NCBI GenBank assembly: GCA_029262635.1 | Contig: JAJCZA010000002.1 | Span: 496,001-560,000 of the forward strand | Direction of reading: 5' to 3' | From: Vampirovibrionales bacterium | GTDB taxonomy: Bacteria; Cyanobacteriota; Vampirovibrionia; Vampirovibrionales; Vampirovibrionaceae | Length of the DNA: 64,000 bases | Shown here: in pieces, positions 1 through 64,000 of the stretch | Position numbering within the stretch: position 1 is the stretch's first letter | Layout of the letters: the number at the start of each line of letters is the position of its first letter | Translations under genes and position numbers: made by a program | Notes under the pieces: model-generated | Told to the model about the DNA's origin: nothing | What the model saw: the letters and a program-made list of their open reading frames with translations, nothing else | The model's database searches: none

Positions 1-2
1 GG

Positions 3-200
3 GCCGGTGTCTGGACTTATATTCGACCCACGGGAAGCGGGTTAACAACAGGTCGTTTAATCGGTAAAAGTACATCCGGTTATCTGCAATCCAACGATAT
101 TTCCGATTGCCTGACGGATGTCAGTCAGTCGATTGATTATAAAACCGGCGGTAATGTGTCGCTTTACGTGACGGGTTACACCGTAACGGAGGTAAATTAG
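3..200 (+). CDS. C-terminal part of a phage-like structural protein (partial)
   Basis: The frame is open from the left edge of the window and ends in TAG at 198-200, giving 65 residues of a longer protein. The visible part is rich in Gly, Thr and Ser with short beta-prone stretches (GSGLTTGRLIGKS, GGNVSLYVTGYTVTEV), as in tail-fibre or baseplate proteins. The next start codon follows one base after the stop, so it belongs to the same tightly packed + strand run of small genes. The phage assignment rests on texture and on the M15 peptidase downstream, not on a recognised domain. Confidence 0.6.
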   Translation, partial: AGVWTYIRPTGSGLTTGRLIGKSTSGYLQSNDISDCLTDVSQSIDYKTGGNVSLYVTGYTVTEVN

Positions 201-201
201 G

Positions 202-558
202 ATGAAAGTGCAGCACCATTATGTCCGACGCAAGTCGGATCCGACTCTGGTTTTAATGTCCGGCTATAGCGATTTTACAGGGCAGTTTGATCCGCTAAAA
301 TATGAAATAATCAAGGATGATTTGCCCCAAGAGGCTAAGCGGGAAATTCAGTTGACGGTTGAGGAGCATTTAAAGCGCTTAATCAAGACGGTTTCCGTTG
401 CGGAGCGGATGAAATTTTATAGGCATAAAGCGGCGCTGGATAGTGCGTTAGCAAATCAAGACAAGGAAGCTGCCGTCGCTATTTTGACAAATTTAACGGG
501 ACTTTCTTCAGGGTTGGATCTATTGCGAACCAAAATGCTGGAGAAGCTGGGGGCCTGA
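202..558 (+). CDS. hypothetical protein, phage-like module
   Basis: 118 residues. The ATG lies one base after the preceding stop, and GGAGG at 188-192 is a good ribosome site. The N-terminal third is short and mixed; the rest is predicted to be helical and charged (LPQEAKREIQLTVEEHLKRL and a region ending LLRTKMLEKLGA). No signal peptide, membrane segment or catalytic motif is visible. Position inside a packed run ending in a cell-wall peptidase suggests a virion assembly or accessory role, which is inference. I do not recognise the family. Confidence 0.7.
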   Translation: MKVQHHYVRRKSDPTLVLMSGYSDFTGQFDPLKYEIIKDDLPQEAKREIQLTVEEHLKRLIKTVSVAERMKFYRHKAALDSALANQDKEAAVAILTNLTGLSSGLDLLRTKMLEKLGA

Positions 559-560
559 TA

Positions 561-761
561 ATGGAATTTTTAAAATATCCGGAAGTTTTATTGGGGCCCC
601 TTGGGGGGTTGGTGTTAAGCCTTATTTTTTGTTTTCAGTTTTTACGAAAATTTGAGTCAACAACCACCCGCTTGTTTCAGGTTTTCGAAACAGAGCTGGA
701 AATTTGTCATCACCGATACAACTTTGTGTTGACTGAGTTGATGAAGCTGAAAAGTAAATAA
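561..761 (+). CDS. small membrane protein, holin- or spanin-like by position
   Basis: 66 residues with one hydrophobic segment near the N-terminus (about residues 8-27, GPLGGLVLSLIFCFQFL) and a helical, charged C-terminus. It starts two bases after the previous stop, so translation is probably coupled. A small one-helix membrane protein immediately before a cell-wall peptidase is the position where phages carry holins or spanin-like proteins. No specific family is recognised, so the functional reading is positional only. Confidence 0.6.
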   Translation: MEFLKYPEVLLGPLGGLVLSLIFCFQFLRKFESTTTRLFQVFETELEICHHRYNFVLTELMKLKSK

Positions 762-801
762 GTAGGATGATTAAAACATTAAAATCAGAGGAATGGTTGA
801 T

Positions 802-1188
802 ATGGAGCAAACAATGCCTGAATCACGAGATGCGAAATTAACACCGCACTTTAAGTTGTCGGAATTTTTGCAGGCTGGTGATCCCATGCCGCCGCCCTGG
901 GTACTGGATAATTTTTACCGCCTGGCTAATCGTTTGCAAGTGGTCCGGGATTTAATTCGCCGTCCCCTAAAAATCACGTCAGCTTACCGAACCCCGTCCC
1001 ATAATGCTGATGTGGGAGGCCATAAAAAAAGTTTGCATTTGTCCGGTATGGCGGTGGATGTTGTGGTTTCTGGGTTACCCCCTAAAGAGCTTCAACTCAT
1101 TTTGGTGAACTGGACGGGTGGGATGGGATTGTATGAAACTCATACTCATTTGGACATTCGACCTTATCGGGCTCGATGGCGAGGATGA
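802..1188 (+). CDS. peptidase M15 family protein (D-Ala-D-Ala carboxypeptidase/endolysin-like)
   Basis: 128 residues from the ATG at 802. That start is preferred because AGAGGA at 787-792 lies nine bases upstream; an in-frame ATG at 793 directly abuts the ribosome site. The protein carries the M15 zinc pattern: SLHLSGMAVDV supplies the first His and the Asp (S-H-x-x-G-x-A-x-D), and THTHLDIRP near the C-terminus supplies the last His and catalytic region. ITSAYRTPSHNADVGG is the typical preceding segment. Small M15_3 proteins of this size cleave peptidoglycan cross-links and are common phage lysis proteins. No signal peptide is visible, consistent with export through a holin. The genes around it are phage-like, so endolysin is the likely role. 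Confidence 0.85.
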   Translation: MEQTMPESRDAKLTPHFKLSEFLQAGDPMPPPWVLDNFYRLANRLQVVRDLIRRPLKITSAYRTPSHNADVGGHKKSLHLSGMAVDVVVSGLPPKELQLILVNWTGGMGLYETHTHLDIRPYRARWRG

Positions 1189-1225
1189 TTTGAAATAAGT
1201 AAAAAAGAAGACAGGAGGGTTTGGA

Positions 1226-1480
1226 ATGAAAGAAAAAGTATTGCTTTGGCTAGCACAAATCAGTTTTGGAAAGCCCATGGCAGCCGCTTTAACCATTTTA
1301 CAATTGGTAATGGAGGCCATTAACACCCGTCAAACTCGGAGTTTAACCCGGTTTGTCTACCAAAAATTACCTGCTAACTGGCGGCATCCCGAAGGTCCGG
1401 CGACGGAGAAAGAATTTTTGGATACGATTAAAGCCGGCGAAACGTTTTTAAAGGCACTTCACAAATTATCTGTTTCTTAG
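1226..1480 (+). CDS. hypothetical protein at the end of the phage-like module
   Basis: 84 residues with an excellent ribosome site (ACAGGAGGG, eight bases before the ATG). The N-terminal half is moderately hydrophobic (VLLWLAQISFGKPMAAALTI) and may be an amphipathic or membrane-associated helix. The rest is polar and helical. It is the last + strand gene before a convergent DoxX gene and so closes the phage-like run. No family recognised. Confidence 0.7.
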   Translation: MKEKVLLWLAQISFGKPMAAALTILQLVMEAINTRQTRSLTRFVYQKLPANWRHPEGPATEKEFLDTIKAGETFLKALHKLSVS

Positions 1481-1517
1481 TTGCTTTGACTTTAAAAGTT
1501 TGAGTAATTAGCTTTTT

Positions 1518-2036
1518 TTAAGAGTCGTTCTCTTCATCGGGTGAAGGGGTCGGCTCTTTTTTTATTTCTTCGGCTTCCTTCACTCTTAGGAAATTATCAA
1601 CACTCCAAAAACCAGGGCGAACAATAAAGAGGTAAATGCTAAAGCCGAGTAGGATAAAGTCTTCAACGAGCTTTTTAGGCGTGACGGGTTCTGTTTTTCC
1701 GCCGACAAAACAGCCGCAATCCAGATCGTCCCCGCGAAAAAGAGCCGCTCCAATGGCGATAATAAAACTAGCCATCATTAAAATAACCAAGAGGGCGGCA
1801 AAATGGGTGAACAGACCAAGCATTAAATACCCTCCCGCTAAAATCTCTACCCAGGGGAGCATCAGAGCATAGATTTTAGTCAAAGTTTCCGGGAGAATAT
1901 GATAATTGAGAGCCGCTTTTTCAAAAGCCTCGAAATGATTTAACTTGGTGACACCGCTCCAGGTAAAGAGTCCGCCAATCCAGAGGCGGACGATGAGTTG
2001 AATAAATGGCTTTAGTTTTTCAGGAAGGGTCAACAT
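1518..2036 (-). CDS. DoxX/MauE-like membrane protein
   Basis: 172 residues from the ATG at 2036. A longer frame to 2162 would overlap the divergent neighbour and adds a poor, basic N-terminus. Four hydrophobic segments fit the DoxX fold: LIVRLWIGGLFTWSGVTKL, then two adjacent helices around LPWVEILAGGYLMLGLF and AALLVILMMASFIIAIGA, and a last one near ILLGFSIYLFIV. Between helices 3 and 4 sits LDCGCFVGG, the Cys-Gly-Cys loop found in MauE-type members that act with thioredoxin-like partners. The divergent gene encodes just such a TlpA-like protein, so the pair is probably a periplasmic disulfide or thiol redox couple. The C-terminal tail is acidic and Pro-rich. Confidence 0.8.
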   Translation of the reverse strand: MLTLPEKLKPFIQLIVRLWIGGLFTWSGVTKLNHFEAFEKAALNYHILPETLTKIYALMLPWVEILAGGYLMLGLFTHFAALLVILMMASFIIAIGAALFRGDDLDCGCFVGGKTEPVTPKKLVEDFILLGFSIYLFIVRPGFWSVDNFLRVKEAEEIKKEPTPSPDEENDS

Positions 2037-2130
2037 TTTATGGATTCCCGCTCTTTTGGTTCCGTTTTTAGATATAATAAACTCGGTACAATATTTTGGA
2101 AGATCAAAAATCAAGGAGCGCTTCTTTTTT

Positions 2131-2742
2131 ATGTTAATGCGAGCTATTTTAATTGGGGTCACGGTTTTATTGTTTTTGGGCTTGGGCGGCTATGCCATCT
2201 ATTCTACCCTGAATAAGCCACCGGAAAAAGTACCGCCAGAAGAATTGACATTTGAAGAACGGATGGCCGGTTGTGACGACTACATGGGGCGCCCGGACCG
2301 AAAGATTATGGCGGAAGGGGCTAAGGCGTTTGAATTTGACATGACCTCTATTGATGATCAGCCGGTGGTACTTAAAAAACTGCTTAAGAAAAGTCCAGTT
2401 TTAGTTGAGTTGTTTGCCTCGTGGTGCCCTCATTGTCAGGCCAGCGTACCAGCGGTAAAAGAAATTAATACCTTGTTTCAGGATAAAGTGAGTATCGTAG
2501 CCATTAATGCCGGCGATTCGTCTGAAGAGCCTTCAACCTCCAAGGCGTTTCGGGATGAATATAAAATCACCTATCCTATTCTTGAGCGGCCTTCGCAGGC
2601 ATTAAAAGACCAGTACTGTCTAACCAGCTTTCCGACGTTTTACCTGTTGGATAAGGAAGGGTTGGTTATATGGCGGCATGTGGGCTCGCTGGAAGCGGAA
2701 GGCTTAAGCGAGTTGAAGAAAAAAATTAAGGAAAACGGATAG
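2131..2742 (+). CDS. TlpA/ResA-like membrane-anchored thioredoxin
   Basis: 203 residues from the ATG at 2131, chosen because AAGGAG at 2113-2118 precedes it. Residues about 1-28 form a signal anchor (MLMRAILIGVTVLLFLGLG), placing the domain outside the cytoplasmic membrane. The thioredoxin fold carries ASWCPHCQASVP with the redox cysteines at 99 and 102, and the cis-Pro region TSFPTFYLLD. Family members reduce or oxidise periplasmic disulfides, often for cytochrome c or copper-protein maturation. It is divergent from the DoxX/MauE-like gene, a pairing known from mau-type loci. The true partner and substrate cannot be read here. Confidence 0.88.
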   Translation: MLMRAILIGVTVLLFLGLGGYAIYSTLNKPPEKVPPEELTFEERMAGCDDYMGRPDRKIMAEGAKAFEFDMTSIDDQPVVLKKLLKKSPVLVELFASWCPHCQASVPAVKEINTLFQDKVSIVAINAGDSSEEPSTSKAFRDEYKITYPILERPSQALKDQYCLTSFPTFYLLDKEGLVIWRHVGSLEAEGLSELKKKIKENG

Positions 2743-2799
2743 CCCTTGGAGAAGGGGTTCAGGTTTTTTGAATAAAATCCACTGATAAACCGGTTATTT

Positions 2800-2808
2800 T
2801 GATACAAT
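2800..2808 (+). promoter_or_regulatory. candidate extended -10 promoter of the NfeD-SPFH operon
   Basis: TGATACAAT fits an extended -10 (TGn plus TACAAT) about 75 bases before the NfeD start. No convincing -35 hexamer lies 16-18 bases upstream, as expected for extended -10 promoters. Confidence 0.4.
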
Positions 2809-2881
2809 GAGATAGACAGCTTTTTTCAAAAAAGTTTTAGACCTGTAATCAAAAACATTGAGCGATGATGGAGACAGTGGA

Positions 2882-4321
2882 ATGAAGCGGAAGCCTTGGG
2901 CGATTTTACGTCTGATTTTCTGGTTGGCCTTATTCGTGTGTGGCGCCATGATGGTGTTTAATTCCGGAAATCCCTCGCTTGCCCAAGAGATGGATTCTTT
3001 TCAAAAATCCGATGAAACGCACCCCATCTATGTGCTGGAACTGGACGATGAAATTATTTCGCCCATTACCGCCGAATATATTCGGAAGGGCATCGGGGAA
3101 GCTGCGGATGCGGAAGCCTCTCTGGTGGTGCTTCAGTTAGATACACCGGGTGGTTTGTTGAGTTCGACCCATCGGATTGTAAAAGATATTTTAAATGCTG
3201 ATGTGCCGGTAGTGGTTTATGTCTCTCCTGCCGGGGCACGTGCTGGTTCTGCCGGGGTTTTTGTCACCATGGCCGGGCATGTGGCCGCCATGGATCCTAG
3301 CTCTCACATTGGTGCGGCGCACCCCGTGGATAGCAATGGTGAGTGGCCTGTGGGCCATAAAAAACTGGATGGGAAAGGCGGCTCAGAGTCTACACCCAGC
3401 GTGGCTGAGGCGAAGCGGGTCATGTCCGAAAAAATTATGAATGATACGGTGGCGGCTATACGGGTTCTGGCTCGAAGTCGTCATAGAAATGAAGATTGGG
3501 CGGTTCGTGCGGTGACTGAAAGTCAGTCGATTACGGCGGATGAAGCACTGGAAAATAATGTGGTGGATATTTTGGCGCCTAATTTAAAAACCCTGTTGAA
3601 TCAATTGGAAGGACGAACGGTGGACGTTCGAGGGGAACGGCAGGTGCTCCATCTTTCCAATGAAGAAATTGTGGATTACGAATTTTCTACCCGCCAACAG
3701 GTTTTAGGTGTGCTGACTCACCCTTTGCTGTCTTACATTTTACTGATGGTCGGTTTTTACGCTATCGTGTTTGAGGTAACACATCCAGGGTTTGGGATTC
3801 CCGGTATTGCGGGAATTATTTGTCTGATTCTGGCTATGATTGGAATGCAGGCTATGTCCATTAACATGGCCGGGGTTGGATTAATTTTAGTGGGCATGGT
3901 CATGTTTATTGCTGAAATTTTTACCCCTACTTTTGGGATGCTGTTGGCGGGCGGCATTGCCAGTATTGTATTTGGCACGTTGTTGCTATATCAAACGGAA
4001 GAGCCTTTTTTACGGGAGGTCATCCCCTATGCCTTAAGTATTGCTTTGATTATGGCTGGTTTTACCGCCTTTCTCCTCTGGAAAGTGATTAAGGTATATC
4101 GAAAAGAAGCGGACGATCCATTGGATAAATTGGTTTTAAAATCGGGACGGGTGGTTAAGGTGATTACCCCGGAAAAAAATGGAAAAATTCGGGTGATTGG
4201 TGAAATCTGGGAAGCTGAATGTAGCGAGCCTCTGGAAAAAGATGCAAAAGTAAAAGTGCTTTCCATTGATAAAGAGCGCCGGATTTTGACCGTGGAATCT
4301 TTAAATAAAAAAGAAAAATAA
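2882..4321 (+). CDS. NfeD1b-type membrane-bound serine protease
   Basis: 479 residues from the ATG at 2882, which has GGAG eight bases upstream; an in-frame TTG at 2858 lacks a ribosome site. An N-terminal hydrophobic segment (about 7-27) exports a ClpP/crotonase-like domain containing LDTPGGLLSS and GARAGSAGVF; S123 in that second motif is the predicted nucleophile, followed by SSHIGAAHPV. After about residue 280 there are several membrane helices, and the last 70 residues form the NfeD OB-fold (GRVVKVITPEKNGKIRVIGE). In this family the protease cleaves hydrophobic C-termini of SPFH-domain partners. The next gene, 45 bases on, encodes such a partner. Function in membrane quality control or microdomain organisation is inferred from the family. 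Confidence 0.92.
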   Translation: MKRKPWAILRLIFWLALFVCGAMMVFNSGNPSLAQEMDSFQKSDETHPIYVLELDDEIISPITAEYIRKGIGEAADAEASLVVLQLDTPGGLLSSTHRIVKDILNADVPVVVYVSPAGARAGSAGVFVTMAGHVAAMDPSSHIGAAHPVDSNGEWPVGHKKLDGKGGSESTPSVAEAKRVMSEKIMNDTVAAIRVLARSRHRNEDWAVRAVTESQSITADEALENNVVDILAPNLKTLLNQLEGRTVDVRGERQVLHLSNEEIVDYEFSTRQQVLGVLTHPLLSYILLMVGFYAIVFEVTHPGFGIPGIAGIICLILAMIGMQAMSINMAGVGLILVGMVMFIAEIFTPTFGMLLAGGIASIVFGTLLLYQTEEPFLREVIPYALSIALIMAGFTAFLLWKVIKVYRKEADDPLDKLVLKSGRVVKVITPEKNGKIRVIGEIWEAECSEPLEKDAKVKVLSIDKERRILTVESLNKKEK

Positions 4322-4366
4322 ATCGATTAAAAAGTTGGTTTTATTAATGGATAAGGATGATAGAAA

Positions 4367-5143
4367 ATGGCAGCGTTTTTAGGTGTTTTAGCATCACTAA
4401 TTATTCCGGTGGTGATTGTTTTAGGGATATTTATCCTGAATTGGATTCGTATTTTAAGTGAATATGAGCGAGGGGTTGTGTTTCGTTTGGGACGACTGGT
4501 TAGCCAACCCAAAGGTCCTGGCTTAATTGTTCTTTGGGGTAACCCGATTATCGATCGCATGGTTAAGGTGGATCTGCGAACGGTCACACTGGATATACCG
4601 CCGCAGGATGTGATTACCAAGGACAACGTATCGATTAAGGTAAACGCCGTTGTCTATTATCGGGTGATTGACCCGGTTAAAGCGGTGATGGAAATTGAAG
4701 ACTATCACTATGCGACATCACAGATGGCGCAAACGACCTTGAGAAGCATTGTGGGTCAGTTTGAGCTGGATGACTTGCTGACCAGCCGGGAGAAAATCAG
4801 CGAAAAAATTCAGGGCATTCTCGATGAACAAACGGATCCCTGGGGCATTAAGGTTGCCATTGTCGAAGTAAAACATATTGATCTGCCGCCGGATATGCAG
4901 CGGGCAATGGCTAAGCAGGCCGAAGCCGAGCGGGAACGACGGGCGAAGATTATTGGTGCCCAAGGGGAATACGAATCGGCAACCAAACTGGTGGATGCGG
5001 CTAAAATGATGGGTGATCACCCGATGTCGCTCCAGATGCGGTATCTGCAAACCATGGTAGAAGTGGGCGCCGAGAACAACACCACGATTTTCTTCCCCAT
5101 TCCCATGGATTTTATGGAAGCGCTATCCAAGAAAAATAACTAA
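4367..5143 (+). CDS. SPFH/Band-7 (stomatin/slipin-like) membrane protein
   Basis: 258 residues: an N-terminal membrane hairpin (about 3-27), then the Band 7 domain starting at [13 protein letters not shown] and running through [19 protein letters not shown], with RREKIS-type coiled coil after it and [18 protein letters not shown], the usual slipin oligomerisation helix. The C-terminus ([11 protein letters not shown]) is hydrophobic, the feature NfeD proteases recognise. It is co-oriented with and 45 bases downstream of the NfeD gene and has an AAGGA ribosome site. Family members assemble large oligomeric membrane scaffolds. Length and domain order are normal for bacterial slipin. Confidence 0.92.
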
Positions 5144-5166
5144 CTTTAATTAGAACTAAAACATTG

Positions 5167-5199
5167 GCGCTCTGGTCGTAAATTTATTACCAGAGCGCT
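5167..5199. terminator. hairpin terminator between convergent genes
   Basis: A perfect 10-bp inverted repeat, GCGCTCTGGT (5167-5176) and ACCAGAGCGC (5189-5198), with a 12-base loop. It lies between the SPFH gene and the convergent TPR gene. Only a broken T-run follows on either side, so it may serve both strands weakly. Confidence 0.65.
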
Positions 5200-5218
5200 A
5201 TGTCTTTTAAAGGTAGAA

Positions 5219-7006
5219 TTAATGAATGTTTAACACCACGTTGGCCGGTCTCGTGTAGATCTCCCGAAGGGTGTCCATGTCGCGTTGAGAGGGTTGGTGT
5301 TTGGCATCCGTGGCCAGTGCGTTATCTGGGTGCATGAGGTCATCCGGATTATGGCTGATTCCTTTGAGTCCGAGGGTATGGCCAAACTGGTAGGCGGCCA
5401 TGTTGTGGATGAGGATTAGGGCTTTTTCCAGTGGCAAGTCCCGAGTTGGGTTCAGTCCCAGAACCATTTCCGATTCATCAGCCAGTATTTGGACTTTTCG
5501 TGCCTGACGGTACTGGAGTCCGGCTGAAACCGCCTGAGGTGCTAGAGCGAATGGGCCAGGGGCAAACATGGAGGCCATGCCAACGGCTTGTGCCAGTTTG
5601 CTTTGCTTGGGCGGTGTGTAATTTTTCAGGATGTTGTTGTCATAGTTTTTTGAGTCCGTAAAGGGATCCGTGTACTCCTTGACCCAGTAGATTTGAATAT
5701 CCGCCGCCAGCGGGTTTTTTACTTTGACATAGGAGACAAAGCTGTTGCTGGCGTTTTTCCATCCATCCATTCCGGCCAGTGCCGCCGCCTCAAATTCAGC
5801 TTTATAGAGAGGGTTTTTCTCTTCGGGTGGCTCAATATAGATTCGCACCGGAAATCGGGCCCAGCGAACGACTCGACCATCGGTGTATTTGAAAATATCA
5901 TCAAGGTATGTATTTTCCGCCGTTGAAACTTGTGCCTGAATTAGATGCGGGAGGCTTTCCTGAACGGTTCCGCCGCCGCCTAGCAGGGTGGTAAACATGT
6001 CATCGGCCCGCTTTTCGAGTGCACCGTCTTGCTTTTTTCCGAACACCTTTTTTTCGGCGGATTCCAGTCGGCTAATAAGGGGCTGATCCGTTTGAGGTTC
6101 TACGGCCAACGCGGTTTCAATGGCGGCCAGTTTATCCTGAATAGACCATTCTGTCGTGTTTGGTGGGGCTGAATGAGAGAGCGCGGAAGAAAAATCGAGA
6201 TTGCCGTTTTGCTTGCCATAATCCAGCTTACCGCCAGCAATTTGTTTGGCTCGTTGTTTTATGGCGGGCGAGCTGTCTAGAGCGAGGGCTTTATCAATGA
6301 CGGCTTGTTGAGTGGGTTTATCTTCGCTTTGCTGGCTGGCTAGGCCCAAATAGACATTGGCCAGCGATCGTTTTAATGCCAGCGCTTCGGGATCGAGGGT
6401 TCTGGCCGTTTCTAATAGGGCGGCGGCCTGTTCGTATTGTTGTTCGTTGGCCAGGTTGCGAGCTTCACCAAGGTAAGTCGATGCCAGTGCTTTTTTATAG
6501 GCTGAGGTGTTGGGATCCGTGGCAATGGCTTTTTCAAACAGGGTTTTTAAGGTGCTGAAATCCTGAGAACCCTCTTCTCGAAGATCCATGCCTTGGTAAT
6601 AAAAGCTGGCGGCTTTGGCTTTTAGCGCTTCGGGTTGATTGGGAGAGAGGGCAAGGGATTTATCGAGATAGGTGTTGGATTCATCGTACTGTTTCTTGTT
6701 CTGAAGGGCGATGGCATGGTTAAAATAGAGTACGGCCAAATTGTTTTTCAGAGTCTGGGTGCCGGGGTTTTTTTCGGTGAGCGCTTGCTGAACTGCTTTT
6801 TCGTATAGGGGGATGGCGTCCACGTAGTTGCTGTTGTTGGCATAGGCGTTGGCTGTGTTAACAATTTCCTGGAGGGGTTGAGCGAGTGCGGTCGGAATCC
6901 CAGGCCAGACAAGAAGCGCAAGTAAGCTAAGGGAAAGGGCGAAGGGAAGCGGCCGATTTATTTTTAGTTGATTCCGATGGACTTTGTGGATTCGCTTTGA
7001 ATACAT
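5219..7006 (-). CDS. secreted TPR protein with a degenerate matrixin-like domain
   Basis: 595 residues, with AGGAG seven bases before the ATG. A basic N-terminus and hydrophobic stretch ending TALAQP form a signal peptide. Residues about 45-260 are TPR repeats (YEKAVQQALTEKNP, YFNHAIALQNKKQYDESN, LLETARTLDPEALALKRSLA). The C-terminal domain aligns in order with the matrixin domain of the gene at 24168-26645: IQIYWVKEYTDP, then the zinc-site segment, then PDDLMHPD as Met-turn. Here the catalytic HExxHxxGxxH is YQFGHTLGLKG (Y539, Q540, H543): the first His, the catalytic Glu and the third His are lost. It should not be an active metalloprotease. A role as binding protein or regulator of the active paralogue is inference. 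Confidence 0.8.
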   Translation of the reverse strand: MYSKRIHKVHRNQLKINRPLPFALSLSLLALLVWPGIPTALAQPLQEIVNTANAYANNSNYVDAIPLYEKAVQQALTEKNPGTQTLKNNLAVLYFNHAIALQNKKQYDESNTYLDKSLALSPNQPEALKAKAASFYYQGMDLREEGSQDFSTLKTLFEKAIATDPNTSAYKKALASTYLGEARNLANEQQYEQAAALLETARTLDPEALALKRSLANVYLGLASQQSEDKPTQQAVIDKALALDSSPAIKQRAKQIAGGKLDYGKQNGNLDFSSALSHSAPPNTTEWSIQDKLAAIETALAVEPQTDQPLISRLESAEKKVFGKKQDGALEKRADDMFTTLLGGGGTVQESLPHLIQAQVSTAENTYLDDIFKYTDGRVVRWARFPVRIYIEPPEEKNPLYKAEFEAAALAGMDGWKNASNSFVSYVKVKNPLAADIQIYWVKEYTDPFTDSKNYDNNILKNYTPPKQSKLAQAVGMASMFAPGPFALAPQAVSAGLQYRQARKVQILADESEMVLGLNPTRDLPLEKALILIHNMAAYQFGHTLGLKGISHNPDDLMHPDNALATDAKHQPSQRDMDTLREIYTRPANVVLNIH

Positions 7007-7017
7007 GGGGTTGCTCC

Positions 7018-7026
7018 TGATATAAT
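7018..7026 (+). promoter_or_regulatory. extended -10 promoter upstream of leuS
   Basis: TGATATAAT is a consensus extended -10 (TGn-TATAAT). It would start transcription near 7033, giving a leader of about 110 bases before leuS. The same bases lie just upstream of the ribosome site of the divergent TPR gene, so the two leaders interlock. Confidence 0.55.
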
Positions 7027-7142
7027 AGCCCCGTTTCGGGCGTTTGTTCTATTTTACTTAAAAACAGCGCTGGAGACGAATCCTTGCATCAATAAACGAT
7101 TCGGGCACGTTATTACAAAAGCGGAAAGGACAGCCACCCACT

Positions 7143-9638
7143 ATGTCTGCCGAGAAATCACTGTTACAGATTGAGAGCTATCATCCTCAGGCCATCGAAA
7201 ACAAGTGGCAAATGCATTGGGAATCGACTGGCCAATATGCCACGGATACTCGGGATACTTCAAAACCAAAGTATTATGCTCTGTCTATGTTTCCTTATCC
7301 GTCAGGCCGCTTGCATATGGGGCATGTCCGCAATTATACCATTACGGATGTGATTGCCCGGATGCGGAAGATGCAGGGTTATAATGTACTTCATCCCATG
7401 GGATGGGATAGTTTTGGTCTCCCGGCGGAAAACGCGGCGATTAAACATGGGGTTCCCCCGGCGGAATGGACGTACAGCAATATTGAGCATATGACAAAAC
7501 AGTTGAAAACCCTGGGATTAATGTACGACTGGGATCGAGAAGTCTATACCTGTCGAAAAGACTATTATAAATGGACTCAGTGGCTTTTTAATTATCTTTA
7601 CAAGCGGGGCTTGGCTTATAAAAAAGAAGCTCCGGTTAACTGGTGTAGTGAATGCGCCACGGTTCTTGCCAACGAGCAAGTGGTGGATGGCCATTGTTGG
7701 CGGCATGATGACGTGTTGGTAGAGAAAAAGAACTTAAACCAGTGGTTTTTCCGCATTACAGATTATGCGGAGCGCCTGCTGGAAAACCTACCTCAACTGG
7801 AAGGCTGGCCGGACAAGGTCACCCTGATGCAGAAGAATTGGATCAATCGTTCAGTCGGTGCGCGGATTGAATTTGGACTGGAGGGTCACGTAGAAAAGCT
7901 TCCCGTATTTACCACCCGACCGGATACTATTTTTGGGGCGACTTACATGGTCCTGGCGCCAGAGCATCCGCTGGTGGAAAAGCTGACCATGCCGGAACAT
8001 CAGGAGGAGATTGCGGCGTATTGTAAGACCGCGAAAAACAAAACAGAAATTGAACGGTCATCACTGGAACGAGAAAAAACCGGTGTTTTTACGGGCGCTT
8101 ATGCTATTAATCCTTATAGTCAGGAAAAAGTCCCGGTCTGGATTGCGGATTACGTTCTGGTGGAATACGGAACCGGGGCCATTATGGCTGTCCCGGCTCA
8201 TGATGAGCGAGATTGGGCGTTTTCGAAGAAGTACGATATTCCGATTCGTCGGGTGATTGAACGGCCGGGTGCCATTGGGATTCCGTTGGAGGAAGCTTAC
8301 AGCGAACCGGGGGTTTTGGTGGAATCCGGTGACTTCACGGGTTTGCAAAGTGAAGAAGCCAGAGATAAGATGATCCAATGGGCGGAGAGAGAAGGTTTTG
8401 GCGAGGGCAAGATCCAATACCGCTTGCGAGACTGGCTGGTTTCCAGGCAACGCTATTGGGGCTGTCCCATCCCGATGATTTACTGCCCGGATTGTGGTGA
8501 AGTGCCGGTGTCTGATGAGGCGCTACCCGTTGAGCTACCGGAAAATGTGGACTTCTCAGAGAAAGGCCGTTCGCCGCTAGCGACCGTGCCGGATTTTGTG
8601 AATACCACTTGTCCGGAATGTGGTAAGGCCGCTGAGCGGGAGACAGATACCATGGACACCTTTGTCTGCAGTTCGTGGTATTACCTACGTTTTCTGGATC
8701 CCCACAACACGGAAAAGCCCTTTGACCCGGATTTGGCCAAACGTTGGATGCCGGTGGATCAATATGTGGGGGGGATTGAACATGCCATTCTCCACTTAAT
8801 GTATTCCCGCTTCTTTATGATGGCCTTGCATGATGGCGACTGGACTGCCGGGGACGAGCCCTTTAGTCGATTGCTGACTCAGGGCATGGTGCTGAAAGAC
8901 GGTGCCAAAATGAGTAAATCCAAGGGCAATGTTGTGGATCCCGATGATATTCTGCGGGAATTTGGCGCGGATACGGCCCGGTTCTTCATATTGAGCGATT
9001 CCCCGCCTCAAGCGGATTTTGACTGGAAAGATACGGGCGTGGAAGGCTGTTTCAAGTTCCTTCAAAGGGTTTGGCGAACGCTTATCGATAACCGGTCGGC
9101 TATTCAGCTGGATTTGCCGATTCCGGCGTATGACGCTATGACTGGCACGGATCGAGAGCTGTATCAATGGACTAATAAAACTGTTTTTGGCGTGACTCGG
9201 GACATTGAGCAAGGCTTTCAGTTTAATACCATCATTAGTAAATTGCGGGAATTTGTGAATTTCCTCTCTCGTTACGAAGCGGGCGCTTCACCCAATCCGG
9301 TGTTTAGCGATGCGGTGAAGCAATTGCTCCGACTCATAGCGCCGATTACCGTGCATCAATCTGAAGAGCTTTGGCAGAAGCTGGGAGGTGAAGGCTCTGT
9401 GCATGCTCAGTCCTGGCCAACTTATGATGAATCTGCCCTGACGGCGGATGTTATCGAAGTGGTATTTCAGATTAACGGTAAAGTCCGGGAGAAAGCGCAA
9501 ATTGAGCCAGATTTACCCAAGGAACAACTGGAGTCCATGGCTAAGGCCAGTGAAAAAATGCAGGGTTTTCTCGATGGGAAAACGGTTATAAAAACCATTG
9601 TGATACCCAATAAACTGGTAAACATTGTTGTTAAATAA
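7143..9638 (+). CDS. leuS: leucyl-tRNA synthetase
   Basis: 831 residues, normal for bacterial LeuRS. The class I HIGH motif is HMGH (residues 58-61, in YPSGRLHMGHVRNYT), and the KMSKS loop is present about residue 589 (GAKMSKSKGNV). The inserted editing (CP1) domain has FTTRPDTIFGATYMV and GTGAIMAVPAHDERD, the hydrolytic site that clears mischarged tRNA. The zinc-knuckle region has CPDCGEVP and TTCPECG. It charges tRNA-Leu in the cytoplasm. The ribosome site AAAGGA lies about 12 bases upstream. It stands alone under its own promoter; no T-box or leader-peptide signal is evident in the 110-base leader. Confidence 0.98.
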   Translation: MSAEKSLLQIESYHPQAIENKWQMHWESTGQYATDTRDTSKPKYYALSMFPYPSGRLHMGHVRNYTITDVIARMRKMQGYNVLHPMGWDSFGLPAENAAIKHGVPPAEWTYSNIEHMTKQLKTLGLMYDWDREVYTCRKDYYKWTQWLFNYLYKRGLAYKKEAPVNWCSECATVLANEQVVDGHCWRHDDVLVEKKNLNQWFFRITDYAERLLENLPQLEGWPDKVTLMQKNWINRSVGARIEFGLEGHVEKLPVFTTRPDTIFGATYMVLAPEHPLVEKLTMPEHQEEIAAYCKTAKNKTEIERSSLEREKTGVFTGAYAINPYSQEKVPVWIADYVLVEYGTGAIMAVPAHDERDWAFSKKYDIPIRRVIERPGAIGIPLEEAYSEPGVLVESGDFTGLQSEEARDKMIQWAEREGFGEGKIQYRLRDWLVSRQRYWGCPIPMIYCPDCGEVPVSDEALPVELPENVDFSEKGRSPLATVPDFVNTTCPECGKAAERETDTMDTFVCSSWYYLRFLDPHNTEKPFDPDLAKRWMPVDQYVGGIEHAILHLMYSRFFMMALHDGDWTAGDEPFSRLLTQGMVLKDGAKMSKSKGNVVDPDDILREFGADTARFFILSDSPPQADFDWKDTGVEGCFKFLQRVWRTLIDNRSAIQLDLPIPAYDAMTGTDRELYQWTNKTVFGVTRDIEQGFQFNTIISKLREFVNFLSRYEAGASPNPVFSDAVKQLLRLIAPITVHQSEELWQKLGGEGSVHAQSWPTYDESALTADVIEVVFQINGKVREKAQIEPDLPKEQLESMAKASEKMQGFLDGKTVIKTIVIPNKLVNIVVK

Positions 9639-9644
9639 GTAAAA

Positions 9645-9821
9645 TTAAACTTCTTCTGGTAGGTAGTAAGGCTGTTTTTGGAGCCATTTGACGAGTTCAA
9701 CGTGTGTTTTGGGCGATTCTTTTTGAAATCCTTGCTGATATTGATTGACAACGGCCAGTACGTCTTCCGCTGAAAGGCGGATGCTTCGTCGTCCGTTGAG
9801 ATTTTCTAAAATTTTGGCCAT
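9645..9821 (-). CDS. small hypothetical protein (58 aa)
   Basis: A short reading frame in the leuS-rsmH gap, from ATG at 9821 to TAA at 9647-9645, convergent with leuS and ending seven bases from its stop. The 58 residues are charged and helical (MAKILENLNGRRSIRLS, then a region ending QPYYLPEEV), without Cys or membrane segment. It fills the gap neatly and its composition is protein-like. A TATAAT hexamer on the minus strand at 9868-9863 could be its -10. The ribosome site is weak. Possibly a toxin-antitoxin-sized or regulatory protein, but no family is recognised. Confidence 0.55.
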   Translation of the reverse strand: MAKILENLNGRRSIRLSAEDVLAVVNQYQQGFQKESPKTHVELVKWLQKQPYYLPEEV

Positions 9822-9940
9822 GGATATGACACCGGCTCTTTCTTATTCTCTTCCCTTTTCTTATTATAGTAAAGTTGTGGGTCGCTGGGATCCATGGGCT
9901 GATGTATAAACAGCCATTAACATTTGATTTGAGATGATGA

Positions 9941-10903
9941 ATGACTGAAATACCAACAGATCTACCCCAAGAACCGGCACATATTCCGGTGATGACGGAT
10001 GAGGTCCTTTTTTATCTAAAACCGGAACCAGGAAAAATATACGTGGATGCCACATTGGGGGCAGGTGGTCATGCGCTGGCTCTATTAGAACGTATTCAGC
10101 CGGGAGGGCATTTAATCGGCCTGGATCAGGATCGTAAAGTGCTGGCTCAGACAACAGAGCGCCTGGCTATGTATTCAACTTCATTCACGCCGGTTCATCA
10201 GAATTTTTCAAGGTTGGAAACAGCCTTGACCTGTCTGAAACAGTACCCGGTGACGGGTGGGATTCTGGCGGATATTGGTGTGTCGTCTATGCAGTTGGAT
10301 GAAGAGGAGCGAGGGTTCAGTTTTTCCAAAGAAGCGCCTTTGGACATGCGGATGGATCGGGAGAATCCTAAAACGGCTCAAACGGTTGTGAATACGTATT
10401 CTGAAAAAGAATTGGTTCGAATTTTTTCGGAATACGGCGAAGAACGATTTTCAAAAACCATTGCTCGCCGGATTGTGGACGCTCGAAAAACATCGCTTAT
10501 TCAGACGACAGTTGAATTAGCGGATTTAATTATGGGGGTGAGTCGTCAGATTCATCGAGACGTGGTGAAAGGAAAAAGCGGGGCAAGGCAGGATACAAAA
10601 AAACGGCGAATCCATCCGGCGACACGGGTTTTTCAAGCGTTGCGTATTGAGGTCAATGATGAGCTAGGTCATCTGGAACGCTTTTTAGAATCCTTGCCAA
10701 ATTGTTTGTCACCGGGGGCTCGGGTGGTGGTTATTAGCTTCCACTCGCTGGAAGATCGGCTGGTGAAACGGGCGTTTCGGAACTTTAAAAAGGAAGGACT
10801 CTTCGATGTATTGACCCCAAAACCGATTCAGCCTTCTGACGAGGAAGTTCAATGGAATCCTCGTTCTCGAAGTGCTCGTTTGAGGGCGGCGGAGCGGCGA
10901 TAG
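9941..10903 (+). CDS. rsmH: 16S rRNA (cytosine-1402-N4)-methyltransferase RsmH
   Basis: 320 residues, the usual length. It opens with HIPVMTDEVLFYL, then VDATLGAGGHALALLE, the SAM-binding loop, GLDQDRKVLAQ, and ILADIGVSSMQLDEEERGF. The C-terminus has RVFQALRIEVNDELG and VVISFHSLEDRLVKR, diagnostic of MraW/RsmH. It methylates N4 of C1402 in 16S rRNA. In most bacteria it heads the dcw cluster with mraZ upstream and ftsL/ftsI downstream. Here none of those are adjacent: a 58-aa minus-strand gene lies upstream and an unrelated minus-strand gene downstream. The ribosome site is weak. Confidence 0.97.
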   Translation: MTEIPTDLPQEPAHIPVMTDEVLFYLKPEPGKIYVDATLGAGGHALALLERIQPGGHLIGLDQDRKVLAQTTERLAMYSTSFTPVHQNFSRLETALTCLKQYPVTGGILADIGVSSMQLDEEERGFSFSKEAPLDMRMDRENPKTAQTVVNTYSEKELVRIFSEYGEERFSKTIARRIVDARKTSLIQTTVELADLIMGVSRQIHRDVVKGKSGARQDTKKRRIHPATRVFQALRIEVNDELGHLERFLESLPNCLSPGARVVVISFHSLEDRLVKRAFRNFKKEGLFDVLTPKPIQPSDEEVQWNPRSRSARLRAAERR

Positions 10904-10951
10904 AAAAATAGAAACACGATCGAAATTAAAAGAGAAAATAAAAGACAAAAA

Positions 10952-10973
10952 GCGGAAGCTCTTTAGCTTCCGC
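10952..10973 (-). terminator. intrinsic terminator of the 665-aa gene
   Basis: GCGGAAGC (10952-10959) and GCTTCCGC (10966-10973) form a perfect 8-bp stem with a six-base loop. On the minus strand the stem is followed by TTTTTGTCTTTTATTTTC, a clear T-rich tract, so it terminates the gene whose stop is at 11004. Confidence 0.85.
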
Positions 10974-11003
10974 AGGAACAGATGGTATTGTGTAACGTAA
11001 TAA

Positions 11004-13001
11004 CTAGACTTGTTTCCATGTGCTGACAAAACCTTGTCGGCCCGCTTCAGCTGCTTTTTGAAGCCTCTCGGCATGGGCTTTCCCAATGTCATAAAACTGG
11101 TAGCTTTTCACTTTGCCCGTATCATAAAATTGATTGGCTTTTGCTTTGCCAGTCCCATATACTTTCTGAGCGGATTCTTTCGTAGCGGTTTGGTATTGGG
11201 AAAACTGCTTCTCACCTGATTTCTTTATTTGCTTTAATTGCTCTGAAGCCTTGTTGGTTTTTTCAGCAAGCTGAACCCCTCTTTCTTGTAAATAATAGCC
11301 CTTAAGGTTTTTTTGGGTCGCGGACTGATGCCCAAAGAGTTTTGTTAAGGCTTTCAGTTCACTTTCAAGGGTTTGGATGTTAGCTGCCGATGATGGAGGC
11401 CCTTGCTTTAAGCCTTCGATTTGAGTAATGAGTTGATTGAGTTTTTGTTCAATTTTAATGTCTCGAACGGTTTTTAAGGCTTCCGGTGAAACTTCCAGAT
11501 CCTTGCTAAATTGCCGTAAAGACTTTCGTCCAGCGAATTGACTTCCCATTAGTCGAGCCTCTATTTCCGACGGATTCGCCAGATAGGGCCGCCCATTGAA
11601 AATAGCCTGTTGGTTTGAAATCAAAGTCTTGTAGACGTCCGTTAAGGCTTTCTTCGCCTGGAGGTAACTTTCTCCAGTCGCTTTGGATGACTCAGACGCA
11701 AACCTCTTCCCGTTAAGTAGTGAGGAAGTGGTTTCTCCTTTTATCACTTTTCCTAGATTTTGAGAAACGATTTTTCCATTAGGAAGTGTAACATCGATGA
11801 TGGGCAGGTCTTTCAGGATGTTTTTTGCCTGACTTTTGGATAGGTTTTGCATCGCATGGAACTGTTTGGCATGAGTCATTTCGTGAGCAATGATATTTTC
11901 AAGGGGCGTTTTGCTCATGGCTTGGTTAGCCATAAAGTTTTTAAGCGGTTGAGGTAGTTTATCCATGAGGGCCAACGCTCTTTGCCCATACCCTTTCCCT
12001 AAAAGTTCAAAGAGCATCAACTTGGTTTGCATTTGATGTTTTGCCATTTTAAAGGGATCCGAAATTACATGAACCGTATGAGTTTGAGGCTTATAGGCCG
12101 CCGTCGATATTTTTCCAAGTAAGCCTAAATCATCCATGTTGGTAACGACTTTAGGCATGTCTTTATCCGCGATGTTTAAGCGTTTTTGAACGGTGCTAAC
12201 GGTTTGGTTGACATTGGTTTTTGGCGGTGTTTTGAATCGGTTGCCAAAGCCTGTTATCTTGCTTTTAATAGCGGGGAAAAATGTGTCAGCGCTTAATTGC
12301 TGTTTAAGAGCGTTTCGACCGGATTTAGAGGCGAAGAGTGTGAGAATTTCCCGGCCAGATTTTGATAAGTTTCCGCTTCGCGCTTTGACAGCGGCGTTGA
12401 TTCCTTTTTCCATGATGGCCGTTCGTTCGGCGGCGTTGGTTGCACTGCCCAAAGTGGAGGCAACCTTGGCTTCAGCCGTGATAGACGAAGCGGCCCGAAT
12501 ACCGGTGGCGGACGTGGCGGCCGCAAAAACACCTTCCCCAATGTCACCGAAGGATCGTTCGGCTTCGTCGTAGTCTCCGTTTTTAAAATGATGAATGGCG
12601 TCGCCCATGCCTTGAGCACCTTTATAACCACCGTAAAGCAACCCGCCTGTAACCAAGATGGGCAGGAGAACAGGGGCGGCCGAAATGGCAACTGCGGACG
12701 CCCCGATTGCCCCCAAGGTAAGAATTGGATGTTCAATGATGGTTTGAATGGGGCGGACAATGGCGCCTTTCAAGAATTCTTTGGCGGCAGTAAATAGGCT
12801 GAATTTCCCATCTCCATCAGTTTTTGAAGTTTTTGCCGGAACGCCTTCTTGCTGGATGATCTCGCCTCTATTATCCCACTCATAACTTGGAATGCTTTGG
12901 GGTAGCGAACTTTCAATCGAAATGTATCGATTGGAATCCAAGTTTGTTGGATAGTGATACATTGGATTCTGGAGGCGGGGTTGGTCATAATAAATAGACA
13001 T
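11004..13001 (-). CDS. large protein with HExxH metallopeptidase-like motif and 11-residue helical repeats
   Basis: 665 residues, ribosome site GAGGAG about 13 bases upstream. After a Tyr/Pro-rich start there is a Gly/Ala-rich hydrophobic region (about 88-135, with LTLGAIGASAVAISAAPVL) that could insert in a membrane or bury in a hydrophobic core. No cleavable signal peptide is obvious. Around residues 369-375 is IIAHEMTHAKQFH, a zincin HExxH motif; NPSEIEARLMG about 105 residues on supplies a candidate third ligand Glu, the gluzincin pattern. The last 100 residues are coiled coil ending in near-repeats of an 11-mer (TGKAKANQFYD, TGKVKSYQFYD, IGKAHAERLQK). I do not recognise the family. Predicted metallopeptidase or effector-like protein is inference. 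Confidence 0.72.
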   Translation of the reverse strand: MSIYYDQPRLQNPMYHYPTNLDSNRYISIESSLPQSIPSYEWDNRGEIIQQEGVPAKTSKTDGDGKFSLFTAAKEFLKGAIVRPIQTIIEHPILTLGAIGASAVAISAAPVLLPILVTGGLLYGGYKGAQGMGDAIHHFKNGDYDEAERSFGDIGEGVFAAATSATGIRAASSITAEAKVASTLGSATNAAERTAIMEKGINAAVKARSGNLSKSGREILTLFASKSGRNALKQQLSADTFFPAIKSKITGFGNRFKTPPKTNVNQTVSTVQKRLNIADKDMPKVVTNMDDLGLLGKISTAAYKPQTHTVHVISDPFKMAKHQMQTKLMLFELLGKGYGQRALALMDKLPQPLKNFMANQAMSKTPLENIIAHEMTHAKQFHAMQNLSKSQAKNILKDLPIIDVTLPNGKIVSQNLGKVIKGETTSSLLNGKRFASESSKATGESYLQAKKALTDVYKTLISNQQAIFNGRPYLANPSEIEARLMGSQFAGRKSLRQFSKDLEVSPEALKTVRDIKIEQKLNQLITQIEGLKQGPPSSAANIQTLESELKALTKLFGHQSATQKNLKGYYLQERGVQLAEKTNKASEQLKQIKKSGEKQFSQYQTATKESAQKVYGTGKAKANQFYDTGKVKSYQFYDIGKAHAERLQKAAEAGRQGFVSTWKQV

Positions 13002-13484
13002 AATACAAATAATACTCCTCTATTTTGCCGAGCTGAATGATTCCTCTTCTGGATAAAAAGAAGATGAATTCAGCACAGCCCATAACCTGCAATTACTTTA
13101 AAAGGCCAGCTTTAAGCAACACTCTATTTTATGAGAGAAACCAGGAAAGAACGCGTGTTGTTTCGCATGCAACTGGCGTGTAACTCTAATGAATAAAGGG
13201 TGATAAAGCCGTTAATAAAACGTCTGTTTTATCCCTTTATTTAATTTAAGCAGTGGCAAAACAGCCAACGTTGATGGGGAATTTTTCTCATAACGAAGTT
13301 CTTTTTCTCCTGAAAAATCGCGGACTAACTTTTCTCTGTTGGGTGACTTTATTGATGCTATTTTCTGTTTTTTTAGTCTCTTACTTTTCTTACTTACCTT
13401 TTTGGGCTTTTCTCTTTTGGGAATCATAAGCATAAAAACATCATGTCGTATTTTGTTGCTAGCGAATTTTAAAAAGAGCGAGAA
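13002..13484. other. 483-base intergenic region with an imperfect hairpin and one doubtful small frame
   Basis: Near the start of the 665-aa gene, 13032-13049 and 13060-13074 form an imperfect inverted repeat (GCTGAAT and ATTCAGC ends), placed in that gene's 5' leader. A minus-strand frame at 13212-13433 would encode a 73-residue Lys-rich protein (REKPKKVSKKSKRLKKQK), but there is no ribosome site and its composition may just reflect A-rich DNA. Nothing else recognisable. Confidence 0.4.
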
Positions 13485-14717
13485 TTAGTCGGTCATGAGA
13501 TCCTGGAGAAGCCAGTTAAAAACAGAGCGTTCCGGCTCGTCTGGATTTAATAAATCCCGCACTTTTTTAGAGTGGGTTCGCGTGGCATTCAGCATCCAGT
13601 TTTGATGATCAATGCCAGGGAAGAGTCGGGCTGTTCGTTTATTTTTTAGATGAATCAGGCTATTCCAGAGTTGCCTTTGTCGATCGATATCAGTATCGGC
13701 ATCAATGGTTTCTAAGTCCTGAAATCGGCCGAGCCAGAGGGCGCTTCCAATGGGAACAACACCATCGTTGTAAAGCATGATGGGATAAATGGTGTCGTCT
13801 TTTTTAGGTACATTAACGAGGGGCATTTTCTCAATTTTATTTTGAGTAAAATTAAACGCACGAGCACGTGAGAGAAGAAAAGCCGATTGCTCTTTCGGGA
13901 GTTTCAGTTCCAGATTCAGTTGTTTGAGCAGGTAAGCTTGTTCCTTTTTATGAAGACCAAAAAAGCTGGCATACGTGATGAAGGGTGCATGTTTATATTG
14001 GTTGGCTTGATCCGTTGCGTGACACTGGAGGGGGTGGTGCCCATTAACTTCTGGAGACAAACCTTGATCCAGGTTATCCCAGCAGTAGTCGGCCTCAAAA
14101 TGAGGGCTTTTTTTGCGTACAAAATGATAGACAATTCGCAATGTATAGGGCAGGGGGGAGAGAAAAGAACGTTGTTTTAGTCCTTCTTTCATCCAGGAAC
14201 GGTTGGCCAATGGGGTGCCATGAAACGGAGCGCCAATGGTGATAACTTTATCGCTCAGAGCTTGTATTTCCGGGTTGTCATAAGCTCTCCTAAAAATAAG
14301 CCCGCCCTGACTCAGGGCAACCACCCGCAGTTTTTTAATGCCATAAACTTGTTTAAAATGGGTAATGCTTTTAATGAGATCATGGGCCGTTTCATCGATG
14401 CTTTTTTTCGGGTTAAAATGGAAAAAATAGATTTTATAGCGTTGGTTAAATTCAGTTTTGTCTTTCAGGAACTCCAGGTAAGTGGCCCAGTTATAATAAT
14501 CGCCTTTTTCAGGGCCAATGCCATGAATGAGAACGAGAGGCATCCTTGATTTCAATGGCGTCTCTTTATAAGCTTCCAGATGAGGGTCGTTAAAAGGCTT
14601 AGAATCAAGCGGTGTTGTGGTATCGCTCCAGGCTGGTAAAGACCCGGATAAACCAAAGAAAACCACACAGACAAGTGTTAGGGTTAGATGGAAAACGGTT
14701 ATTGGGCTGCTACGCAT
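13485..14717 (-). CDS. secreted alpha/beta hydrolase (lipase/PGAP1-like), copy 1
   Basis: 410 residues from the ATG at 14717, with AGGA five bases upstream; a TTG seven codons earlier is in frame but has no ribosome site. A signal peptide ends near LPAWSD. The hydrolase core shows PLVLIHGIG (oxyanion region), VVALSQGGL with S136 as nucleophile in a G-x-S-x-G-like elbow whose first Gly is Ala, and ITIGAPFHGTPLA. Near the C-terminus, NDGVVPIGSALWLG and GIDHQNWM supply the probable acid and His. The end shares LLNPDEP with the gene upstream, its clear paralogue. It acts outside the cytoplasmic membrane. Substrate unknown; triacylglycerol, phospholipid or polyester hydrolysis are all possible. 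Confidence 0.82.
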   Translation of the reverse strand: MRSSPITVFHLTLTLVCVVFFGLSGSLPAWSDTTTPLDSKPFNDPHLEAYKETPLKSRMPLVLIHGIGPEKGDYYNWATYLEFLKDKTEFNQRYKIYFFHFNPKKSIDETAHDLIKSITHFKQVYGIKKLRVVALSQGGLIFRRAYDNPEIQALSDKVITIGAPFHGTPLANRSWMKEGLKQRSFLSPLPYTLRIVYHFVRKKSPHFEADYCWDNLDQGLSPEVNGHHPLQCHATDQANQYKHAPFITYASFFGLHKKEQAYLLKQLNLELKLPKEQSAFLLSRARAFNFTQNKIEKMPLVNVPKKDDTIYPIMLYNDGVVPIGSALWLGRFQDLETIDADTDIDRQRQLWNSLIHLKNKRTARLFPGIDHQNWMLNATRTHSKKVRDLLNPDEPERSVFNWLLQDLMTD

Positions 14718-14778
14718 TAGGGTCCTAATATAAATCAACTCTCGGCTTTTCTCTGGCTCTATTTTAACCTGTTTTTTA

Positions 14779-16026
14779 TCAGGAGGTCAGGTCAAAGATA
14801 AACCATTCAAAAATGGTTCTTGATGGCTCATCAGGATTTAATAAATCAGAGAGTTTTGCTTCCTTGCTAAGGTTATGGCCTTCCATCCAGTTGGCGTGGT
14901 CAATAGAATGGAAGAGGCGGGCTTTTTGCTTTCCCTTAAGGCTTTTTAGCGCATTCCAGGGTTGAGCTTTAGAGGCGTTTTTGTATCGGTTGAGCCAGAG
15001 AGAACTACTAATGGGACTGATTCCGTCATTGTAGATGAGCATGGGTAAGTCGGTAGAACTGTTATCGTAGTGAGTTTCCTCTACCGCCATCAGGGTGACC
15101 GCTGAGGTGTCGGATGCGATGGATTTCCTTTTCGATTTCTGGCGGCGAATTTTTTTGGCGAGCTTCTGCTTAATCTGGATGGGAATCGCACTTAAGTTGC
15201 GTTGAACCAACCGAAAAACCGCATGCTTACTGAAGAGATTTTTTAGTCGAGACGGCTCTTTAGGGGGTGCTTCTTTCACTTCCAGTGATTGGAACAATTT
15301 CTCATGATAGGTTGGGGTTACGCCAAAGTAGCTGCCGTAAGTGATAAAGTTGTTATGGTTTTTTAGGGCAAAATAACGTTGGTGAACTCGGGGGGTGGAA
15401 GATTCCGTTTGATCCCAGTGAAAATCTTGCTCAAAATTCGGGTGCATTTTTTTCGCGATGGCATGAGAGAGCTTTTGGGTCAGGCGCATCAAGGAGAATG
15501 GGGTGTTCTCTTTTAACTGTTTACGGAGCCAGGTTTGGTTCGCCAGAGGGGAGCCTTGAAACGGGGAGGCGACTGTAATGACTTTTTCGGTGTGTTGGTA
15601 GATGACTGGGTCCTGCATCACGTTCCGGTAGACCAGCCCCCCTTCGCTGAAGGCTAAAACCCGGAACTCCGGATGATTGTTCTCTGAAATATAAGCCCGT
15701 AACGATTTTTGGATAGACTGGCTGATGTCGGAAACACTTTGAGAGGTATCGTATTGGAACAGGTAGATCTTGAAACGCTTTTGAAATTCAGGGTGCGTTT
15801 GGGTGTACTGTAGGAAAGACTCCCATCGGTAGTGATTGCTTTCCCTTCCGCCAATACCGTGAATCAGGAAAAGCGGGGTGCGGTGGTTCAGCTCTGTTGA
15901 TTGATATTCGGAGAGTTGGGCTATTTTAGAAACAGAAGTCAGGCTTCCCAATTGGCTATAGGCCATGTGAGAGCTGTTAAAAGTTAGTAAAAGCCCTAAG
16001 ACCAAAGCTATAAAAAATCTGTTCAA
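14779..16026 (-). CDS. secreted alpha/beta hydrolase (lipase/PGAP1-like), copy 2
   Basis: 415 residues starting at TTG 16026, preceded by GAGG eight bases upstream; using the next ATG would cut the signal peptide (FFIALVLGLLLTF). Same core as the gene 61 bases downstream: PLFLIHGIGGRES, VLAFSEGGLVYR with S128 as nucleophile, ITVASPFQGSPLA, NDGISPISSSLWLN, SIDHANWM, LLNPDEP. A basic insert (about 270-305, QKLAKKIRRQKSKRKS) is absent from copy 1. The two probably arose by old tandem duplication: motif order is conserved while the sequence between motifs has drifted. Both are likely transcribed together. Confidence 0.82.
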   Translation of the reverse strand: MNRFFIALVLGLLLTFNSSHMAYSQLGSLTSVSKIAQLSEYQSTELNHRTPLFLIHGIGGRESNHYRWESFLQYTQTHPEFQKRFKIYLFQYDTSQSVSDISQSIQKSLRAYISENNHPEFRVLAFSEGGLVYRNVMQDPVIYQHTEKVITVASPFQGSPLANQTWLRKQLKENTPFSLMRLTQKLSHAIAKKMHPNFEQDFHWDQTESSTPRVHQRYFALKNHNNFITYGSYFGVTPTYHEKLFQSLEVKEAPPKEPSRLKNLFSKHAVFRLVQRNLSAIPIQIKQKLAKKIRRQKSKRKSIASDTSAVTLMAVEETHYDNSSTDLPMLIYNDGISPISSSLWLNRYKNASKAQPWNALKSLKGKQKARLFHSIDHANWMEGHNLSKEAKLSDLLNPDEPSRTIFEWFIFDLTS

Positions 16027-16213
16027 GATAAACGCCTCGTTTTGCTTTCCCGATGGGTTTGATGACCTGCTTTATTATATTATGCCGTTTTTTTTTAATC
16101 GCAACCTCAATGGGATGGAGTATTTGTTTATGAGAGACTTTGCCAGGAAAACCTAAAATCTATTGAGTCTATTGTAGTATTATCTCACAGATACAAAGCA
16201 AAGAGGACGTCGG

Positions 16214-16825
16214 ATGATAAAAAGATCGGAGAATGTAAAAAACTGGCTACGAGAGGGGAAGCTAGTCGCCGAGGAGTTCCGGATTTCCGATCAGGCGCTC
16301 TGGGATCAGCTGGACTTCTATTCGCCCAACTTTAAAGAGACGTTTATCCAGACCGAACGGTCGCTTTCCTGGCTTTTTCTGGTTTATGATGCGGATAAAA
16401 AAGATGAAAAGGCTCTGTTGGGAAGGCTAACCACGGTTTCTATTCTGCTTTTTGTCTGTCGAGACCATCTGGTTTTTCAATTACTGTATGATTCGGGGCT
16501 TTACAAGCGTATCATGGAGAAAAAACCTCTGCACCGCTTACCTACGGTTGTTCAGGTTCTCGCAATTGTTAAGGCCCTTCGGCCGGAATGGGGGGAGCTT
16601 TCCAGAGATGAACAAGAGGCCCTTGACAAGATCGAGGGTTTGACCGACGAAGTGTTAAAGATTGAAACGCTGAGAGGGTTCCGGGATCAAGTTGTGTCAA
16701 CCGGCGTATTATTCAGTCCCCCAGATGAATCTGGAATTTTTCCAGTGCAACGATTTAATATTTCCGGGCTTGTTAAGGAAGCAGGTCATTTCTGGTCCGT
16801 GTTATCAGAGGTTTTAGCCAGTTGA
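16214..16825 (+). CDS. hypothetical protein (203 aa)
   Basis: A soluble, largely helical protein with no signal peptide and GAGG nine bases before the ATG. Hydrophobic helices in the middle (TVSILLFVCRDHLVFQLLYD) look like core rather than membrane, being flanked by charged turns. It precedes the glucan phosphorylase by 137 bases on the same strand. No motif is recognised. Confidence 0.75.
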   Translation: MIKRSENVKNWLREGKLVAEEFRISDQALWDQLDFYSPNFKETFIQTERSLSWLFLVYDADKKDEKALLGRLTTVSILLFVCRDHLVFQLLYDSGLYKRIMEKKPLHRLPTVVQVLAIVKALRPEWGELSRDEQEALDKIEGLTDEVLKIETLRGFRDQVVSTGVLFSPPDESGIFPVQRFNISGLVKEAGHFWSVLSEVLAS

Positions 16826-16962
16826 TGAATAAATAGTCAGGCTAAAAGGGTGCTTGACTCCCTGAGACACATGGGTAAGATAGAAGGATCCTTTTGTGAT
16901 ACAAAGGCTTTTAAAATTTTAATGTGTATTATGTATATTATCGAACCAAGGAATTAAATTCC

Positions 16963-18570
16963 ATGTCCTTACCTAAAGTGGCTTATTTCTGTATGGAAAT
17001 GGCGGTTGATCAAAGTCTGTATACGTACTCCGGCGGCTTAGGATATTTGGCTGGTAGTCACATGAGATCAGCCGGTCATCTCGATTTGCCGATGGTCGGG
17101 GTCACGATTCTGTGGACTCATGGGTATGGCGAGCAGGTGATTGAGCCGAAGACAAAAAAAGCAAAAATTGAATATGACGCACGGCCTCATGATGTTTTGC
17201 AAGACACGGGCGTGAGCGTCGTTGTGGACATTTTTAATGAACCCGTTAGGGTCAAGGCTCTTTTATTGCCCAAAAACAAATTTAATACGGCGCCTATTTA
17301 TTACCTGACCACGGATATCGAGGAAAATAAGCCGGAGCATCGGAAACTAACCCATGTTTTGTACGATAGTGATCAGCGAACCCGTATTGCCCAAGAAATT
17401 ATTTTGGGTATTGGTGGGTTGCGTGTGTTGCGTGCCGCCGCTGAGCACATTAATATCATCCATATGAATGAAGGGCATGCGTTGCCCGCCGCTTTTGAAT
17501 TGCTGGACGAGTTTAATGGCGATATGGAGCAGGTACGTCAACGGTTGGTGTTTACGACCCATACGCCGGTTGCCGCGGGAAATGAGTCCCATCCTGCCCA
17601 TTTACTTCATGAGGCCGGATTTTTTGGAGAAACACCGTTGGATCGGGCCATTGAACTGGGGGGAGATGATTTTTCCCTGACGGTTGCGGCATTGCGGATG
17701 AGCCATATTGCCAACGGCGTGTCTCAGCTTCATGGTCATGTGGCCAATAATATGTGGAACTGGGTTCATGGGCGTTGCCCGATTATTGCCATTACCAATG
17801 CGGCCAATCAGGAGTATTGGCAGGATGAGCGTATTAAACAGGCTGCTGATCCTGAAACGTTGTTAGCAACAAAGCGGGAAATGAAGCAGGAGCTGTTTAA
17901 GCGGGTTAAGGAGCAAACCGGGAAAACCTTTGACCCGGATGTTCTGACCATCGTTTGGGCTCGCCGATTTACAGAGTACAAGCGGGCTTGGTTGATATTT
18001 AAAGACAAGGATCGCTTGAATCGGTTGCTAGAGAGCAATAAAATTCAACTCCTGTTTTCGGGCAAATATCACCCGAAGGACACGCAGGGACGGGATATGT
18101 TCGATACGATTGTCAGCTACGCTGAAACCATGCCGAATCTGGCTATTTTGCCTAATTACGAACTGGAATTAAGCGCTGAGTTAAAGCGAGGGGCCGATGT
18201 TTGGCTGAATACACCCCTTCGTCCGATGGAAGCCTCCGGCACGTCGGGCATGACCGCTAACATGAATGGGGCTATCCACTTCTCGGTTCTGGATGGCTGG
18301 GCCGTGGAAGGCACGTATCATCACATCAATGGCTTTCTCATTAACGAGCAAAGCGCGGATGATTATCTGCCTATTGATGAGCGGCATCGGCAGGATTACG
18401 AGTCCATGATGCAGGTGCTTGAGCAGGACATTATCCCCACCTATTATGAGGACAAAGCACGGTGGGCCCACCTGATGGATCAGGCCATCCTGACCTCCAC
18501 GTCCTTTTTCAATTCCGACCGCATGGTGATCGAATACTTTAATCGCCTTTATAAGCCGGTGGCGTTGTAA
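16963..18570 (+). CDS. glgP: alpha-glucan (glycogen/starch) phosphorylase-family protein, short type, PLP lysine replaced
   Basis: 535 residues from the ATG at 16963, with AAGGAATT about 10 bases upstream; the 13-codon extension has no ribosome site. It matches the short GT35 family: AYFCMEMAVDQSLYTYSGGLGYLAG at the start, HMNEGHALPAAFELLD, VFTTHTPVAAGNE, WARRFTEYKRAWL and LFSGKYHP. The C-terminal signature reads RPMEASGTSGMTANMNG. In canonical phosphorylases the residue after GxM is the lysine that binds pyridoxal phosphate; here it is T431 (codon ACC). Either this subfamily works differently or it is no longer a phosphorylase. The gene tail is copied twice into the genes downstream. Confidence 0.85.
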   Translation: MSLPKVAYFCMEMAVDQSLYTYSGGLGYLAGSHMRSAGHLDLPMVGVTILWTHGYGEQVIEPKTKKAKIEYDARPHDVLQDTGVSVVVDIFNEPVRVKALLLPKNKFNTAPIYYLTTDIEENKPEHRKLTHVLYDSDQRTRIAQEIILGIGGLRVLRAAAEHINIIHMNEGHALPAAFELLDEFNGDMEQVRQRLVFTTHTPVAAGNESHPAHLLHEAGFFGETPLDRAIELGGDDFSLTVAALRMSHIANGVSQLHGHVANNMWNWVHGRCPIIAITNAANQEYWQDERIKQAADPETLLATKREMKQELFKRVKEQTGKTFDPDVLTIVWARRFTEYKRAWLIFKDKDRLNRLLESNKIQLLFSGKYHPKDTQGRDMFDTIVSYAETMPNLAILPNYELELSAELKRGADVWLNTPLRPMEASGTSGMTANMNGAIHFSVLDGWAVEGTYHHINGFLINEQSADDYLPIDERHRQDYESMMQVLEQDIIPTYYEDKARWAHLMDQAILTSTSFFNSDRMVIEYFNRLYKPVAL

Positions 18571-18571
18571 G
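18532..18571 (+). repeat. glgP-tail repeat, original copy
   Basis: These 40 bases code for the last residues of the phosphorylase and its stop. The same stretch recurs at 19180-19219 (37 of 40 identical by eye) and 19733-19772 (39 of 40). Confidence 0.9.
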
Positions 18572-18605
18572 TTAAAGATAGAGAGACCTTGGGCAACAAA
18601 AAGGT

Positions 18606-19151
18606 TTACTTTTTTGTAAACTGATTTTCGATCCATTGCTCAAAGGCGTTCAGGGTGATTAAAAGATCCGGGGTTCTGTGCAGAGAAAGCGGTCTATCAA
18701 AATCAAAATGAACACCCTTCAATAATCCTTTTTGCATGGTGTCAAGGGCGATACCGGCATTCCCTAAGTCAGAACAATTGGCCGCGTTCATTTTTTTCTT
18801 TATTAATGATAAAACTGGCAGTTTATCTTGAAAAGTCACGCCTTGGGTTATCTTTGAGAGTAAAGGGGCAATGGGTTCGGGGTTCATTAACTTTATAGTC
18901 CGGCTGACGGTGGTGGTTTCATCTTTTGGAACCCGTGTGGTGAGTGTTAGTTCTTGATTGGGATGGATTTTTAGCTGAAAGGGGTAATCCTTATACTCGC
19001 CCAAGGGGGCTAGTTTGGTATCCTCGTTCGTTAGACGAAGACCCAGAGTGACAGTTTGTTGAGGGGCTTTCCAGAAAGTAATTTTTTTAGTCTGTACTTT
19101 AGCGTCGGTGATATAAATCTGGCCGAATTGGATGGGGGCGGTTGGGTTCAT
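18606..19151 (-). CDS. small tandem paralogue family, copy A
   Basis: 181 residues. The start MNPTAPIQFGQIYITDA and the ribosome leader AGGAGTGTTATATCC are shared with two neighbours at 19187-19705 and 19740-20291. The N-terminal 100 residues look beta-rich (TVTLGLRLTNED, LTLTTRVPKDE) and the rest helical. No signal peptide or membrane segment. Copy A ends NAFEQWIENQFTKK, unlike the other two, because its 3' end does not run into a copy of the phosphorylase tail. It is convergent with glgP, 35 bases away. Unknown function; the fixed N-terminus suggests a targeting or docking role, which is speculation. Confidence 0.8.
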   Translation of the reverse strand: MNPTAPIQFGQIYITDAKVQTKKITFWKAPQQTVTLGLRLTNEDTKLAPLGEYKDYPFQLKIHPNQELTLTTRVPKDETTTVSRTIKLMNPEPIAPLLSKITQGVTFQDKLPVLSLIKKKMNAANCSDLGNAGIALDTMQKGLLKGVHFDFDRPLSLHRTPDLLITLNAFEQWIENQFTKK

Positions 19152-19179
19152 GGATATAACACTCCTGTTTTTTGGGGCT

Positions 19180-19219
19180 GAATCCTTTAATCGCCCTTAT
19201 AAGCTGGTGGCGTTGTAAG
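19180..19219 (+). repeat. glgP-tail repeat, duplicated copy 2
   Basis: Matches the phosphorylase 3' end at 18532-18571 at about 37 of 40 positions. It lies antisense over the C-terminal codons of the paralogue at 19187-19705. Confidence 0.88.
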
Positions 19220-19705
19220 CACCCATTGTTCAAGGGCGCTTAAGATAGGGAAGACATCCTGGAGCAAGGTTGGGGTGTTTTTATCAAGGCCAATGTGGTG
19301 GAACGTTTCTCTTTGAGCCTGATCATAGGCCGTTTGTTCTTCGTTCCACAAAGCCTGTAGGTTTATTTTTTGTTGGAGCGTTACCCCTTTGGTTATTTTT
19401 GAGAGGAGAGGGGTGATGCTTTCGGGAGTCAAAGAGACCGTTTGACTTGTTAATTCTTCACTGCCCATAGGTGAAACCTGTGCGGTTAGTGTGACTTGGT
19501 GATCGGGGCTGAGGTGCAGTCTAAAACAATCTGCATATTCCTTAACCGGTGCCAATGCGAGGTCCTCGTCTGTTAACTGAATCGCTAGAGACATTGGATG
19601 TTCCTGAAGGTTCTTTAAGTTAAAGGGGCTTACAGCAGGGCGACACTCTGTTGTTGCGTCGGTGATACGAATCTGACCGAATTGGATGGGGGTGGTTGGG
19701 TTCAT
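19187..19705 (-). CDS. small tandem paralogue family, copy B
   Basis: 172 residues from the ATG at 19705, which carries the same AGGAGTGTTATATCC leader as its neighbours; a longer frame to 19786 runs into the next gene and is rejected. It starts MNPTTPIQFGQIRITDA and shares VSPMGSEELTSQTVSLTPE and ITPLLSKITKGVTLQ with copy C. Its C-terminus LTTPPAYKGD is encoded by the antisense of a duplicated phosphorylase tail. Function unknown; no signal peptide. Confidence 0.82.
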   Translation of the reverse strand: MNPTTPIQFGQIRITDATTECRPAVSPFNLKNLQEHPMSLAIQLTDEDLALAPVKEYADCFRLHLSPDHQVTLTAQVSPMGSEELTSQTVSLTPESITPLLSKITKGVTLQQKINLQALWNEEQTAYDQAQRETFHHIGLDKNTPTLLQDVFPILSALEQWVLTTPPAYKGD

Positions 19706-19732
19706 GGATATAACACTCCTATTTTTGGGGCT

Positions 19733-19772
19733 GAATATTTTAATCGCCTTTATAAGCCGGTGGCGTTGTAAG
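19733..19772 (+). repeat. glgP-tail repeat, duplicated copy 3
   Basis: Matches the phosphorylase 3' end at 18532-18571 with a single difference. It overlaps, antisense, the C-terminal codons of the paralogue at 19740-20291. Confidence 0.9.
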
Positions 19773-20291
19773 CACCCATTGCTCAAAGGCCCTTAATACA
19801 GGGAAGACCTCCCGGAGCAAGGTTGGGGTATTTTTGTTAAGGTTAACGTGGGTGAATGTTTCTCTTTGAGCCTGGTCATAGGTCGTTTGTGCTGTGCCTC
19901 TATCAGAACCTGACGCCAGAAAAATAGCCGTCCACAAAGCCTGTAGGTTTGTTTTGTGTTTGAGCGTTACACCTTGGGTTATTTTTGAGAGAAGAGGGGT
20001 GATGCTTTTGGGAGTCAAAGAGACCGTCTGATTCGTCGATTCTTCACTGCCCATAGGTGAAACATTTGTGGTTAGTGTGACTTGGCGATTTGGGCTAAGG
20101 TGCAGTACGAAACGATCTGCATATTCCTTAACCGGTGCCAATGCGATGTCCTCGGCTGTTAACTGAATCTTTAGAGACATCGCATGTTGCTGGAATTGCC
20201 CTAAGTCAAAATGACATCTAGAAGGACCGTTCTCTATTGTTGCGTCGGTGATATAAATTTGGCCGAATTGAATGGGGGTGGTTGGGTTCAT
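19740..20291 (-). CDS. small tandem paralogue family, copy C
   Basis: 183 residues, first in the three-gene minus-strand series. It begins MNPTTPIQFGQIYITDA and ends EQWVLTTPPAYKGD, the same antisense-derived tail as copy B. Compared with B it has an extra dozen residues (FLASGSDRGTAQ) in the C-terminal half. It is closest to the promoter and palindrome upstream, so it is likely the operon's first gene. Confidence 0.82.
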   Translation of the reverse strand: MNPTTPIQFGQIYITDATIENGPSRCHFDLGQFQQHAMSLKIQLTAEDIALAPVKEYADRFVLHLSPNRQVTLTTNVSPMGSEESTNQTVSLTPKSITPLLSKITQGVTLKHKTNLQALWTAIFLASGSDRGTAQTTYDQAQRETFTHVNLNKNTPTLLREVFPVLRAFEQWVLTTPPAYKGD

Positions 20292-20329
20292 GGATGTAAC
20301 ACTCCTGTTTTTTGAACGGCTTGAAAAGA

Positions 20330-20367
20330 CAAACTATATAATATTACATATATAGTTTGCTTGGCAA
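20330..20367 (-). promoter_or_regulatory. promoter with a perfect palindrome upstream of the tandem paralogues
   Basis: On the minus strand TTGCCA (20367-20362) and TATTAT (20343-20338) are spaced by 18 bases. Overlapping the -10 is a perfect 11-bp inverted repeat, CAAACTATATA (20330-20340) and TATATAGTTTG (20349-20359), spaced by eight bases. It is a good candidate operator for a dimeric regulator controlling copies C, B and A. Confidence 0.5.
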
Positions 20368-20387
20368 TAAAAAAATGTTGTTCCCGC

Positions 20388-20702
20388 TCAGCCTTTGGGT
20401 TTCAACGATTTAAGGATGTCAAGAAGGTCATGCACTTGTTCCTGAACACAGTGAACGGTCGCTTTAATACGTTCTGGTGTTTTGATAATGCGAAGTACCC
20501 CGTTATCGACAGCCATCCCCAAGTCTTGTTCGATGATTAGCTTGGCCTCAAAGGTGCTATAGGGTCTCGAAAAGGATGATAACTGATCCAATACCAGTTT
20601 AGAGGTTGGCGTAGTCGGAAAATCTTTATCCGCCATAGTTTTTACCAAATGAGCGGCTTCCAGAATCGCTTTTGTTCTTCGATCTTGAGAGGCTTGGAGC
20701 AT
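20388..20702 (-). CDS. hypothetical protein (104 aa)
   Basis: A helical, soluble small protein with AGGA eight bases before the ATG. It has charged amphipathic helices (RTKAILEAAHLVKTMADKD; EQVHDLLDILKSL) and a middle resembling a regulatory or dimerisation fold. It sits just upstream of the palindromic promoter of the paralogue series and in the same orientation. No DNA-binding motif can be identified with confidence. Confidence 0.65.
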   Translation of the reverse strand: MLQASQDRRTKAILEAAHLVKTMADKDFPTTPTSKLVLDQLSSFSRPYSTFEAKLIIEQDLGMAVDNGVLRIIKTPERIKATVHCVQEQVHDLLDILKSLKPKG

Positions 20703-20786
20703 AAGGCATTTCCTGTCGTTAGGTTAGTAAGGGGTTAGGTTTAATCTATCTTAATTTACATCAAACCATCGAGACAAGCAGGATTG

Positions 20787-22085
20787 TTATTTTGAAAGAG
20801 GAGCCGTGGTAGAAGGGGTGCTAATGGCGCACCCGGCTAAATAACCGCTTGTCCAGGCGTTTTGGAAATTAAAACCGCCGGTCACGCCATCAATGTTGAG
20901 TAATTCGCCGACAATAAACACATTGGGCGCTTTCTTGCTCTCGTAAGAGGTCAGGTCGATTTCGGTCAGTGGAACGCCGCCTGCTGTGACAAATTCTTCT
21001 TTAAAGGGCCCTTTGCCATTAACAGGAAACGGCCAGCGCTTGAGCTTTTCTGAAAAAACATTCAGTGTCTTGTCTTTCACCGTGCCCGCTTGTGTCTCTA
21101 ACGAGAATCCAGACTGCTCCAGCAGGTAGTCCCATAAGCGATGGGGGAGTTTTGGAAAGGATTCATCCAGCAGGGCGTTTTTCAATTGTTTTTGATCATG
21201 AACTTGCTTCATGGCCAGTAAGCCTTGCCGTAGGGTTTCGGTATCCACCTGAGGAAACCAGTCGACCCAAAGAGTGGCTTTGTACTTAGCTTCTGCTAAT
21301 TCACGCGCTCCCCATGCCGATAAGCGTAAGATACAGGGGCCGCTCAGTCCCCAATGGGTGATTAGAAGAGGGCCGGTCTGTTCTAATCGTTTTTTTAGGC
21401 CGGGGAATTCCAGTTTTCCAGTTACCTCCGGGACACTGATCCCGGAAAGTTGATTTAGCGCTTTATCCTCAACACAGAATGTAAATAGGGAAGGCACCGT
21501 CGGGATCATGACATGGCCCAGCCCTTCCGCCAATCCGTAACCAGAAGGCGCGCCGCCGGTAGCGAGAATAACCGAATGAGCCGTTTGGGTTTCCAAAGTC
21601 GTATTGGAACGTCCCAGTGCGAATTGATAACCGGTATCCATTGGTATTAGACTTTTAACCGGCTTTTCAGATTGAATGATGATCCCTAGCCTCTCAGCTT
21701 CCTGTTCCAAACAACGGGCAATACTCTCAGAGGAGTCGCTTACGGGAAAAACTCGTCCGTCCTCTTCTGTTTTTAAGGGCACGCCGTGTTCTTCAAACCA
21801 CTGAACAATGGATTTAGGGCCAAATTGCTGGAAACTCCCCTGAAGTTTCCGATGACCTCTGGGATAGTGGGAAAGAAGGGCTTTTGCTTCCCAGCATGCG
21901 TGGGTCACGTTGCATCGTCCACCTCCGGAAATTCGCACCTTGCTTAAGAGCGAGCGGGTGGATTCAATCAAGGTGACGTTGAGCTGAGGGCGTTGTGTTT
22001 TAAGGGTGATGGCGGCAAAAAAGCCAGCGGCACCGCCGCCAATAATTGCCACATCCCAGTGGGGTTGGTTTTCGATGGTTGTCAT
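20787..22085 (-). CDS. HI0933/YhiN (BaiN-like) family flavoprotein
   Basis: 432 residues from the ATG at 22085, with AAGG nine bases upstream; an earlier ATG at 22124 lacks a ribosome site. The N-terminal FAD-binding Rossmann motif is WDVAIIGGGAAGFFAAI, followed by VRISGGGRCNVTHA, the signature of the HI0933 family. The C-terminus has VTAGGVPLTEIDL and GVTGGFNFQNAWTSGYLAG, closing the FAD domain. Family members are NAD(P)H-dependent flavoproteins of mostly unknown substrate; BaiN acts in bile acid dehydroxylation, but nothing here points to that. Length is normal. Confidence 0.92.
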   Translation of the reverse strand: MTTIENQPHWDVAIIGGGAAGFFAAITLKTQRPQLNVTLIESTRSLLSKVRISGGGRCNVTHACWEAKALLSHYPRGHRKLQGSFQQFGPKSIVQWFEEHGVPLKTEEDGRVFPVSDSSESIARCLEQEAERLGIIIQSEKPVKSLIPMDTGYQFALGRSNTTLETQTAHSVILATGGAPSGYGLAEGLGHVMIPTVPSLFTFCVEDKALNQLSGISVPEVTGKLEFPGLKKRLEQTGPLLITHWGLSGPCILRLSAWGARELAEAKYKATLWVDWFPQVDTETLRQGLLAMKQVHDQKQLKNALLDESFPKLPHRLWDYLLEQSGFSLETQAGTVKDKTLNVFSEKLKRWPFPVNGKGPFKEEFVTAGGVPLTEIDLTSYESKKAPNVFIVGELLNIDGVTGGFNFQNAWTSGYLAGCAISTPSTTAPLSK

Positions 22086-22310
22086 TAAAAGAGCCTTAAA
22101 CTTACGGGGGCATTCGATGATCACGATTATTTACTTTACAAAATAAAAGCGACGCATCTTGTCGGTGGGGTCACTATAGCACCTTTGCCCGCCAATGGAA
22201 TGGCGATATTTTAATCAGGTGCGCACAATTTTCTTTTTCTCTTCGCCTTTATTTAGCTCTCGAGTTAAAATAACAGCTTCCAACCCATTAATACAAGGAA
22301 TATTCCCGCC

Positions 22311-24122
22311 ATGTCTTCCACTTCTTCGCCCTCTACGCCAGAGGTTTCAAAAATAGTCAACGATAAAATCCGTAATATCGCTATTATTGCCCATGTTGAT
22401 CACGGAAAAACAACGTTAGTCGATAGCATGTTCCGGCAAAGTGGCATCCTGCGAGATAATGAACAACTGCAGGAGCGGGCCATGGATTCCCATGATCTGG
22501 AGCGGGAGCGGGGGATTACGATTCTATCCAAAAACACAGCCATCCCCTACGGTGAATATAAAATTAACGTGCTAGATACGCCGGGTCACGCCGACTTTTC
22601 TGGTGAGGTGGAGCGGGTTCTCACTATGGTAGATGGCGCTTTACTAATTGTGGACGCCGTTGAAGGTCCCATGCCTCAAACCCGATTTGTTTTGAGAAAG
22701 GCGCTCTCGCTGGGGTTAAAAGTTGTCGTTGTCGTTAATAAAGTGGATCGTCCTGCCGCCAGCCCTGAGAAAGCCATTGACAAGGTAATTGACCTGTTTA
22801 TTGAACTGGGCGCTGGTGAAGAGCAGTTGGAATTCCCTGTGGTCTATGCTTGCGGACTGGATGGTACTTCTACGTTGGACATGAGCGAACCCCTGACCGA
22901 TTTAAAGCCTTTGTTGGATACGATTATCAAGGAAATTCCGCCCCCTCCTGGTGATAAACAAGGGTCACTTCAGCTTCAGGTTTCTACGCTGGATTACAAC
23001 GATTATCTCGGCCGTATTGTCGTCGGACGCATTCGTCGAGGTATCCTGAAGCAGGGTGAGACCATTTCCCTGGTCGATCGAGAAGGTAAGGCTTCTCAGC
23101 ACCGGGTTACGAAGCTGTTTGGCTTTCAGGGTCTTAAGCGCATTGAAATTGATCTGGCTGAAGCAGGGGATATTGTTGCTGTTGCAGGTATTCCGGAAGT
23201 TAAGATTGGTGAAACCCTTTGCAAGTTAGGGGAACTTGACCCCTTACCGCCCATTGACATCGAGGAACCCACCCTTAAGATGACGTTCTCCGTTAATACG
23301 AGCCCGTTGGCCGGTCGGGAAGGGCAGTTTGTTACCTCTCGCCAGATCAAAGATCGTTTGTGGAAAGAAGTTAAAAGCAACATCAGCCTGCGGGTTGAAG
23401 AGGGACTCACTTCGGAGAGCTTTATTGTCAGTGGACGAGGCGAGCTTCATCTAAGTATTTTGATTGAGACCATGCGCCGGGAAGGCTACGAATTTCAGGT
23501 GAGCAAGCCGGAAGTGCTTCTGAAAACTATTGATGGGGTTGTCCATGAACCTCAAGAAGAACTCCTGCTAGACGTCCCTGATGAAAACGCCGGGATTTGT
23601 ATCGAGCGACTGGCTTTAAGAAAAGGGGAATTGCAACAAATGACCTCTCTTAACGGGCGGACCATGTTGGAGTTTCGTATTCCATCCAGAGGCTTGCTTG
23701 GTTTTCGGAGTGACTTTATCCGGATGACCCGGGGGCAAGGGCTGATTACAGCCGTGTTTGATAAATATGTTCCTCATATGGGCGATATTAGTTCACCACG
23801 TAACGGGGTGATTGTGGCCAACGAGCAAGGTCAAACAACGGCCTACGCCTTGAAAAACCTGGAAGACCGGGGTACCTTCTTTGTTCACCCTCGAACGACC
23901 GTGTATGATGGCATGATTGTTGGGGAAAACAATCGTCAGCAAGATATTCGTGTGAATATCTGTAAGGCCAAACGTCTGACCAACATGCGAAGCGCGACCT
24001 CTGATGTATTGGAGGTGCTTTCCACACCCATTGAAGTGACTCTGGAATTTGGCCTTGATTTTATTCAGGGTGAGGAGTTAATGGAAGTGACCCCGGAAAG
24101 CATTCGCCTTCGAAAGCCTTAG
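22311..24122 (+). CDS. typA: ribosome-associated GTPase TypA/BipA
   Basis: 603 residues. G-domain motifs are all present: AHVDHGKTTL (P-loop, residues 27-36), RGITILSKNTA (switch I), DTPGHADFSGEVERVL (G3) and NKVDRP (G4). The EF-G-like domains follow, and the C-terminal signature GLLGFRSDFIRMTRGQG and MRSATSDVLEVLSTP identifies TypA rather than EF-G or LepA. It binds the 70S ribosome and helps large-subunit assembly, notably under cold or stress. AAGGA lies 12 bases upstream. It probably shares its transcript with the protease gene that follows. Confidence 0.97.
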   Translation: MSSTSSPSTPEVSKIVNDKIRNIAIIAHVDHGKTTLVDSMFRQSGILRDNEQLQERAMDSHDLERERGITILSKNTAIPYGEYKINVLDTPGHADFSGEVERVLTMVDGALLIVDAVEGPMPQTRFVLRKALSLGLKVVVVVNKVDRPAASPEKAIDKVIDLFIELGAGEEQLEFPVVYACGLDGTSTLDMSEPLTDLKPLLDTIIKEIPPPPGDKQGSLQLQVSTLDYNDYLGRIVVGRIRRGILKQGETISLVDREGKASQHRVTKLFGFQGLKRIEIDLAEAGDIVAVAGIPEVKIGETLCKLGELDPLPPIDIEEPTLKMTFSVNTSPLAGREGQFVTSRQIKDRLWKEVKSNISLRVEEGLTSESFIVSGRGELHLSILIETMRREGYEFQVSKPEVLLKTIDGVVHEPQEELLLDVPDENAGICIERLALRKGELQQMTSLNGRTMLEFRIPSRGLLGFRSDFIRMTRGQGLITAVFDKYVPHMGDISSPRNGVIVANEQGQTTAYALKNLEDRGTFFVHPRTTVYDGMIVGENNRQQDIRVNICKAKRLTNMRSATSDVLEVLSTPIEVTLEFGLDFIQGEELMEVTPESIRLRKP

Positions 24123-24167
24123 CGGACCCCATCGTTTGTTTGAGTGAACCATAAGGAGCCATCACCG

Positions 24168-26645
24168 ATGCCGCCCATGAAAAATAGACTGATCACGTTG
24201 CTTCTTCTGGCAGGGTTTCTGCTGTGTCTGGGTATATCAGTAGCCCAACCGGCTTCTGATGCGGTTGATTATCTTAATTCGGGCATCAAGCTACAAAATA
24301 ACAAAAATTACACCGGCGCTATTCAGAAATACACTCTTGCCTTAAAAGTAATGGGGCCGAACCATCCCTATAAAGGGGTGGCTTACATGTATTTGGGACA
24401 ATCCTATCTCAGGTTAAAAAAAGGGAATCTTGCTCAACAGCAGTTTAATCTGGCCTTGCCTCTTGTCCGTAAACATCAGGGTGCTAACAGCAAATACGAA
24501 GCTAGGATATATATGAGTCTGGGTAATTTCCACACTAAAAAAGAACAGTACGGTGAAGCGGAAACCGCCTACAAAAAGTCACTGGCTTTGTTTGAAACAC
24601 GGCTTAAGAAGGATCCAGAGGACAAGCAGGCCAGAGAACAACTTGTGAATCTGCATTATAATCTGGGTAATGCTTACGGGAAGCAAGAAAACTATACGCA
24701 GGCTATTCAGGCATTTAACGCGGGAATAGCCCTGCAAAAATCCGTGGGTGAAACTAACACCCATTTAATGGGAGAGTTTTTAAATGGTTTAGGTATTACT
24801 CATCTGAAAAACAACGAAAACGAACGCGGATTAAGCTACCTTAAACAGGCGATGGCTATTTATTTAACGACGGTTGGCCCGGAGGATTCACAGACACGGA
24901 CCCTGAAAAATCTGATTGCCCTTATTGAGACTCAAAACCAGCAGACAACCCCTGTCACAACATCTGGCTCATCACAACAGGGAGCCAATGAGCCAACGGG
25001 CTTGACAAATTCGGCCAGTACTGTTGATCCTAACTCGTTTGCCGGACTCTATCAGGCGGCAAGGAAAGCTTGGGATGAGGATCGATGGGAAGAATCTGAA
25101 GCACTGTTTAAACGGGCCCTTGAGAAATCGAAGGGATTAAATTTAAGTGATTCTTTTCTGGCTTCGGTAAAAAACGCACTGGGTTACACCCTGTATTTCC
25201 AGAAAAAACACACGGAAGCCGAGCCCTACTTGCGTGACAGCTTTGCCGTCTACGAAAAAGAATACCCGCCCGGCGATAAAAACTTAGGCTATGCTCGGTT
25301 GATATTGGGTCAAAACTATTTTGAACAAAAAAAATACGTCGAAGCGGAAGCCTTGCTTCGGCAGAATATTGATAAAATAGGGATTCAAGATGAAAACGCC
25401 CTTTCGCTTTATAAAACCCTGGCATTCTCCCTGTATTATCAAGGGAAGTTTGATGAAGCGCTCCCCTACTTCCATCAGGTGAAATCACTTCTTGTTGAAA
25501 AGCAGGGTGAGGACAGTCTTTCTGCTCGATCGATTCAGTTGACTTTAGATGAACTGGAAAAAGTACGGCGCTCCACCGTGCCCGGACAAGATAATTATCT
25601 GTTTAATTTTATTGGTGAGCTGTCTCGGTGGCGAAACCATCAGAAAGAAGTTGTGGTCTATTTACCTTCAGGAACCGGCCTTTTGGGTTGGTCGGATGAG
25701 TATATTCCGCTAACAAAAGCGGCATTTTTTGAATGGGAAAAAGCCCTGAATCATCGGTTTAAGTTTGTCTACACTCAGAATCCAGTGGATTATGATATTC
25801 AGTTTGTCTGGTCACCAAACGTGATTGATTCCGACGAAGTTTCTCACCGGCTGGGACTTAGCACGACTAAAACCGTGAATTATTTTTTTACGGAAAAAGT
25901 TATTAAAATTGCTCTGGCGGATCAGTCTGGTGTGCGATCGGCCCAGGACGTTTATGCGGTTTTACTTCACGAAATTGGCCATTCGCTGGGGGTAGGCCAT
26001 AGTAATAACCCAGCGGACGTTATGTCTGAATATGCTAATTACAAAAGCGGTACGGGGGAAGAGGTGCACCTGACCCCGCGGGATATCCGGACGGTTCAAG
26101 TGCTTTATCAGCTGGAACCGAAGAATACGAGCCCTAGAAATGTGACGCTGAGCCAATATAGTCATTTCTTAGAAAAATTAGAAGCCCCCCGTAAAGCATT
26201 TAATAAAGGAAAATATAAAAAAGCCTATAAACTGCTTGCCGAAGTTCGTGGTATTTATGCTGATGATCCTTACACCAACTATTTGTACGCTCTGACGGCT
26301 ATGGAACGGAAAAAAAACGTGGAAGCAATTCAGGTGCTGCAACAAACCAAATTTCCGTCTAATGACCATCGTTATTCTTTGAATAAAACCATGGGCTATG
26401 CTTACGTGGAGCTGGGCCACCAATTCCGAAAGAAAAAAAAGCGAGCCATCCAGTTCGAGGGAGGGATGGGTTCGATGGATTATTATGCTGTGGGTGTTAA
26501 TTATTTGAGCAAAGCGCTCAACGATCCTTATCTGGCTAGTAATCAGCGAGAGGCGATTGAACGAAAACTAAAAGAAGGTATTCAACGACGACGTTCTTCA
26601 GCTAATCAGTACTATCATTACCCGGTCTACGTTCGGATGCGCTAA
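24168..26645 (+). CDS. secreted TPR-matrixin metalloprotease
   Basis: 825 residues from the ATG at 24168, with AAGGAG nine bases upstream (an in-frame GTG at 24144 precedes that site). A signal peptide ends near GISVAQP. TPR repeats fill about 30-245 and 295-465 (SGIKLQNNKNYTGAIQKYTL, YKKSLALFETRL). Residues about 480-660 form a matrixin-type zincin: HEIGHSLGVGH (H601, E602, H605, H611) and the Met-turn NPADVMSEY. A third helical region with TPR-like spacing ends the protein. All three zinc His and the catalytic Glu are intact, unlike the homologue at 5219-7006. The stop overlaps the convergent transporter gene by four bases. Confidence 0.88.
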   Translation: MPPMKNRLITLLLLAGFLLCLGISVAQPASDAVDYLNSGIKLQNNKNYTGAIQKYTLALKVMGPNHPYKGVAYMYLGQSYLRLKKGNLAQQQFNLALPLVRKHQGANSKYEARIYMSLGNFHTKKEQYGEAETAYKKSLALFETRLKKDPEDKQAREQLVNLHYNLGNAYGKQENYTQAIQAFNAGIALQKSVGETNTHLMGEFLNGLGITHLKNNENERGLSYLKQAMAIYLTTVGPEDSQTRTLKNLIALIETQNQQTTPVTTSGSSQQGANEPTGLTNSASTVDPNSFAGLYQAARKAWDEDRWEESEALFKRALEKSKGLNLSDSFLASVKNALGYTLYFQKKHTEAEPYLRDSFAVYEKEYPPGDKNLGYARLILGQNYFEQKKYVEAEALLRQNIDKIGIQDENALSLYKTLAFSLYYQGKFDEALPYFHQVKSLLVEKQGEDSLSARSIQLTLDELEKVRRSTVPGQDNYLFNFIGELSRWRNHQKEVVVYLPSGTGLLGWSDEYIPLTKAAFFEWEKALNHRFKFVYTQNPVDYDIQFVWSPNVIDSDEVSHRLGLSTTKTVNYFFTEKVIKIALADQSGVRSAQDVYAVLLHEIGHSLGVGHSNNPADVMSEYANYKSGTGEEVHLTPRDIRTVQVLYQLEPKNTSPRNVTLSQYSHFLEKLEAPRKAFNKGKYKKAYKLLAEVRGIYADDPYTNYLYALTAMERKKNVEAIQVLQQTKFPSNDHRYSLNKTMGYAYVELGHQFRKKKKRAIQFEGGMGSMDYYAVGVNYLSKALNDPYLASNQREAIERKLKEGIQRRRSSANQYYHYPVYVRMR

Positions 26646-28912
26646 TTTAGCAAATCTTCATCATCGGCGGAATGAATCAGGATGGTTGAGGGCATTTCGT
26701 CCAACAGGTGGGAGTAAAATTGATACCATATTTCCTCTTTCCCTTCCTGAGGAATCTTAAACCCAAGAAAAAGACAGTCTGCCTTCTGGGAATGTTCCTT
26801 TAAAGTTTCCTGAAATGGTTTATTATCAGGATTTAACACCACTTTGGCCGTCGCATCGATTCGAGAGTCCTGGATCAGGTTGTTCAAACTGATTAGAGCT
26901 GGTTCTTTTCCTGCTTCATCTTCAATGGCACGCAGTACCTCAATTTGGCTGTTATTCCATTCCCAATTATCTTTTAATAGATAGCCCAGAATCATCATGA
27001 GATTGCCGTTTTCTTTTCCACGCCACCAGATGTGGATCTGTTTTTCTTTCCAAGAAAACGGGAGTTCATCGGATTTAACCAAAACAATGCTTAAGCCCAT
27101 GGCTTGTGCCAGGCGAAGCTGTTTTAAAAAGTTTTTTAGATTCTTTCGGTCATCACACCAGCCAAACACGGCTAAATTCGGCGGAATCATCCCAGAGCCA
27201 GCGGTTTGAATTAAATGAGAAACACCCTGTTCTACTGTTTCTTCCACCAACACGATGGGAAAGGCTCGAATACTTTTTTCGAGGCAGAAATCCTTGAGTC
27301 GTTTTAGAGCGCTGTTTCGGTGGTTTATAAGGTCGGATAGCTTTCCCAGTAAAATATCACCAAGATACACAATTCCTCGCCCTGATGAAAGCCATGTGGC
27401 GTATGTTACGAGAGCTTCTCGTGTGTTGGGGTTGCCGGAAAAAACCAACATGGTGGGCCGCCAGTTTTTCGCATCCTCTTCCATTTCGGATAGTTGAATT
27501 AGATTTTTTCTGGCGGATGAATAAACAAATCCTCGGCGGGCGTCACCAAAAGATGCAGTGGTCTGCTTGGTTTTTAAGTAAGCCACCAAAGCAAAAATTA
27601 AAATCGCCGCAATAACGGCTGCAACCGCATTGATTAAAAAGGCGGCAATTAGGCAGCCAACGCCACCGAAAAGGGCTGCAACCCAATGAAACAATTTGAA
27701 ACGAGGGCGAAACGAGGGGTTGTTACCAAAAGCTTCTGTAAAGGCCGCTAAATTAATCATTCCGTAGGTGTAGAGAAAAAACATGGTAATAATCGAGGCA
27801 ATGGCGTTTAGAGCATCATTTCCAGAGCTTAAATAAGCCCAACACAGTACAATAATTGTGATTGCCGCTGTGAAAAACAAAGCTCTCTGGGGTTCATCGC
27901 CTTTTAGTGATCCTTTGGAAAACGGTTTTAAAATACCGAGAATGGGATCCCGTGCTAAGGCCTGCAAAACTCGTGGTGCTCCCAGCGTACTGCCTAAGGC
28001 GCTGGAGAGGGTGGCGGCAAACACGCCAGCAATCACGATAAAGCCCAGGCCAAATAGGGCGTTATCCACCAAAACCTGAAAAGGCTGGGTCTTTAACAAG
28101 GTTCTTTCGTAAGCGCCGCCGGAGAGTAAGATTTGAATCAGATAAACCAAAAAGCCAACGCCAACTGCGATAAGGGTGCCTTTGGGGATGCTTTGCGTCG
28201 GGTTTTTTAAATCTCCAGACATATTTAATCCGGCATCAATCCCGGTAACCGCAGGGAAATAAATGGCAAAGACAAGCCAGAAGGTGAAATAGATAGGTTC
28301 TGCTGTTGGATTGTCTTTATTTGGTATTGAGCTGAAAGCGGCTTGCCAGTTTTCTGAAAACAGGGCTGGTGAAAAATGAGTCAGCGCCCCAAGCATAAAG
28401 ACGACAATAGCCAGAAGTAAAATGGTCATGATGACATACTGCACTTTAATGGCCCATTGGGCTCCGACAAAGGCAACCGTGAAAATAGAGATAGCGATAA
28501 AAATGCTGATATACAATGACCAGGGTTCGATTAGGGGAAACGTGAGTGTTAGTGCTTCGATGAAACCAATAATATAAAAAGGTGCCGAAAGGGCGGTGGC
28601 TAAGAAGAGAGACAGACCAATGGCTCCGCCGAACTCAGGTCCCAACACCCGTGAGATTAAAAAGTAGGACCCTCCACCCCGAACCTCCATATTAGTGGCA
28701 ATGGCGCTGATGGATAGGCTGGTGAGAAATGTAATGGAGGTGGCTAGGCAGAGAACGATAATGGCACCCAATATGCCAGCTTCCCCCACCACAAAGTTGG
28801 CCCGCATAAACATGATGACGCCTAAGATCGTAAGAATGGTTGGCGTAAAGACGCCGCCAAACGTACTTAATGCGTTTTTCTCTTCTCTCGTGCTTTGTTC
28901 GGCTTCAGCCAT
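26642..28912 (-). CDS. APC/SLC12-type transporter (cation-chloride cotransporter-like)
   Basis: 756 residues. The N-terminus LSTFGGVFTPTILTILGVIMF followed by MRANFVVGEAGILGA is the SLC12 TM1 signature. About 12 membrane helices run to residue 445, then a soluble C-terminal domain of 310 residues (MLVFSGNPNTREALVTYATWL, LFLGFKIPQEG), as in cation-chloride cotransporters. Bacterial members may move K+, Cl- or amino acids, so substrate is unknown. It overlaps the convergent protease gene by four bases at the stop. Confidence 0.9.
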   Translation of the reverse strand: MAEAEQSTREEKNALSTFGGVFTPTILTILGVIMFMRANFVVGEAGILGAIIVLCLATSITFLTSLSISAIATNMEVRGGGSYFLISRVLGPEFGGAIGLSLFLATALSAPFYIIGFIEALTLTFPLIEPWSLYISIFIAISIFTVAFVGAQWAIKVQYVIMTILLLAIVVFMLGALTHFSPALFSENWQAAFSSIPNKDNPTAEPIYFTFWLVFAIYFPAVTGIDAGLNMSGDLKNPTQSIPKGTLIAVGVGFLVYLIQILLSGGAYERTLLKTQPFQVLVDNALFGLGFIVIAGVFAATLSSALGSTLGAPRVLQALARDPILGILKPFSKGSLKGDEPQRALFFTAAITIIVLCWAYLSSGNDALNAIASIITMFFLYTYGMINLAAFTEAFGNNPSFRPRFKLFHWVAALFGGVGCLIAAFLINAVAAVIAAILIFALVAYLKTKQTTASFGDARRGFVYSSARKNLIQLSEMEEDAKNWRPTMLVFSGNPNTREALVTYATWLSSGRGIVYLGDILLGKLSDLINHRNSALKRLKDFCLEKSIRAFPIVLVEETVEQGVSHLIQTAGSGMIPPNLAVFGWCDDRKNLKNFLKQLRLAQAMGLSIVLVKSDELPFSWKEKQIHIWWRGKENGNLMMILGYLLKDNWEWNNSQIEVLRAIEDEAGKEPALISLNNLIQDSRIDATAKVVLNPDNKPFQETLKEHSQKADCLFLGFKIPQEGKEEIWYQFYSHLLDEMPSTILIHSADDEDLLN

Positions 28913-29139
28913 CGTGATTTATTACTCTTCAAATTTATTAAAACGTATTGAAGCCATTATAGATCCGAATCCCTCATCTATCCATTGAATAAAGTCTGAG
29001 TGTCAAAAATAGTTTAATTAACAAGAATATAACCTTTTTTAGCAGATCTTTTGTGATGAATTCGTTATAATGAAAAGAGTTTATCCATTGGCCGTATCGA
29101 GTAAAACAAAATGTTGAAACTGTTTAAAAGGGTTTAGCC

Positions 29140-29442
29140 ATGCTTGAAGAAAAACAGATTGTTTGTTCGGTATGCCAAGGCGAATTTGCTTTTTCGGCTG
29201 AAGAACAGACGCTTTATCAGGAAAAGGGTTTTTCGAATCCCAAAAAGTGTCAATCCTGTCGAGAAGCGGCAAAGATTAAACGACGAAACCGATCGAAGTT
29301 GCAGGTAGTGGATAGTGAGGCTCCTGAGCCGACATGGTTTAATTCTACCTGTTCTTCGTGCGGTGTTGCAACCCGAGTGCCTTTCGAACCCGACAGCCAG
29401 AAGTCCATTTACTGCCGAGAGTGCTACCGTGTAAGCATCTAG
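29140..29442 (+). CDS. double zinc-ribbon protein (zf-trcl-like)
   Basis: 100 residues. Two Cys4-type units: IVCSVCQGEF with CQSCREAAK, then STCSSCGVATRVPF with YCRECYRV. The first unit, with FSAEEQTLYQEKGFSNPKKC, is the probable zinc-binding domain (zf-trcl) found in many small bacterial proteins; the second is CxDx-type as in CxxCxG proteins. The spacer is basic (IKRRNRSKLQ), so nucleic-acid or ribosome contact is plausible. AAGGG lies eight bases upstream. A copy of the dispersed repeat begins directly after the stop. Confidence 0.85.
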   Translation: MLEEKQIVCSVCQGEFAFSAEEQTLYQEKGFSNPKKCQSCREAAKIKRRNRSKLQVVDSEAPEPTWFNSTCSSCGVATRVPFEPDSQKSIYCRECYRVSI

Positions 29443-29482
29443 CCAGCAGAGTTAACCTTGCTTAGGGGCTGGCTGTGTCAAC
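29443..29482 (+). repeat. dispersed 39-bp repeat, copy H (diverged)
   Basis: Begins with CCAGC one base after the zinc-ribbon stop, then GCTTAGGGGCTGG and ends GTCAAC. It matches the family frame end to end with several changes; the first stem is partly lost. Confidence 0.55.
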
Positions 29483-29553
29483 CGGGTCAACCCTTCTGTG
29501 TCTTCTCGCCTTTGTGGAAATCCAAGGGGGTAAAATGACAGTGAAATTGTGGT

Positions 29554-29592
29554 GTTGACGAATCTGGCTCTAAGTAAAGTCAGCTGTGCTGA
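29554..29592 (-). repeat. dispersed 39-bp repeat, copy G
   Basis: On the minus strand it reads TCAGCACAGCTGACTTTA, then CTTAG, AGATTCGT and CAAC. It is closest to copy E at 59285-59323. It starts five bases after the stop of the subtilase gene and in the same orientation, so it may form part of that transcript's 3' end. Confidence 0.75.
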
Positions 29593-29597
29593 CTTGG

Positions 29598-32500
29598 TTA
29601 TTGGAGTTTTAGGTTGTAACGATTTTCTTGATGGCGTCCGTTGCGGTGTTCGGTAATGAGGCGAATAGTCCATTGGCTGGCGCCTCGCACCGCATCCAGT
29701 GGGATATTCATCAGGACACCGTTTTCTACGGGCTGTTTTAGTACCGCACCAGAGACCGCTTTCCACTGGGTCGGGCTTTCGCCTGCACCCAGCTCGATCC
29801 ATGCTTTTCGGAACTCATTGGCAACGGCCTTGCCTTGGACCTGAAGGTGAATCCCTTTTGGGGTTCGTACGGCTTGCACGCTGTCAATTTCGGCATCAAT
29901 ATAAAACGCCGGATCGGCTTGCAAAGCGGCTTGAGCATCCAGTAATCCGTAGCCCGTGTACTGATCCTTGCCGGGCACATCGATATCCCGTGCGGAGTAA
30001 AGCAACATACGTTTTAACTCTTCCGCCTTCAATTGTGGATTGACCGACAGGAGCAACGAGGCCACGCCAGCAACAAAGGGGGCTGAGAAGGAACTTCCTG
30101 CTGTTCGGTAGTAGGCGGTGTCATCGCCAACATAGGCTTTGCCGGGTTCGTAGTCCGGGTTCTCAAAGAGCAGAAAGTCCGTATTTTTTGCCCGAAGTGA
30201 GAGAATATCTACCCCTGGCGCCGCCAAGTCAATGGCCGGACCCCAGTTGGAGAAATTGACCCGTTCATCCGTTAAGTCCGTGGAAGCGACGGTGATAACA
30301 CCCGGAAGTCCGGCTGGCGAGGTGTTTTTTGTGTGGGTTCCCTCGTTTCCAGAAGCCACCACCACTAGCACATTCTTCTCGATAGCATAGTCCACGGCGG
30401 CTTGTTCGACCTTTGTCAAATACTTTCCGCCGATGCTGACATTAATCACTTTTGCGCCATTATCCACAGCGTAAATAACGCCCTGCGCTAGTTCGATACT
30501 ACCCCCGGCGTTGTCAAAATCCGTGACCTTCACGGCCATAATCCGGGCATGGGGGTTCACCGAAGCGATACCGACCCCGTTATTACCCCAGGCGCCAATA
30601 ATACCTGCGGTCAGAGTGCCGTGTCCGTTATTGTCCTGGATATTCGCTGTGTCGTCGATAAAGTTCCAGCCGTAGTAATCATCGACATATCCGTTTTGGT
30701 CATCATCCAGACCATTATCAGGAATTTCATCCCGGTTAATCCAGAGAGAGCCTCGGAGATCAGGGTGAGAAAGGTCAATCCCCGTGTCCACGACAGCGAC
30801 AATGACTTCTTGGCCGGATTTGGGCCATTTGGAATGATCCGAGAAGCCAATTCGTTTTAGCGCCCATTGATCATCGTAGGTTTGTCCCCAAGAGCCTTTG
30901 CTCTGGAACAAGGGATCGGTGGTCATGGAAGAGTGCTTTAACTCCTTGCCTCGGCGATCGCGATTGGGCTCATATGAAATATTTTCATCCGTGACGCCTT
31001 CATCACAACAACCGGAATCAGTGACCTTCGGACAAGGAGAGGGTTTGTCTGCTTTTTTGTCTTTGCCTTCTCCTTTTTTGGGTGTTTCTGTCGCCGCTTT
31101 GGGTTGGGTGTAGGCGTCTGGTGGAACCGTCACTGTGGCTGGACCTTTATCGGTTCCTTTAATCAGCGGTTTCCACTTAACCTTGGATTTATCGGTGACT
31201 TTAATCCCTTTCTTTTTCAGGTCGTCAATGACCTTATCAATGTCTTTAGCCTTGCCTTCGCCCGTAGGGACAAACACTTTAATTTTTTCCTTCGGCTTGG
31301 CTTTTGGTTTGGGCTTGGGTTTCGTCGTGTCTGCTTTTTTCGGCGGTTCTGTGTAAGCATCCGGCGGTACTGTTACCGTGGCGGGCCCTTTATTCGTCCC
31401 TTTAATCAGCGGTTTCCACTTAACCTTGGATTTATCGGTGACTTTAATCCCTTTCTTTTTCAGGTCGTCGATAACCTTATCAATGTCTTTCCCCTTGCCT
31501 TCGCCTGTAGGGACAAACACTTTAATTTTTTTCTTTTTGGGCTTTGGTGCTGGCTTCGGTGCCGGGGTGGTTTTGGGCTTATCGGCAACGGTTTGGGTGT
31601 GGTTGGGAATGGTGATAATGGAGGGGCCTGCCTTTGTTCCCTTGATCAGCATTTTCCACTTGATGCCTTTGGGATCCACAATGATCCCTTTGTCTTTCAG
31701 CTCCTTGGTGACCGTCGCAATATCGGCTTCTCGACCCTGAGAGTTCGGTACGGCGATTTTAATGGGCTTGGGTTTTACCGTGGTTGAAGGAGGTTTATCT
31801 TTGCCCACCTTGCCTTCGTATTTTTCGTGGCAGGTGCCTTTAACCCGGACGGTATCGCCGTCTTTAATAGGAATACCGCCAACAATTAAATCATCGTCTG
31901 GGTGGTAGACTTGAGGTTCCCGTGTCTGACCCAATGGCTCTCGTGTGGAGCAGTCACCGGACGAGGCATAACGTCCATAAAACGTGTAATCCCCGGAAAA
32001 ATCGGGTCCGCCTTCGACATGAACCAACCCTGAATCACGAGGTTGGGGATCCACAAGGAACCAGTCGCCCCATAGTTGGTTGTTCTGGAAGTTGGAAGCC
32101 GTTTGGACTGACTGCGAAGTTGTGCTACTCCAAGCGCTTGTGTCTCCCGATTCAAACCCATCGGCGAAAATTGGGGACTCTCTAAAACCAATGCCTCGTG
32201 ACCAGCCATCATTCGGGCCGGATGGTAAAACGCCGCCGCCAAAGAATGGGTCATAAGCCAGGGGTTCGTCCAGAATGGGAAAACAAGGCGAACCATCAGA
32301 TAAACCGGTGTTCTCAGAAGGAGGAGATGGAAAATCGACGATAGAATCTTTGGGTGTAATGCTAATCACCACATCTTTTAAAGGTTGACCAGTGATTAGG
32401 TCTGTCAATGGTTTCTTAGCGGTTTCTTGCCACTCTTGATGTTGATCCGAGGGTTGGTCATCGGGCTGTTGTGAGGTGGTGTCTGAAAGGGGTGCGTCGG

Positions 32501-33386
32501 TCACACCCACTTTGGGAGCTTGGGCTTTGTCACCGCAGTTCTTTTTAAAATAGGCATCATAGCGTTGAAGTTGGGCTAGGCGAATTTGAATCGCCTTGTT
32601 CAGGTTGTTCCACAGGGTGGACCGTACAGCCTGCTTTAAAATCTCTTTGTTTTGCTGACGTGTCATGTTGGCCAGTTCATTCATTTTTTTGTTTTGAGCA
32701 TCGGTTAGCCCGTCAATGGTCTCGTTGTGTGCCTGGGTTTCGGCCATGTTGTGTAAAATGCCGCCCGCACCCACAATTACGGCGGCAATACCAAAGCCAG
32801 AGGCTCCCAAGGCTAATCCGGCGCCAAAATAAGCCGTCTTCTTCAACGCGTTGGCTAGAGGACTCCCCTTGAGTTGCGCTTTAAAGTCATTCTCGGTCTG
32901 TTGAATGTAGTCCTGAATTTTTCGGATATTATCCCAAAGCGCTTGTTCATGCTTTTTATCTTTGGCGACATTATCTTGAACTTCTTGTCCGAGCTTTTTA
33001 ATGTTGGCGATGGCTTGATCGAATTTTGCTTTATCACAATTAGCCGCATACCGTCCGGCATCGCCGAATAACAGGTTGGTTTTTTGGATGAGTTCGTTAT
33101 AGCGAGTCCATTGATCCGGGTTCCAGCCTTCAATGGGTTTGTCAATGCTTGTTCCGTCTTTCAGCTTCATTTTGAGGCGTCCTTCAGGTAAGGCGTCAAA
33201 ATCAATTTGCGCTCCCTGAAGCTGGACTGAACTTAACGCTTTTCCTGCGTTACCACCTGGATTCGAATAAGCGAGCGGGGTGCCGAGTAGAGAAAACAAA
33301 AGAAGCCCTGATGATAAAGCGGCTGTGAGCTGCTTTATCCAAGAGCTTGTCCATAATTCGCTATATATATTACCGATTCTACCCAT
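29598..33386 (-). CDS. large modular secreted subtilase (S8) with repeated C-shared modules
   Basis: 1262 residues from the ATG at 33386, preceded by GAGG; a GTG 25 codons upstream has no clear site. A long signal peptide ends near PLAYSNPGG. Residues about 60-290 are helical, with a Gly/Ala-rich hydrophobic stretch near 200. About 315-347 is a module WQETAKK...TGQPL; about 505-530 a Cys-containing module GTCHEKYEGKVGKDKPP. Then come three 60-residue modules (540-762) with VFVPTGEG, IDDLKKKGIKV and TVTVPPDAY; the last two are nearly identical. The S8 domain follows: Asp in VAVVDTGIDLSHPDL, His in NNGHGTLTAGI, Ser in TAGSSFSAPFVAGV (about 864, 917, 1097). The module series is shared with the lipoprotein at 59525-61231. 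Confidence 0.9.
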   Translation of the reverse strand: MGRIGNIYSELWTSSWIKQLTAALSSGLLLFSLLGTPLAYSNPGGNAGKALSSVQLQGAQIDFDALPEGRLKMKLKDGTSIDKPIEGWNPDQWTRYNELIQKTNLLFGDAGRYAANCDKAKFDQAIANIKKLGQEVQDNVAKDKKHEQALWDNIRKIQDYIQQTENDFKAQLKGSPLANALKKTAYFGAGLALGASGFGIAAVIVGAGGILHNMAETQAHNETIDGLTDAQNKKMNELANMTRQQNKEILKQAVRSTLWNNLNKAIQIRLAQLQRYDAYFKKNCGDKAQAPKVGVTDAPLSDTTSQQPDDQPSDQHQEWQETAKKPLTDLITGQPLKDVVISITPKDSIVDFPSPPSENTGLSDGSPCFPILDEPLAYDPFFGGGVLPSGPNDGWSRGIGFRESPIFADGFESGDTSAWSSTTSQSVQTASNFQNNQLWGDWFLVDPQPRDSGLVHVEGGPDFSGDYTFYGRYASSGDCSTREPLGQTREPQVYHPDDDLIVGGIPIKDGDTVRVKGTCHEKYEGKVGKDKPPSTTVKPKPIKIAVPNSQGREADIATVTKELKDKGIIVDPKGIKWKMLIKGTKAGPSIITIPNHTQTVADKPKTTPAPKPAPKPKKKKIKVFVPTGEGKGKDIDKVIDDLKKKGIKVTDKSKVKWKPLIKGTNKGPATVTVPPDAYTEPPKKADTTKPKPKPKAKPKEKIKVFVPTGEGKAKDIDKVIDDLKKKGIKVTDKSKVKWKPLIKGTDKGPATVTVPPDAYTQPKAATETPKKGEGKDKKADKPSPCPKVTDSGCCDEGVTDENISYEPNRDRRGKELKHSSMTTDPLFQSKGSWGQTYDDQWALKRIGFSDHSKWPKSGQEVIVAVVDTGIDLSHPDLRGSLWINRDEIPDNGLDDDQNGYVDDYYGWNFIDDTANIQDNNGHGTLTAGIIGAWGNNGVGIASVNPHARIMAVKVTDFDNAGGSIELAQGVIYAVDNGAKVINVSIGGKYLTKVEQAAVDYAIEKNVLVVVASGNEGTHTKNTSPAGLPGVITVASTDLTDERVNFSNWGPAIDLAAPGVDILSLRAKNTDFLLFENPDYEPGKAYVGDDTAYYRTAGSSFSAPFVAGVASLLLSVNPQLKAEELKRMLLYSARDIDVPGKDQYTGYGLLDAQAALQADPAFYIDAEIDSVQAVRTPKGIHLQVQGKAVANEFRKAWIELGAGESPTQWKAVSGAVLKQPVENGVLMNIPLDAVRGASQWTIRLITEHRNGRHQENRYNLKLQ
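31121..31290 (-). repeat. internal duplication in the subtilase gene, unit nearer the protease domain
   Basis: Nearly identical to 31364-31533, offset 243 bases (81 codons). Only a handful of differences over about 130 bases, many of them silent or conservative, indicating recent duplication or gene conversion. Confidence 0.85.
31364..31533 (-). repeat. internal duplication in the subtilase gene, second unit
   Basis: Partner of 31121-31290. A third, older and more diverged unit lies at about 31585-31765. Confidence 0.85.
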
Positions 33387-33500
33387 TTGCCCGCGTACCT
33401 CTCTCTTCTTTAAAAAAGTGGAAAATAAAAACGAGAATGGAGAGCATTGTATACGAAACACTCTCCATTCTAAATGGTTTTGAAAAAGATCGTTACCGTT

Positions 33501-34694
33501 TTACACGTCGTCGCCAGGAACAACCAGCACGGAGCTTTTCATTGCCCGGCCGCTTTGCGCTCCGTCGCCCGACTGTTTTGCCGCATCTTTCCACAGGGCT
33601 ACTTCGCTTTGGTTGTAGAATTCTGCGGGGATAATGAGCACCGAACCGTTTAGCGGTTCACCAGAGCGCTGGCCTTTTGGACTTAGCGCTTTGCTAACTT
33701 CTTTCCAGCCAACCGAGTCTTCGTTTCTGGAACCGGCTTTCAGCAGTTCGAGCGCTTGTTTCGGAGTGATTTTTAGCATTTTTGTGGGGATAATGGTCAC
33801 GATGCGCTCTGAAGGAATCGCGGTTGGTGTGCCATTTTCCCGTGTTCTCGGAATCCAGATCTGCGCTTTCATATTTTCTTTATTTGCACTGGTTAAGAGT
33901 TTAACCATATTCGAAGGAACAATCTCGCGCAGGTTGCCTTTAAAGATTCCTGTGCTGTCACCGGTTTCTCGGAACACGATGCCACTGGTTGAACCACGGT
34001 AATTATGGGGTACCAGTGTCACTTCTTTGGTATGGCCATTCAACGTTACGTTTACTTTGGGTGCATGAGCCAATGTACTCCGCGCAAAGGCGGCATTTTT
34101 ATCCGGCGCAAGACCAAAAGGTGTCATCATGGATACGCTGACGAAAACCATGAGTACAAGAGCGGAGACAATCATTAAATCACTGCTCATTAAAGTAAAC
34201 CAGCTGACTAACAGGGTTTTTAGTATCGTGGCCATGAAAAGTGCGTTAACAATAGATGCTGGTACGTCGCCTTTTTTCCAATGATAAAAGCTGTGGCCCA
34301 AGCCCAAAAACATGACGCCAAACACGGCACCAAAAATGGAAAGCTGGGTTCCTGGTCGGCTACCCCGCCCGGTGTTTGTTGTTCCGCTACAATTAACGAG
34401 ACAAGAAATTAGTGACCCGTCAATGTCATTTTGTTCTTTTTTTAATGTATTGACTTCTTTTTTTACCGTTTGTTCAATTTGTTGAGCCGCATTATAAAAA
34501 CCATCATAGAGGGTTTCCGTATTCATTGACCGCATCTCATCGGTCGATAAAAGTGCCTGATTTGAGGTCAGTGCAGGTGTCTCAGATGGAACCATTGTTG
34601 AGGATAGTGCGACGGCCTCAATCGGGTAAGCGAATAGCATGAGTGCTAAAAAAGCACACAAAACGGACTTCCAGAGTCCTTTTAAAATCGTCAT
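33501..34694 (-). CDS. membrane protein with two copies of a WxxxAK module
   Basis: 397 residues. Signal peptide-like start (LCAFLALMLFAYPIEAVA), then a polar helical stretch, a Ser/Cys-rich segment (SCLVNCSGTTNTG), and three hydrophobic helices at about 122-200 (SIFGAVFGVMFLGLGHSFY; ILKTLLVSWFTL; VSALVLMVFVSVSM). The C-terminal 190 residues are predicted beta-rich and end in two repeats of one motif: GWKEVSKAL with SGEPL and VLIIP, then LWKDAAK with SGRAM and VLVVP. The same motif occurs in the adjacent subtilase and in the lipoprotein at 59525-61231. No enzyme motif. It is 114 bases upstream of the subtilase start on the same strand and may be co-transcribed. Confidence 0.75.
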   Translation of the reverse strand: MTILKGLWKSVLCAFLALMLFAYPIEAVALSSTMVPSETPALTSNQALLSTDEMRSMNTETLYDGFYNAAQQIEQTVKKEVNTLKKEQNDIDGSLISCLVNCSGTTNTGRGSRPGTQLSIFGAVFGVMFLGLGHSFYHWKKGDVPASIVNALFMATILKTLLVSWFTLMSSDLMIVSALVLMVFVSVSMMTPFGLAPDKNAAFARSTLAHAPKVNVTLNGHTKEVTLVPHNYRGSTSGIVFRETGDSTGIFKGNLREIVPSNMVKLLTSANKENMKAQIWIPRTRENGTPTAIPSERIVTIIPTKMLKITPKQALELLKAGSRNEDSVGWKEVSKALSPKGQRSGEPLNGSVLIIPAEFYNQSEVALWKDAAKQSGDGAQSGRAMKSSVLVVPGDDV

Positions 34695-34776
34695 CAGGTC
34701 AATCTCTTTATGTTAATCGTACGTCAATCAATCTATGAGCAGAAATCAGCTGTTTTCTACTACTTGTCCGTATACA

Positions 34777-34785
34777 ATTATAACA
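34777..34785 (-). promoter_or_regulatory. extended -10 promoter for the 397-aa membrane protein
   Basis: On the minus strand TGTTATAAT (34785-34777) matches TGn-TATAAT. Transcription would start near 34770, giving a leader of about 75 bases before the ATG at 34694. Confidence 0.5.
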
Positions 34786-35098
34786 AACATTGGAGTTTTA
34801 AAATGATTTAAAACAGGATGAAAATCTGAATAGAGAGGAGCAATGGGTTATTAGCCTTTTGAATTTAAGGACTTCCTCTTTTGGCTAGTATGGGGGTTAA
34901 CAAAAAAGAGTACTCTTTTAGCTAATTTTTTTAAGGGAACGAATCCCCTATGATATGTTTGTGAGGTTAAGAGAACGACAGAATGGTTTAACTGACAGAT
35001 ATACAAATACACGATTGATGCTCCAATACATACCAATTATCCCTTCCCCCTCGTAGTTTATGCTACAGTGACCGATTGTTAAAATCGGTTTTTTTATT
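34786..35098 (+). ncRNA. candidate + strand non-coding transcript ending in a terminator
   Basis: A clear + strand intrinsic terminator (35072-35097) lies in a region without a + strand gene: the neighbours on both sides are on the minus strand. The longest local + frame before it is 33 codons (34955-35056) without a good ribosome site. The region contains several short inverted repeats (AAGGACTTCCT; AAGAGTACTCTTT; GGGAACGAATCCCC). The start is not defined. It could be a small RNA or an unannotated short gene. Confidence 0.3.
35072..35097 (+). terminator. intrinsic terminator without an obvious + strand gene
   Basis: ACCGATT (35072-35078) and AATCGGT (35084-35090) pair around a five-base loop and are followed by TTTTTTT. 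On the minus strand no T-run follows, so it serves the + strand. Confidence 0.75.
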
Positions 35099-35131
35099 GG
35101 TCGGTCAGCTTTGCTGTTGGAACTTCTTCGG

Positions 35132-35605
35132 TTAACAATGGCCCCCAGTTGTTTCAAGAAACTCCACGTCACTAATTTTGGGGAGAGAAAAGCCAGTAAC
35201 TGGAGTTGTGTGGAGCTTAATACGAGTAGGATTCTCCAAGGCTTTCTCTGCAAGCTCTGATTTGGTTATTTCAGGAGTATTGCTACGCTTAAAGTCGTCA
35301 GCATCTTGCCCCGTTAGAAAAATATAAGCTTTCTCCTTTTTCTCTCCATTAGATAAACCTGAGCTAGGAAATTCTATAGTAAAATAGCTGGCCTTAGGGT
35401 TTGCTTGATAATCGGCATCTCTATTTTGAAAAGAATCAACAATCTTTGGACAGGTTCCAGCTTGGTCACAAGCCCAGTGGTCCGATTCTGGTTTATTTAG
35501 AACACTACAAAGAGCTCCTAATTCACTAGATGCTTTATCGGGGTGAACGGAGTAAGCTGTTCCAAATAATAGAGGTTTATGGGAGTTATTGGTAATGCTT
35601 GTCAT
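35132..35605 (-). CDS. hypothetical protein (157 aa)
   Basis: Ribosome site AAAGG ten bases before the ATG. No signal peptide. Three Cys in the first 55 residues (ALCSVL, WACDQAGTCPK) could form a small metal or disulfide site. The C-terminal half is mixed and ends TGGHC. It stands alone between two minus-strand operons. Its opening, MTSITNNSHKPLLFGTAYSV, resembles the short aromatic N-termini of several other unknown proteins here (FG/RF followed by a small residue). No family recognised. Confidence 0.7.
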   Translation of the reverse strand: MTSITNNSHKPLLFGTAYSVHPDKASSELGALCSVLNKPESDHWACDQAGTCPKIVDSFQNRDADYQANPKASYFTIEFPSSGLSNGEKKEKAYIFLTGQDADDFKRSNTPEITKSELAEKALENPTRIKLHTTPVTGFSLPKISDVEFLETTGGHC

Positions 35606-35791
35606 TGTATTAAAACCTTTTTATTCAGTCATTTTAAGTAATATGCAGATATTAAATAAAAGCTCCTAATAAATTTTTTTTGCAAAACATTAAAAAATAT
35701 TACGGAATGATCCGTTATCTTTACTCGTTTATATGCCGAGGCTCAAGCGAAATTTTCTGTGAGACGTCTTTTTTTCTGAATACCAGCTGGC

Positions 35792-36790
35792 CTAGACGTT
35801 ATAAATTCGGGTTTTGTAATTGCCTAAACTGTCTTTTAGGTAGTCGATGGTTTCGGCGAGTCCTTGGCGGTAGGTGTGCTGAGGTTCCCAGCCAATGAGG
35901 GCTTGAGCCTTGCTGTAATCGCACTGGAGTTTCATGACTTCGCTTTTTTCCGGGCGGATGCGCTCATCTTTTGTAATGACTGGGATGCCTTGCATCTCCA
36001 GAATCTCCAGAATTTCGTTCAGCGTATCACCGATAGTCACCGAGCGCCCGGTGCCCACGTTGATTGTTTCTCCCAGATTGTTTTCTGATTCGGCCATCTT
36101 GATAAACCCCTGTGCCGTGTCTTTGACGTAAAGAAAATCCCGCATTGGAGTCAGGGAGCCAATATGGACTTCCCTGTTTTTCAGGGCCTGCGTAATAATA
36201 CTGGGAATGACGGCTCGTGAGGATTGCCGCGGCCCAAAAGTATTAAAGGGGCGAAGGGTTGTAACAGGCATATTGAAAGAGGTGTAATAGCTTTCCACCA
36301 TTTTGTCGGCCCCGATTTTGCTGGCAGAGTAGGGGGATTGCCCCTGAAGTGGGTGTTTTTCATCAATAGGTGTATAAAGGGCTGTGCCGTAGGTTTCGCT
36401 GGTGGATGTGTGGATCATTTTTCCTACCCCTTGTCGTCGACAAGCTTCCAGCGTGTTCAGGGTGCCGTTGATATTGGTTTCCACAAACTGCTGGGGTGCT
36501 AAATAAGAGTAGGGGATACTTCCAAGGGCGGCCAAATGGAAAACTGTTTGACAGTCTTTGACAGCTTCCTGCATAAAAAACGGATCCGTCACGTCGCCAG
36601 GCAGTACCTCAATGGCGTCCTGCACGTTTTGTGGCAAGCTTTCAATGTTTCCCCAGTCGTTCTGAGAATTATATTTAATCAGAGCCCGGACTTGGGTCCC
36701 CATGGCCACAAGCGCTTCCACCAGATGGCTTCCGATAAAGCCGCCAGCCCCTGTAACAAGAACAGTTTGGGTTGAAAGATCACGTGCCAT
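35792..36790 (-). CDS. extended SDR nucleotide-sugar 4,6-dehydratase-like protein (LegB-like)
   Basis: 332 residues. Rossmann motif VTGAGGFIGSHLVEAL; catalytic region STSETYGTA with YSASKIGADKMVESYY supplying the Tyr-x3-Lys pair; substrate loop LRPFNTFGPRQSSRAVIP and RDFLYVKDTAQGF. The segment AALGSIPYSYLAPQQFVETN resembles LegB, the GDP/UDP-GlcNAc 4,6-dehydratase of legionaminic acid pathways, and related NDP-hexose dehydratases. It is the last gene of a three-gene series with a second SDR and a sugar nucleotidyltransferase. Together they would activate a sugar phosphate and convert it to a deoxysugar for a surface glycan. The exact sugar cannot be told. Confidence 0.85.
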   Translation of the reverse strand: MARDLSTQTVLVTGAGGFIGSHLVEALVAMGTQVRALIKYNSQNDWGNIESLPQNVQDAIEVLPGDVTDPFFMQEAVKDCQTVFHLAALGSIPYSYLAPQQFVETNINGTLNTLEACRRQGVGKMIHTSTSETYGTALYTPIDEKHPLQGQSPYSASKIGADKMVESYYTSFNMPVTTLRPFNTFGPRQSSRAVIPSIITQALKNREVHIGSLTPMRDFLYVKDTAQGFIKMAESENNLGETINVGTGRSVTIGDTLNEILEILEMQGIPVITKDERIRPEKSEVMKLQCDYSKAQALIGWEPQHTYRQGLAETIDYLKDSLGNYKTRIYNV

Positions 36791-36830
36791 AGAAAGGGTT
36801 CCTTACGTTGCTAGGGATAGAGTGGATTTA

Positions 36831-37772
36831 TTATACCGTAAGCACGGCGGCCATCTCGCGCCAATAGGCTAACTCTTTTTGAAGCCCTTCATCGAGCGAT
36901 AGGGTTGGACGCCAGCCAGCCAGCTTTACCAGCTTAGTAACACGAGCTTCACTTAAATCCTCGACTTGCTCGCCTTTAGGGGCCAGTTCGGGGTTATCCA
37001 GTCGGCTTAGAGCTAGGAGTTTATCGGCAATGGTCTGGAGCTGAACCCCTTCGCCGGAAGCGATGTTGTAGATTTCGCCAGACTGGCCTTTTTCCGCGAT
37101 GGCGATTAGCCCACGCACCACATCCTGAATATGGATAAAATCCCGACGAGCCAGTAGGTTAAATACTTTGATCTTGGGGAAGGCCAGTCCCCGCTGTTCC
37201 ATTCGGGCAATTTGTGAGGCCAGCGCCGAAATAGCAAGTGTAGGTGGGGTTTGACCATAAACGTTGAAAATTCGCCCGACCATGACCGGCACATCCTGTT
37301 GGTTTCCCACGACCAGTGCTGTTTGGGTTTGTGCCAGTTTGGCGATACCATAAATCGTTTCAGGGCAAGGGTGAGCAGTTTCATCGACGGGCTCAATCTG
37401 AGTGCCATATTCTGCTGCTGAACCGAGTATCACCACGCGGGATTCCACTTGCGCACTGGCGATAGATTGGATGAGGTGCTCGGTTCCAAGCACGGTGGAC
37501 TGGAGTTGCTCGCCCAGTGGAGCGTTTTTTGGTGCCGCCGCACAGTGGAAAACAACGTCAGGCTGAATTTCATTGAGGAGTTTAGGTAGACCCGGATCCA
37601 GCAGGTTTCCTTCGAAAGATTGCCAGCCTTCGGCTTTGGAGTTGCCTTTTCGATCCAGTCCAACGACTTGAGTGTGGGGGCTAACCAAAAGCTGACTGAT
37701 CAGGTTCTGGCCAATATAACCGTTACTTCCCGTGACCAGACAGGTGATTTTTCTTGGTGCGGACGGTAACAT
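36831..37772 (-). CDS. extended SDR, nucleotide-sugar epimerase/reductase (RMD-like)
   Basis: 313 residues. Rossmann motif CLVTGSNGYIGQNLISQL and catalytic GSAAEYGTQ with IYGIAKLAQTQ; the Tyr-x3-Lys pair is present. RIFNVYGQTPPTLAI and RRDFIHIQDVVRGLIAIAE are typical of GDP-6-deoxy-4-keto-mannose reductase-like proteins. It probably acts on the keto-sugar made by the neighbouring dehydratase. Co-oriented, 40 bases before that gene and 20 bases after the nucleotidyltransferase. Confidence 0.82.
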   Translation of the reverse strand: MLPSAPRKITCLVTGSNGYIGQNLISQLLVSPHTQVVGLDRKGNSKAEGWQSFEGNLLDPGLPKLLNEIQPDVVFHCAAAPKNAPLGEQLQSTVLGTEHLIQSIASAQVESRVVILGSAAEYGTQIEPVDETAHPCPETIYGIAKLAQTQTALVVGNQQDVPVMVGRIFNVYGQTPPTLAISALASQIARMEQRGLAFPKIKVFNLLARRDFIHIQDVVRGLIAIAEKGQSGEIYNIASGEGVQLQTIADKLLALSRLDNPELAPKGEQVEDLSEARVTKLVKLAGWRPTLSLDEGLQKELAYWREMAAVLTV

Positions 37773-37792
37773 GGTTGTGACTCCTTACGCCT

Positions 37793-38530
37793 TCAGGCAA
37801 CAGGGGAACTTTCCGGGAGAAGTAGGTCTCGCTTCTCCTGGAAATCATGGATGGCCTGCTCGTAGTCATCGACCCGTCCAATATCTAGCCAGTAGCTGTT
37901 AAAGGGGTAAACAAAAATATCTTCGTGGGCTTTTACCAGGTTCTTCATGAGGGTGTCATAGTTGAACATGCAGTCGGGTTCGATGAAATCGAGAATCCGG
38001 CGATTAAACATGTAAATTCCCATGCTGACCGAGTGTTCAAGAATGGGTTTTTCTCGAAAGCCTTCAATTTTTAAGTTTTCGGCATCAAAGTCAATCAGGC
38101 CAAAATTAATCTGGGAGGTTCGGCGGTAGGTGGCAATGGTCGCCAGTCGATTCGCTTGTTCATGGGCTTTATAGAGTTCAGCAAAGTTAATGTCTGATAC
38201 GACGTCAGCATTCATGATCATAAAATTTTCAGGCAATTTTCGCAGGGTTTTTTCAATGTGGAGCATGGGTCCGGCGGTACCGAGAGGGAAATCTTCTCGG
38301 GCATAGGTGATGTTGAGTCCCAGCTTTTCACCGTTACCGAAAAAGGTCTCAATCAGGTGCGCCAAATGGCCGACGGAGATGATGATTTCGTTAAATCCGT
38401 GGTTTTTTAGTTGACGTAAAACCAGCTCTAGAACAGGCATTTCCCCTAGTGGAACCAGCGCTTTTGGAAAGACGGTCGTGTAGGGTTTGAGGCGAGTGCC
38501 TTTGCCACCGGCAAGAATAATGGCTAGCAT
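37793..38530 (-). CDS. sugar-1-phosphate nucleotidyltransferase
   Basis: 245 residues from the ATG at 38530, with AGGGA nine bases upstream; a longer frame to 38566 adds residues before the catalytic motif and is unlikely. It starts MLAIILAGGKGTRLKPYTT, the nucleotide-binding signature of NTP transferases, followed by FPKALVPLGEMPVLE. FMIMNADVVSDINF holds the metal-binding Asp pair region, and YWLDIGRVDDYEQA closes the fold. Lacks a C-terminal hexapeptide domain. It heads the three-gene nucleotide-sugar operon. GDP- versus other NDP specificity is not decidable. Confidence 0.9.
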   Translation of the reverse strand: MLAIILAGGKGTRLKPYTTVFPKALVPLGEMPVLELVLRQLKNHGFNEIIISVGHLAHLIETFFGNGEKLGLNITYAREDFPLGTAGPMLHIEKTLRKLPENFMIMNADVVSDINFAELYKAHEQANRLATIATYRRTSQINFGLIDFDAENLKIEGFREKPILEHSVSMGIYMFNRRILDFIEPDCMFNYDTLMKNLVKAHEDIFVYPFNSYWLDIGRVDDYEQAIHDFQEKRDLLLPESSPVA

Positions 38531-38574
38531 AAAAAATAATCCCTGATATTTAACGCCCCCCATCATACCACAGG

Positions 38575-38613
38575 CCAGCGAAGCTGGCTTTATTTAGGGC
38601 TGGCGGCGTAAAC
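38575..38613 (+). repeat. dispersed 39-bp repeat, copy A
   Basis: Reads CCAGCGAAGCTGGCTTTATT, then TAGGGCTGG and ends CGTAAAC. The first part is a perfect GCCAGC/GCTGGC hairpin with loop GAA. It lies between the nucleotide-sugar operon and petH. Confidence 0.85.
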
Positions 38614-38650
38614 AACTTTAGAACTCTGCTCCATAACATCTATTTTAATA

Positions 38651-38688
38651 ACAAACCAAAAGGCGAGTTCTCAAAAGAACCCGCCTTT
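38651..38688 (-). terminator. intrinsic terminator of petH
   Basis: AAAGGCGAGTTCT (38659-38671) and AGAACCCGCCTTT (38676-38688) pair over 13 positions with one wobble and a four-base loop. On the minus strand TTGGTTTGTTATT follows. It lies 25-60 bases after the petH stop. Confidence 0.8.
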
Positions 38689-38693
38689 AATAG

Positions 38694-38712
38694 GTAAAGC
38701 CAGCTGTGCTGG
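38694..38712 (-). repeat. dispersed repeat, half copy F
   Basis: On the minus strand CCAGCACAGCTGGCTTTA matches the first half of the dispersed repeat directly after the petH stop; the second half is replaced by the terminator stem. Confidence 0.6.
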
Positions 38713-39588
38713 TTAGTAGACTTCGACGTGCCAGCGTTTTTCTTCTTTAAGCTTGGCGTGGAATTCTTCCCAGTTGATGCCCTGCGATTCGGCGGCTTTT
38801 TGCAAGCCTTCCATGACGCCGGGCTCCATGCCTCTTAAGCCACACATAAAGATGTAAGTTTTTTCGTCTTTAAGCAGGTTGAAGAGGGTTTCGGCATGCT
38901 CTTCCAGACGATGTTGAACGTACATTCTTCCGCCGTCTTTGTTCTGCTGCATCCGACTCCAGGCGGGAACAAAATGGAAGCCGTCGTGTTTTTCGTAAGT
39001 GGCGTACTCTTCTTCGTAGAGGAAGTCCTTGGTGGTTTGCGCCCCGAAAAAGACCCAGCTTTGGCCGGTTTCGTTGGTTCGCTTTTCGTACCGAGTTTTG
39101 AGGAATGCTCGAAAAGGCGCAATCCCGGTGCCGGTAGCGATCATAATTAGGTTGCAATTTTCCACTTCGGGGAGTAAGAAGGATTTTCCGACCGGACCGG
39201 TAATGTTTACTTTATCGCCGACTTTGGCGTTGCACAGAAAGCCAGAGCAAACACCCGGCGGGTGTGGCGGATCCAGGGCTCGTTTAACGCAAACGGTGAC
39301 GGTTTTTCCTTCACCGTCGTCGCCATAGCCGGGCGAGGCGATGGAATAAAGTCGTAGCTTATGAGGCTTTCCGTTAGCGCCTTCGCCAGGGGGCAAAACG
39401 CCAACGCTTTGACCGTCCAGGTAGCGAAATTCACTATCGGCAATGTCCAGCACAATATGGCGGACTTCGTTGGCGGAATCTTCTGCCGTCAGTCGTCGAG
39501 TTTCGATAATGGTCGCTTCATAGGGGGTTTTGGGTTTGTAGATGTTGGATGGAATATCCAGAGGCATCGTGTTGGTTGCGTTTGTCAT
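38713..39588 (-). CDS. petH: plant/cyanobacterial-type ferredoxin-NADP(+) reductase
   Basis: 291 residues. FAD-binding signature RLYSIASPGYGDD (RxYS) and the cofactor loop GVCSGFLCN; NADP-binding MIATGTGIAPFRAFLK and VFFGAQTTKDFLYEEE; SRMQQNKDGGRMYVQHRL; CGLRGMEPG; and the C-terminal aromatic Tyr in RWHVEVY, stacking on FAD. This full set is the plastid/cyanobacterial-type FNR, not the bacterial Fpr. It lacks the CpcD linker and transit region. It moves electrons between NADP(H) and ferredoxin; in a non-photosynthetic cell probably from NADPH to ferredoxin. Single gene with own terminator. Confidence 0.95.
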   Translation of the reverse strand: MTNATNTMPLDIPSNIYKPKTPYEATIIETRRLTAEDSANEVRHIVLDIADSEFRYLDGQSVGVLPPGEGANGKPHKLRLYSIASPGYGDDGEGKTVTVCVKRALDPPHPPGVCSGFLCNAKVGDKVNITGPVGKSFLLPEVENCNLIMIATGTGIAPFRAFLKTRYEKRTNETGQSWVFFGAQTTKDFLYEEEYATYEKHDGFHFVPAWSRMQQNKDGGRMYVQHRLEEHAETLFNLLKDEKTYIFMCGLRGMEPGVMEGLQKAAESQGINWEEFHAKLKEEKRWHVEVY

Positions 39589-39799
39589 TAAGGTAAACCT
39601 CTTTTAAAAATCAGTATGAATGGATAAATAGAAATAATAAAATAGGCACTGTAAACAGTCTCTCCTATTTTACACACGAATAGACCCTTGGGAAAAGGGG
39701 ATCCCTCAAGTTAGCCCGATTAAGACCTGAATTTAGTTTGAAATATTCTTTATTTTGCATAACATGACGCCGTTAAGAGAAACTTGAGGAACAAGCCAT

Positions 39800-40513
39800 A
39801 TGCCGATATTGAAAACCAATACGGGCAATCAGTTGGGTGTGACAAAGGGTGTTAGTCCATTGCTTTCGCCTCGCTTTTCTTCTGAAGAGAAGGCAATTCC
39901 GCTTCAGTTAGAAAAAAAAGGTATGGAGATCCCTTTGAAAAGCTTGATTTCTGGATTTAGCCGGCAGTTTCTTAAGGGGAACTTTGCTTTTTTCAGGGCT
40001 TTTATAAGCTATCAAAAAGACTTAAAACTTCTTTCTCAAGTGTTGCGCGATACTGAAAGTATCGGAAAAACTTTAGGGAAGCCGACAAGGACTTTTTCTC
40101 AAAATGATTTAAAGCGCTTTGTTACGGCATTGCGAGGTGGAGCTTCTGGACTACAAGCGACATTGGTTACCTTGGGAGCTGAGAAAGAAACGATTTCCTT
40201 GCAGAGTGGGATGGAACTTTTTCTCAAAGAATTTGATGGGGTGCCAAAAGTAAAATTTGAGCAACCTATTTATGGGGAGTTGCTTACTCATTTAGAAACG
40301 CAGGCCAAGCAGAGTCAGCGGTTTCTTTCGTATTTTCCCGGAGGCACCTCAGGGGTTGAGCAGTTGTTTACCCAACTGAGAAAAGCGGCAATGCCGTCGA
40401 TTCCCTTAAGTGAGTCCATTCGTATTTTGAATGAGGCAGAGGGACAGCTAAAAAATGACGCAGAAGTGATCGGAAGCTTTGTCTTGCGAGCAAAGGGTAA
40501 GAACTCGGATTAA
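39800..40513 (+). CDS. hypothetical protein (237 aa)
   Basis: Starts MPILKTNTGNQLGVTKGVSP. Mostly helical after residue 40, with a basic, aromatic segment (FSRQFLKGNFAFFRAFISYQ) and several amphipathic helices; no signal peptide or Cys. The N-terminal 35 residues are disordered-looking and rich in Ser/Pro/Leu, like those of other small unknown proteins here. Sole + strand gene in this neighbourhood. No recognised domain; candidates such as a regulatory or effector-like helical protein cannot be told apart. Confidence 0.72.
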   Translation: MPILKTNTGNQLGVTKGVSPLLSPRFSSEEKAIPLQLEKKGMEIPLKSLISGFSRQFLKGNFAFFRAFISYQKDLKLLSQVLRDTESIGKTLGKPTRTFSQNDLKRFVTALRGGASGLQATLVTLGAEKETISLQSGMELFLKEFDGVPKVKFEQPIYGELLTHLETQAKQSQRFLSYFPGGTSGVEQLFTQLRKAAMPSIPLSESIRILNEAEGQLKNDAEVIGSFVLRAKGKNSD

Positions 40514-40619
40514 AACCTTTAAAAGCCTGACTATGAAAAAGATTAGCCGTTTTTTACATGGATTTTGAAAAAATATAACTTTATATTTGTTAATAGTCTA
40601 ACATCAAAATCCGTATAAT

Positions 40620-40800
40620 TGTTTTTATGCAAACACAAAGGTTAAAACCTTTTCAAACCCAAAATTTTTTATTCTCTACAAACTTTATTTTCTCTATTTT
40701 TTAGAACCACAACATTTTCTATTTCTCTCTCTTTTCAATTTTTTTCTCTATTTTTCTCTACTCAGACGATTTATACACCCTCCGGTTCCGGAGGGTTTTC
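40620..40800 (+). ncRNA. candidate small RNA, pyrimidine-rich
   Basis: TATAAT at 40614-40619 is followed by about 170 bases with no convincing gene and then the strong terminator at 40778-40799. Between them is a striking pyrimidine tract on the + strand (about 40659-40762) with repeated TTTTCTCTA units. A 25-codon frame (40628-40705) exists but lacks a ribosome site. The nearest + gene ends at 40513, so 3'-UTR is the main alternative. Confidence 0.4.
40778..40799 (+). terminator. strong intrinsic terminator
   Basis: CCCTCCGG (40778-40785) pairs with CCGGAGGG (40788-40795), followed by TTTTCTTTT. A second, separate 12-bp perfect inverted repeat (40810-40821 with 40832-40843) lies beyond it and may end the convergent minus-strand gene. 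Confidence 0.85.
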
Positions 40801-40867
40801 TTTTGAATCATTAAAATCACCCTGCAAAGAAGGTGATTTTAATCAATTGACTGAGATAGGGCTTGGC

Positions 40868-41803
40868 CTAAGGCTGGGCTAATGCCGTTTCCAGAGCTTC
40901 CTGCCGTGCGGCTTCTAACCGGGTTGACGTGGTTTCTGTAAATTGGGGGGCTATGTCCAGCGTGATGCCGGATGTATCAAAATCCAGCCCGGAATTGGTT
41001 GACGGTATTTCAGCCTGCCCAAATCCGTCCACCTTGCCAATTTCAGCAGCCACCTGCTTACTGTACAGAACACCGCCCACCTCATCAATCCCGGTGGTGT
41101 ATTGGTAGCTCAATTGAAAGAAGTTATCCATCACTGAGCCGGGTACCAGATCCGAAGCGTAATCGACTTTAAATTTGGTGAGCAGTTGATTGGATGTATC
41201 CGTAAATTGCCAATGGGCATTGTAGACTTCCTGGTTGGGATCGCCACCTGTATTGGGGTTGGCAGCACAATTGCCCGGATCTGAACAGAGGCTGTTCCAG
41301 GATTCTTCCGCGTTAGCCAAGTCGTGGCCAAACCCTGCCGCGTCTCTCAGCAAGGCGATTAAATCACTGGGCGCACCGTCAGCATCCATCTCATCAGCCA
41401 GCGCTAGCATTTGGTCTGCCAGAATAGAAGTGGCCAGAACGGCTGTATCGTTTCCACCTTGACCACTTTGGGTAACCAGATCAAGGGCCGTCCCGCCGGG
41501 TAAGGTCAGGGAGCCTGAGGTGAGGTTGATGGTGCCGCCATTGGTTTGGAAATCAGTGTAAATGGAACTGCCTGCGTCGGGGGTTGTTGTTGTGGTGGTA
41601 GGCAGGCTTGACGTTTTGTCGTTGGGTTCCAGGATGGAAATTAATTTCTTATAGTCGGATTCTTTTGGACCGGCGAGCATGTTACTTAGACTATTTCCTA
41701 AAAAGCTGACGGACGGAATGGTGACGAGCGTTACCATGGCCAGGATGACCGCATATTCCGTCATGGATCGTCCTTTTTCCTTGTCGTATTTTAATGTTTC
41801 CAA
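40868..41803 (-). CDS. Flp-type prepilin-like protein with a long C-terminal domain
   Basis: 311 residues from a TTG at 41803, supported by GGAGG nine bases upstream. The N-terminus KEKGRSMTEYAVILAMVTLV is a type IVb/Flp prepilin: cleavage after G11, then Glu at +5 and Tyr at +6, then a hydrophobic helix. Ordinary Flp pilins are about 50-80 residues; here about 260 residues follow, starting with a Thr-rich linker (LPTTTTTTPDAG), then Ala/Asp-rich helical and beta stretches with two Cys (SLCSDPGNCAAN). So it is a pseudopilin or minor pilin, or a pilin-anchored surface protein. No assembly genes (tad) lie in view. Confidence 0.8.
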   Translation of the reverse strand: METLKYDKEKGRSMTEYAVILAMVTLVTIPSVSFLGNSLSNMLAGPKESDYKKLISILEPNDKTSSLPTTTTTTPDAGSSIYTDFQTNGGTINLTSGSLTLPGGTALDLVTQSGQGGNDTAVLATSILADQMLALADEMDADGAPSDLIALLRDAAGFGHDLANAEESWNSLCSDPGNCAANPNTGGDPNQEVYNAHWQFTDTSNQLLTKFKVDYASDLVPGSVMDNFFQLSYQYTTGIDEVGGVLYSKQVAAEIGKVDGFGQAEIPSTNSGLDFDTSGITLDIAPQFTETTSTRLEAARQEALETALAQP

Positions 41804-42471
41804 TGGACTTCCCCTCCATTTAATTAGTTGCTTGAATAGGAGCTATTTGTTTTTGACAAATAGCACTGAACCACTTTTTCAGAAGCGGACATTAGGCTTC
41901 TCGAAAGCTTACCTATTGATGAGTAACATTCCTAAACATTCCTAGTTTCTGTGATTAGGGTTGGCTTTTACCATGTTCATAGTCTGTATAACTACGATGT
42001 TTTAAGCTAACCGGGGCGCTTGAGGCATCTTTTGTATACCGCAAGACATTTTGTATAATCTTCCTCTAGGGTTAGTGTGTGTGCGTAATAGTTTGTTGAA
42101 TCACGTTTCATGGATCAACACTCATTGTTTCGGTCAGTTGGATCCGATCTTTAATTTTCCCCATAAAAATCCCCTTTTGACTGAAATCAAAAGAGGCAGA
42201 ATCTTTCTATGATTCGAGAAGAGAGAAGAGAGTGTGATTGTGTTAGCGTGAAATTTAAAGATTGAAAAAGATTAAATTTTTCGCACCGCAAACCGTGTTA
42301 AAAAAGCCGTGCTTTTTTCCTAAAAAATGATGAAAAAGAACGAATTCCCCGTATGAAAAAATGAGGAATCAAAAAGCCCCGAAACGGTTGTTGGTTGGTG
42401 CGATGAGTGACTTTCCCCTGATGTATCCCTTATGTTTGTATAAAAACAAATTTTACTCCCTTCGGAACCCC
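41804..42471. other. 668-base intergenic region
   Basis: No convincing gene in either strand. It holds a + strand promoter-like pair at 42033-42060, a stem around 42173-42196 (CCTTTTGA with TCAAAAG) and a second, A/T-rich hairpin at 42300-42318 whose distal arm is GCTTTTTT. Together these mark a possible short + strand transcript. Confidence 0.5.
42033..42060 (+). promoter_or_regulatory. candidate promoter in a gene-free region
   Basis: TTGTAT (42033-42038), 16 bases, TATAAT (42055-42060). No + strand gene follows for three kilobases, so it would drive an untranslated RNA of perhaps 250 bases ending at the hairpin near 42300-42318. Confidence 0.35.
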
Positions 42472-43458
42472 CTATGAAGATTTGTTACAGTCCTCACTCT
42501 CGTTTTTCGTTTCTGGGTCGTCTAAGATAGCTTCATCAGGGAAGGTGGCCCGAATACAGTTTTTCAGTTTTTCCGCACAATCCTCTTCTTTGCCCTCTTC
42601 CCAAAAAATGGTCTGGCTTTGTCGAATATCGAAATGCGTCTCTCCACCACCATTGAGGGTTTTATTGAACATATAGATGACCTTTTTACCCAGCCCCTCG
42701 GCAAATCCGGCTTCCCAGTAAGCGCCGTTATTGTTATAGGTGAGTTCGGCAATCACGAACTTTGAGCGTTGAATATCGACGAGTATTTTATTGGTAATAT
42801 TCCCAGCTTCAGGCGTTTCATCAGCTCGAGTAAGCTTAAATCCGGTGTCTTTGACTGCCTTTTTATACTTCTCATAAACCTTATTAAGCTGGTTCTTTCC
42901 AAAAGGCATGGCCATAAACACGAGTTTTGTATTGGGCGGATTTTTTAATAGCTCATGGTAGCGTTCCCAACCTTTGAAATTTAACCGGAAGAGGTCGGCT
43001 CGAGAGCTATCTTGAAGGTCAAAAAGCCCTTCTGCTTTTAAGTTCCTGTAGATGTATTCTACTTCAGCATCATTTTTTGCGCCGATTACAGCGCGTAAGG
43101 CCGGATTTTCGGAAGCTTTTGTGCGAACCCACTCTTCAAATTTGTTTGCATAGGTTTTTCCAACCCATAAGATCAGGTTTTCCCCTTGAGTATGCGGATC
43201 GGGTAATTCGTGTTCTTCAATGATTTTATTAAGCCAGTTACTCTTAATGGTCGGGATTTTATCATTATCAGTCACCCGCTTTCTAATGTAATGGCTGACC
43301 AATGCTTGTTTTTGTTGATTTTTAAGCTTGGTGTTAGTAATAGAAACTGCTGAACGACTCATTTGGTAATGACCGCATCGTGGGCAGTCTAATTCAACCC
43401 TATCCCCAATACTTCTTGGATTGTTGGGCTTCGTGTTGCAAACGGGACAGTTTTCCAT
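42472..43458 (-). CDS. zinc-ribbon plus nucleoside 2-deoxyribosyltransferase-fold protein
   Basis: 328 residues from the ATG at 43458, with AAAGG 11 bases upstream; a longer frame to 43524 lacks such a site. N-terminal zinc ribbon with C4, C7, C25 and C28 (ENCPVCN, LDCPRCGHYQ). Middle about 60-190 helical. From LVFMAMPFGKNQ to KKVIYMFNK is a Rossmann-like domain: TNKILVDIQRSKFVIAELTY and NNGAYWEAGFAEGLGKK, the pattern of 2-deoxyribosyltransferase and TIR-like proteins, with E249 in the position of the catalytic Glu. Such domains hydrolyse N-glycosidic bonds in nucleosides or NAD and are common in antiviral effectors. Isolated gene; nucleotide sensing or defence is inference. Confidence 0.78.
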   Translation of the reverse strand: MENCPVCNTKPNNPRSIGDRVELDCPRCGHYQMSRSAVSITNTKLKNQQKQALVSHYIRKRVTDNDKIPTIKSNWLNKIIEEHELPDPHTQGENLILWVGKTYANKFEEWVRTKASENPALRAVIGAKNDAEVEYIYRNLKAEGLFDLQDSSRADLFRLNFKGWERYHELLKNPPNTKLVFMAMPFGKNQLNKVYEKYKKAVKDTGFKLTRADETPEAGNITNKILVDIQRSKFVIAELTYNNNGAYWEAGFAEGLGKKVIYMFNKTLNGGGETHFDIRQSQTIFWEEGKEEDCAEKLKNCIRATFPDEAILDDPETKNESEDCNKSS

Positions 43459-43548
43459 TGTTGATAGAACCTTTGCCTGATGCCTGATTTTAGAGTATAT
43501 GGGGCAACCCATGTGTTGCCCCATGATGTTTTGTCATTTTCAAGGGCG

Positions 43549-44988
43549 CTACGCTTTGGGTGGGGCGGTCATGGCTTCTACGGAGAGGATGATGTCCAGG
43601 CGGGCATCATCGAGTAGATTGCCGTCGTAGTCTTTTAAGCCCATGGTCTTCACGGCGTCCCGAACGGTCAGGCCATCGGTCAGCACTTTCTTCGCCACAT
43701 CCGACGCCGCTGAGTATCCAATGTGTGGATTGAGAGCCGTTAGCAGGACACAACTGTTATCCATGCGATCCTTGGCAATGGCTTCATTGGCGGTGATGTC
43801 GTTGATGCACTCGGTTGCGAACAGCTTGAAAGAGCTGGCCATAATGCGTTGCGACTCAGTCATTTTCAGCAGAATAGTCGGCATCATCACGTTCAACTGA
43901 AGCTGACCATTTTGGCACGCCAGCGCAATGGTGGTGTCGTTGCCTTGAAGGATATAAGCCAACTGGCTCATGAACTCGGGATAAACCGGATTCACTTTGC
44001 CCGGCATAATCGACGATCCCGGTTGTTTGGTGGGCAGGTTAATTTCGCCAATGCCGGTTTTCGGTCCCATGGAATACAGACGCAGGTCATGGGCAATTTT
44101 TTCCAGCTCAATACCCGCACTACGCAGGGCGGCGGAGTAATCAGAAAAATGCCCAAAACTGCTGGTGGCCTGGAAGTAATTGTTATGTTTCTTCAGCGGG
44201 AACCCCGAGTATTCGGCCAGATACTTTGTCACCAAATCCCGGTACTTAGCATGGGTGTTGAGTCCTGTTCCCAGTGCCGAAGCGCCGAGTCCGATGCTGT
44301 AAAGTCGTTTGCTGGCATGGTCAATATTATCCATGGCGTCTTTTATGGCGTCGGCGTAAGCGCCAAATTGCTGGCCAAGGGTCAACGGAACAGCATCCTG
44401 CATGTGGGTTCGTCCGGGGATGAGTAGGTCTTTAAATTCCACGCTTTTTTGGCGTAAGGCGTTTTCGAAGATACCCAGACTCTCCATTACCGGCCCGTGC
44501 ATGCTTAAAAATGTGAGCCGCATCAGGGTCGGGGTGACGTCGTTGGTGGATTGGCCATAGTTCACGTGATCGTTGGGGTTAACTTTATATTCGCCCAGCT
44601 TACCGCCTAGTATTTCGGTGGCCCGGTTGCCGAGAACCTCGTTGGCGTTCATATGGTTCGATGTTCCGGTGCCGCCCTGGTATACGTCTACAATAAACTC
44701 GTCGTTGAATTTTTCGGCGATCATTTCGTCGCAGGCCTTCATGATGGCGCTAGAAAATTCTTGGGGAATCAATCCCAGTTCGCCGTTGGCTTTGGCGGCG
44801 GCTTTTTTAATCCAGCCGTAGGCTCGGATGGCTTCCGGGTAAGCTTGACCTGGCTTAACGCCAGATATGGGGAAGTTTTCCGACCCACGAAGGGCTTGCA
44901 CTCCGTAATAAGCCTTGGCGGGCACGTCTCTAAATCCGAGAGAATCTTTTTCCTGTCTGAATGTTTGTTCGGTCATGGTGGTTGTCAT
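43549..44988 (-). CDS. aspA: aspartate ammonia-lyase (aspartase/fumarase superfamily)
   Basis: 479 residues with GGAAAGG before the ATG. The superfamily signature GSSIMPGKVNP is intact, with THMQDAVPLTLGQQFGAY and ASALGTGLNTHAKY. The opening DVPAKAYYGVQALRGSENFP follows aspartase (YYGIQTLRxSENFP in Bacillus) more than class II fumarase (YWGAQTQRSLENF). Aspartase converts aspartate to fumarate and ammonia; fumarase activity cannot be fully excluded. Monocistronic. Confidence 0.85.
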   Translation of the reverse strand: MTTTMTEQTFRQEKDSLGFRDVPAKAYYGVQALRGSENFPISGVKPGQAYPEAIRAYGWIKKAAAKANGELGLIPQEFSSAIMKACDEMIAEKFNDEFIVDVYQGGTGTSNHMNANEVLGNRATEILGGKLGEYKVNPNDHVNYGQSTNDVTPTLMRLTFLSMHGPVMESLGIFENALRQKSVEFKDLLIPGRTHMQDAVPLTLGQQFGAYADAIKDAMDNIDHASKRLYSIGLGASALGTGLNTHAKYRDLVTKYLAEYSGFPLKKHNNYFQATSSFGHFSDYSAALRSAGIELEKIAHDLRLYSMGPKTGIGEINLPTKQPGSSIMPGKVNPVYPEFMSQLAYILQGNDTTIALACQNGQLQLNVMMPTILLKMTESQRIMASSFKLFATECINDITANEAIAKDRMDNSCVLLTALNPHIGYSAASDVAKKVLTDGLTVRDAVKTMGLKDYDGNLLDDARLDIILSVEAMTAPPKA

Positions 44989-45066
44989 GAGTCCTTTCCT
45001 CCATCTCCAGCAAAAGTGGTTTCAACGATTTAATACGCCTAACCTAGCGCAAACACGCCGGATTGG

Positions 45067-45106
45067 CCAGCAAAGCTGGCTCTATTTATGAGCGGCTTTC
45101 GTAAAT
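45067..45106 (+). repeat. dispersed 39-bp repeat, copy B
   Basis: Reads CCAGCAAAGCTGGCTCTATT, then TATGAGCGG and ends CGTAAAT. Lies in the guaB leader region between divergent aspA and guaB. Confidence 0.8.
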
Positions 45107-45184
45107 CGTTTATGATCCTCAGTCTAGATTCTCGACACAATTTTACGCAATTTCTACGGTTTAGATGCTTTTACAGAGAACACC

Positions 45185-45213
45185 CTGATTTTTTAAGGCC
45201 TTTGCAGTATAGT
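45185..45213 (+). promoter_or_regulatory. candidate guaB promoter
   Basis: CTGATT (45185-45190), 17 bases, TATAGT (45208-45213). It would place the start near 45220 and a leader of about 42 bases before the guaB ATG. Confidence 0.45.
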
Positions 45214-45261
45214 TTTAGGCATTCATGCATCCCTCAATTGTATAAAAAAGGAACCCGCCCC

Positions 45262-46755
45262 ATGGATATTCTGGATGGACTTAGCGCTGATAAGCTGTTT
45301 GACAGCGGCACCGGCTACACGTACGACGATTTTATTTTGCTTCCTGGTCATATTGATTTCACATCGGATGATGTGAGTCTGGAAACTCAACTCACCCGGG
45401 AAATTAAAATAAAAACCCCCATTGTCAGCTCCCCCATGGACACGGTCACTGAGTCTGAAATGGCCATTGCGATGGCGCTTCTGGGTGGCATCGGAATCAT
45501 CCACTACAACAACACCATTGAAGAGCAGCAGCAGATGGTTAAGAAGGTTAAACGTTACAAAAACGGATTCATCAACGACCCCTTGACCCTGAGCCCGAAT
45601 CACACGCTGGCCGACGTGGATGGATACAAACGAAACTATGGCTTTTCTGGTTTTCCCATTACGGAAGACGGTAAAATGGGCTCTAAACTGTTGGGTATCG
45701 TAACAAAACGGGACATGGATTTTATCTCTGATCGCTCTACCCTCATCAAGGATGTTATGACCACCGATGTGGTTGTTGCTCACGAGCCTTGCACACTGGA
45801 AGAAGCCAATCAGATTTTGAAAGAAAGTAAAAAAGGCAAATTGCCTATCGTGAATAAAAAGCATGAGTTGGTGGCCCTTATTTCCAGAAATGATCTGCTG
45901 AAAAACAGGGACTATCCGTTGGCTTCTAAGGGAGATAATAAAAGCCTGCTGGCTGGGGCGGCTATTGGCACCCGAGAAGACGATAAAGAACGCCTTGACG
46001 CACTGAATGAAGTGGGGCTGGATGTGGTGATTCTGGATTCCTCTCAGGGCGATTCTAAGTATCAGATTGATATGATCCACTTTATTAAAAGCCAATACCC
46101 GAATATTCAGGTGATTGGCGGCAATATCGTCACCATTACTCAGGCAAAAAACCTGATTGAGGCGGGTGTAGATGGCCTTCGCATCGGTATGGGTGTGGGT
46201 TCTATTTGTACTACACAGGAAGTCATGGCCGTGGGACGCCCTCAGGCCACTTCAGTTTATCGAGTAGCTAAGTACGCTCGGGAACATGGCGTTCCTGTTC
46301 TTGCAGATGGTGGTATTGGCTCCATTGGGCACATTATTAAAGCCCTCTCTCTTGGGTCTTCGGCGGTGATGATGGGTTCCATGTTAGCTGGAACAGAAGA
46401 AGCACCGGGCGAATATTTTTATAAAGACGGTGTTCGACTTAAAAAATACCGAGGCATGGGCTCGGTTGAGGCCATGAACAAAGGAAGTGCCAAGAGGTAC
46501 TTTAGCGAAACGGATCGCATCCGGGTGGCTCAGGGTGTTTCTGGATCGGTTGTGGATAAAGGTTCGATTCAGCGCTATCTACCTTACCTAATTCAGGGAA
46601 TCCAGCACGGATTCCAGGATTTAGGATGTCGAAACCTATCGGTGCTTCAGGAAACCTTGTATTCTGGGCGCCTTGGCTTCGAACTTCGTTCCGCCGCGGC
46701 ACAAGTAGAAGGTGGTGTCCACGGACTCCACAGCTACGAAAAAAGCATGGTCTAG
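45262..46755 (+). CDS. guaB: inosine-5'-monophosphate dehydrogenase
   Basis: 497 residues from the ATG at 45262 with AAGGA about 10 bases upstream. An in-frame extension to 45088 is rejected: it overlaps a dispersed repeat and adds a non-conserved basic stretch. The barrel begins [10 protein letters not shown]; tandem CBS domains lie at about 95-215 ([19 protein letters not shown]); catalytic C316 is in [11 protein letters not shown]; the IMP site has [11 protein letters not shown] and [10 protein letters not shown]. It oxidises IMP to XMP, the first step to GMP. Length is normal. Confidence 0.97.
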
Positions 46756-46756
46756 G

Positions 46757-46795
46757 CTGACACAGTCGGCTTTATTTAGGGTTGGCTTTGTAAAC
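46757..46795 (+). repeat. dispersed 39-bp repeat, copy C
   Basis: Starts one base after the guaB stop and reads CTGACACAGTCGGCTTTATT, then TAGGGTTGG and ends TGTAAAC. Confidence 0.8.
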
Positions 46796-46816
46796 ATTGT
46801 TAGATTCGATGTTAGT

Positions 46817-46856
46817 CCAGCGAAGCTGGTTTTGCTCAGGGCTTGTGTTTTATGAA
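46817..46856 (+). repeat. dispersed repeat, copy D (diverged)
   Basis: CCAGCGAAGCTGGTTTTGCT, then CAGGGCTTG and TATGAAC. The hairpin is intact, the second half drifted. It lies 21 bases after copy C. Confidence 0.7.
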
Positions 46857-46986
46857 CCTACTCTAATTAGTTGAAATTACTCTAAATGCTTGCGCTTTTT
46901 GTAGGGGTTTCGACTTGATGACGAGTGCTATACGGTACAATAAACAAGTAGACAAATGATGAAGGCTAGATTGTTGAGGCGAGGCC

Positions 46987-48078
46987 ATGCCGGGTTTTTC
47001 ACAACATCCTAATTTAACCCTTTATACCCAAGCCTTTAAATGGGTTTTGGGGTTGTGCATTGTGGTGGTTCTTCTAACCACCGGGGTGCTTCATGCAGGC
47101 GGCTCCCAAAAAGAAAAGGCATTGGACTGGAACGGTTATACGCAAGCCGGTAAGCTGGCGTTGGAGTCGAAAAATTACGACAAGGCCGAGTTGTCTTTTA
47201 AAAAAGCGTTGGTTCTGGCGTCGACTCAAAATAAAGCTTCGCTTGAAGTGGCTATGAGTTTGGATAATTTAGCCCAGCTCTATCAGCGTCAGGGTCGCTA
47301 TCTTGAAGCGGATCCCATGTATCGAAAGGCTATTGAGCTTTATCAAAAACGACTGGGGCGAGAGCATAAGCTTGTGGGACAGGCGATTAAAAATCTGTCG
47401 GCGCTTTATGATTCTCGTGGACAAACGCTGGATGTAAAAGCGCTTTTGTTGCCTGTAGATACCGGGATGAAGGGTTTACCCGATACTAAAGTGGTTAATT
47501 CATCGACTTATACAGAAGAAGATAAGGCGGAATTAGCCGAGGCCACCAAAATGAATGATTTGGGATTGCTCTATAAATCCAAACGAGACTTTACCGCCGC
47601 TGAGCCTTTATATCAGAAGGCGCTAGCTATCTATCAGCGTATTATGGGGGCCGACCATGTGAATGTTGCCATTACGCTTGACAATATGGGACGTCTGGCG
47701 AGTGCGAAAAAAGAATATACTCGTGCCGAAACCCTATATTCTCGGGCCTTGAGCATTTATAAAAAATCCCTGGGTGAAAATCACCTCACCGTTGCTTCGA
47801 CTTTGACCAGTTTGGGCGTTCTGTATGGTAATCAAGAGCAGTATGCTAAGTCGGAAGCCTTACTCCAACAGGCGTTGTCGATTCGGGAAAAACAGTTGGG
47901 CCCTAACCACCCTGATGTTCTAAAAAGTTTAACCAATCTGGCGATTATTTACGAAAATCAGGATAAGCTGGCCGAGGCAAAACCTGTTTACGAACGAGCA
48001 CTTCAGGCAGCCAAGCGACTTTACCCAGAAAACCATCAGGTGATTCAGGATATTGAGAACATCTTGACCGAGCTTTGA
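46987..48078 (+). CDS. TPR-repeat protein (kinesin-light-chain type), membrane-anchored or secreted
   Basis: 363 residues. A hydrophobic segment at about 18-34 (WVLGLCIVVVLLTTGVL) acts as signal peptide or anchor. After that nearly the whole protein is TPR of the 42-residue kinesin-light-chain type: YRKAIELYQKRLG, YQKALAIYQRIMG, YSRALSIYKKSLG, LQQALSIREKQLG, YERALQAAKRLYP, each with A-x-T/S-L-x-N-L-G turns. No enzymatic domain. Such arrays mediate protein-protein contacts; the same repeat type occurs in the TPR-matrixin at 24168-26645. A TACAAT hexamer at 46936-46941 may be its -10. Confidence 0.88.
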   Translation: MPGFSQHPNLTLYTQAFKWVLGLCIVVVLLTTGVLHAGGSQKEKALDWNGYTQAGKLALESKNYDKAELSFKKALVLASTQNKASLEVAMSLDNLAQLYQRQGRYLEADPMYRKAIELYQKRLGREHKLVGQAIKNLSALYDSRGQTLDVKALLLPVDTGMKGLPDTKVVNSSTYTEEDKAELAEATKMNDLGLLYKSKRDFTAAEPLYQKALAIYQRIMGADHVNVAITLDNMGRLASAKKEYTRAETLYSRALSIYKKSLGENHLTVASTLTSLGVLYGNQEQYAKSEALLQQALSIREKQLGPNHPDVLKSLTNLAIIYENQDKLAEAKPVYERALQAAKRLYPENHQVIQDIENILTEL

Positions 48079-48228
48079 TGTGGTACTCTTTCTTTTGAGT
48101 GAGGCTTAAAAGAGGTAAAAATATTAACCTTTGTTAATAAAAGCACATCTTTTGGGGTTGAGACGTTTTGGTGTGGATGGATCCCATCAGAGTTCCTTAT
48201 AAAAACTGATAATGAAAGATGTCTTGCC

Positions 48229-48627
48229 ATGACTGTATCGCTTGCTAATCCATTGCCAATTTCGAAAAACCCAGTTTTGTTTGCGTCAGCTACTCACCTC
48301 CGGTTTGCGGGCGACCCACCAGAGACAAAGGAAAATTTGCTTGAAAAGCATCTAAAACAAATTGCAGCTGATGACGAGCAGATCAAGAAGAATCAAACGT
48401 TATTCCAATTTGAGCAAGACTACCCTAGGCTTTCTTGGCTTGATGAGAAGCTTGAACAGGCTCCTCAATGGATGCGCTTCCTGTCGCCACTTGGTTTAAT
48501 TGGACTCCTGGTTAATAAGAAAGACGATGACGACAATAACAATGACCCGCCCAGTGGTGGTGGTGGCGGTGGTTTCGATGAGACTTCACAACTGAAGCCG
48601 ATTCGAATTGAGACTAAAGACCATTAA
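48229..48627 (+). CDS. hypothetical protein (132 aa) with low-complexity C-terminus
   Basis: The start SKNPVLFASATHLRFAGDPP resembles the openings of other unknown proteins here. The middle is helical and acidic, with a hydrophobic stretch (MRFLSPLGLIGLLV) near residue 85. Then comes KKDDDDNNNDPPSGGGGGG, a charged and Gly-rich linker. No signal peptide. Its stop overlaps the convergent truB gene by 14 bases. Confidence 0.68.
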   Translation: MTVSLANPLPISKNPVLFASATHLRFAGDPPETKENLLEKHLKQIAADDEQIKKNQTLFQFEQDYPRLSWLDEKLEQAPQWMRFLSPLGLIGLLVNKKDDDDNNNDPPSGGGGGGFDETSQLKPIRIETKDH

Positions 48628-49507
48628 ACACCTTCACGGGCTTAAGCGTCTGTTCCACCCGTTGCGCTATGGCGACGGGTTCGGTTTGGGTTCGGGTGAG
48701 CAGGTAAAAAGCATTTACCTCGAGCGAAGACTCATTTTCGGGTAGCTGTATTTTCATGCCATGGCGAATCCGGTCTGCCTGCTGTGGTGTTTCCAGATCA
48801 ATTCGGGGTAGGTCAATATAGGGCAAGGGGTTTAGCAGGTATTGAGATGGATTATCGCTGGCTTTTAAAGCGTCCAGTGTGATGGATTCATCCAGCGCAA
48901 AACGGCCATGGTAAGTGCGTACGAGCCCGGATAAATGAGCACCGCATCCGAGGGCTTCGCCAATATCCCGAGCGATGGCTCGCATAAAGGTGCCGCTTCC
49001 GCAGTGGACATCGAGAATGGCCACGGGAAAATCTGGGTTGTCGGTTTTCAATTCGATTAGTTCAATGTGATAGACCGTTACTGTTTTGGAAGGTGTTTCC
49101 ACATTAATCCCTTGGTGAGCCAATTTGTAGAGTTTTTTACCATCAACGCGCTTGGCGGAGTGGGCCGGAATTTTCTGTTCAAAGGTGCCGATAAAGGACT
49201 GGAAAGCTTGCTTAACGGCTTCGGGTGTAATTTCAGGACAAGGCGTCTGTCGGGTTTCATCCCCTTCTTGATCCAGTGTGTGGGTGGTAATGCCCAGTGT
49301 CACATTCAGGCGGTAGTGTTTATCTGTAGCGAAATATTCAATCAGCCGGGTGCTTTGTCCTAAGCAAACGGGTAATACGCCTTCTGCCATGGGGTCCAGT
49401 GTACCGGCGTGACCTACTTTTTTCAGGTTGAAGATTCGGCGAATCGCACTGACGACATCGTGACTGGTCAGGCCGAGGGGCTTATTGATGTTAAGAACGG
49501 CAAACAT
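48614..49507 (-). CDS. truB: tRNA pseudouridine(55) synthase
   Basis: 297 residues. NKPLGLTSHDVVSAIRR, then VGHAGTLDPMAEGVLPV with catalytic D38 and STRLIEYF; YKLAHQGINVE and FMRAIARDIGEAL follow in family order. It forms pseudouridine 55 in the T-loop of tRNAs. Last gene of a minus-strand series running from DUF47/Pit through DedA and the permease. Confidence 0.96.
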   Translation of the reverse strand: MFAVLNINKPLGLTSHDVVSAIRRIFNLKKVGHAGTLDPMAEGVLPVCLGQSTRLIEYFATDKHYRLNVTLGITTHTLDQEGDETRQTPCPEITPEAVKQAFQSFIGTFEQKIPAHSAKRVDGKKLYKLAHQGINVETPSKTVTVYHIELIELKTDNPDFPVAILDVHCGSGTFMRAIARDIGEALGCGAHLSGLVRTYHGRFALDESITLDALKASDNPSQYLLNPLPYIDLPRIDLETPQQADRIRHGMKIQLPENESSLEVNAFYLLTRTQTEPVAIAQRVEQTLKPVKVFNGL

Positions 49508-49550
49508 AGCGGGCTTATTTTAACAAAAACCGGATGGGTTTTGGGGGTGT

Positions 49551-50978
49551 TTATAGGGCGGCTTTTTTCCTTTGAGCCATTCGTTGCCAGAGTAGGTAAA
49601 CGGGCAAGCCGGTCAGGGTAAAGCCTACTCCGATAAGGCTGGTTTCCATGGTTTCTGGGCTTAGTAGCATAAAGGCGGATAAAATCAGTGCGCCAATGAT
49701 ATAAAAAATCGGCACGGCGTAATCCAGCGGGTTTTTCATATGGAAGTCAGCGGAGGGATGAAGGGCCATTTTGAGTAATCCGGCCATGGTCACAATATAA
49801 AAAACCAACGAGGTAAAGACGATATAACTGAGTAGAGTGCCATAAGTACCGCTTAGGGTTAAGCCAATGGCCCAAACGCATTGCGCCCAGAGGGAAAAAT
49901 TTGGGCTTTTTGTTTCGGGGTGGACTTCGCCAAACTTTCGAAACAATAAACCATCTTTCGCCATGGAGTAAAAAACTCGTGCGCCTGCCAAGAGCAGACC
50001 ATTTAAGCAACCGAACGTGGATACGAGGATAATCACGGCGATAACCAAAGCGCCCGTGTGGCCAAACAGGGCTTCCATCATCATGGCGGCGACCTTATCG
50101 TCGGGGACGGTTTGGATTTGCTCTAGCGACAGGACATTAACGTAAGCGACGTTGACAAGCAGGTAAAGAATGACCACTAGTGTAGCGCCCAGAACCAACG
50201 CTTTAGGAAGCACTTTGGGTGCGTCTTTGACTTCACCGCCGATAAAGGTGACGTAGTTCCATGCGTCTGATGAAAACAGAGGCCCCACCGCTGCCACGGC
50301 CACGGTGGCGAAAAAACCGGCTTTAATAGCCTCGCCCCCTTCGGGGAGGGTCATGCTCCAGTCCAGAACACTGGCTTCTGAACCTCCCATCAGGTTTTGG
50401 CCAAGAGCTAGACCTAGAATAATAAGCAACAGAAGCCCCAGTACTTTTAGACTGGTAAAAAAGTTCTGAAGCAATGCGCCATAATGCACGCCGAATGAAT
50501 TAAAGACGGTTAGAGCAATCAAGCACACGACCGCTAGTATTTTTTCCGTGGTCATTGGTAGATTAAAGGGCATTATAAACAGGGCATCCATGTTAATCAG
50601 CGAGGGAACTAACACGCCAACATAACGGGAAAATGCGACGGACACAGCCGCTAAAAAGCCGGTCTGAATCACCCAGAAAAATACCCATCCGTACAGAAAT
50701 GCGGGGATTTTCCCCCAGGCTTCTCTCAAAAACACATATTGTCCGCCTGCTTCGGGCATATGAGCGGCTAGTTTACCGTAAGAGGTGGCTCCGAGAATGG
50801 TTAAAATACCCGTTAATACCCAAATGCCGAGCATTAGGCCCGTTGTTTCTATCTGACGTGCTACCATGGGGGTGGTCAAGAAAATCCCAGATCCAACCAT
50901 GGAACCTGCCACAATAGCGGCGGCGGAGTAGAGTCCCAGTGTTCTTTTTAGTTCGGCCGGTTGTTCGTGCTGACTCAT
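49551..50978 (-). CDS. APC-family amino acid permease (LAT-like)
   Basis: 475 residues from the ATG at 50978 with AGGGGGAA six bases upstream; an in-frame TTG 12 codons earlier is less likely. Begins KRTLGLYSAAAIVAGSMVGS followed by GIFLTTP, the TM1 unwinding motif (GSGIF) of the family. Twelve hydrophobic segments; TM6 region near FFATVAVAAVGPLFSSDAW; LLAGARVFYSMAKDGLLFRK between helices 8 and 9. Substrate is probably neutral amino acids. Confidence 0.92.
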   Translation of the reverse strand: MSQHEQPAELKRTLGLYSAAAIVAGSMVGSGIFLTTPMVARQIETTGLMLGIWVLTGILTILGATSYGKLAAHMPEAGGQYVFLREAWGKIPAFLYGWVFFWVIQTGFLAAVSVAFSRYVGVLVPSLINMDALFIMPFNLPMTTEKILAVVCLIALTVFNSFGVHYGALLQNFFTSLKVLGLLLLIILGLALGQNLMGGSEASVLDWSMTLPEGGEAIKAGFFATVAVAAVGPLFSSDAWNYVTFIGGEVKDAPKVLPKALVLGATLVVILYLLVNVAYVNVLSLEQIQTVPDDKVAAMMMEALFGHTGALVIAVIILVSTFGCLNGLLLAGARVFYSMAKDGLLFRKFGEVHPETKSPNFSLWAQCVWAIGLTLSGTYGTLLSYIVFTSLVFYIVTMAGLLKMALHPSADFHMKNPLDYAVPIFYIIGALILSAFMLLSPETMETSLIGVGFTLTGLPVYLLWQRMAQRKKAAL

Positions 50979-51017
50979 GGTACTTCCCCCTGTTTGCGGA
51001 TTGACGGTTGACAACGG

Positions 51018-51695
51018 TTATTCGGATTTTTCGGGTGTGACAACGGAATTTGTCTTGGATTCCGGCATCAGGTTTTTGGCGTGGTGCCAAACATACCAGA
51101 GGCCCAGCCCCAAAAGAATGGCCGCAATGGCGTAGTCGAACTTGTGCCAGTAGTGGCGAAATTCGGCTAAGTTTTCACCAAAAATGACGCCCACGTACAC
51201 GAGTCCGTAGCACCAGACCCAGGACCCCAGAAAGGTCAAGGTGATAAACGGCCAGAATCGGGCTTTTAAAACGCCAGCGGGGAGTGAAATAAAGGTGCGA
51301 ACCACCGGTAGCATCCGGCAGATGAAAAATGTCCAGTCGCCGTATTTTTTGGTCCATTCCTCGGCCTGCTCCAAATCATGGATACTGAGTAACAGCCATT
51401 TTCCGTACTTTCTGAGGAAAGGCCGTCCGCCATAATAACCCAGCCAATACGAAGGAAGCGATCCCAGGACACAACCGGCGGCCCCGGCAAAAGCGGCCAA
51501 GTGGAAATCCATGGAGCCTTGTTGGACCATGTAGCCAGCATAGGGCATAATAAGTTCGCTTGGCAGGGGGATATTACAGGACTCAATGGCCATCATCAGC
51601 GCGATACCCCAGTAGCCCAGGAGGTCAATCCCACCATGGACAAACGCTAACGCAATACCAATACCCCAATGAACAAAATCGACAATAAAATCCAT
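51018..51695 (-). CDS. DedA-family membrane protein
   Basis: 225 residues. IESCNIPLPSELIMPYAGY is the DedA re-entrant signature with conserved Glu; FFICRMLPVVRTFISLPAG carries the conserved Arg and Gly motif of the second half. About five hydrophobic segments. Family members (DedA, UptA and related) move undecaprenyl phosphate or phospholipids across the membrane and need the proton motive force. Placed between the phosphate and amino-acid transporter genes, all minus strand. Confidence 0.93.
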   Translation of the reverse strand: MDFIVDFVHWGIGIALAFVHGGIDLLGYWGIALMMAIESCNIPLPSELIMPYAGYMVQQGSMDFHLAAFAGAAGCVLGSLPSYWLGYYGGRPFLRKYGKWLLLSIHDLEQAEEWTKKYGDWTFFICRMLPVVRTFISLPAGVLKARFWPFITLTFLGSWVWCYGLVYVGVIFGENLAEFRHYWHKFDYAIAAILLGLGLWYVWHHAKNLMPESKTNSVVTPEKSE

Positions 51696-51747
51696 GTGTG
51701 CCTGCTATCTGACTCTCATTCAATAATGACGACCGTGGTCATAAAAA

Positions 51748-52779
51748 TTAGAGGTTGCCACTAACCAAAGTATAAATATACATCAAGCTCCCGGATAAAA
51801 GAAAGGTTAATGGTAATGTGAGTACCCAGGCCCAGACAATATTGCCCACAACCCCCCATTTTACGGCAGATAACCGTTTGGTTGCCCCGACCCCCATGAT
51901 GGAGGAGGTGATGACGTGGGTGGTGCTGACGGGAATCCCGTAATGAGAGGCGCCCATAATGATAAGCGAGGCTGTACTTTCGGCGGCGAACCCGTGAATG
52001 GGCTGAAGTTTGATCATCTTACTGCCCAGGGTTCGAATAATTTTCCAGCCGCCTTTTAGGGTTCCTAGTCCCATCATGATGGCGCAACTGAGAATAACCC
52101 AAAGAGGCACATGGAATTCGCCACTTTGGGTACCGGTAAACGTAACCAAGGCAAGGGCAATAATCCCCATAGATTTTTGTGCGTCGTTATGACCGTGACT
52201 GAGCGCCATAATCCCTGCTGATAGTATTTGAAGCTTGCCAAACACCGAGTTAATTCGGTAAACGGTGAATTTAAACACCACCCAGCTTAAAACACCCATC
52301 AAGAGAAAGCCGATAGTGATCCCTAAAACCGGTGTATAGAGCATAGGGTAGACGACCTTGGTTATAAACTTTTCCCAGTGCACCATCTCCCAACCGTTCA
52401 TCGCCAGATTAGAGAAACAGGTTGCCCCCAATAGCGAACCAATCAAGGCATGGGACGAACTGGTGGGCAGTCCTAAATACCAGGTGATTAGGTTCCAGAT
52501 AATGGCGCCAATCAAAGCAAACAACACCATGGTCATGGAGACTTGATCGATGTCCACGAGTCCTTTTCCAATGGTGGCGGCTACTTCGGTGCCCAGAAGC
52601 GCCCCAATAAAGTTGAGTCCGGCACCATAGATTACAGCGACTTTTGGGGAAAGAACTTTGGTAGAAACTACGGTAGCAATAGCGTTGGCCGCATCATGGA
52701 ATCCGTTGACGAAATCAAAGCCCCATGCCAATAGGACAATCAGGATAAGAAGCGTCCATTCACCAATGCCGATATCCAT
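51748..52779 (-). CDS. pit: Pit-family inorganic phosphate transporter
   Basis: 343 residues, a short Pit. The inverted-repeat signatures are FVNGFHDAANAIATVVSTKV near the start and SHYGIPVSTTHVITSSIMGV near the end, with LGLPTSSSHALIGSLLGA and GVGATKRLSAVKWGV. It moves metal-phosphate with protons or sodium. The DUF47 gene lies 35 bases upstream in the same direction, the common DUF47-Pit pair. Confidence 0.95.
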   Translation of the reverse strand: MDIGIGEWTLLILIVLLAWGFDFVNGFHDAANAIATVVSTKVLSPKVAVIYGAGLNFIGALLGTEVAATIGKGLVDIDQVSMTMVLFALIGAIIWNLITWYLGLPTSSSHALIGSLLGATCFSNLAMNGWEMVHWEKFITKVVYPMLYTPVLGITIGFLLMGVLSWVVFKFTVYRINSVFGKLQILSAGIMALSHGHNDAQKSMGIIALALVTFTGTQSGEFHVPLWVILSCAIMMGLGTLKGGWKIIRTLGSKMIKLQPIHGFAAESTASLIIMGASHYGIPVSTTHVITSSIMGVGATKRLSAVKWGVVGNIVWAWVLTLPLTFLLSGSLMYIYTLVSGNL

Positions 52780-52814
52780 ATGATAGAAAGTGTCCTGTTC
52801 AATTAAATCTGAAA

Positions 52815-53450
52815 TTAAGAGTGTTTGAGGATGATTTGAAGTGCAAGATTGGCACAGTCTCGGTAGAAGTCAGTTACGTCTTCCAGCATTTCGTAAAGAT
52901 CTTTGCGTAGAATCAGTTCCCGGGTGTCGCTAATGTTCCAGAAGACTTCCGCAATCAATTGGCCCAGCAGTTGATCGCCCCGGTCTTCCAGATCATCCAT
53001 AATGGCCGCGATTTCGTTCATTTGCTTTAGTTTGCGGCCATTGTTCAGGATCTTAATGACTTTTTCCAGTGTATCGGCTTGCATGGTGAGAATTTCCGAG
53101 AAGCGGGAAAAATCGGCCTTGTAAGGGCGAAGTTTATGAACAATCAGTCGATCCTGCACTTTTTCAATGAGTTTGGGAATATAGTAAAGAATTTGGGCGA
53201 AGGCCCGAATATCTTCCCGGTCAAACGGGGTAATAAACGTCCGGCATACTTCGGAGGTCAACCTCTCGTATACTTGCTTGGCTTTCGCTTTGCTATCCGC
53301 AATGCCGTGGCCGCATTCGATGATTTTTTGCTCATCCTCGGTATGGAGCATGGTGTCCAAAAGACGAGCGCTGGTGTTGGCATACACCGAAAGCTCATCG
53401 AGCATGTGGTAAAATTTTTCTTCGCGGGGGAGAAAGTTAAGTAGCTTCAT
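52815..53450 (-). CDS. DUF47/PhoU-like regulator of the Pit transporter
   Basis: 211 residues from the ATG at 53450 (MKLLNFLPREEKFY, the usual DUF47 opening); a TTG nine codons earlier is in frame but has no ribosome site. All-helical PhoU-like fold with the family motif FITPFDREDIRAFAQ. The second helix bundle has LEDRGDQLLGQ. It is known to pair with Pit proteins and to modulate their activity. A 6-bp GTGGGA/TCCCAC hairpin lies 28-57 bases before the ATG. Confidence 0.9.
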   Translation of the reverse strand: MKLLNFLPREEKFYHMLDELSVYANTSARLLDTMLHTEDEQKIIECGHGIADSKAKAKQVYERLTSEVCRTFITPFDREDIRAFAQILYYIPKLIEKVQDRLIVHKLRPYKADFSRFSEILTMQADTLEKVIKILNNGRKLKQMNEIAAIMDDLEDRGDQLLGQLIAEVFWNISDTRELILRKDLYEMLEDVTDFYRDCANLALQIILKHS

Positions 53451-53537
53451 CTTGGGGAATCTATGTCCTAAGTACAAGTGGGAAAATGGTAAAAATCATT
53501 CTCCCACAGAGTTTATGACATCTCAATGACGAAGCCC

Positions 53538-53945
53538 TTACCTATGGGTGATTTTTTTTTCGTTTATGATTTCAGCTGGTTTAAATCCCATATCCTGAAC
53601 CCACTCTTGGGCGGCCAGTAGAGCTCTATTAACAAAGGTTTCAACAGACTCTAGTGAAGGTATTTCTGGCGGCCAGCCCCACTTCCACTCTTGATGTTCT
53701 CTTTGAATAGGGGGAAGGTGAAGGATTCCGTTCTGTTGTTCCATGGAAAAAATAATTTTTTCACCAAAGAACCCATGATCGACATAGTGAATGTCCATTT
53801 TTTTAGGTAAGGCGTTAATGATGGCTTGCTTTTTTTGCAATGCCCGAGTAATGTCTCGTTCGTTTTCTCCTGCATCAGGCGTATCCGGAATGTTTGTTAT
53901 GATACACGCCTGAAATTTAGGCAGAACCGGCCTGCTCATAGGCAT
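53538..53945 (-). CDS. hypothetical protein (135 aa)
   Basis: AAGGAG eight bases before the ATG. No signal peptide. Sequence is mixed, with a Trp-rich segment (HQEWKWGWPPEIP) and a helical C-terminus ending NEKKITHR. The start PMSRPVLPKFQACIIT resembles the short unstructured openings of other small proteins here. The gene lies 87 bases before DUF47 on the same strand, with a hairpin between. Function unknown. Confidence 0.7.
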   Translation of the reverse strand: MPMSRPVLPKFQACIITNIPDTPDAGENERDITRALQKKQAIINALPKKMDIHYVDHGFFGEKIIFSMEQQNGILHLPPIQREHQEWKWGWPPEIPSLESVETFVNRALLAAQEWVQDMGFKPAEIINEKKITHR

Positions 53946-54220
53946 ATACTATTCTCCTTACAGTCATCATTTTTTCATCTTAAATAAGTGTCCCTATCAT
54001 AGAGAAGACAAAGAAGGTTGTAAAGAACTCGACTACTGGGGACTGTGGGCTTGTGTGGTAGCTCATTTAGACTAAATAGTAGTTTGTGAAGAGGGGGGTG
54101 TAGGGCCTAAACATCGTCGGTTTTGATGATTCCCTTACAGAGGGTTCTCATTTAGAATAAACAAGGGGATTTATGCTGAGTGTTATCGTTGGTTAAGTGT
54201 TAGAAAAAGGATTCTATCAA

Positions 54221-55840
54221 ATGTTTCATGCGCCGATTCGTAAGATTTTTTATACCTCGTCTGTGGTTAGTATTTTGGCGGTTGAATTAGTAGTCTGGTT
54301 GTTTAAACTCCCGGAGATCCGGTATGCCTACATCGCGATTTTGCCGCTAATTATTGCCGGTCTTCGAGATATTTTTCAAACCCGACACGCCATTTTGAGA
54401 AACTATCCTCTGGTGGGGCGGGGGCGTTACTGGATGGAGGCCGTTCGTCCAGAGATCAATCAGTATTTTGTTGAATCCAATATTGATGGCCGTCCGTTTG
54501 ACCGGGAAACCCGTTCCAATATCTATCAACGGGCAAAAAAGGTACTGAATGCGCATCCGTTTGGTACTCAGCGTAATGTGTATCAGGAAGGGTACGAGTG
54601 GATTAACCATTCGCTCCTGCCTTGCGATATAGAAAAAGGGGCAGAGCGGGTATTGATTGGTGCTGAACAGTGCAAGCAGCCTTATCAGGCTTCGATATTT
54701 AACATCTCCGCTATGAGTTATGGCTCATTGAGTAAAAATGCCATTGAATCGTTAAGTACCGGCGCTAAAATGGGCGGATTTGCCCATAATACGGGGGAGG
54801 GAGGTATTAGTCCTTACCATCTAAAAGGGGGCGGCGATTTAATTTGGCAGATTGGAACGGGCTACTTTGGGTGCCGAAACAAGGATGGTACGTTTAATGA
54901 GGAAACGTTTACCCGGCGAGCAATGCTGGATAATGTCAGAATGATTGAGATTAAATTGTCTCAGGGAGCAAAACCCGGACATGGTGGGATTTTACCCAAA
55001 GAAAAAATCACACCGGAAATCGCGGAAATTCGGGATGTTCCGATGGGCGAAGATGTTTTGTCTCCGCCGAATCACAGCGCGTTTTCAACGCCTATTGAGT
55101 TACTCGAATTTGTTGAGCGGCTTCGGGAACTTTCGGGTGGAAAACCAGTAGGTTTCAAATTATGTGTTGGCAATCCGCATGAGTTTTTAGCCATTTGCAA
55201 AGCCATGCTTGAGACAGGGAAAAGACCGGACTTTATTACGGTGGATGGCAGTGAGGGCGGTACGGGAGCTGCACCCATTGAGTTTTCGGATTCCATCGGT
55301 ATGCCACTGAATGATGGGTTGGTATTCGTCCATAATGCTTTGGTAGGAACCAATTTACGAGATAAAATTAAAATAATATGTTCAGGAAAGGTCACTTCGG
55401 CGTTTAATCTGATCAGTAAAATCGCCATGGGAGCGGATATGTGTAATTCCGCCCGAGGCATGATGTTTGCTTTGGGCTGTATTCAGGCACTTCAATGTCA
55501 TTCTAATGCTTGCCCTACGGGCGTAGCCACACAGGATCCGTATTTGGTCAATGGCTTGGTGGTTGGGCACAAAAGCCCACGGGTGGCTAACTACCACCAT
55601 GCGACCATTGAGCATTTTTTGGAAATTTTAAGCGCTGCTGGTATTTGCCATCCTTCTCGTTTGCGACCGGGACAGATTTATCGTCGAGTCAGCACGACAG
55701 AAATCAAAACGCTGCATGAAGTGTTTGAATATATCGCTCCAGGCTGTTTAGTTGAAGGGAATGTGCCGTATTCTTTTAAAGAGCCTTGGGAAGCAGCACA
55801 AGCCAGTAGTTTCGACTATTGCTATGCCTGCCCTGTTTAA
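54221..55840 (+). CDS. FMN-binding glutamate synthase-domain protein
   Basis: 539 residues from the ATG at 54221 with AAGGA about 10 bases upstream; a GTG eight codons earlier precedes that site. Two hydrophobic helices at about 12-50 anchor it, unlike GltB. The rest is the FMN barrel of glutamate synthase: FNISAMSYGSLSKNAIESL, AHNTGEGGISPYHL, ITVDGSEGGTGAAPIEFSD, and the Cys-rich CNSARGMMFALGCIQ with QCHSNACPTGVATQDP, ligands for an iron-sulfur cluster. No glutaminase domain. Such stand-alone GltB-like proteins probably use ferredoxin or NAD(P)H; petH in this window is a possible donor, which is inference. Confidence 0.9.
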   Translation: MFHAPIRKIFYTSSVVSILAVELVVWLFKLPEIRYAYIAILPLIIAGLRDIFQTRHAILRNYPLVGRGRYWMEAVRPEINQYFVESNIDGRPFDRETRSNIYQRAKKVLNAHPFGTQRNVYQEGYEWINHSLLPCDIEKGAERVLIGAEQCKQPYQASIFNISAMSYGSLSKNAIESLSTGAKMGGFAHNTGEGGISPYHLKGGGDLIWQIGTGYFGCRNKDGTFNEETFTRRAMLDNVRMIEIKLSQGAKPGHGGILPKEKITPEIAEIRDVPMGEDVLSPPNHSAFSTPIELLEFVERLRELSGGKPVGFKLCVGNPHEFLAICKAMLETGKRPDFITVDGSEGGTGAAPIEFSDSIGMPLNDGLVFVHNALVGTNLRDKIKIICSGKVTSAFNLISKIAMGADMCNSARGMMFALGCIQALQCHSNACPTGVATQDPYLVNGLVVGHKSPRVANYHHATIEHFLEILSAAGICHPSRLRPGQIYRRVSTTEIKTLHEVFEYIAPGCLVEGNVPYSFKEPWEAAQASSFDYCYACPV

Positions 55841-55876
55841 AAAATAGAGAGACTTTATGTTTTATATAAAGTGAAA

Positions 55877-55911
55877 AACCCCCGGATGTTTAAATTATCC
55901 GAAGGTTTTTT
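55877..55911. terminator. bidirectional terminator
   Basis: AACCCCCGGAT (55877-55887) and ATCCGAAGGTT (55897-55907) pair with a central two-base mismatch; TTTTTT follows on the + strand and GGGTTTTTC on the minus. It separates convergent genes. Confidence 0.75.
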
Positions 55912-55927
55912 CAAGGGCTGTTTTCGA

Positions 55928-58306
55928 TTAGAAGCCAGCGGCGGTGGAGTGAATGGACGTGCTCTGGCTGGCTTTTGGTAAGACCACCTGATAGGCAATC
56001 CTATCCACCACCACGAGAACCTGTTGACCAATGCTAAAGTATTCGGCTAACTCAGGTTTTGTGGTTAGGAGGTCGAAATAGGCATCCGAGCCAAAGGTGA
56101 GTTTTTTGGGATTGCCGTGCTTGGTCTTCGTGTACTCCGAATCGACCCACGTGCCGTTGGCGTCGATGGTGAAAATTTTATGGTTCACCTTGCGTACAGC
56201 CAATACCGCCACTCGACCATCCCGAAGTTCGTTTTGGGCTTGTTCTTCATCGGCGGCATAGTTGCTGGTTTGTTGTTGCATTTTTTGCATGGATTTTTTG
56301 GCCATGACCGCATTTTTACCGACATAGCGGGCACGAGAAGTGGGCGATGTTAGTCCTCTTCCGGCACCGGCGGAGCCGACCACGGCTTTTCTTAACGCGG
56401 CTTGAGGTGCGGGTGCGGCGTCCATCATTTCATCGGCTTCAATGCTCATGGGTACGTTGTTGGCAATGCGGCCTTCTTTTTGTTCTACGGAAAGAAAGGA
56501 CGTATACGGTGTCAGAATGCCGTATTTTTTGCTGAGAGCGACGACCTCTTCTTTGGTTTCGGTGTTTTCGCCGTTCTGATGAATTTCATCCAGTAAGAAG
56601 CCAATCCGTCGGCCAGCCCATAGGCGAGGGAGCTGGTTGTGGGTGGTGGAACGGTTTTCCCAGCGGACGGGATAGGTAAATGACTGGGTTTTGTTGCCGA
56701 TGTTGCCCTTTACCGTGATTTGGGTTTGGCCATTTCCATGATACTGGCCAACGAGAATGACTTCAGAGCCAGCAAACAGGTCGCCAATTTCGCGCGGGTA
56801 GGTTTTGTTGATTTTAAAGTTGCCAAAATCAACCTGAACATCGGCGAGAACCGGGGATTCGATCTTATTATAAAATCCGCTGAGGGCTAGTTCCAGATCT
56901 TCATTGGGCTCCACAAATGTGGTGCTTCCGTGGTTAGCGTCTGAAAGCTTGGTGAGTAAATCCGTATTGATGTTATAGCCCACTCCAAAGTTGAAGAGCT
57001 TGGCCTGTTTTGTGTTGGCCTGTTGGGCCACGTTAAGAAGCCCGGCTGTATCGGTTACGCCAATGGTGGGTTCGCCGTCGGTGAGGAAAATAACATAGCT
57101 GGGGCGATTGCTTTTATTGGCTGGTATCTGATCAAACGAGAGCTTGAGCGCTTCCTCAATATTGGTGCTGCCACCGGAGGATAGCTCATCGACATAATCC
57201 AGTGCTTTTGCTTTATTCTGGCTGTTAGCGCTCATGGCTTCGCTGTGATACGTTGCCACATCGGTGTTAAACTGGACGATGCTGAAGGTATCTTCCGGGT
57301 GGAGTTGGTTAATAACATATTTCAGGGCCTTTTTTGCCTGAGCAATTTTCTCGCCGCTCATGCTGCCAGAGGTATCAATGGCCAGCACCATGTTTTTGGG
57401 CAGGCGTTTTTGATCGAGAATTTCCTGAGGCGGACGAATGGAGACCATAAAATAGCCATGATCGTCGCTGGGCTTTTTATAGCTCAGGCTGTTGAGGGAA
57501 AGGGTCTGGTTATCCTGACTGACGTAAAGGACAAAGTTTTTTTCCAGAATGGACTTTTGGTCGTTTAGATTAATACTCAGGCTGGCTTTGTTTTTTCCCT
57601 CTCGTTTGATTTTAGGTTCATGGGTTGGTGAGTAAACAGTTTTTAGCTGGCTGGCGGTTTTGATTTGGGCCTTAAGTGAGGCGCTTTCGATGGGGATATT
57701 CTGGCTGGCTTTCCCGACAAAGGGGTATTGATAACGGTGGAGGCCGCCGTCTTTTTTCAAAAGCTGGTTATAGGTAATGCGTACCACTTTTTTCTCACCA
57801 GCAAAAATAGGGGCAACAGAAAGTTGAACTGTGTTGTGGTCGATAAATTCAAGCAGGCCGGGATCAATGAGCTTGCGTACAATGGCATAATATTTTCGGC
57901 GGGCGGCGTCTCTTTCCATGAGTTTGCCTTCGACCTGTTGACCATTGATAGTGACGTTAAAACTGGAAAAGTTGGCCCCTTCAGGGAGAGGAAACATATA
58001 TTTGGCCTGAAGGGTCTGTTTGGTATTATTCTCAAACACCTGTTCAATGGTGGTCGTGGCCATGTTGTCCTTAATGGCCACGTCAATGTCGTAATTCTTC
58101 ATTTTGATGGGGTGAGACGGCAGGTTGGGCGGAGCAATGATTCTGGTGGGCATGATGATGACTTCTTCTTGATGAGGTGGCGTCATATGCCGGGTTTGAG
58201 CTTGACTGTGGTTATGTGTTGCCCAAATGCTGACAAAGGCCAGCAAAAAAGCGCCTAACACGGCAATGAGTCGTTGGGTTTGTACTGTCCAGAATGGGGT
58301 TATCAT
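55928..58306 (-). CDS. secreted VIT plus VWA-domain protein (inter-alpha-trypsin-inhibitor-like)
   Basis: 792 residues. Signal peptide ending near NHSQAQ. VIT domain about 65-190 (TTTIEQVFENNTKQTLQAKY, FPLPEGANFSSFNV, AIVRKLIDPGLLE). VWA domain about 300-470 with an intact MIDAS: AIDTSGSMSGEKI (Asp about 309) and FLTDGEPTIGVTDT. Beta-rich domain 480-600, then a Met/Gln-rich linker (KKSMQKMQQQTSNYAADEEQ) and a C-terminal beta domain. No LPXTG sortase signal and no C-terminal helix, so anchoring is not by sortase. VIT-VWA proteins bind divalent-cation-dependent partners. Last residues are polar. Confidence 0.9.
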   Translation of the reverse strand: MITPFWTVQTQRLIAVLGAFLLAFVSIWATHNHSQAQTRHMTPPHQEEVIIMPTRIIAPPNLPSHPIKMKNYDIDVAIKDNMATTTIEQVFENNTKQTLQAKYMFPLPEGANFSSFNVTINGQQVEGKLMERDAARRKYYAIVRKLIDPGLLEFIDHNTVQLSVAPIFAGEKKVVRITYNQLLKKDGGLHRYQYPFVGKASQNIPIESASLKAQIKTASQLKTVYSPTHEPKIKREGKNKASLSINLNDQKSILEKNFVLYVSQDNQTLSLNSLSYKKPSDDHGYFMVSIRPPQEILDQKRLPKNMVLAIDTSGSMSGEKIAQAKKALKYVINQLHPEDTFSIVQFNTDVATYHSEAMSANSQNKAKALDYVDELSSGGSTNIEEALKLSFDQIPANKSNRPSYVIFLTDGEPTIGVTDTAGLLNVAQQANTKQAKLFNFGVGYNINTDLLTKLSDANHGSTTFVEPNEDLELALSGFYNKIESPVLADVQVDFGNFKINKTYPREIGDLFAGSEVILVGQYHGNGQTQITVKGNIGNKTQSFTYPVRWENRSTTHNQLPRLWAGRRIGFLLDEIHQNGENTETKEEVVALSKKYGILTPYTSFLSVEQKEGRIANNVPMSIEADEMMDAAPAPQAALRKAVVGSAGAGRGLTSPTSRARYVGKNAVMAKKSMQKMQQQTSNYAADEEQAQNELRDGRVAVLAVRKVNHKIFTIDANGTWVDSEYTKTKHGNPKKLTFGSDAYFDLLTTKPELAEYFSIGQQVLVVVDRIAYQVVLPKASQSTSIHSTAAGF

Positions 58307-58415
58307 GCGTAAAACTCACTTTCATCATTTATCATTTTGATGCTCTTTTATTTTAATAGAAGTCTACCAGCCTTAAAAGTTCCCTGCTGTTACAAATAAT
58401 GACATTGGCATGACG

Positions 58416-59207
58416 TTAAACCGTACTTTTTCGCTTTCCGCCATCGACGCATAGGGTGTGGCCGGTAATATAAGAAGCGGGTTCCGAGCAAATAAAGGTT
58501 AAGGCGGCGGCGTATTCCTCTGGGGTGCCGAGCCGTCCCATTGGTATTTCAGCCGTATATTTTTTCATGTAGGCCTCGTGGGATCCGCCGGATTTCTCAA
58601 TGGCCGCCTTGATGCGGTCCTCGGTTCGGGCGGTGTAGATGACACCCGGCGCGACGCAGTTGACAGTGACACCATGAGCGGCCACTTCGCTGGCCAGTGT
58701 TTTAGCCATGTTAGTCGTGGCGGCCCGGAATGCATTGGAAATAGCGAGTCCGGGAACTGGCTCATAAACAGAACTGGAGGTGACGATGGCGATGCGTCCC
58801 CATTGGTTGGCTTTCATCTGGGGAAGAAAAGCCTGATTTAGGTGGGCGACGCTCATAAAGAGTCGATAAAACCCGGATTCCCATTGTTCAAGACTGGTTT
58901 CTTCTGTTGTGGTTGGAGGGGGGCCGCCTACGTTATGGACTAAAACATCCACGGAGCCCATTTCTTTTTGGACGGTTTCAATTAAGGATTGTCGGGAGTC
59001 GGAACAGGTAAGATCACAAGCGGCAGCGTGAACGGGGTAGCTGGTCAAGGCTTTGGCATTTTGAATCACCTCATCCAGAGATTCCAGCGATCGGGAGCAG
59101 ACAAACAGTTCAACGCCTTCTTTAGCCAAGGCTAGAGCACTGGCTTTCCCTAGCCCTTTGGAGGCGGCGCAAACTAATACTTTTTTTCCGGCGAGTCCCA
59201 AATCCAT
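58416..59207 (-). CDS. SDR-family oxidoreductase with atypical catalytic residues
   Basis: 263 residues. Cofactor motif VCAASKGLGKASALAL; DVLVHNVGGPPP; catalytic Ser in VTSSSVYEPV. The usual Tyr-x3-Lys is missing: the region reads LAISNAFRAATTNMAKTLA. C-terminal GVTVNCVAPGVI and ASYITGHTLCVDGG are normal. Known divergent BKR-like SDRs show the same SN-x2-R pattern, so it is probably that subgroup rather than a decayed enzyme. Substrate unknown. Lies alone. Confidence 0.85.
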   Translation of the reverse strand: MDLGLAGKKVLVCAASKGLGKASALALAKEGVELFVCSRSLESLDEVIQNAKALTSYPVHAAACDLTCSDSRQSLIETVQKEMGSVDVLVHNVGGPPPTTTEETSLEQWESGFYRLFMSVAHLNQAFLPQMKANQWGRIAIVTSSSVYEPVPGLAISNAFRAATTNMAKTLASEVAAHGVTVNCVAPGVIYTARTEDRIKAAIEKSGGSHEAYMKKYTAEIPMGRLGTPEEYAAALTFICSEPASYITGHTLCVDGGKRKSTV

Positions 59208-59284
59208 AAACCATGTTCCTTATTCAATAATGTTTACCCGGTATTGTACTCGTAATATGTTATCGTGACAAAACCCGTTGAAAG

Positions 59285-59323
59285 CGAGCACAGCTGGCTT
59301 TATTTAGGGACGGATTCGTAAAC
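59285..59323 (+). repeat. dispersed 39-bp repeat, copy E
   Basis: CGAGCACAGCTGGCTTTATT, then TAGGGACGG and ATTCGTAAAC. It keeps length and the 3' half; the first hairpin has one mismatch. Confidence 0.8.
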
Positions 59324-59436
59324 GTCATAATATTTTGTGTTATTCCAGCGAAGGCGGGAATGAGTTAAGAATTTTAAATTTGCCCCACTATCGGGACGAT
59401 CGGGTTTTTAGTTTGTAAAGGTTCTCATGAACATTA

Positions 59437-59445
59437 TGGTATACT
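59437..59445 (+). promoter_or_regulatory. extended -10 promoter for the lipoprotein gene
   Basis: TGGTATACT matches TGn-TATAAT in eight of the nine positions and lies about 80 bases upstream of the GTG start at 59525. Confidence 0.5.
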
Positions 59446-59524
59446 GCCTTGGTTTCATGGTGGGAGTGTTTATTGAAATTCCTGCCAGAAGGTTCTCAAC
59501 GTTAGTTTTGTGAGGAATAAACGA

Positions 59525-61231
59525 GTGCAAATTGCGGCGATGTTACGAAAAGGGATAACCATGGGACTGATGGGCATTCTACTCAGTGGATGTCTTCTTT
59601 ACAACACCCCGTTGTGGGCCGATCCGCCTAATGCCAATAATGCGTCACTACCTCGTTCGATTACTCACCCTGAAAGTAATGAAACTGCCGATAACAGTGA
59701 GGAGGCCGTTCAACAGCGAGTCCGTTACTGGATGGAGAAGGAAGATCAGCTAAAATACCGGAAGCGGATACTGGACAGCCTGCTTCTCCTGCTTAATGAA
59801 GCGATTAATCGGTGTGATCGTGAAGCTTATAATAAAGTTAGAGAGGCCATTTCAGCCATCATTCGTCAGGCCGAAGGTCTTGTGAATGACGCGGTACCAG
59901 AGACCCGGTCCGTCTTATTTGACTTAGGCCAATTGGAGTTGGGTGGTAGTTCGTTTGTGGTGCGCTATAAACAAACGCTGGTGCGCTGGCTGAATCGCAT
60001 CTATGAAGCGTCTGCCAATCGACCTTCCTTTCCGAAGGAGTGCTGTCCTCGTGAAACACCCATTACCGCAAACGGGCAAGAGTTTATCAGTCAGGGAGGC
60101 AATAGCACGCTTCCGGGACTTGCCCGAGGTGTTTGGGTCACCCGAACGCTTTTTGGCAGACGAAGTCCCCGTGATCATTACTATTACGATCTGTTATTTG
60201 ACGATTGCAATCGGCTTCGGGGTACCCTGCTAGAGGTGGAAGAAAAATTGCCAAAATTAAGTGAGTATCTGGATGCTGCTGTTAGTCTGGATTTAGAGAA
60301 CATTAAAAACATGGACCTTCAGGAAGCCGACCCGTTCCGGTGGGCCGATAATACGCTGTCCATACAAGATGATATGAAAGAGCTTCAAAGCGTTCATCGT
60401 CAACTGGTTGCCCGTATTGCGCGATTATGCCCAGAGGACACGGCACAAACATCTAATACAACGCCAGCTACCGATGGGGAAGAGACGCAAAACCCGACTT
60501 CGACACTCGAGAATAATTCAACCGGGGCTAAGAATAAAACAACCTCGGAGAGTACCGGCACCAAGGGGACACCGAAAAAAATAGTGCCGAAAGTACCATC
60601 GAAAGCCATAGAAACTTTACCTGGAAAGGCTTCCTATCAGTTCAAACCCGAGGACTTGAAGACCTGGCAAACCGTTGCTAAAAAAGTACCCAAAGATGCT
60701 CTGACCGGTCAGCCTATTGAGAGTACGGTTGTGGTTGTTCCCAAAGAAGCGGCTACAAAATCGAAAAAACCTGTTAAAAATGATCGTCCAGAAAATCCAG
60801 AGGGTGCCTCTGAACCTCTCACGAAGGGAACACCGTTGATTTATGTTAAAGACGGTCAGCCACTACCTCAGCTTCATGTGGGAGATCAAATTGTGGTGAA
60901 TAGTGATTGTTATGAGAAAAAAATCTATACCATTGGGAAGGATGCGCCGCCGGAATTTATGGCTCTTCAGCCGAGTCCGCTAGAATATGTGATTAAAACC
61001 TGTGATCCTAAGACTCTGGATCGCATTATCAGTGATTTGGCCCGACAGCACATTATCGTAAATCGTAGCGCCATTACGGTGACACCTATTGGGGCGTTTG
61101 ATAAGGTCCAGATCCCGGACTATACTTATCGGAAAAAGCCGTGTCCAAAAACCTGTATTCCCAATGATCCAAGTATTCAACCGGGCGACGAAGGTTGGTA
61201 TGAAGGCAACTGCAATCGTCATGGCGAGTAA
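59525..61231 (+). CDS. lipoprotein sharing modules with the subtilase
   Basis: 568 residues from the GTG at 59525, with AGGA eight bases upstream; an earlier GTG (59510) has no site before it. The signal peptide has a lipobox, ILLSGC, with C23 as lipidation site. Residues about 55-290 are helical with a Cys pair (PKECCPRE) and YYYDLLFDDCNRLRGTLLEV; about 300-360 is a Thr/Asn-rich linker. Then three modules follow in the order of the subtilase at 29598-33386: WQTVAKK...TGQPI (378-408), VNSDCYEKKIYTIGKDAPP (448-478), and a beta/alpha unit ending VQIPDYTY (487-535). No protease domain. It may display or dock the same partner at the membrane. Confidence 0.82.
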   Translation: MQIAAMLRKGITMGLMGILLSGCLLYNTPLWADPPNANNASLPRSITHPESNETADNSEEAVQQRVRYWMEKEDQLKYRKRILDSLLLLLNEAINRCDREAYNKVREAISAIIRQAEGLVNDAVPETRSVLFDLGQLELGGSSFVVRYKQTLVRWLNRIYEASANRPSFPKECCPRETPITANGQEFISQGGNSTLPGLARGVWVTRTLFGRRSPRDHYYYDLLFDDCNRLRGTLLEVEEKLPKLSEYLDAAVSLDLENIKNMDLQEADPFRWADNTLSIQDDMKELQSVHRQLVARIARLCPEDTAQTSNTTPATDGEETQNPTSTLENNSTGAKNKTTSESTGTKGTPKKIVPKVPSKAIETLPGKASYQFKPEDLKTWQTVAKKVPKDALTGQPIESTVVVVPKEAATKSKKPVKNDRPENPEGASEPLTKGTPLIYVKDGQPLPQLHVGDQIVVNSDCYEKKIYTIGKDAPPEFMALQPSPLEYVIKTCDPKTLDRIISDLARQHIIVNRSAITVTPIGAFDKVQIPDYTYRKKPCPKTCIPNDPSIQPGDEGWYEGNCNRHGE

Positions 61232-61260
61232 AGTACGAATAAAAAAGGTTTAAGAGCTAT

Positions 61261-62067
61261 CTAATTGCCGCCCAACACATCAAAGGCGACGTTGAGCAAG
61301 CTGCCTTCACCCTGACGTTGACCGCCACCGGTTTGTTTAGGCGGGGCGGCGGCGAAGATTCGACTGGCAAGTCGGCTAAAAGGAAGGGACTGTAATAAAA
61401 CGGTTCCTGGGCCTTTTAAGGTGGTTAGAAACAGCCCTTCACCGCCGAAGAGGGCGGTTTTGATGCCAGAAGCCAAGGTAATATCATAATCAATGGTGTG
61501 GGTCATGGCGACCAGACAACCGGTGTCGATTTTGAGTACTTCGTTGGCCTGAAGTGTTTTTTTAATCACGGTGCCACCCGCATGGACAAAAGCGAGACCA
61601 TCTCCTTCGAGCTGCTGTAGAATGAAGCCTTCGCCACCAAAAAATCCCGCCCCCAACTGTTTAGTGAAAGCAATGCTTAGTGAAACGCCCTTAGCAGCAC
61701 AGAGAAAGGCGTCTTTTTGACAAATCATGCGATGGCCCAGCTTGCTTAGATCGAGTGGAATAATTTTTCCGGGGTAAGCGGCGGCAAAAGCAACCCGTTT
61801 TTTATCGTGAGCTTCGTTGGTAAAGGCTGTCATAAATAGGCTTTCTCCAGTAAGGAGGCGTTTACCGGCCCCCAGCAGTTTGGCGCCAAAACCTTCGTTT
61901 TTTGGGGAGCCATCACCAAAAATGGTTTCCATCTGGATCCCGGATTCCATTAGCATCATGCTGCCTGCTTCGGCAATGACACTTTCCTGAGGGTCCAGCT
62001 CGATTTCCACCAATTGCATATCATCGCCGGTAATCTGGTAATCAATTTTATGACAATTTTGAGGCAT
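61261..62067 (-). CDS. AIM24/TIGR00266-family protein
   Basis: 268 residues. Family pattern: [20 protein letters not shown], then [59 protein letters not shown]. These form the repeated beta-sandwich of TIGR00266 proteins, whose biochemical role is unknown (the AIM24 relative is mitochondrial). Normal length and no signal peptide. Convergent with the lipoprotein gene, 30 bases away. Confidence 0.92.
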
Positions 62068-62251
62068 TGTTTATTTCTCCCGCGGATGGCTGACATGTAT
62101 TCCCTTATTATAATCGGTATTCTGCTCGAAAGTTGAAGAAGTGCTGTCAGGTTTTTATCGACGGATTAAGTTTTTAATTATCTATGTAGTATTTTGTTGT
62201 CATTTGTATTTAAATGATAAGTCAATCATTACTTTCAGGAGATTTTTGTTG

Positions 62252-63148
62252 ATGGCTTTTCACACACCAATCAGTTCACGTCCTTCATTCGCAGTGAATC
62301 AGGCTTGGGTTCCAGCAAAGCCGGGTGTTCTTCCTTCGGCTCAGGATACCGTTCGTTTTTCCGGCGCTTTAAGTGTCCAAAAGGCTCTCACTTTTGATAA
62401 GGAGACAGAGCAATGGTGCGTTGAAAAACCGGTTGAGGGTAACCTGTCTTTTCCTGAAAGCTTTAGTGTAAAGGCCGAAGTTAAGGGCGATGTAGAAAGT
62501 ACCCAAGGTTCACTCCATATTAATCGAAAAGGCTGGTTCGGTTGGAGAGCAAACGGAAAGGTCATCAACGCCACGGCGAAGAAGAATATAACCATTGAGG
62601 GAGAGCTCCGTGGTAACGCTTTAAGCCGAGAAGAAGACATTGCTATTGGACCAACAGGAAAGGCCGTTAACGTTACTGCGAGGATGTTTATAAACCTTTA
62701 TGGAAAGCTTAGTGGTGATGCTATCAGCCAAGAAAGTTGGATCAGAATTGGACCAGCAGGAAAGGCCGTCAACGCTAAGGCAAAAGAGGATATAACCCTT
62801 CAAGGAAAGCTTAGTGGTGATGCTATCAGCCAAGAAAGTCGGATCACTATTGGACCAACAGGAAAGGCTGTTAACGCCACGGCGCATTCCTATATAGAGC
62901 TTCACGGGAAACTCAGTGGTGACATCACCCTCACAGGTGCTAAAAAGGGAGTTGGCGCTCCGGTTTTGTTTATTGGTGAGAATGCAAAACTTGGCAAGAC
63001 CAGTCGGATTATTTTTGAAAATGAAAACAATGAAACCGTCCCCGGACTCATCGTCCACCCGGACTGGGTCAAATTAAGCCTTGATGAATCCTTCATTACA
63101 GGAAACTACACCGTGATGTCTCAAAGCGAATATTCTAAACGTTATTAA
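62252..63148 (+). CDS. bactofilin-like beta-helix repeat protein
   Basis: 298 residues from the ATG at 62252, with AGGAG 10 bases upstream; a longer frame to 62141 adds a hydrophobic, non-matching stretch. Opens MAFHTPISSRPSFAVNQA and SAQDTVRFSGA, similar to other unknown proteins here. The middle is a tandem repeat of 34 residues (102 bases) with GPTGKAVN, ITLQGKLSGDAIS and ESRITIGP. Thirty-four is two turns of a roughly 17-residue beta-helix, and the I-x-I-x-G spacing is bactofilin-like. Polymer-forming scaffold is therefore likely but not proven. Two repeat copies are almost identical in DNA (62702-62737 and 62804-62839). Confidence 0.75.
   Translation: MAFHTPISSRPSFAVNQAWVPAKPGVLPSAQDTVRFSGALSVQKALTFDKETEQWCVEKPVEGNLSFPESFSVKAEVKGDVESTQGSLHINRKGWFGWRANGKVINATAKKNITIEGELRGNALSREEDIAIGPTGKAVNVTARMFINLYGKLSGDAISQESWIRIGPAGKAVNAKAKEDITLQGKLSGDAISQESRITIGPTGKAVNATAHSYIELHGKLSGDITLTGAKKGVGAPVLFIGENAKLGKTSRIIFENENNETVPGLIVHPDWVKLSLDESFITGNYTVMSQSEYSKRY
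62702..62839 (+). repeat. 102-base in-gene tandem repeat
   Basis: GGAAAGCTTAGTGGTGATGC and the following 16 bases recur at offset 102 (62702 and 62804) without change. The copies flank more diverged units. Confidence 0.85.
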
Positions 63149-63999
63149 AAACTCAGGTTCATTCTGGCCATAATACTAGCGACGGTTTCTTGTCGCTGAG
63201 CTTTTTTCTGATCAATTTGGGCTTGAGCGGTCTCAATCTTGACAAGCGTGGCCGCTAAATCCTGATTGCTTTGTTCGACGAGTTTTTGAGCTTCACTGAC
63301 TAATAGTCTGCTGGCGTCGAGGGTGGCCTGAGCGTTATCGTATAATTTTTGCGCCCGCTCCAGTTCGGTTTGCTTTTGAGTCAGACTGAGTTGTGCTCGT
63401 CTGGTAGATTGACTGGCGCCTTGGGCGCGAACCTGAGCGGTGGTGAGTTCAGCTTCTTTTGTGGCAATCTCGTTTTTTGCTTTTGCTATTTCGAAGTTAG
63501 CCTGCTGAAGGTTGGAATCAGCGCTTGTCTTTGTATCTCGCTTGGCTTGTAGCTCCTGTTTGGCTTCAGTAAGTTGGCGCTCGATATTGCTAATATTTTG
63601 AAGCAATGTATTGAGTTGCTCGGTTCCGGTATCGACTGTCGGGTTAGAAGTGGTTTGGGCTTCTTGTGAAAGGCTGTTTAATTTTTTTTCGGAAAGCATG
63701 GCGGCTTTTGCTTCGAATAGTTCAGCTTCTAGCCTGGAAACTTCGTCTTTTGCTTTTTCCAGTGCATTGTTTACTATTAGAACAGACTGTTCCGCATTGG
63801 TTTGATTGTTGAGCCGGCTGCTGAGGCTGGCGGAAGCTTTAGCCACTTTGTTCGCGATGTTTTGGGATGTCTCAAGTGACGCCATTTCTTCTTCGGCTTT
63901 TTGGCTTTCCGCGAGAGTCGCTTGATTCAAATTATTTTGAGCTTTGGTCAGGTTGGCTTCCGCTTCTTTAAAGTTGTTTAATTCTTGCTCTTGCGTTTT
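63145..63999 (-). CDS. long coiled-coil protein (partial, N-terminus outside window)
   Basis: 284 residues are visible; the frame stays open to the right edge and no start is required at the internal TTG (63930). Nearly all residues are heptad-patterned Ala/Glu/Gln/Lys coiled coil (QELQAKRDTKTSADSNLQ, ALEKAKDEVSRLEAELFEAK). It ends MARMNLSF. The stop overlaps the bactofilin-like gene by four bases. Long single coiled coil suggests a cell-envelope, tethering or cytoskeletal protein. No membrane segment in the visible part. Confidence 0.8.
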   Translation of the reverse strand, partial: KTQEQELNNFKEAEANLTKAQNNLNQATLAESQKAEEEMASLETSQNIANKVAKASASLSSRLNNQTNAEQSVLIVNNALEKAKDEVSRLEAELFEAKAAMLSEKKLNSLSQEAQTTSNPTVDTGTEQLNTLLQNISNIERQLTEAKQELQAKRDTKTSADSNLQQANFEIAKAKNEIATKEAELTTAQVRAQGASQSTRRAQLSLTQKQTELERAQKLYDNAQATLDASRLLVSEAQKLVEQSNQDLAATLVKIETAQAQIDQKKAQRQETVASIMARMNLSF

Positions 64000-64000
64000 T

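Follow-up and report, generated by a model that had tools for sequence, protein, structure and literature searches.

The window, by which we mean the whole stretch of 64,000 nucleotides of Vampirovibrionales DNA that was analysed, holds an array of three small genes, here called copies A, B and C. The features of the array and other features of the window are collected in Table 1. A preliminary description of this DNA had proposed a three-member family with the common start MNPT[A/T]PIQFGQI and a common leader; three minus-strand open reading frames (ORFs) with this start are indeed present, and the leader is exact before two of them and carries one mismatch before the third. The accompanying statement that the rest of the sequence diverges holds for A, whose protein is 40-41% identical to those of B and C, but not for B and C, which are 75% identical to each other. 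For copy B, an alternative and longer ORF with a TTG start (19187-19786) is likewise open. Near the array lie two adjacent, similar-looking minus-strand ORFs of 417 and 415 aa (13485-14738 and 14779-16026), the latter of which matches palmitoyl-thioesterase-like Pfam models.

Table 1. Features of the array, its phosphorylase neighbour and other tag-bearing ORFs in the window
Feature	Coordinates	Strand	Remarks
Carbohydrate (glucan) phosphorylase gene	16924..18570	+	Convergent with the array; donor of the 40-nt tail
Phosphorylase 3' tail, original	18532..18571	+	Last ~40 nt of the gene
Copied phosphorylase tail behind B	19180..19219	+	3 of 40 positions differ
Copied phosphorylase tail behind C	19733..19772	+	1 of 40 positions differs
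Copy A	18606..19151	-	181 aa; 3' end its own, without overlap with the phosphorylase gene; body diverged (~50% nt identity to B/C)
Copy B	19187..19705	-	172 aa; C-terminal LTTPPAYKGD is antisense of the copied phosphorylase tail
Copy C	19740..20291	-	183 aa; C-terminal LTTPPAYKGD is antisense of the copied phosphorylase tail
N-terminal tag of A	19116..19151	-	MNPTAPIQFGQI
N-terminal tag of B	19670..19705	-	MNPTTPIQFGQI
N-terminal tag of C	20256..20291	-	MNPTTPIQFGQI
Leader of A	19152..19166	-	AGGAGTGTTATATCC, exact
Leader of B	19706..19720	-	AGGAGTGTTATATCC, exact
Leader of C	20292..20306	-	AGGAGTGTTATATCC with one mismatch
Promoter-like site upstream of C	20338..20367	-	Two overlapping readings
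Unrelated ORF, tag-like N-terminus	35132..35605	-	MTSITNNSHKPLLFGTAYS
Unrelated ORF, tag-like N-terminus	48229..48627	+	...THLRFAGDP
Bactofilin-domain protein	62252..63148	+	Domain at residues 61-136; tag VRFSG at 34-38

The leader by itself was searched for in the window, where three matches with up to two mismatches were found against 0.05 expected. Extended by ATGAA, it occurs only at the three sites of the array in the whole 2.99-Mb genome (up to three mismatches allowed). A promoter or RNA element reading of the leader was set aside, since the window gave zero Rfam matches at gathering score and the leader with ATGAA is confined to the array. Apart from the promoter-like site upstream of C, the only other one that the scan of the region found on the minus strand lies inside A, and neither A nor B has such a site immediately before it; the three genes may be co-transcribed in the order C-B-A. 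Counting both strands of the region, five promoter-like sites compare with 3.0 (sd 1.8) expected by chance.

The neighbouring phosphorylase matched six named loci, with 64-67% identity in the four called Vampirovibrio and 35-36% in the other two. In the three of eight relatives' loci that were translated to the end of the gene (L014, L016 and L062), the phosphorylase C-terminus is similar, and we therefore take the phosphorylase gene to be the donor of the tail that is found again behind B and C. Tail and leader are joined in like manner at B|A and C|B, and together with the tail copies this indicates that the unit was duplicated in tandem. A stretch of ~58 nt in A is absent from B and C. The array thus arose by tandem duplication of a unit that comprises a small lineage-restricted gene and the final ~40 nt of the convergent phosphorylase gene. 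It resembles tandem duplicates that have become mosaics by gene conversion or recombination in that its copies lie head to tail, its junctions are duplicated and identity breaks off sharply, but it differs from them in that the 3' tail of a convergent neighbour is part of the unit, and the antisense of this tail now forms the C-terminus of B and C. The array illustrates how new coding sequence can arise from the antisense of a neighbour's gene end.

Copy A is a mosaic, with its breakpoint at codons ~17-21. Its leader and first 17 to 21 codons are 85-90% identical to those of B and C, and the remainder about 50%. In a maximum chi-square analysis, identity changed from 0.904 left to 0.519 right of the break for A-B, and from 0.845 to 0.498 for A-C, values reached by 0 of 2000 permutations in either comparison; within the stretch of A that was compared (ATG at 35), the breaks fall at nt 84, that is codon 17, for A-B and at nt 98, codon ~21-22, for A-C. 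The break between B and C is weaker (14 of 2000 permutations), and there it is the 5' part that is less alike. Synonymous divergence, calculated by the Nei-Gojobori method for alignment columns (codons) 1-18 and for the rest, with a Fisher test on synonymous sites, gave the same picture: dS was 0.18 against 1.82 for A-B (p=8e-4) and 0.29 against 1.87 for A-C (p=0.004), but 0.28 against 0.24 for B-C (p=0.73). The contrast in dS and the position of the breaks indicate that the start of A dates from about the time of the B-C duplication, and that its body is much older. The body of A may be a divergent allele or paralog that was recombined into the array, or the 5' end of A may have been converted by B or C; in either case, the three copies would have leader and N-terminus in common because their DNA is young there.

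What, then, does the identical N-terminus say about function? The preliminary description had taken it as a sign of a targeting or docking signal, with recent duplication as the alternative, and had suggested that equal synonymous divergence throughout would speak for the latter. Divergence is not equal (0.18-0.29 in the start, 1.8-1.9 in the body of A); it is, however, the start itself that has the lower dS. A low dS in the common start means that the DNA is young there, through recombination or gene conversion, and the identity of A, B and C alone is therefore no evidence of constraint on the protein. Judging from these comparisons, the N-terminal identity of the three copies is mainly recent DNA sharing. 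Behind the start, in columns 19-50, B and C differ with a dN of 0.35 and a dS of 0.37, so that this stretch drifts freely. A docking signal is nevertheless plausible, on the independent grounds that follow.

The family was extended by profile searches. A different contig (C29) of the same genome, designated G000, carries two more members, again in tandem (E 1e-10 and 1e-5); the two small ORFs that adjoin them (L011:6604-6810 and 6200-6469) look disordered and contain several F-x-G or F-G motifs each. The profile of the three array members found no member in the genomes of 57 other relatives, among them G016, from another family of the order, in which the five-member profile did find an ORF that aligns throughout (E 0.008). 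A second match to the five-member profile contains eight stops and was set aside as chance. Across 382 genomes of the class, the six-member profile matched G000, G016 and only three further ORFs, weakly; these are 319-1000 aa long and were treated as chance as well. The family thus has six members, five genes in G000 and one in G016, which have in common an [IP]xF(K)G start, an LTxxD..L.P block and an LxxK block. F9, I12 and A17 are invariant in all six, and 3 to 13 residues precede the F. Although the three distant members are only 23-30% identical, [IP]xF(K)G is preserved in them at the end of tails of varied length. A peptide-pattern search of the named genomes matched 44 stretches, 0 of which encode a relative.

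Profile searches gave no named family for the bodies of these proteins: Pfam had no match for A or B and one below the cut-off for C, the best match of the five members was to DUF3196 (3.2e-4, in one member only), NCBIfam and PHROGs gave 0.014 and 0.039 at best, and PADLOC gave none. Two AlphaFold models (pLDDT 77.6 and 84.0) predict a single alpha/beta domain that begins at residue 12, with pLDDT below 50 for residues 1-9 and 1-8, respectively, so that PIQFG is predicted to sit outside the modelled fold. Neither model had a Foldseek match at E<=0.001, and in comparisons with PDB structures the best VIA Z values were 5.7 (51 aligned residues, rmsd 5.0) and 4.7 (109 aligned, rmsd 4.1).

Many unrelated ORFs in the sampled stretches of G000 also have short tails that end in a tag-like motif. 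In an initial, unfiltered count, in which the contrast was small, [ILV].F.?G occurred in 37 of 348 ORFs at residues 1-40, in 30 of 328 at residues 41-80 and in 11 of 287 at residues 81-120. For the systematic counts, ORFs were called with a home-made script in stretches of the genomes, the first 50 residues were compared with the rest, and neither hydrophobic contexts nor the five members of the family were counted. We used a strict motif, [ILV].FG, fixed from the small-gene family, and a wider one, [ILVP].F[SQKRAN]?G, in short [ILVP]xF(x)G. In the discovery sample (321 ORFs of G000), the wider motif was found at 36 of 13101 N-terminal positions and at 65 of 78422 others (ratio 3.3, p=7.5e-8). 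Since the wider motif had been shaped on this sample, a fresh sample of 261 ORFs was taken from G000, and it gave 24 of 10769 against 47-48 of 58980 (ratio 2.7-2.8, p=1e-4). In G035, which belongs to a different family of the class, the count over 272 ORFs was 20 of 10488 against 35 of 62157 (ratio 3.4, p=4.6e-5), in a sample that was enlarged after an initial 54 ORFs (4 against 5, p=0.032). In the sampled stretches of G000, [ILVP]xF(x)G is thus about three times as frequent within the first 50 residues of unrelated proteins as it is further on. Its rate per 1000 residues is 1.5-3.4 in the ten-residue bins up to residue 60 and 0.4-1.2 beyond. By ORF, it is present in 57 of 582, belonging to 49 sequence families. 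Among internal blocks of comparable length, 80 of 2256 contain it, a rate of 3.5%, at which about one third of the 57 are expected to be chance occurrences.

Is it F and G that matter? When the two were swapped for every other pair of residues, F/G ranked first among the pairs with at least three N-terminal matches in three samples: 1 of 341 in the discovery sample, 1 of 332 in the fresh sample and 1 of 307 in G035. Other tests count against the tag. The strict motif was enriched in the discovery sample (17 against 29, ratio 3.5, p=1.2e-4) and not significantly so in the fresh sample (8 against 26, ratio 1.7, p=0.14), in which the control pattern [ILV].FD reached p=0.042. The bare F..G pair ranked 26 of 393, and 82 of 369 in the fresh sample alone (p=0.18). 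A context-conditioned test of F gave 50 of 253 against 119 of 895 (p=0.012), and p=0.085 with a stricter context. In an EM search of the N-termini of G000, the best four-residue motif resembled RF[SGKQ]G; it was not relied on, because its score of 79.6 hardly exceeds those of the internal controls (73.7 and 74.3). The enrichment of the wider motif was not significant in G004, which is taken as V. chlorellavorus (8 N-terminal against 27 other matches), in G005 (4 against 23), G001 (5 against 11, p=0.07), G011 (1 against 15) or G032 (9 against 53), and the small samples of G020, G038 and G055 (42, 54 and 9 ORFs) had 0 N-terminal matches.

The tails before the tag have a composition of their own. 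In 63 proteins of G000, they contain 5.3% D/E against 10.4%, and 42% STPNQ against 31%, a comparison in which residues were counted as independent and whose p-values are consequently too small; the motif definition does not demand this composition. The tails of 18 proteins of G035 are not acid-poor and show only a slight rise in STPNQ. Basic residues are not enriched in the tails. What follows the tag is diverse: 15 of 20 tagged proteins chosen by eye matched Pfam at E<=0.001, in many different families, and the best-matching stretch always starts behind the tag, although for one of them, an S1/P1 nuclease, the best match is below Pfam's own cut-off. Hydrolases, a nuclease-like protein and an ankyrin protein are among the tagged proteins. 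In two M18 peptidase relatives in G010, FSG stands at the same place and nearly all other tail residues are changed. PhzF-like relatives in G001, G002, G003 and G012, which are 27-41% identical, start at the domain, without a tail; among these genomes, the tag sampling covered G001. Two ORFs of G000 that combine AAA and M41-like (FtsH-type) domains (L096:7540-9852 and L098:11641-15345) appear by eye to have the tag before a hydrophobic stretch.

PIQFG is kept in the distant paralogs and in the distant homolog, lies outside the modelled fold, and belongs to a wider motif that is enriched N-terminally; on these grounds it looks like a tag. The motif is enriched, stands near the N-terminus, follows a tail of characteristic composition in G000 and is conserved in two gene families, and we think that a docking or sorting tag is the most likely mechanism behind these features. 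As an explanation of the whole, we regard as rather probable a duplicated mosaic array whose proteins carry [ILVP]-x-F-(x)-G as an N-terminal docking or sorting tag. The N-terminus ends in this motif, which in the sampled proteins of G000 stands after a Ser/Thr/Pro/Asn/Gln-rich and acid-poor tail; the tag would be read by a receptor, A, B and C would be clients of this putative receptor with the folded body as cargo, and the tagged proteins would have a common destination. More tentatively, and with rather less confidence, we propose that some lineages of this Melainabacteria class may mark about 1/10 to 1/20 of their proteins with an N-terminal code for sorting or docking, in the form of a flexible tail that has [ILVP]-x-F-(x)-G at its end and that a receptor would read for a common site or for export; its carriers might, equally tentatively, include proteases, a nuclease-like protein, bactofilin, an ankyrin protein and many lineage-specific proteins.

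The most serious objection is that there may be recent sharing only, with a start that was homogenised by recombination and has no function of its own, and a genome-wide excess of FxG that is an effect of composition. The dS of A's start, which is close to the B-C divergence, and the breakpoint found in both A-B and A-C agree with this, as do the non-significant strict motif in the fresh sample and the unremarkable rank of the bare F..G pair. We nevertheless consider it unlikely as a full account, given that F/G ranks first of more than 300 substitutions in three samples and that the tag is kept in homologs too distant for recent exchange, and also in the M18 peptidase relatives. Alternatively, the motif might simply form the first beta strand of the domain and be conserved because folding requires it. 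A strand does start at residue 12, directly behind FG, and I12 and A17 are invariant too; the low pLDDT of the first eight or nine residues and the occurrence of the motif before unrelated domains make this quite improbable. A constraint at the nucleotide level on the leader and early codons, for translation initiation or regulation, would fit the fact that no other DNA is as well conserved between A and B/C, but we hold it to be very improbable, as dS between B and C is no lower in codons 1-18 than in the rest (with ~13 synonymous sites in the start) and the window lacks a match to Rfam at gathering score.

Could the tag serve secretion in predation? The use of a type IV secretion system in predation is proposed for effectors of V. 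chlorellavorus (PMC4451040), a member of the Vampirovibrionaceae, Melainabacteria, and the hydrolases, the nuclease-like protein and the ankyrin protein among the tagged proteins would suit such a role. VirB4 (PF03135), however, was found in only one of the eight genomes searched, with three genes (contigs C1, C13 and C2) in the one taken as V. chlorellavorus, which has no significant tag enrichment. Neither of the tag-positive genomes yielded VirB4, at E<=0.001 in the case of G000, whose assembly is 95.9% complete. Since VirB4 was not found where the tag is enriched and is present where no significant excess was seen, export by this route is extremely unlikely. Known export signals were also looked for by eye in A, B and C: residues 1-25 contain no hydrophobic run of the kind found in Sec or Tat signal peptides, and the N-termini no lipobox.

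N-terminal targeting and docking peptides include transit peptides, cargo-loading peptides and N-terminal secretion signals. The tags described here share with such peptides in general a short flexible tail and a small aromatic motif before unrelated folded domains, but A, B and C differ in having neither hydrophobic core nor lipobox, and in the motif itself, [ILVP]xF(x)G. Chloroplast transit peptides are generally S/T-rich. Their FGLK motif is linked to Toc34 (PMC5571161). The tails of G000 resemble them in being S/T-rich and acid-poor and in containing F and G, and the bacterial family includes an algal predator; the bacterial tails differ in that basic residues are not enriched and those of G035 are not acid-poor. 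Among the literature matches listed, which comprised titles and beginnings of abstracts with few subscription journals, none dealt with N-terminal tags of Vampirovibrio, Melainabacteria or Gastranaerophilales. Provided that it is real and has a function, the tag would be a signal for sorting or docking in a little-studied sister group of the Cyanobacteria that is not photosynthetic and counts an algal predator among its members, and it would offer a way into dozens of proteins that otherwise lack annotation.

Elsewhere in G000, three pairs of tagged ORFs are related to each other and lie close together, at L101:16903/17555, L053:8143/8559 and L052:553/1424. In G011, which belongs to the same order, three ORFs (L082 16167, L082 18026 and L083 9882) have the identical start MTTFADIQIQQATPTHKF and perhaps belong to a mobile element.

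Follow-up and report, generated by a model that had tools for sequence, protein, structure and literature searches.

The locus

The window analysed here is a stretch of 64,000 nucleotides from a Vampirovibrionales bacterium, with a G+C content of 46.5%, compared to 51.4% for the V. chlorellavorus genome (PMC4451040). Its minus strand carries the neighbouring genes of a 397-aa membrane protein (P0002, 33501..34694, from the list of open reading frames and hydropathy) and of a large exported subtilase (P0003, 29598..33386, from Pfam and a profile of the C-domain described below), and its plus strand that of a 573-aa exported protein (P0001, 59510..61231). All three contain a unit of about 30 aa that we call the W-module.

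P0002 consists of a signal sequence (residues about 10-30), an N-terminal domain of ~85 aa and a C-terminal tail of ~200 aa, with predicted membrane helices at about 118-137, 146-166 and 173-191; its last 70 residues hold both of its W-modules. We found no credible match for this protein in Pfam, NCBIfam or PHROGs, and no homologue among 57 relatives. The AlphaFold2 model of the single protein was unusable (pLDDT 41), with three helices noted. Positive charges are located in loop 1 (HWKKGD) and after segment 3, not in loop 2. Given the positive-inside rule and the three helices that follow the signal sequence, simple tools predict that the tail with both W-modules is cytoplasmic, opposite to the modules of the other carriers.

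Between the genes of P0002 and the subtilase lies a terminator-like hairpin of 15 pairs with a T-rich tail (33434..33471, minus strand). Because this hairpin covers the listed GTG start codon at 33461, ATG 33386 is the more likely start of P0003. It also bears on an argument of the earlier note, which had counted the adjacency of both genes in favour of an envelope complex: the genes are indeed neighbours, but since the hairpin intervenes we rejected an operon, co-transcription is not to be assumed, and adjacency becomes weaker evidence for one complex.

The subtilase has an N-terminal export signal and is arranged, in this order, as an N-terminal region, a W-module, a C-domain shared with other carriers, two tandem half-copies of that domain, and the protease near the C-terminus. 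Residues 883-1172 match Peptidase_S8 (184.2 bits against a cut-off of 21.8; 4e-54). The best NCBIfam score was obtained for mycosin TIGR03921 (200.9 bits), so that the protease part resembles mycosin-like subtilases in being a Peptidase_S8 but differs in scoring under the cut-off of that family (278.75). Mycosins are components of type VII secretion. A literature search for Vampirovibrio with subtilisin found no publication.

P0001 bears its W-module followed by a C-domain at its C-terminus, and ends in GWYEGNCNRHGE. Its signal is weak by hydropathy; read by eye, LWA-DP would fit signal peptidase I, while LLSGC would fit a lipobox, and the protein is possibly a lipoprotein. Two further genes of the window are worth recording. 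The first (24144-26645, plus strand) encodes a TPR-like protein that has a signal sequence and two TPR-like blocks; read by eye, a zinc site of the matrixin type (HEIGHSLGVGHS) lies between the blocks. The product of the second (40868-41803, minus strand) has 311 aa; its N-terminus resembles Flp/Fap pilins (E 0.003, below Pfam's cut-off), and ~250 aa make up an additional C-terminal part.

Five copies of one module

The earlier note had described two copies of the module at the C-terminus of P0002 and four copies in three proteins of the window. Both copies of P0002 are present: copy 1 (33627..33707, minus strand) reads WKEVSKALSPKGQRSGEPLNGSVLIIP (GWKEVSKALSPKGQRSGEPLNGSVLIIP) and contains W330, and copy 2 (33516..33593, minus strand) reads WKDAAKQSGDGAQSGRAMKSSVLVVP (LWKDAAKQSGDGAQSGRAMKSSVLVVP) and contains W368. 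They are 38 residues apart, and between copy 2 and the stop codon there is GDDV alone. The subtilase copy (32352..32432, minus strand) reads WQETAKKPLTDLITGQPLKDVVISITP, and that of P0001 (60665..60742, plus strand) WQTVAKKVPKDALTGQPIESTVVVVP. A six-frame search of the window with a regular expression matched exactly these four. The four were also recovered by the profile that was built from them.

The pattern was absent from all 300 shuffles of the ORFs of the window and from all 20,000 shuffles of the four carriers (the fourth being P0004, see below). Significance was assessed by shuffling the ORFs of the window and by a profile search of the genome, in place of the shuffled proteomes that the earlier note had proposed. 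Since the regular expression had been fitted to the four copies, we added other tests that make no use of it, namely BLASTP, pairwise shuffle Z-scores and leave-one-out profiles.

We searched six frames of the genome (2.99 Mb in 31 contigs, 96% complete) with a profile built from the four copies. Apart from the four training copies this profile retrieved a single new one, with E=7.4e-8, in a 528-aa protein, P0004, encoded on the same contig ~240 kb away; the best match after that had an E of 1.3 over 15 residues. This genome therefore has five copies of the W-module, distributed over four proteins that are exported or reside in the membrane. The earlier note had named clustering in signal-peptide proteins as support for its idea, and the sole further carrier does have a hydrophobic signal sequence at its N-terminus; a background of matches in cytoplasmic proteins, which would have spoken against the idea, was not observed in the 2.99-Mb genome. 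The genome encodes two other subtilases, one of them with RTX-like repeats, and neither is matched by the profiles of the W-module and the C-domain, hence the module is not simply a part of subtilases. A 403-aa ORF near P0004 (L041:11226-12437, minus strand) consists mostly of (GNA)n tripeptide repeats, ahead of which stand QGFGAP repeats, and frames overlapping it are open as well. The ORF upstream of P0002 (35132-35605) showed no similarity to an ORF near P0004.

The tests that are independent of the pattern gave a consistent picture. Pairwise Z-scores among the five copies ranged from 2.9 to 14.4, and exceeded 5.9 in 9/10 comparisons. P0001 and P0002 matched each other in BLASTP with E=2e-6; the alignment spans the region upstream of the W-module too, but homology there was not significant (P=0.06) and we did not retain it. 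When each protein was left out of the profile in turn, it always came out on top among the non-training sequences, with whole-protein E-values of 7e-10, 9e-8, 4e-4 and 0.07 (the weakest being the subtilase copy), values that are somewhat optimistic because Z was set to 8500, lower than the number of six-frame ORFs of the whole genome. A tryptophan, a lysine, a glycine and a proline are invariant across the copies. We also considered further degenerate copies in the four carriers, including the WKPLIKGT stretches of the subtilase, and found no support for them.

One could still suspect a chance resemblance between short hydrophobic motifs, given the shortness of the module and the E of only 0.07 that the subtilase copy reaches once left out. 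The absence of matches in shuffles, the independent genome-wide match (7e-8) and a second domain shared by three of the carriers leave almost no room for this explanation. The claim that chance is an unlikely cause of the repeats was therefore borne out, and it is practically certain that the copies are homologous.

A second shared domain and the search for relatives

In P0001, P0003 and P0004 the W-module is followed, always in the same order, by a C-domain of ~95 aa. The earlier note had seen the module as a stand-alone motif. This is true of P0002, where we looked for a C-domain and found no match, the modules standing alone and in tandem; in the other three carriers it is instead the first part of a larger unit. 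The C-domain is located at 60851..61135 (plus strand, found by profile) in P0001 and at 31587..31886 (minus strand, a member of the profile) in P0003, where it reads GDTVRVKGTCHEKYEGKVGKDKPPS...IIVDPKGIKWKMLIKGT...; over the latter interval the two proteins match with E=1e-4 (BLASTP). P0001 and P0004 are the closest pair (37% identity over 192 C-terminal residues, E=8e-19). Their C-domains conserve GD, C-x-E, G-x-D and P, and both proteins end in GWYE(x4)RHGE.

In the subtilase, the latter half of the C-domain occurs twice more, at 31365..31535 (E 1.6e-5) and 31119..31289 (E 5.6e-5), both on the minus strand and outside the profile. These 57-aa repeats (31119-31535) are identical at 96.6% of amino acids and 90% of nucleotides, and at only 72% of third codon positions, from which they look to be under selection at the protein level.

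Between W-module and C-domain, the linker can be as short as about 10 residues or as long as about 155, the longest being that of the subtilase (31886-32352, minus strand). This ~155-aa insert carries FADGFESGDTSAWS, a motif known from many secreted proteins of bacteria. Shuffle tests for an N-terminal domain common to P0001, P0003 and P0004 were negative. Since their N-terminal bodies have no detectable relationship, we consider the unit of W-module and C-domain to be modular.

AlphaFold2, run on a three-sequence alignment of the unit, modelled the W-module as a helix (6-16) and a strand (30-35) with a pLDDT of about 70-83, and the C-domain as a compact, beta-rich body (pLDDT mostly 63-85) joined to it by a disordered linker. 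The sequence of the module has a matching shape, i.e.: a predicted helix, a TG turn, and a strand rich in V and I that ends in a proline. For the latter half of the C-domain the prediction is strand-helix-strand-strand(-strand), an ACT/ferredoxin-like beta-alpha-beta-beta order.

These models speak to a sober alternative, in which the W-module is the N-terminal structural portion of a single ordinary domain outside the cytoplasm, its residues are kept for folding, and the tail of P0002 is a duplicated fragment. The fixed order of both parts in three proteins would be expected in that case, and conserved W, G and P residues commonly mark positions that determine a fold. However, the linker is predicted to be disordered and its length is not constant (about 10 to about 155 residues), and P0002 has the module twice without a C-domain match. 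We regard this alternative as unlikely, though it deserves serious attention.

Neither part belongs to a family that we could name. The unit had no credible sequence match in Pfam, PHROGs or the PDB, no catalytic family matched it, and Foldseek searches of the PDB and of viral models gave no match at E<=0.001. Among the weak Foldseek matches in the PDB many are ACT domains, in line with the latter half of the C-domain, but chains containing ACT domains appear only at E about 0.3 and above and there is no match to Pfam ACT. A transthyretin-like domain appears among the weak matches of the unit as well, and we take the turn and strand of the W-module (D-x-x-TG-x-PL-x(3)-V-x-V) to resemble the first hairpin of carboxypeptidase regulatory-like or transthyretin-like domains. 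In the model the W-module has a helix and one strand. No Pfam match to a domain of this kind was found for the five copies or the three units up to E=10. Moreover, the copies of P0002 cannot each hold a transthyretin-like fold of ~80 residues, since they are 38 residues apart. The C-terminal unit that P0001 and P0004 share, on exported bodies that are otherwise different, also recalls sorting domains such as PEP-CTERM, LPXTG and type IX CTD. Yet the unit is internal in the subtilase and has no family match, and a hydrophobic C-terminal segment, as follows the motif in PEP-CTERM and LPXTG proteins, is found in neither P0001 nor P0004. The analysis hence defines two new orphan domains, the W-module and the C-domain, without a Pfam match.

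Outside this genome, neither domain had a credible match in 146 relatives; the genomes searched include others of the same family, none shown to be of the same genus. Marginal matches in four genomes (G044, G091, G053 and G037; E 0.003-0.009) cover about 35-110 residues. The combined profile of both domains found no credible match in 386 genomes of the phylum. No credible relative was found in viral contigs, or in a genome-contig database searched with two narrow peptide patterns only, and the W-module was not found in a 'Cyanobacteria bacterium' MAG, the nearest named record when compared by ferredoxin-NADP reductase (71% identity). Together with other genes, this similarity points to a probably non-photosynthetic lineage of Melainabacteria/Vampirovibrionia. 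As far as can be seen, the W-module is restricted to the genus or species.

Possible roles of the module

A modular and seemingly non-catalytic unit that sits on different exported bodies and keeps W, K, G and P invariant is usually read as an interaction module. Our tentative reading follows this use: the unit is possibly a lineage-restricted, non-catalytic interaction module, with a putative role in binding. The W-module may have spread within the genome through duplication among exported proteins, in which it would act as a non-catalytic interaction element. In P0001, P0003 and P0004 the W-module and C-domain together would have been attached to unrelated N-terminal bodies and to a protease, probably tethering them to a single shared extracytoplasmic partner, or else to one another, and in P0002 the tandem pair of W-modules would form the end of the tail by itself. 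A binding function, the identity of any partner and a target common to all copies are what we infer from this arrangement. The predicted cytoplasmic location of the P0002 copies speaks against the last of these, as it does not fit one extracytoplasmic partner for all five. Should one of the weaker segments of P0002 fail to cross the membrane, its tail would be outside and this objection to common docking would fall.

The same topology weighs on the role proposed in the earlier note, a docking motif of an envelope complex. The homology of the copies and the signal sequences of the carriers uphold it, the predicted cytoplasmic side of the P0002 copies does not, and in this general form we find it plausible. 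A single complex of subtilase, membrane protein and lipoprotein is quite improbable. Signal sequences or membrane segments are present in all carriers and two of these are encoded by adjacent genes, as such a complex would suggest, but the modules of P0002 are predicted on the other side of the membrane, the terminator-like hairpin lies between the adjacent genes, and the other two carriers are encoded ~25 kb and ~240 kb away.

The presence of a protease among the carriers raises another possibility, that the neighbouring subtilase recognises or processes proteins at the W-module and would cut or hold those that bear it. The gene of the subtilase adjoins that of P0002, the carrier of two copies, while P0001 and P0004 are exported, and some copies have pairs of lysines near the module. 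In contrast, the five copies share neither a conserved dibasic site nor anything else that would be an obvious place for cleavage, and those of P0002 are predicted to be cytoplasmic; we therefore hold this very improbable. Returning to the interaction module, it could be extended to a private interaction code, by which one partner that binds the W-module would gather the exported proteins, including the subtilase. The pair in P0002 would then be a competing or handing-over site, possibly cytoplasmic, that holds precursors before export. We offer this extension as a long shot.

Exported bacterial proteins often contain lineage-restricted modules, and the general interest of the finding is accordingly modest. 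For this organism, it links three proteins that are otherwise without annotation to a large exported subtilase. If the W-module is a docking element, it would give a handle on the arrangement of exported proteins in a poorly known and mostly uncultured lineage.
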